The translations under genes and the position numbers were made by a program. From Candidatus Fermentibacterales bacterium (GTDB lineage Bacteria; Fermentibacterota; Fermentibacteria; Fermentibacterales; JAFGKQ01), in the NCBI GenBank assembly GCA_016928495.1, contig JAFGKQ010000104.1:1-5975 (forward strand): a stretch of DNA of 5,975 bases, written 5' to 3'. This document shows, one piece after another, positions 1 through 5,975 of this stretch. The notes beneath the pieces are model-generated. The model saw only the letters and a list, made by a program, of their open reading frames with translations, made no database searches and was not told the origin of the DNA. Numbering within the stretch: the stretch's first letter is position 1; each line of letters begins with the position of its first letter.

Positions 1-2
1 TC

Positions 3-1694
3 TCCCCGGAGGAGTCGTGGGAGCAGCGCACCGAGACCACGGGCTGGGCGACGGGCTTCTCCCTGCGTCGCAACGCGAGGTCGAACAGCATTCTGGGCAG
101 GTACCTGATCGATCCCTTCAGGGTCAAGCACAGCTACTCGAGAGGCCTGGGGCGGACCTGGTTCACGAGAGACACCACCACGGCGGCCTCGGGGGAGGTA
201 TCCTACAACCTCTCGCTGGGGCAGATGAGGCTCCTGCGGCTGCCCATCATCGAATACCTGAGGCTGCGTCCCACCAGCGTCTCCTGGACCGTTTCCAGGA
301 GCAACCAGTGGGAGACCAGATGGGACAACTCGGGAGGGACCCCGGTCCAGACCAGGCTGAGCACCTCGAGGAGGCTATTCACCAGCGGTTCAGTGGGCTT
401 CGGCTTCTGGAAGGGGCAGAGCACCTCTCTCGGCCTCTCGGTCAGCAGGGACCTGCTGTACCCCTGGGAAGGCGACATGCCGTTCAACGTGGGAAGGGAG
501 ACATCGAGGAGCCAGCAGGCGGGGGTCTCGCAGGAGATCAACCTCTTCGACTACCTGAAGCCGAGGCTGAGCTGGGACGCCGCCTACTCCAGCTCGAGGC
601 TCGCCCCGCACACCGGAGGCAACGACTCTCTCGGCCTTCACGACTTCTCGGTCTCGACCACGAGGAAGCTCACGCTGAGAGTGGGTCTGGTCCACGCGAT
701 CAGGCGGCTGGCCCGGCTCCGGGACGAGAGGCTGGACGAGCAGGCCGCTCCCGGAAGCCCCAGATGGCTGCTGATGAAGCTGGAGAGGTTCGCCGACCGC
801 ATAACGGACCCGACCATAACGATCAGCAGGACGCAGGGCAGCGACTACAGGGACGCCGACTTCCTTCCCGGGTACACCTACCGCTTCGGGCTCGAGACAG
901 AGCTGGACGAGCTGACGCCCTACGATCGCACCAAGCAGGACCTGTTCCAGGTCTCCACCGGGGTGCGGCCGCTCTCCACGCTCTCCGTCAGGGGAGAGTA
1001 CTCGAACAGCGTCACCAGGCATTACTACTCGGGCTACTGGAACAGGCAGGAGTCGACGACCTGGCCAAGCATCACCGTGTCATGGTCCGGCATAGAGAGG
1101 CTCCCGCCATTCGAGAGCACCTTCAGGAGCATCAACCTCAGCTCCGGCTACAGGGTGGACACCAGCGAGAGCGGAAGGTACGAGAACGAGGAGTACGTTC
1201 CGACCAGCGAGACCCGCGTCACCAAGTGGATGCCGCTGCTTTCCGTGTCGGCTACGTTCCAGAACGAGGTGAGGGTCTCGATAGCCGACAACCGCAGTGT
1301 CACGGAGACGCTCAACTACACGGGCACCAGCGCCCGGACCCGCAGCAGCAGTCACGGCACCACCCTCTCGGTGGAGTACTCGTTCAGCGCCCCGGGAGGC
1401 ATCGCCATCCCCCTGCCGCTCCTCAGCAAGCTCAGGGTGAGTTTCCAGAGCGATCTGACGACCAGTCTGGACATAACCAGGAGCAGGACCGTCAGCGAAG
1501 TGATCGGCGGCATCTCCGGGGACCAGGTCCAGAGCGACAGGGAGGAGTGGCGGATCGAGCCGGCGGCCAACTACGATTTCGGATCCGTAACTGCAGGCTT
1601 GACAGGCATCTATGGCTGGAAGACCGACAGGGTGAACTCGATCTACAACCAGCGCGATGTCGGCATGAACATCTGGATACTCTTCAACTTCTGA
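3..1694 (+). CDS. SprA-like outer-membrane beta-barrel protein, C-terminal part (5' end outside window)
   Basis: The frame is open from the first bases to TGA at 1692-1694, giving 563 visible residues. The ATG at 225 is internal, because coding continues unbroken upstream of it. The protein is rich in Ser, Thr, Arg and aromatic residues arranged as short alternating amphipathic strands, and it ends in a terminal Phe (NIWILFNF), as outer-membrane barrels folded by BAM often do. Two stretches resemble the C-terminal part of SprA, the giant translocon barrel of the type IX secretion system, as I recall that family. They are SWSGIERLPPFESTF (within 1062-1151) and PLLSVSATFQNEVRVSIADN followed by a strand ending before VEYSF (about 1233-1385). 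Its last 60 residues also fit the SprA ending: a strand with SLDITRSRT, a turn, then paired strands. SprA-like proteins also occur outside Bacteroidota, where the substrate is unclear. The barrel assignment is firm; the SprA family call is from memory of motifs, without a search. It is separated from the downstream motor genes by 166 bases, so cotranscription is uncertain. Confidence 0.62.
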   Translation, partial: SPEESWEQRTETTGWATGFSLRRNARSNSILGRYLIDPFRVKHSYSRGLGRTWFTRDTTTAASGEVSYNLSLGQMRLLRLPIIEYLRLRPTSVSWTVSRSNQWETRWDNSGGTPVQTRLSTSRRLFTSGSVGFGFWKGQSTSLGLSVSRDLLYPWEGDMPFNVGRETSRSQQAGVSQEINLFDYLKPRLSWDAAYSSSRLAPHTGGNDSLGLHDFSVSTTRKLTLRVGLVHAIRRLARLRDERLDEQAAPGSPRWLLMKLERFADRITDPTITISRTQGSDYRDADFLPGYTYRFGLETELDELTPYDRTKQDLFQVSTGVRPLSTLSVRGEYSNSVTRHYYSGYWNRQESTTWPSITVSWSGIERLPPFESTFRSINLSSGYRVDTSESGRYENEEYVPTSETRVTKWMPLLSVSATFQNEVRVSIADNRSVTETLNYTGTSARTRSSSHGTTLSVEYSFSAPGGIAIPLPLLSKLRVSFQSDLTTSLDITRSRTVSEVIGGISGDQVQSDREEWRIEPAANYDFGSVTAGLTGIYGWKTDRVNSIYNQRDVGMNIWILFNF

Positions 1695-1702
1695 CCGCAC
1701 TG

Positions 1703-1770
1703 CTCCACGGTTCGCGGCGCCCGAGTCGTCGTTGACAGGACAGCGCCAGCTGTGGAGATTATTCTTGTTT
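1703..1770 (+). terminator. Imperfect hairpin with T-rich tail, possible weak terminator of the barrel gene
   Basis: CTCCAC at 1703-1708 is complementary to GTGGAG at 1752-1757. Nested inside, GGCGC at 1716-1720 is complementary to GCGCC at 1743-1747. The two stem parts are separated by unpaired 7-base and 4-base sides, and the apical loop is about 22 bases. The right arm is followed directly by ATTATTCTTGTTT (1758-1770), the most A/T-rich patch in the neighbourhood. It starts 8 bases after the stop codon of the barrel gene, where a terminator would sit. The broken stem and large loop make it a poor intrinsic terminator, and it overlaps a promoter candidate. Confidence 0.25.
1732..1762 (+). 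promoter_or_regulatory. Candidate sigma70-type promoter for the T4P motor operon
   Basis: A perfect -35 hexamer TTGACA lies at 1732-1737. The best-placed -10-like hexamer is GATTAT at 1757-1762 (4 of 6 to TATAAT) with a 19-base spacer. TATTCT at 1760-1765 is an alternative, but its 22-base spacer is too long. This is the only A/T-rich spot in the gap before the first ATPase gene and would give a leader of roughly 90 bases. I saw no sigma54-type GG/GC pair with correct spacing. The spacer is longer than ideal and the promoter preferences of this organism are unknown. Confidence 0.3.
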
Positions 1771-1843
1771 GCCGGGAATGGTCTTCGGAACGCTGCAGGT
1801 CTGCACGCTCCCTCTGTCGCAGTGGTGTAGCCTGCCTGCTTCT

Positions 1844-1850
1844 GGGAGGT
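1844..1850 (+). promoter_or_regulatory. Shine-Dalgarno of the first pilB-like gene
   Basis: GGGAGGT lies 10 bases before the ATG at 1861, slightly far but usable. An in-frame TAG at 1828-1830, with no ATG, GTG or TTG between it and 1861, makes 1861 the only possible start nearby. The site and the start codon therefore support each other. Confidence 0.7.
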
Positions 1851-1860
1851 ACTCTGGCGC

Positions 1861-3624
1861 ATGAAGATCGGACAGATGCTCCTGAGAGCCGGTCTGGTAA
1901 CCAAGGAACAGCTCGAAGAGGCCCTCAAGAAGCAGCAGGACGAGGGTGGGCGACTGGGCTTCAACCTGGTGAAGCTGGGGTTCGTCACCGAGGAGCAGCT
2001 CAACTCCTATCTATCCCGCCAGCACCACATCGACAGCATCGATCTGGACAAGGTGAGGGTCAACGAGGATCTGAAGAAGCTGATCCCCGCCGAGATAGCC
2101 AGACGCTACCAGGTCATACCCATCGAGCAATCCAGCCGCACTCTAATAGTGGCCATGACGGACCCGGGCAACCTCTTCGCCATCGACGACCTCCGCTTCT
2201 CCCTCGGAATGGAGATAGAGCCCCACGTCTGCGCCTCGAGCATGGTTCTGCGGGCCCTCAAGGAGTGGTACCCCGAGAGCGAAGCCATCGTGTCGGTCGA
2301 CGAGAAGAACATCCAGACAGCGGTCAAGGACGACAACGACTCCGTCACGGATGACTCGGATCTCATCATGGGGGACGCCGTCTTCGAGACCCTGATCGAG
2401 GAGGGCGAGGACGAGGACGACTTCGTCGGCGAGGACGAGATCATGGCAGAGCTTGCCGACTCTCCCGTCGTCAAGCTCGTCAACTCCGTGATCGCCGATG
2501 CAGTGCGGAGGGGAGCCAGCGACATCCATTTCGAGCCGTTCGAGAAGTTCATAAGGATCCGGTACCGCATAGACGGGGTGCTGCACGAGATAATGCGCCC
2601 CAGCCGCAAGTACCGCTCAGCCCTGGTCAGCCGTCTGAAGATCATCGGAGGCATGAACATCGCCGAGAGGCACCTTCCGCAGGACGGTCGGCAGAAGGTC
2701 AAGGTCGGCGACAGGTTCGTGGACATGCGGCTTGCCACCCTTCCGACTCTGTTCGGGGAGAAGGTCGAGGTCCGTCTGCTCGACAGGTCGAAGGTCATCC
2801 TGGACCTGGAGAAGCTCGGCTTCGAGGAGGAGAGCCTGGCGCAGTTCCGCAGGGCCATACACAGGCCCTACGGCATCGTCCTGGTCACGGGGCCCACCGG
2901 CTGCGGCAAGACGACGACTCTCTACTCCGCGCTGACCGAGCTCAACGATGTGGGCGTCAACATAATGACCGCTGAGAACCCCGTGGAGTTCAACCTCAAG
3001 GGCATCAACCAGGTGCAGATGAACGAGGAGGTCGGCCTTACATTCGCCTCCGCGCTGAGGGCCTACCTCAGGCAGGATCCCGACATTATCATGGTCGGTG
3101 AGATCCGTGACATGGAGACCAGCGCTATCGCCATCAGAGCGGCCCTGACAGGCCACCTGGTTCTCTCCACCACGCATACCAACGATGCTCCCAGCACGAT
3201 CAACAGGCTGGTGGACATAGGGACCGAGCCCTACATGCTCAGCACCTCCCTCGTCTGCATCGCCTCACAGAGGCTGATCAGGAAGCTCTGCCCCAAGTGC
3301 AGGACACCGGTGAGCATCCCCGAGACCGCTCTGGAGGAGGCGGGCATAGACCCGAACCGGTTCGAGGGCGCCACCTTCTATGAGGGCACTGGCTGCGACT
3401 ACTGCAACAACACGGGCTACGCCGGTCGAATCGGCATCTTCGAGGTGATGCCGATCGACGAGGAGATACGAGAGCTGATCGAGAGCGACGCCAATAGCGT
3501 GCAGATCGAGAAGGCCGCCCTGGCCAAGGGCATGGTCAACCTTAGAGAGGCTGCCGTCCGCATCTTCTCCAGGGGCATCACGTCTCTGGACGAGGTCATA
3601 CGCGAGACGGTGGCAACGTCCTGA
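1861..3624 (+). CDS. pilB: Type IV pilus assembly ATPase PilB (GspE/PilB family), paralogue 1, with MshEN c-di-GMP-binding domain
   Basis: This 587-residue protein is a full-length cytoplasmic hexameric motor of the kind that drives pilin polymerisation at the inner-membrane platform. The N-terminus holds two tandem 24-residue MshEN motifs, K2-Q25 and R31-Q54, with the canonical 5-residue linker; the second is near perfect (RLG at 31-33, G40, L47, L51, Q54). An acidic linker (about 138-200) leads to the N2/ATPase module beginning SPVVKLVN. ATPase landmarks are SDIHFEP (D221), Walker A GPTGCGKT (344-351, K350), Asp box AENPVE (N373 where Asp is usual), Walker B region DPDIIMVGEIRD (E414) and His box GHLVLSTTHTND (H432, H439). 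Zinc-site cysteines are C477, C480, C512 and C515, which favours PilB/GspE over PilT. The start is fixed by an upstream in-frame stop and a Shine-Dalgarno. Its stop overlaps the start of the second paralogue (TGATG). The pilT gene downstream favours T4P over type II secretion, although GspE cannot be excluded for one copy. Confidence 0.93.
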   Translation: MKIGQMLLRAGLVTKEQLEEALKKQQDEGGRLGFNLVKLGFVTEEQLNSYLSRQHHIDSIDLDKVRVNEDLKKLIPAEIARRYQVIPIEQSSRTLIVAMTDPGNLFAIDDLRFSLGMEIEPHVCASSMVLRALKEWYPESEAIVSVDEKNIQTAVKDDNDSVTDDSDLIMGDAVFETLIEEGEDEDDFVGEDEIMAELADSPVVKLVNSVIADAVRRGASDIHFEPFEKFIRIRYRIDGVLHEIMRPSRKYRSALVSRLKIIGGMNIAERHLPQDGRQKVKVGDRFVDMRLATLPTLFGEKVEVRLLDRSKVILDLEKLGFEEESLAQFRRAIHRPYGIVLVTGPTGCGKTTTLYSALTELNDVGVNIMTAENPVEFNLKGINQVQMNEEVGLTFASALRAYLRQDPDIIMVGEIRDMETSAIAIRAALTGHLVLSTTHTNDAPSTINRLVDIGTEPYMLSTSLVCIASQRLIRKLCPKCRTPVSIPETALEEAGIDPNRFEGATFYEGTGCDYCNNTGYAGRIGIFEVMPIDEEIRELIESDANSVQIEKAALAKGMVNLREAAVRIFSRGITSLDEVIRETVATS

Positions 3625-5429
3625 TGGGTAAGCCGATGCTGAACAGGCTGGCGATGATGCTGATCGAATCGGGGGTCGTCACGGCCGAGGAGGTCGATGA
3701 GATAGCGAGGGATGTCGGCCCCGGCGAAGCCGAGCTGGCCGAGCATCTGGTCTCGACCGGCAGGGCCCCCGAGGAGCTCATCACCGAGATCCTGGCGGAC
3801 ATGTACAGCGTTGACCCCATATACCTCAACGAGACCAGGATAGAGCAGAAGGTCATCGACCGCATACCCGAGGACATGGCCAGGAGGTTCATCCTGGTTC
3901 CGGTCGGCGAGGAAGCCAGGTTCTTCTCCATCGCCATCTCCGATCCGGGCAACCTCTACGCGATAGACGAGGTCAAGTTCCAGACCGGCAAGGAGGTGCT
4001 GGCCTATGCCTCGGCACCTTCCGCCATCCGCCGCACGCTGGACGAGATCTACGGCAAGGTCGACGACCTCGTGACCGTCGAGGAGTCCCTGAACGAATAC
4101 GACGAGGAAGAGGACAGCCTCGAGGTCGTCGATACCCTTGAGTACGCGACCGACGAAGAGGACGAGGAGGCCGTGGTAGCGGACTCGACGGCCGGCATGG
4201 AGGACGAGCCGGTGGTCAAGTTCGTCAACGACCTCATCATGACCGCCGTGCGCAAGGAAGTAAGCGACATACACGTCGAGCCCTACGAGAAGTACGTCAG
4301 GGTGCGTTACCGGCAGGACGGGACCTGTCATGTGGTGGGCAGGGTGCCGAAGAAGCTGCAGGCGCCGGTCCTCAGCCGTCTCAAGATACTATCCAGGATG
4401 AACATAGCTGAGCGGAGGAAGACACAGGACGGCAGGATCAAGGCGAACATCGACGACAGGACGATCGACTTCCGGGTCAGCGCCGTACCCGCCATCAACG
4501 GCGAGAAGATCGTCCTGAGAATCCTGGACAGGGGCAACCTCGAGTTCGACCTGCGGCAGCTCGGGTTCCCGGAGGACGGCCTCAAGACCTTCATGAAGGG
4601 CATCAACTCTCCGTTCGGCATCGTTCTGGTGACGGGGCCCACGGGCAGCGGCAAGACGACGACGCTCTACTCGGCCCTCAGCCAGCTCAACACGCCTGCC
4701 GTCAACATCCACACCACCGAGGACCCCATAGAGTACCACATCGAGGGCATCACCCAGACCCAGGTGGACCCCGGGATGGGTTATGACTTCGCGGCCTCGC
4801 TCAGGGCCATTCTCAGGCATGACCCGAACATCATCATGGTCGGCGAGATAAGGGACTACGAGACCGCCGCTATAGCAATGAAGGCTTCACTGACCGGCCA
4901 TCTGGTGTTCTCCACCATCCACACCAACGACGCCCCCAGCACGGTCAGCAGGCTCGTGGACATCGGGATCAAGCCCTTCCTGGTCGCCTCCGCCATCAAC
5001 GTCATCATGGCGCAGCGGCTCGTGCGCAAGGTCTGCACCAAGTGCAGGGAGCCGGTCCAGTACGAGGAGGCCGAGCTGGTCGAGGCCGGGATCGACCCCC
5101 TGGAGACAGAGGGAGCGACCTTTTTCAAGGGCATCGGCTGCACGAAGTGCAACGGAACGGGCTACAAGGGCAGGCTCGGGATATTCGAGGTCCTCTCCAT
5201 GACCAGGGACCTCAAGCAGGCCGTAATGGACCGCGTCCCTACCGGAAGGCTGAGGGTGATCGCCGTCTCGGAGGGCATGCGCACTCTCAGGATGGACGCG
5301 GTGGACAAGCTCACGGGCGGCGTCACCACCCTCGAGGAGGTGACCCGCGTTACTGCTGACGATGACGAGGAAGTCAAGCGTGCGCGCAAGAAGTTCCTGA
5401 GGAAGAAGGAAAGAGACAAGACGGCATGA
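3624..5429 (+). CDS. Type IV pilus assembly ATPase PilB-like (GspE/PilB family), paralogue 2, with degenerate MshEN domain and basic C-terminal tail
   Basis: This second full-length PilB/GspE-type motor has 601 residues. Its N-terminal domain aligns without gaps to the two MshEN repeats of paralogue 1 (residues 8-31 and 37-60). However, the glycine of RLG is Ala in both repeats (A10, A39), the second-repeat Arg is E37, and the terminal Gln residues are V31 and M60, so c-di-GMP binding is doubtful. An acidic linker spans about 144-195. The ATPase core is complete: SDIHVEP (D215), Walker A GPTGSGKT (338-345, K344), Asp box TEDPIE (D367), Walker B region DPNIIMVGEIRD (N402, E408) and His box GHLVFSTIHTND (H426, H433). 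Zinc cysteines are C471, C474, C506 and C509. The last 23 residues (579-601) run from acidic to strongly basic (KRARKKFLRKKERDK), a tail absent from paralogue 1. There is no clear Shine-Dalgarno; the TGATG overlap implies translational coupling. ATG at 3636 (residue 5) is a possible alternative start. Its role may be an alternate or partner extension motor, or a GspE. Confidence 0.9.
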   Translation: MGKPMLNRLAMMLIESGVVTAEEVDEIARDVGPGEAELAEHLVSTGRAPEELITEILADMYSVDPIYLNETRIEQKVIDRIPEDMARRFILVPVGEEARFFSIAISDPGNLYAIDEVKFQTGKEVLAYASAPSAIRRTLDEIYGKVDDLVTVEESLNEYDEEEDSLEVVDTLEYATDEEDEEAVVADSTAGMEDEPVVKFVNDLIMTAVRKEVSDIHVEPYEKYVRVRYRQDGTCHVVGRVPKKLQAPVLSRLKILSRMNIAERRKTQDGRIKANIDDRTIDFRVSAVPAINGEKIVLRILDRGNLEFDLRQLGFPEDGLKTFMKGINSPFGIVLVTGPTGSGKTTTLYSALSQLNTPAVNIHTTEDPIEYHIEGITQTQVDPGMGYDFAASLRAILRHDPNIIMVGEIRDYETAAIAMKASLTGHLVFSTIHTNDAPSTVSRLVDIGIKPFLVASAINVIMAQRLVRKVCTKCREPVQYEEAELVEAGIDPLETEGATFFKGIGCTKCNGTGYKGRLGIFEVLSMTRDLKQAVMDRVPTGRLRVIAVSEGMRTLRMDAVDKLTGGVTTLEEVTRVTADDDEEVKRARKKFLRKKERDKTA

Positions 5430-5975
5430 ACATAAAAACCCTTCTGAAAGAGATGATGGAGCGGAGGTCCACCGACCTCCACCTCACCGTGGGCGTTCCT
5501 CCGACCATCCGGGTCGACGGCGACCTCTTCAAGATGGAGTACGATCCGCTGTCCCCTCAGGAGACCCAGGACCTGGTCTACAGCCTTCTCAAGGACGAGC
5601 AGAAGAAGCGATTCGAGATGGAGAAGGAGCTGGACTTCGCCTTCGGGATAAAGGGGCTCTCCAGGTTCAGGGCCAACGCCTTCGTCCAGAGGGGCTGCGT
5701 TGCCTGCGCCATCCGTGTGATTCCCTACGAGATATTGAGCTTCGAGGAGCTGGGGCTTCCCGAGGTCGTGGCCAAGTTCGCCGACAAGAGGCAGGGCCTC
5801 ATCCTGGTCACGGGTCCCACGGGCTGCGGCAAGTCCACCACGCTCGCCTCCATCATCCGCAAGGTGAACAGCCAGAGGCGGGTCCACATCCTCACCGTCG
5901 AGGACCCGATCGAGTACGTGCTTTACGACAAGGAAGCGATCATCAACCAGCGCGAGCTGGGCGTGGACACCAACA
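5426..5975 (+). CDS. pilT: Type IV pilus retraction ATPase PilT, N-terminal part (3' end outside window)
   Basis: The reading frame opens at ATG 5426, overlapping the previous stop by ATGA, and runs off the window after 183 codons, about half of the usual length of roughly 350 residues. It starts directly with the PilT PAS-like domain (MNIKTLLKEMMERRSTDLHL, then GVPPTIRVDG) and has no MshEN domain. PilT-typical blocks follow in order: ELDFAFGIKGLSRFRANAF, GLPEVV, LILVTGPTGCGKSTTLAS (Walker A K136), HILTVEDPIEY (E159, D160) and NQRELGVDT. The Walker B, His box and C-terminal AIRNLIRE-type segment lie beyond the end. PilT hexamers power pilus retraction and thus twitching, adhesion and DNA uptake. 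A PilU-like paralogue cannot be excluded without the C-terminus, but the first-in-line position after pilB favours PilT. AAGGA at 5406-5410 is rather far from the start, so translation probably relies on coupling to the upstream gene. Confidence 0.93.
   Translation, partial: MNIKTLLKEMMERRSTDLHLTVGVPPTIRVDGDLFKMEYDPLSPQETQDLVYSLLKDEQKKRFEMEKELDFAFGIKGLSRFRANAFVQRGCVACAIRVIPYEILSFEELGLPEVVAKFADKRQGLILVTGPTGCGKSTTLASIIRKVNSQRRVHILTVEDPIEYVLYDKEAIINQRELGVDTN

Follow-up and report, generated by a model that had tools for sequence, protein, structure and literature searches.

The closest described systems come from Vibrio cholerae, Thermus, Xanthomonas, Acinetobacter baylyi and Clostridium perfringens. 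In V. cholerae MshE, a bulky change at either Gly of the c-di-GMP-binding motifs abolished binding (PMC5013675), and in the GSPII-B domain of Thermus PilF the loss of both Gln had the same effect, while Lys at the Arg position of the motif is tolerated in known binders (PMC11731258). GSPII-A of PilF does not bind c-di-GMP; its motif 2 is degenerate, and its motif 1 deviates at the final residue (PMC11731258). The PilB of Xanthomonas, devoid of the motifs, binds PilZ (PMC8389850, PMC5013675), and the A. baylyi system is controlled by the inhibitor CpiA (PMC8213720). PilB2 of C. perfringens, as cited in a 2024 review, bound c-di-GMP with no change of its ATPase rate (PMC11656802), so that binding need not mean on/off control. 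What several PilBs are for in the bacteria that have them, and whether two extension motors share a machine, is posed as an open question in the same review (PMC11656802).

The window (the whole stretch of DNA analysed, 5,975 nt of contig JAFGKQ010000104.1, assembly GCA_016928495.1) comes from an uncultured Candidatus Fermentibacterota bacterium and encodes two adjoining PilB-type ATPases, PilB1 and PilB2, which share ~45% pairwise identity (Table 1). The two reading frames overlap by 1 nt or are separated by 11 nt, depending on the start codon of pilB2; the conserved N-terminus of the orthologues begins at M5 of PilB2, and hence position 3636 is more likely to be the real start than 3624. Such spacing is consistent with a single mRNA for both genes; in most genomes of the set there is a gap of 11-13 nt or an overlap of 8 nt. 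pilT begins within the last 4 nt of pilB2, and in the related locus L085 the order is sprA-like, pilB1, pilB2, pilT, pilC, pilS, pilR and pilins. The SprA/Sov-like gene is the upstream neighbour of pilB1 and lies outside the motor pair; its full-length counterpart in L085 matches SprA_N at 3.1e-22.

Table 1. Predicted features of the window and the evidence for each.
Feature	Position	Strand	Evidence or remark
Large SprA/Sov-like protein, C-terminal part	3..1694	+	TIGR04189, 22.1 bits, below cut-off (weak match)
pilB1 (587 aa), type IV pilus extension ATPase with intact MshEN N-domain	1861..3624	+	TIGR02538, NF053729, PF00437, PF05157
PilB1 MshEN motif 1, K2-Q25	1864..1935	+	sequence; Gly and Gln kept in 37/37 orthologues
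PilB1 MshEN motif 2, R31-Q54	1951..2022	+	sequence; Gly, both Leu and Gln kept in 37/37 orthologues
PilB1 C-terminal part of MshEN domain	2029..2283	+	PF05157
PilB1 ATPase domain	2455..3603	+	PF00437
PilB1 stop codon	3622..3624	+	1 nt overlap with first possible PilB2 start, ATG 3624
pilB2 (601 aa), second PilB-type ATPase with degenerate MshEN motifs	3624..5429	+	TIGR02538, 630.8 bits; catalytic boxes intact
PilB2 degenerate motif 1, R8-V31	3645..3716	+	A10, A28 and V31 in place of Gly, Leu and Gln
PilB2 degenerate motif 2, E37-M60	3732..3803	+	E37, A39 and M60 in place of Arg, Gly and Gln
PilB2 C-terminal part of MshEN fold	3822..4058	+	PF05157, 52.9 bits
PilB2 ATPase domain	4200..5348	+	PF00437
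pilT, retraction ATPase, cut by contig end	5426..5974	+	TIGR01420, 239.7 bits (183 aa in the window)

PilB1 carries two 24-residue RLGxx...LxxxLxxQ motifs joined by a 5-residue linker, and its match to the c-di-GMP_motif profile NF053729 lies far beyond chance (67.3 bits, E 7.6e-19, cut-off 38). It also exceeds the cut-off of TIGR02538 (684.1 bits against 675.65). The K-I pair found in place of R-L in motif 1 is no defect, since K and R as well as I and L alternate at this site among the orthologues and Lys is accepted by known binders. On these grounds the MshEN domain of PilB1 is a predicted c-di-GMP receptor.

The motifs of PilB2 align to those of PilB1 without gaps, but both Gln, both Gly, the Arg of motif 2 and one pocket Leu (position 21 of motif 1) are missing, and the two Leu at position 17 are replaced by V24 and I53. 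PilB2 is not listed by NF053729 at the cut-off of 38, and although it falls short of the cut-off of TIGR02538, this is still its best model. The original prediction of a canonical motif pair in PilB1 that is lost in PilB2 is thereby borne out, and its placement of the motif residues in both proteins, including A10, V31, E37, A39 and M60 of PilB2, was confirmed when the sequence was read again. The Walker A, Asp, Walker B and His boxes and four Cys are present in both proteins, with Asn replacing Asp at 2977-2979 in the Asp box of PilB1 (TAENPVEF); judged by its catalytic motifs, PilB2 is probably a full motor, whose N-terminal domain is predicted not to bind c-di-GMP. Two observations count against non-binding: Ala in place of Gly, as in PilB2, is a milder substitution than the Leu or Ile tested in MshE, and one of the two Gly is retained in some PilB2 orthologues.

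The intact/degenerate split is fixed across Fermentibacterota. In a preset comparison of orthologues, proposed with the original prediction, the loss in the second copy proved consistent: the Gly and Gln of both motifs are kept in all 37 PilB1 orthologues, while none of the 37 PilB2 orthologues has Gln in either motif, and in motif 2 none keeps Arg and two keep Gly. The search for the adjacent pair in related genomes found the intact copy first and the degenerate copy second in 33/33 scorable pairs, a count that leaves out the broken second copy of one locus (L050 of genome G005) and other unscorable fragments. NF053729 matched 37/37 PilB1 orthologues (58-70 bits for the 11 scored individually); the best PilB2 score was 30.9 bits, with none at the cut-off of 38. 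The lost motif residues and the lower TIGR02538 score of PilB2 could suggest a decaying duplicate whose N-terminal domain is free to drift. This we consider extremely improbable and in effect ruled out, because the N1 identity among PilB2 orthologues is as high as that among PilB1 orthologues (0.656 vs 0.636), the catalytic boxes are intact, and PilB2 is present in nearly all Fermentibacterota genomes. Being as conserved as that of PilB1, the PilB2 N-terminal domain appears to have been repurposed, not abandoned.

AlphaFold2 predicted the MshEN fold for the N-terminal domains of both PilB1 (pLDDT 85.9) and PilB2 (pLDDT 89.4). The best Foldseek match of PilB1 in the PDB was c-di-GMP-bound MshE (5HTL_B, E 6.4e-13), whereas PilB2 matched 9G1W, 5HTL, XpsE and X. 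citri PilB, with GSPII-A of PilF as the best match. Comparison of the models suggests that helix 3 of PilB2 starts ~3 residues earlier and helix 2 is ~3 residues shorter than in PilB1; as a result, the amides of the backbone by which guanine is held may be hidden. The highest query-normalised TM-score of PilB2 (0.65) was to the X. citri PilB-PilZ complex, and its N-terminal domain has its own conserved pattern (GPGE, EELITEFLAEIY, LNE). Both observations, together with one stand-alone PilZ protein in the genome, would fit an N-terminal domain that binds a protein regulator in the manner of Xanthomonas PilB-PilZ. We regard this as possible but on balance doubtful, although it is compatible with the explanation that we prefer (see below): the PilZ gene is unlinked to the pil locus, its product has RxxxR and NxSxxG motifs and therefore looks like a c-di-GMP receptor, unlike the PilZ of Xanthomonas, and an EAL (FimX-like) protein was not found in the 81% complete genome. 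The same genome has 14 GGDEF hits (GG[DE]EF in 7 of the 8 fetched), which makes it probable that the host produces c-di-GMP, and 3 HD-GYP proteins.

A single T2SSF/PilC protein was found in this genome, encoded on a contig whose first bases fall within pilT; thus, both motors probably serve one pilus and share PilC, with the reservation that an assembly 81% complete may lack a second pilC. A further reservation is that another contig encodes a third GspE/PilB-like ATPase, a distant one. If PilB1 and PilB2 instead each powered a pilus of its own, or one of them a secretion pseudopilus, they would follow the arrangement of one ATPase per machine seen in many species, e.g. for MshE and PilB of V. 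cholerae (PMC11656802), and the two pilin-like genes downstream of the motor genes in L085 could be accommodated; however, the single PilC found in the 81% complete genome, the single PilT in the block and the persistence of the adjacent pair in at least three phylum-level groups make this quite improbable. The single pilC, the adjoining genes, the common fold and the level of identity between the two proteins would also agree with co-assembly of sensing and blind subunits into one hexamer, the mixed machine of the original proposal, whose activity c-di-GMP would adjust by degrees. The 2024 review leaves room for heterooligomers formed by two extension ATPases, but describes PilB-type ATPases as homohexamers (PMC11656802), and we consider co-assembly unlikely.

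We favour, as a reasonably probable explanation, a single type IVa pilus with two extension ATPases, encoded ahead of pilT and pilC, of which PilB1 is c-di-GMP-gated and PilB2 is c-di-GMP-blind with a reshaped N-terminal domain. PilB1 would bind c-di-GMP via its MshEN domain and, at high c-di-GMP, drive pilus extension or extend better. The N-terminal domain of PilB2 would be unable to take c-di-GMP in the MshEN way and would have been reshaped for another constant role, e.g. to dock onto a partner protein or the base of the pilus. The paralogous motors would alternate on, or share, one PilC platform, so that basal extension is kept and c-di-GMP-gated extension is added in one cell.

The pilB-pilB-pilT block occurs also in WOR-3/Stahlbacteria and Edwardsbacteria/UBP2. 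In the latter the PilT-proximal copy is degenerate; in one UBP2 locus (L111), read by DNA position, the middle PilB is intact and the last one, which forms the terminal part of a longer open frame, is degenerate. WOR-3 has 11 pairs with both copies intact (strict Gly+Gln test), 3 pairs in the reverse arrangement, with the first copy clearly degenerate, and several with just one Gln changed. The asymmetric split is thus not required for having two PilBs, and as a general rule of tandem PilBs it is ruled out. The original proposal of a responsive and an insensitive motor is therefore partly supported: the consistent loss in paralogue 2 and retention in paralogue 1 make it the best sequence-level reading for Fermentibacterota, but it does not extend to tandem PilBs at large. 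In the tree PilB1 clusters with the first copies of WOR-3 and Edwardsbacteria (52 rows, 97% SH-aLRT). PilB2 sits on a long branch; constraining it with the second copies gave a log-likelihood 4.2 above the free tree (p-AU 0.57), which permits, but does not prove, a single clade. A recent duplication within Fermentibacterota is not favoured, since PilB1 groups with the first copies of other phyla and a grouping of PilB2 with the second copies fits. The data are compatible with one old duplication behind the pairs and with later loss of the motif from the PilT-proximal copy in several lineages. We speculate, rather tentatively, that an old operon-encoded pair in several candidate phyla serves one pilus as a c-di-GMP rheostat, with a sensing and a blind motor that possibly form one hetero-hexamer; in several lineages one partner would have given up sensing, which the other usually kept. 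These natural matched pairs differ at the c-di-GMP pocket while the motor is kept and the operon conserved, and WOR-3 adds pairs whose two copies still look able to sense; they offer clean comparisons and suit binding assays, mixed-hexamer tests and a search for the ligand of the PilB2 domain.

Each part of this arrangement has a known counterpart. PilB1 resembles V. cholerae MshE in its two 24-residue motifs, 5-residue linker and predicted fold, but MshE was studied as a single ATPase (PMC5013675), while in the window an intact copy has a degenerate one as its neighbour. In Thermus PilF, MshEN-type domains that bind and others that do not serve one pilus from within one polypeptide (PMC11731258); here they are distributed over two paralogous ATPases. 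A. baylyi has two extension motors, PilB and TfpB, which play different parts in the same pilus system; however, TfpB is encoded outside the pilB locus and belongs to a distant family (PMC8213720), to which the window proteins do not belong (NF053534: 464.6 and 454.0 bits, far below the cut-off of 850). In X. citri PilB (of PilB-PilZ-FimX) and XpsE, as in PilB2, the MshEN fold lacks the c-di-GMP residues, but neither is described there with a motif-bearing extension ATPase as partner in the same operon (PMC8389850, PMC5013675). C. perfringens likewise combines a c-di-GMP-binding PilB with the possession of more than one PilB (cited in PMC11656802). The parts being already known, the conserved asymmetric pair itself seems to be undescribed in the papers searched.

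The original prediction, read from the sequence only, was that the two 24-residue c-di-GMP motifs of the N-terminal MshEN domain are canonical in PilB1 and have lost key residues in PilB2, so that these tandem type IV pilus extension ATPases would form a responsive and an insensitive motor. Its residue calls and coordinates proved exact on re-check: motifs 1 and 2 of PilB1 read K2-I-G ... L-L-Q25 and R31-L-G ... L-L-Q54, and those of PilB2 bear A10, V31 and E37, A39, M60, respectively, with A28 as a further change in motif 1. The tandem pair was found in nearly all of the 42 Fermentibacterota genomes in our collection, and the predicted loss among PilB2 orthologues is consistent across 37 readable N-termini. 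PilB1 orthologues all have the position-3 Gly and the position-24 Gln in each motif (37/37), with Arg or Lys as the first motif residue and the structural Gly of motif 2 as the sole drifting position. Among PilB2 orthologues, Gln is found in neither motif (0/37), motif 2 has Arg in 0/37 and Gly in 2/37, and position 21 of motif 1 is Leu in 2/37. All 33 Fermentibacterota pairs with both copies scorable have the first copy (in the order toward pilT) intact and the second not. NF053729, the NCBI model for this very motif (cut-off 38 bits), is matched by 37/37 PilB1 proteins (window: 67.3 bits; 11 scored individually: 58.5 to about 70 bits); the highest PilB2 score is 30.9 bits, under the cut-off, and no match was listed for the window PilB2 in the profile search.

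In MshE, the G11L and G40I variants are not stabilised by c-di-GMP and G11 mutants lose binding, while XpsE, with Val and Leu at the Gly positions and Val at the last Gln, represents a natural loss of binding (PMC5013675). In PilF, changing both Gln of GSPII-B together abolished binding and GSPII-A is the sole domain without it; Arg is not essential, with Lys and Leu tolerated in strong binders (PMC11731258). Because PilB2 lacks both Gln and one pocket Leu and has also lost one Arg and at least one Gly, it is likely, judging from these residues, not to bind c-di-GMP in the MshEN manner, a reading tempered by its Gly to Ala changes being milder than the substitutions tested in MshE and by the Arg being dispensable. 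The predicted structures agree with the predicted contrast between a binding PilB1 and a non-binding PilB2: the best match of PilB1 is c-di-GMP-bound MshE (E 6.4e-13, 35% identity), and that of PilB2 is the non-binding PilF domain GSPII-A (2.2e-9).

Decay of the PilB2 N-terminal domain was considered and rejected: mean pairwise identity of the N-terminal region among orthologues is 0.656 for PilB2 and 0.636 for PilB1 (the ATPase part is less conserved in PilB2, 0.774, than in PilB1, 0.825), and the PilB2 domain has near-invariant residues of its own (GPGE, EELITEFLAEIY and LNE). This conservation, together with the catalytic boxes and cysteines retained by both proteins, argues for a repurposed domain of a working motor; a rival explanation of the domain is that it has a protein ligand. 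The Asp box of PilB1 (N373, window positions 2977-2979) reads TAENPVEF in 33 of 34 Fermentibacterota PilB1 proteins and TAENPVEY in the remaining one, Asn replacing the usual Asp, which may alter catalysis; its PilB2 counterpart is EDP or EEP. The same genome encodes a third, distant GspE/PilB-like ATPase with likewise degenerate motifs (L086, contig G000:C123).

Genes of the window, the entire contig G000:C193 (5,975 bases) of an 81% complete Candidatus Fermentibacterota genome
Feature	Position	Strand
SprA/Sov-like gene, end only	3-1694	+
pilB1	1861-3624	+
pilB2	3624-5429	+
pilT, start only	5426- (runs off window)	+

Overlapping genes and gaps of 11 nt would fit a single predicted transcript. 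Contig C191, probably the next one, opens with the end of pilT, followed by pilC and a membrane protein resembling the start of the PilS kinase. In a relative (locus L085) the order is sprA-like, pilB1, pilB2, pilT, pilC, a PAS histidine kinase and a sigma-54 response regulator, then one unknown gene and two that resemble pilin genes. The very large SprA/Sov-like gene lies directly 5' of pilB1 in both the window and L085 (1990-7581; SprA_N match 3.1e-22), and a similar-sized open frame occupies this position in L083 and L071.

About 35 WOR-3/Stahlbacteria loci in the sample share the pilB-pilB-pilT block, as do Edwardsbacteria/UBP2, with three pilB copies; in the loci examined from Gemmatimonadota, Eisenbacteria and Zixibacteria, a single pilB precedes pilT. 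A tree was built from just the ATPase domain, which does not contain the motif. In it, a branch with SH-aLRT 97 separates off all first copies together with Fermentibacterota PilB1 (52 rows), and another group (86) comprises the second copies from WOR-3 and Edwardsbacteria/UBP2. Forcing Fermentibacterota PilB2 among the second copies gave a likelihood 4.2 units above the free tree found (p-AU 0.57), so that one old pilB duplication is compatible with the tree, though unproved because PilB2 is on a long branch. A key Gly is lost in 29 of 52 second copies versus 4 of 50 scorable first copies, a contrast that rests on few events, since the tree requires a minimum of 3 and 2 changes, respectively. 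The PilT-proximal copy of Edwardsbacteria/UBP2 is degenerate wherever read; at loci L207-L213, L111 and L127, pilT is preceded by three PilB-type ATPases, of which the first two have intact motifs where readable. In WOR-3 the picture varies: some pairs have two intact copies, some have lost the second or show changes in both, and in three loci it is the first that is lost. In one WOR-3/Stahlbacteria clade (L118, L122, L124, L171, L175, L177, L186) the first copy is altered only at the last Gln of motif 2 (to His or Tyr) and the second has lost much more. A lone pilB with degenerate MshEN motifs precedes pilT in some WOR-3 and Eisenbacteria (L200, L201, L203-L206, L216, L218-L221). The pilB of a record titled Chryseobacterium sp. 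(L150) nests among Bacillaceae and that of a Gammaproteobacteria-titled record (L102) among Gemmatimonadota; these assemblies are probably mislabelled or contaminated.

The organism probably makes c-di-GMP, as its genome has 14 GGDEF hits, with GG[DE]EF present in 7 of the 8 fetched; three HD-GYP proteins and one PilZ were also found, and no EAL in this 81% complete genome. The PilZ-domain protein (L225, 666-1055) is a small stand-alone protein that carries RxxxR and NxSxxG motifs. PilB1 would be expected to respond to c-di-GMP. Only one PilC was found in the same incomplete genome (two T2SSF repeats in one gene), and therefore both extension motors probably serve one platform. PilB1 and PilB2 might form mixed hexamers on it; the likeliest reading, ahead of this and of the protein ligand, is that two homohexamers alternate on the PilC platform, one gated by c-di-GMP and the other ungated.

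MshEN domains of both the intact and the degenerate kind are already known, and so are multiple extension motors; our literature search, covering few subscription-journal papers or preprints, found no conserved adjacent pair with a phylum-wide fixed split. For two motors acting on one pilus, the closest parallel is PilB with TfpB in Acinetobacter baylyi (PMC8213720), in which TfpB is unlinked and belongs to another family.
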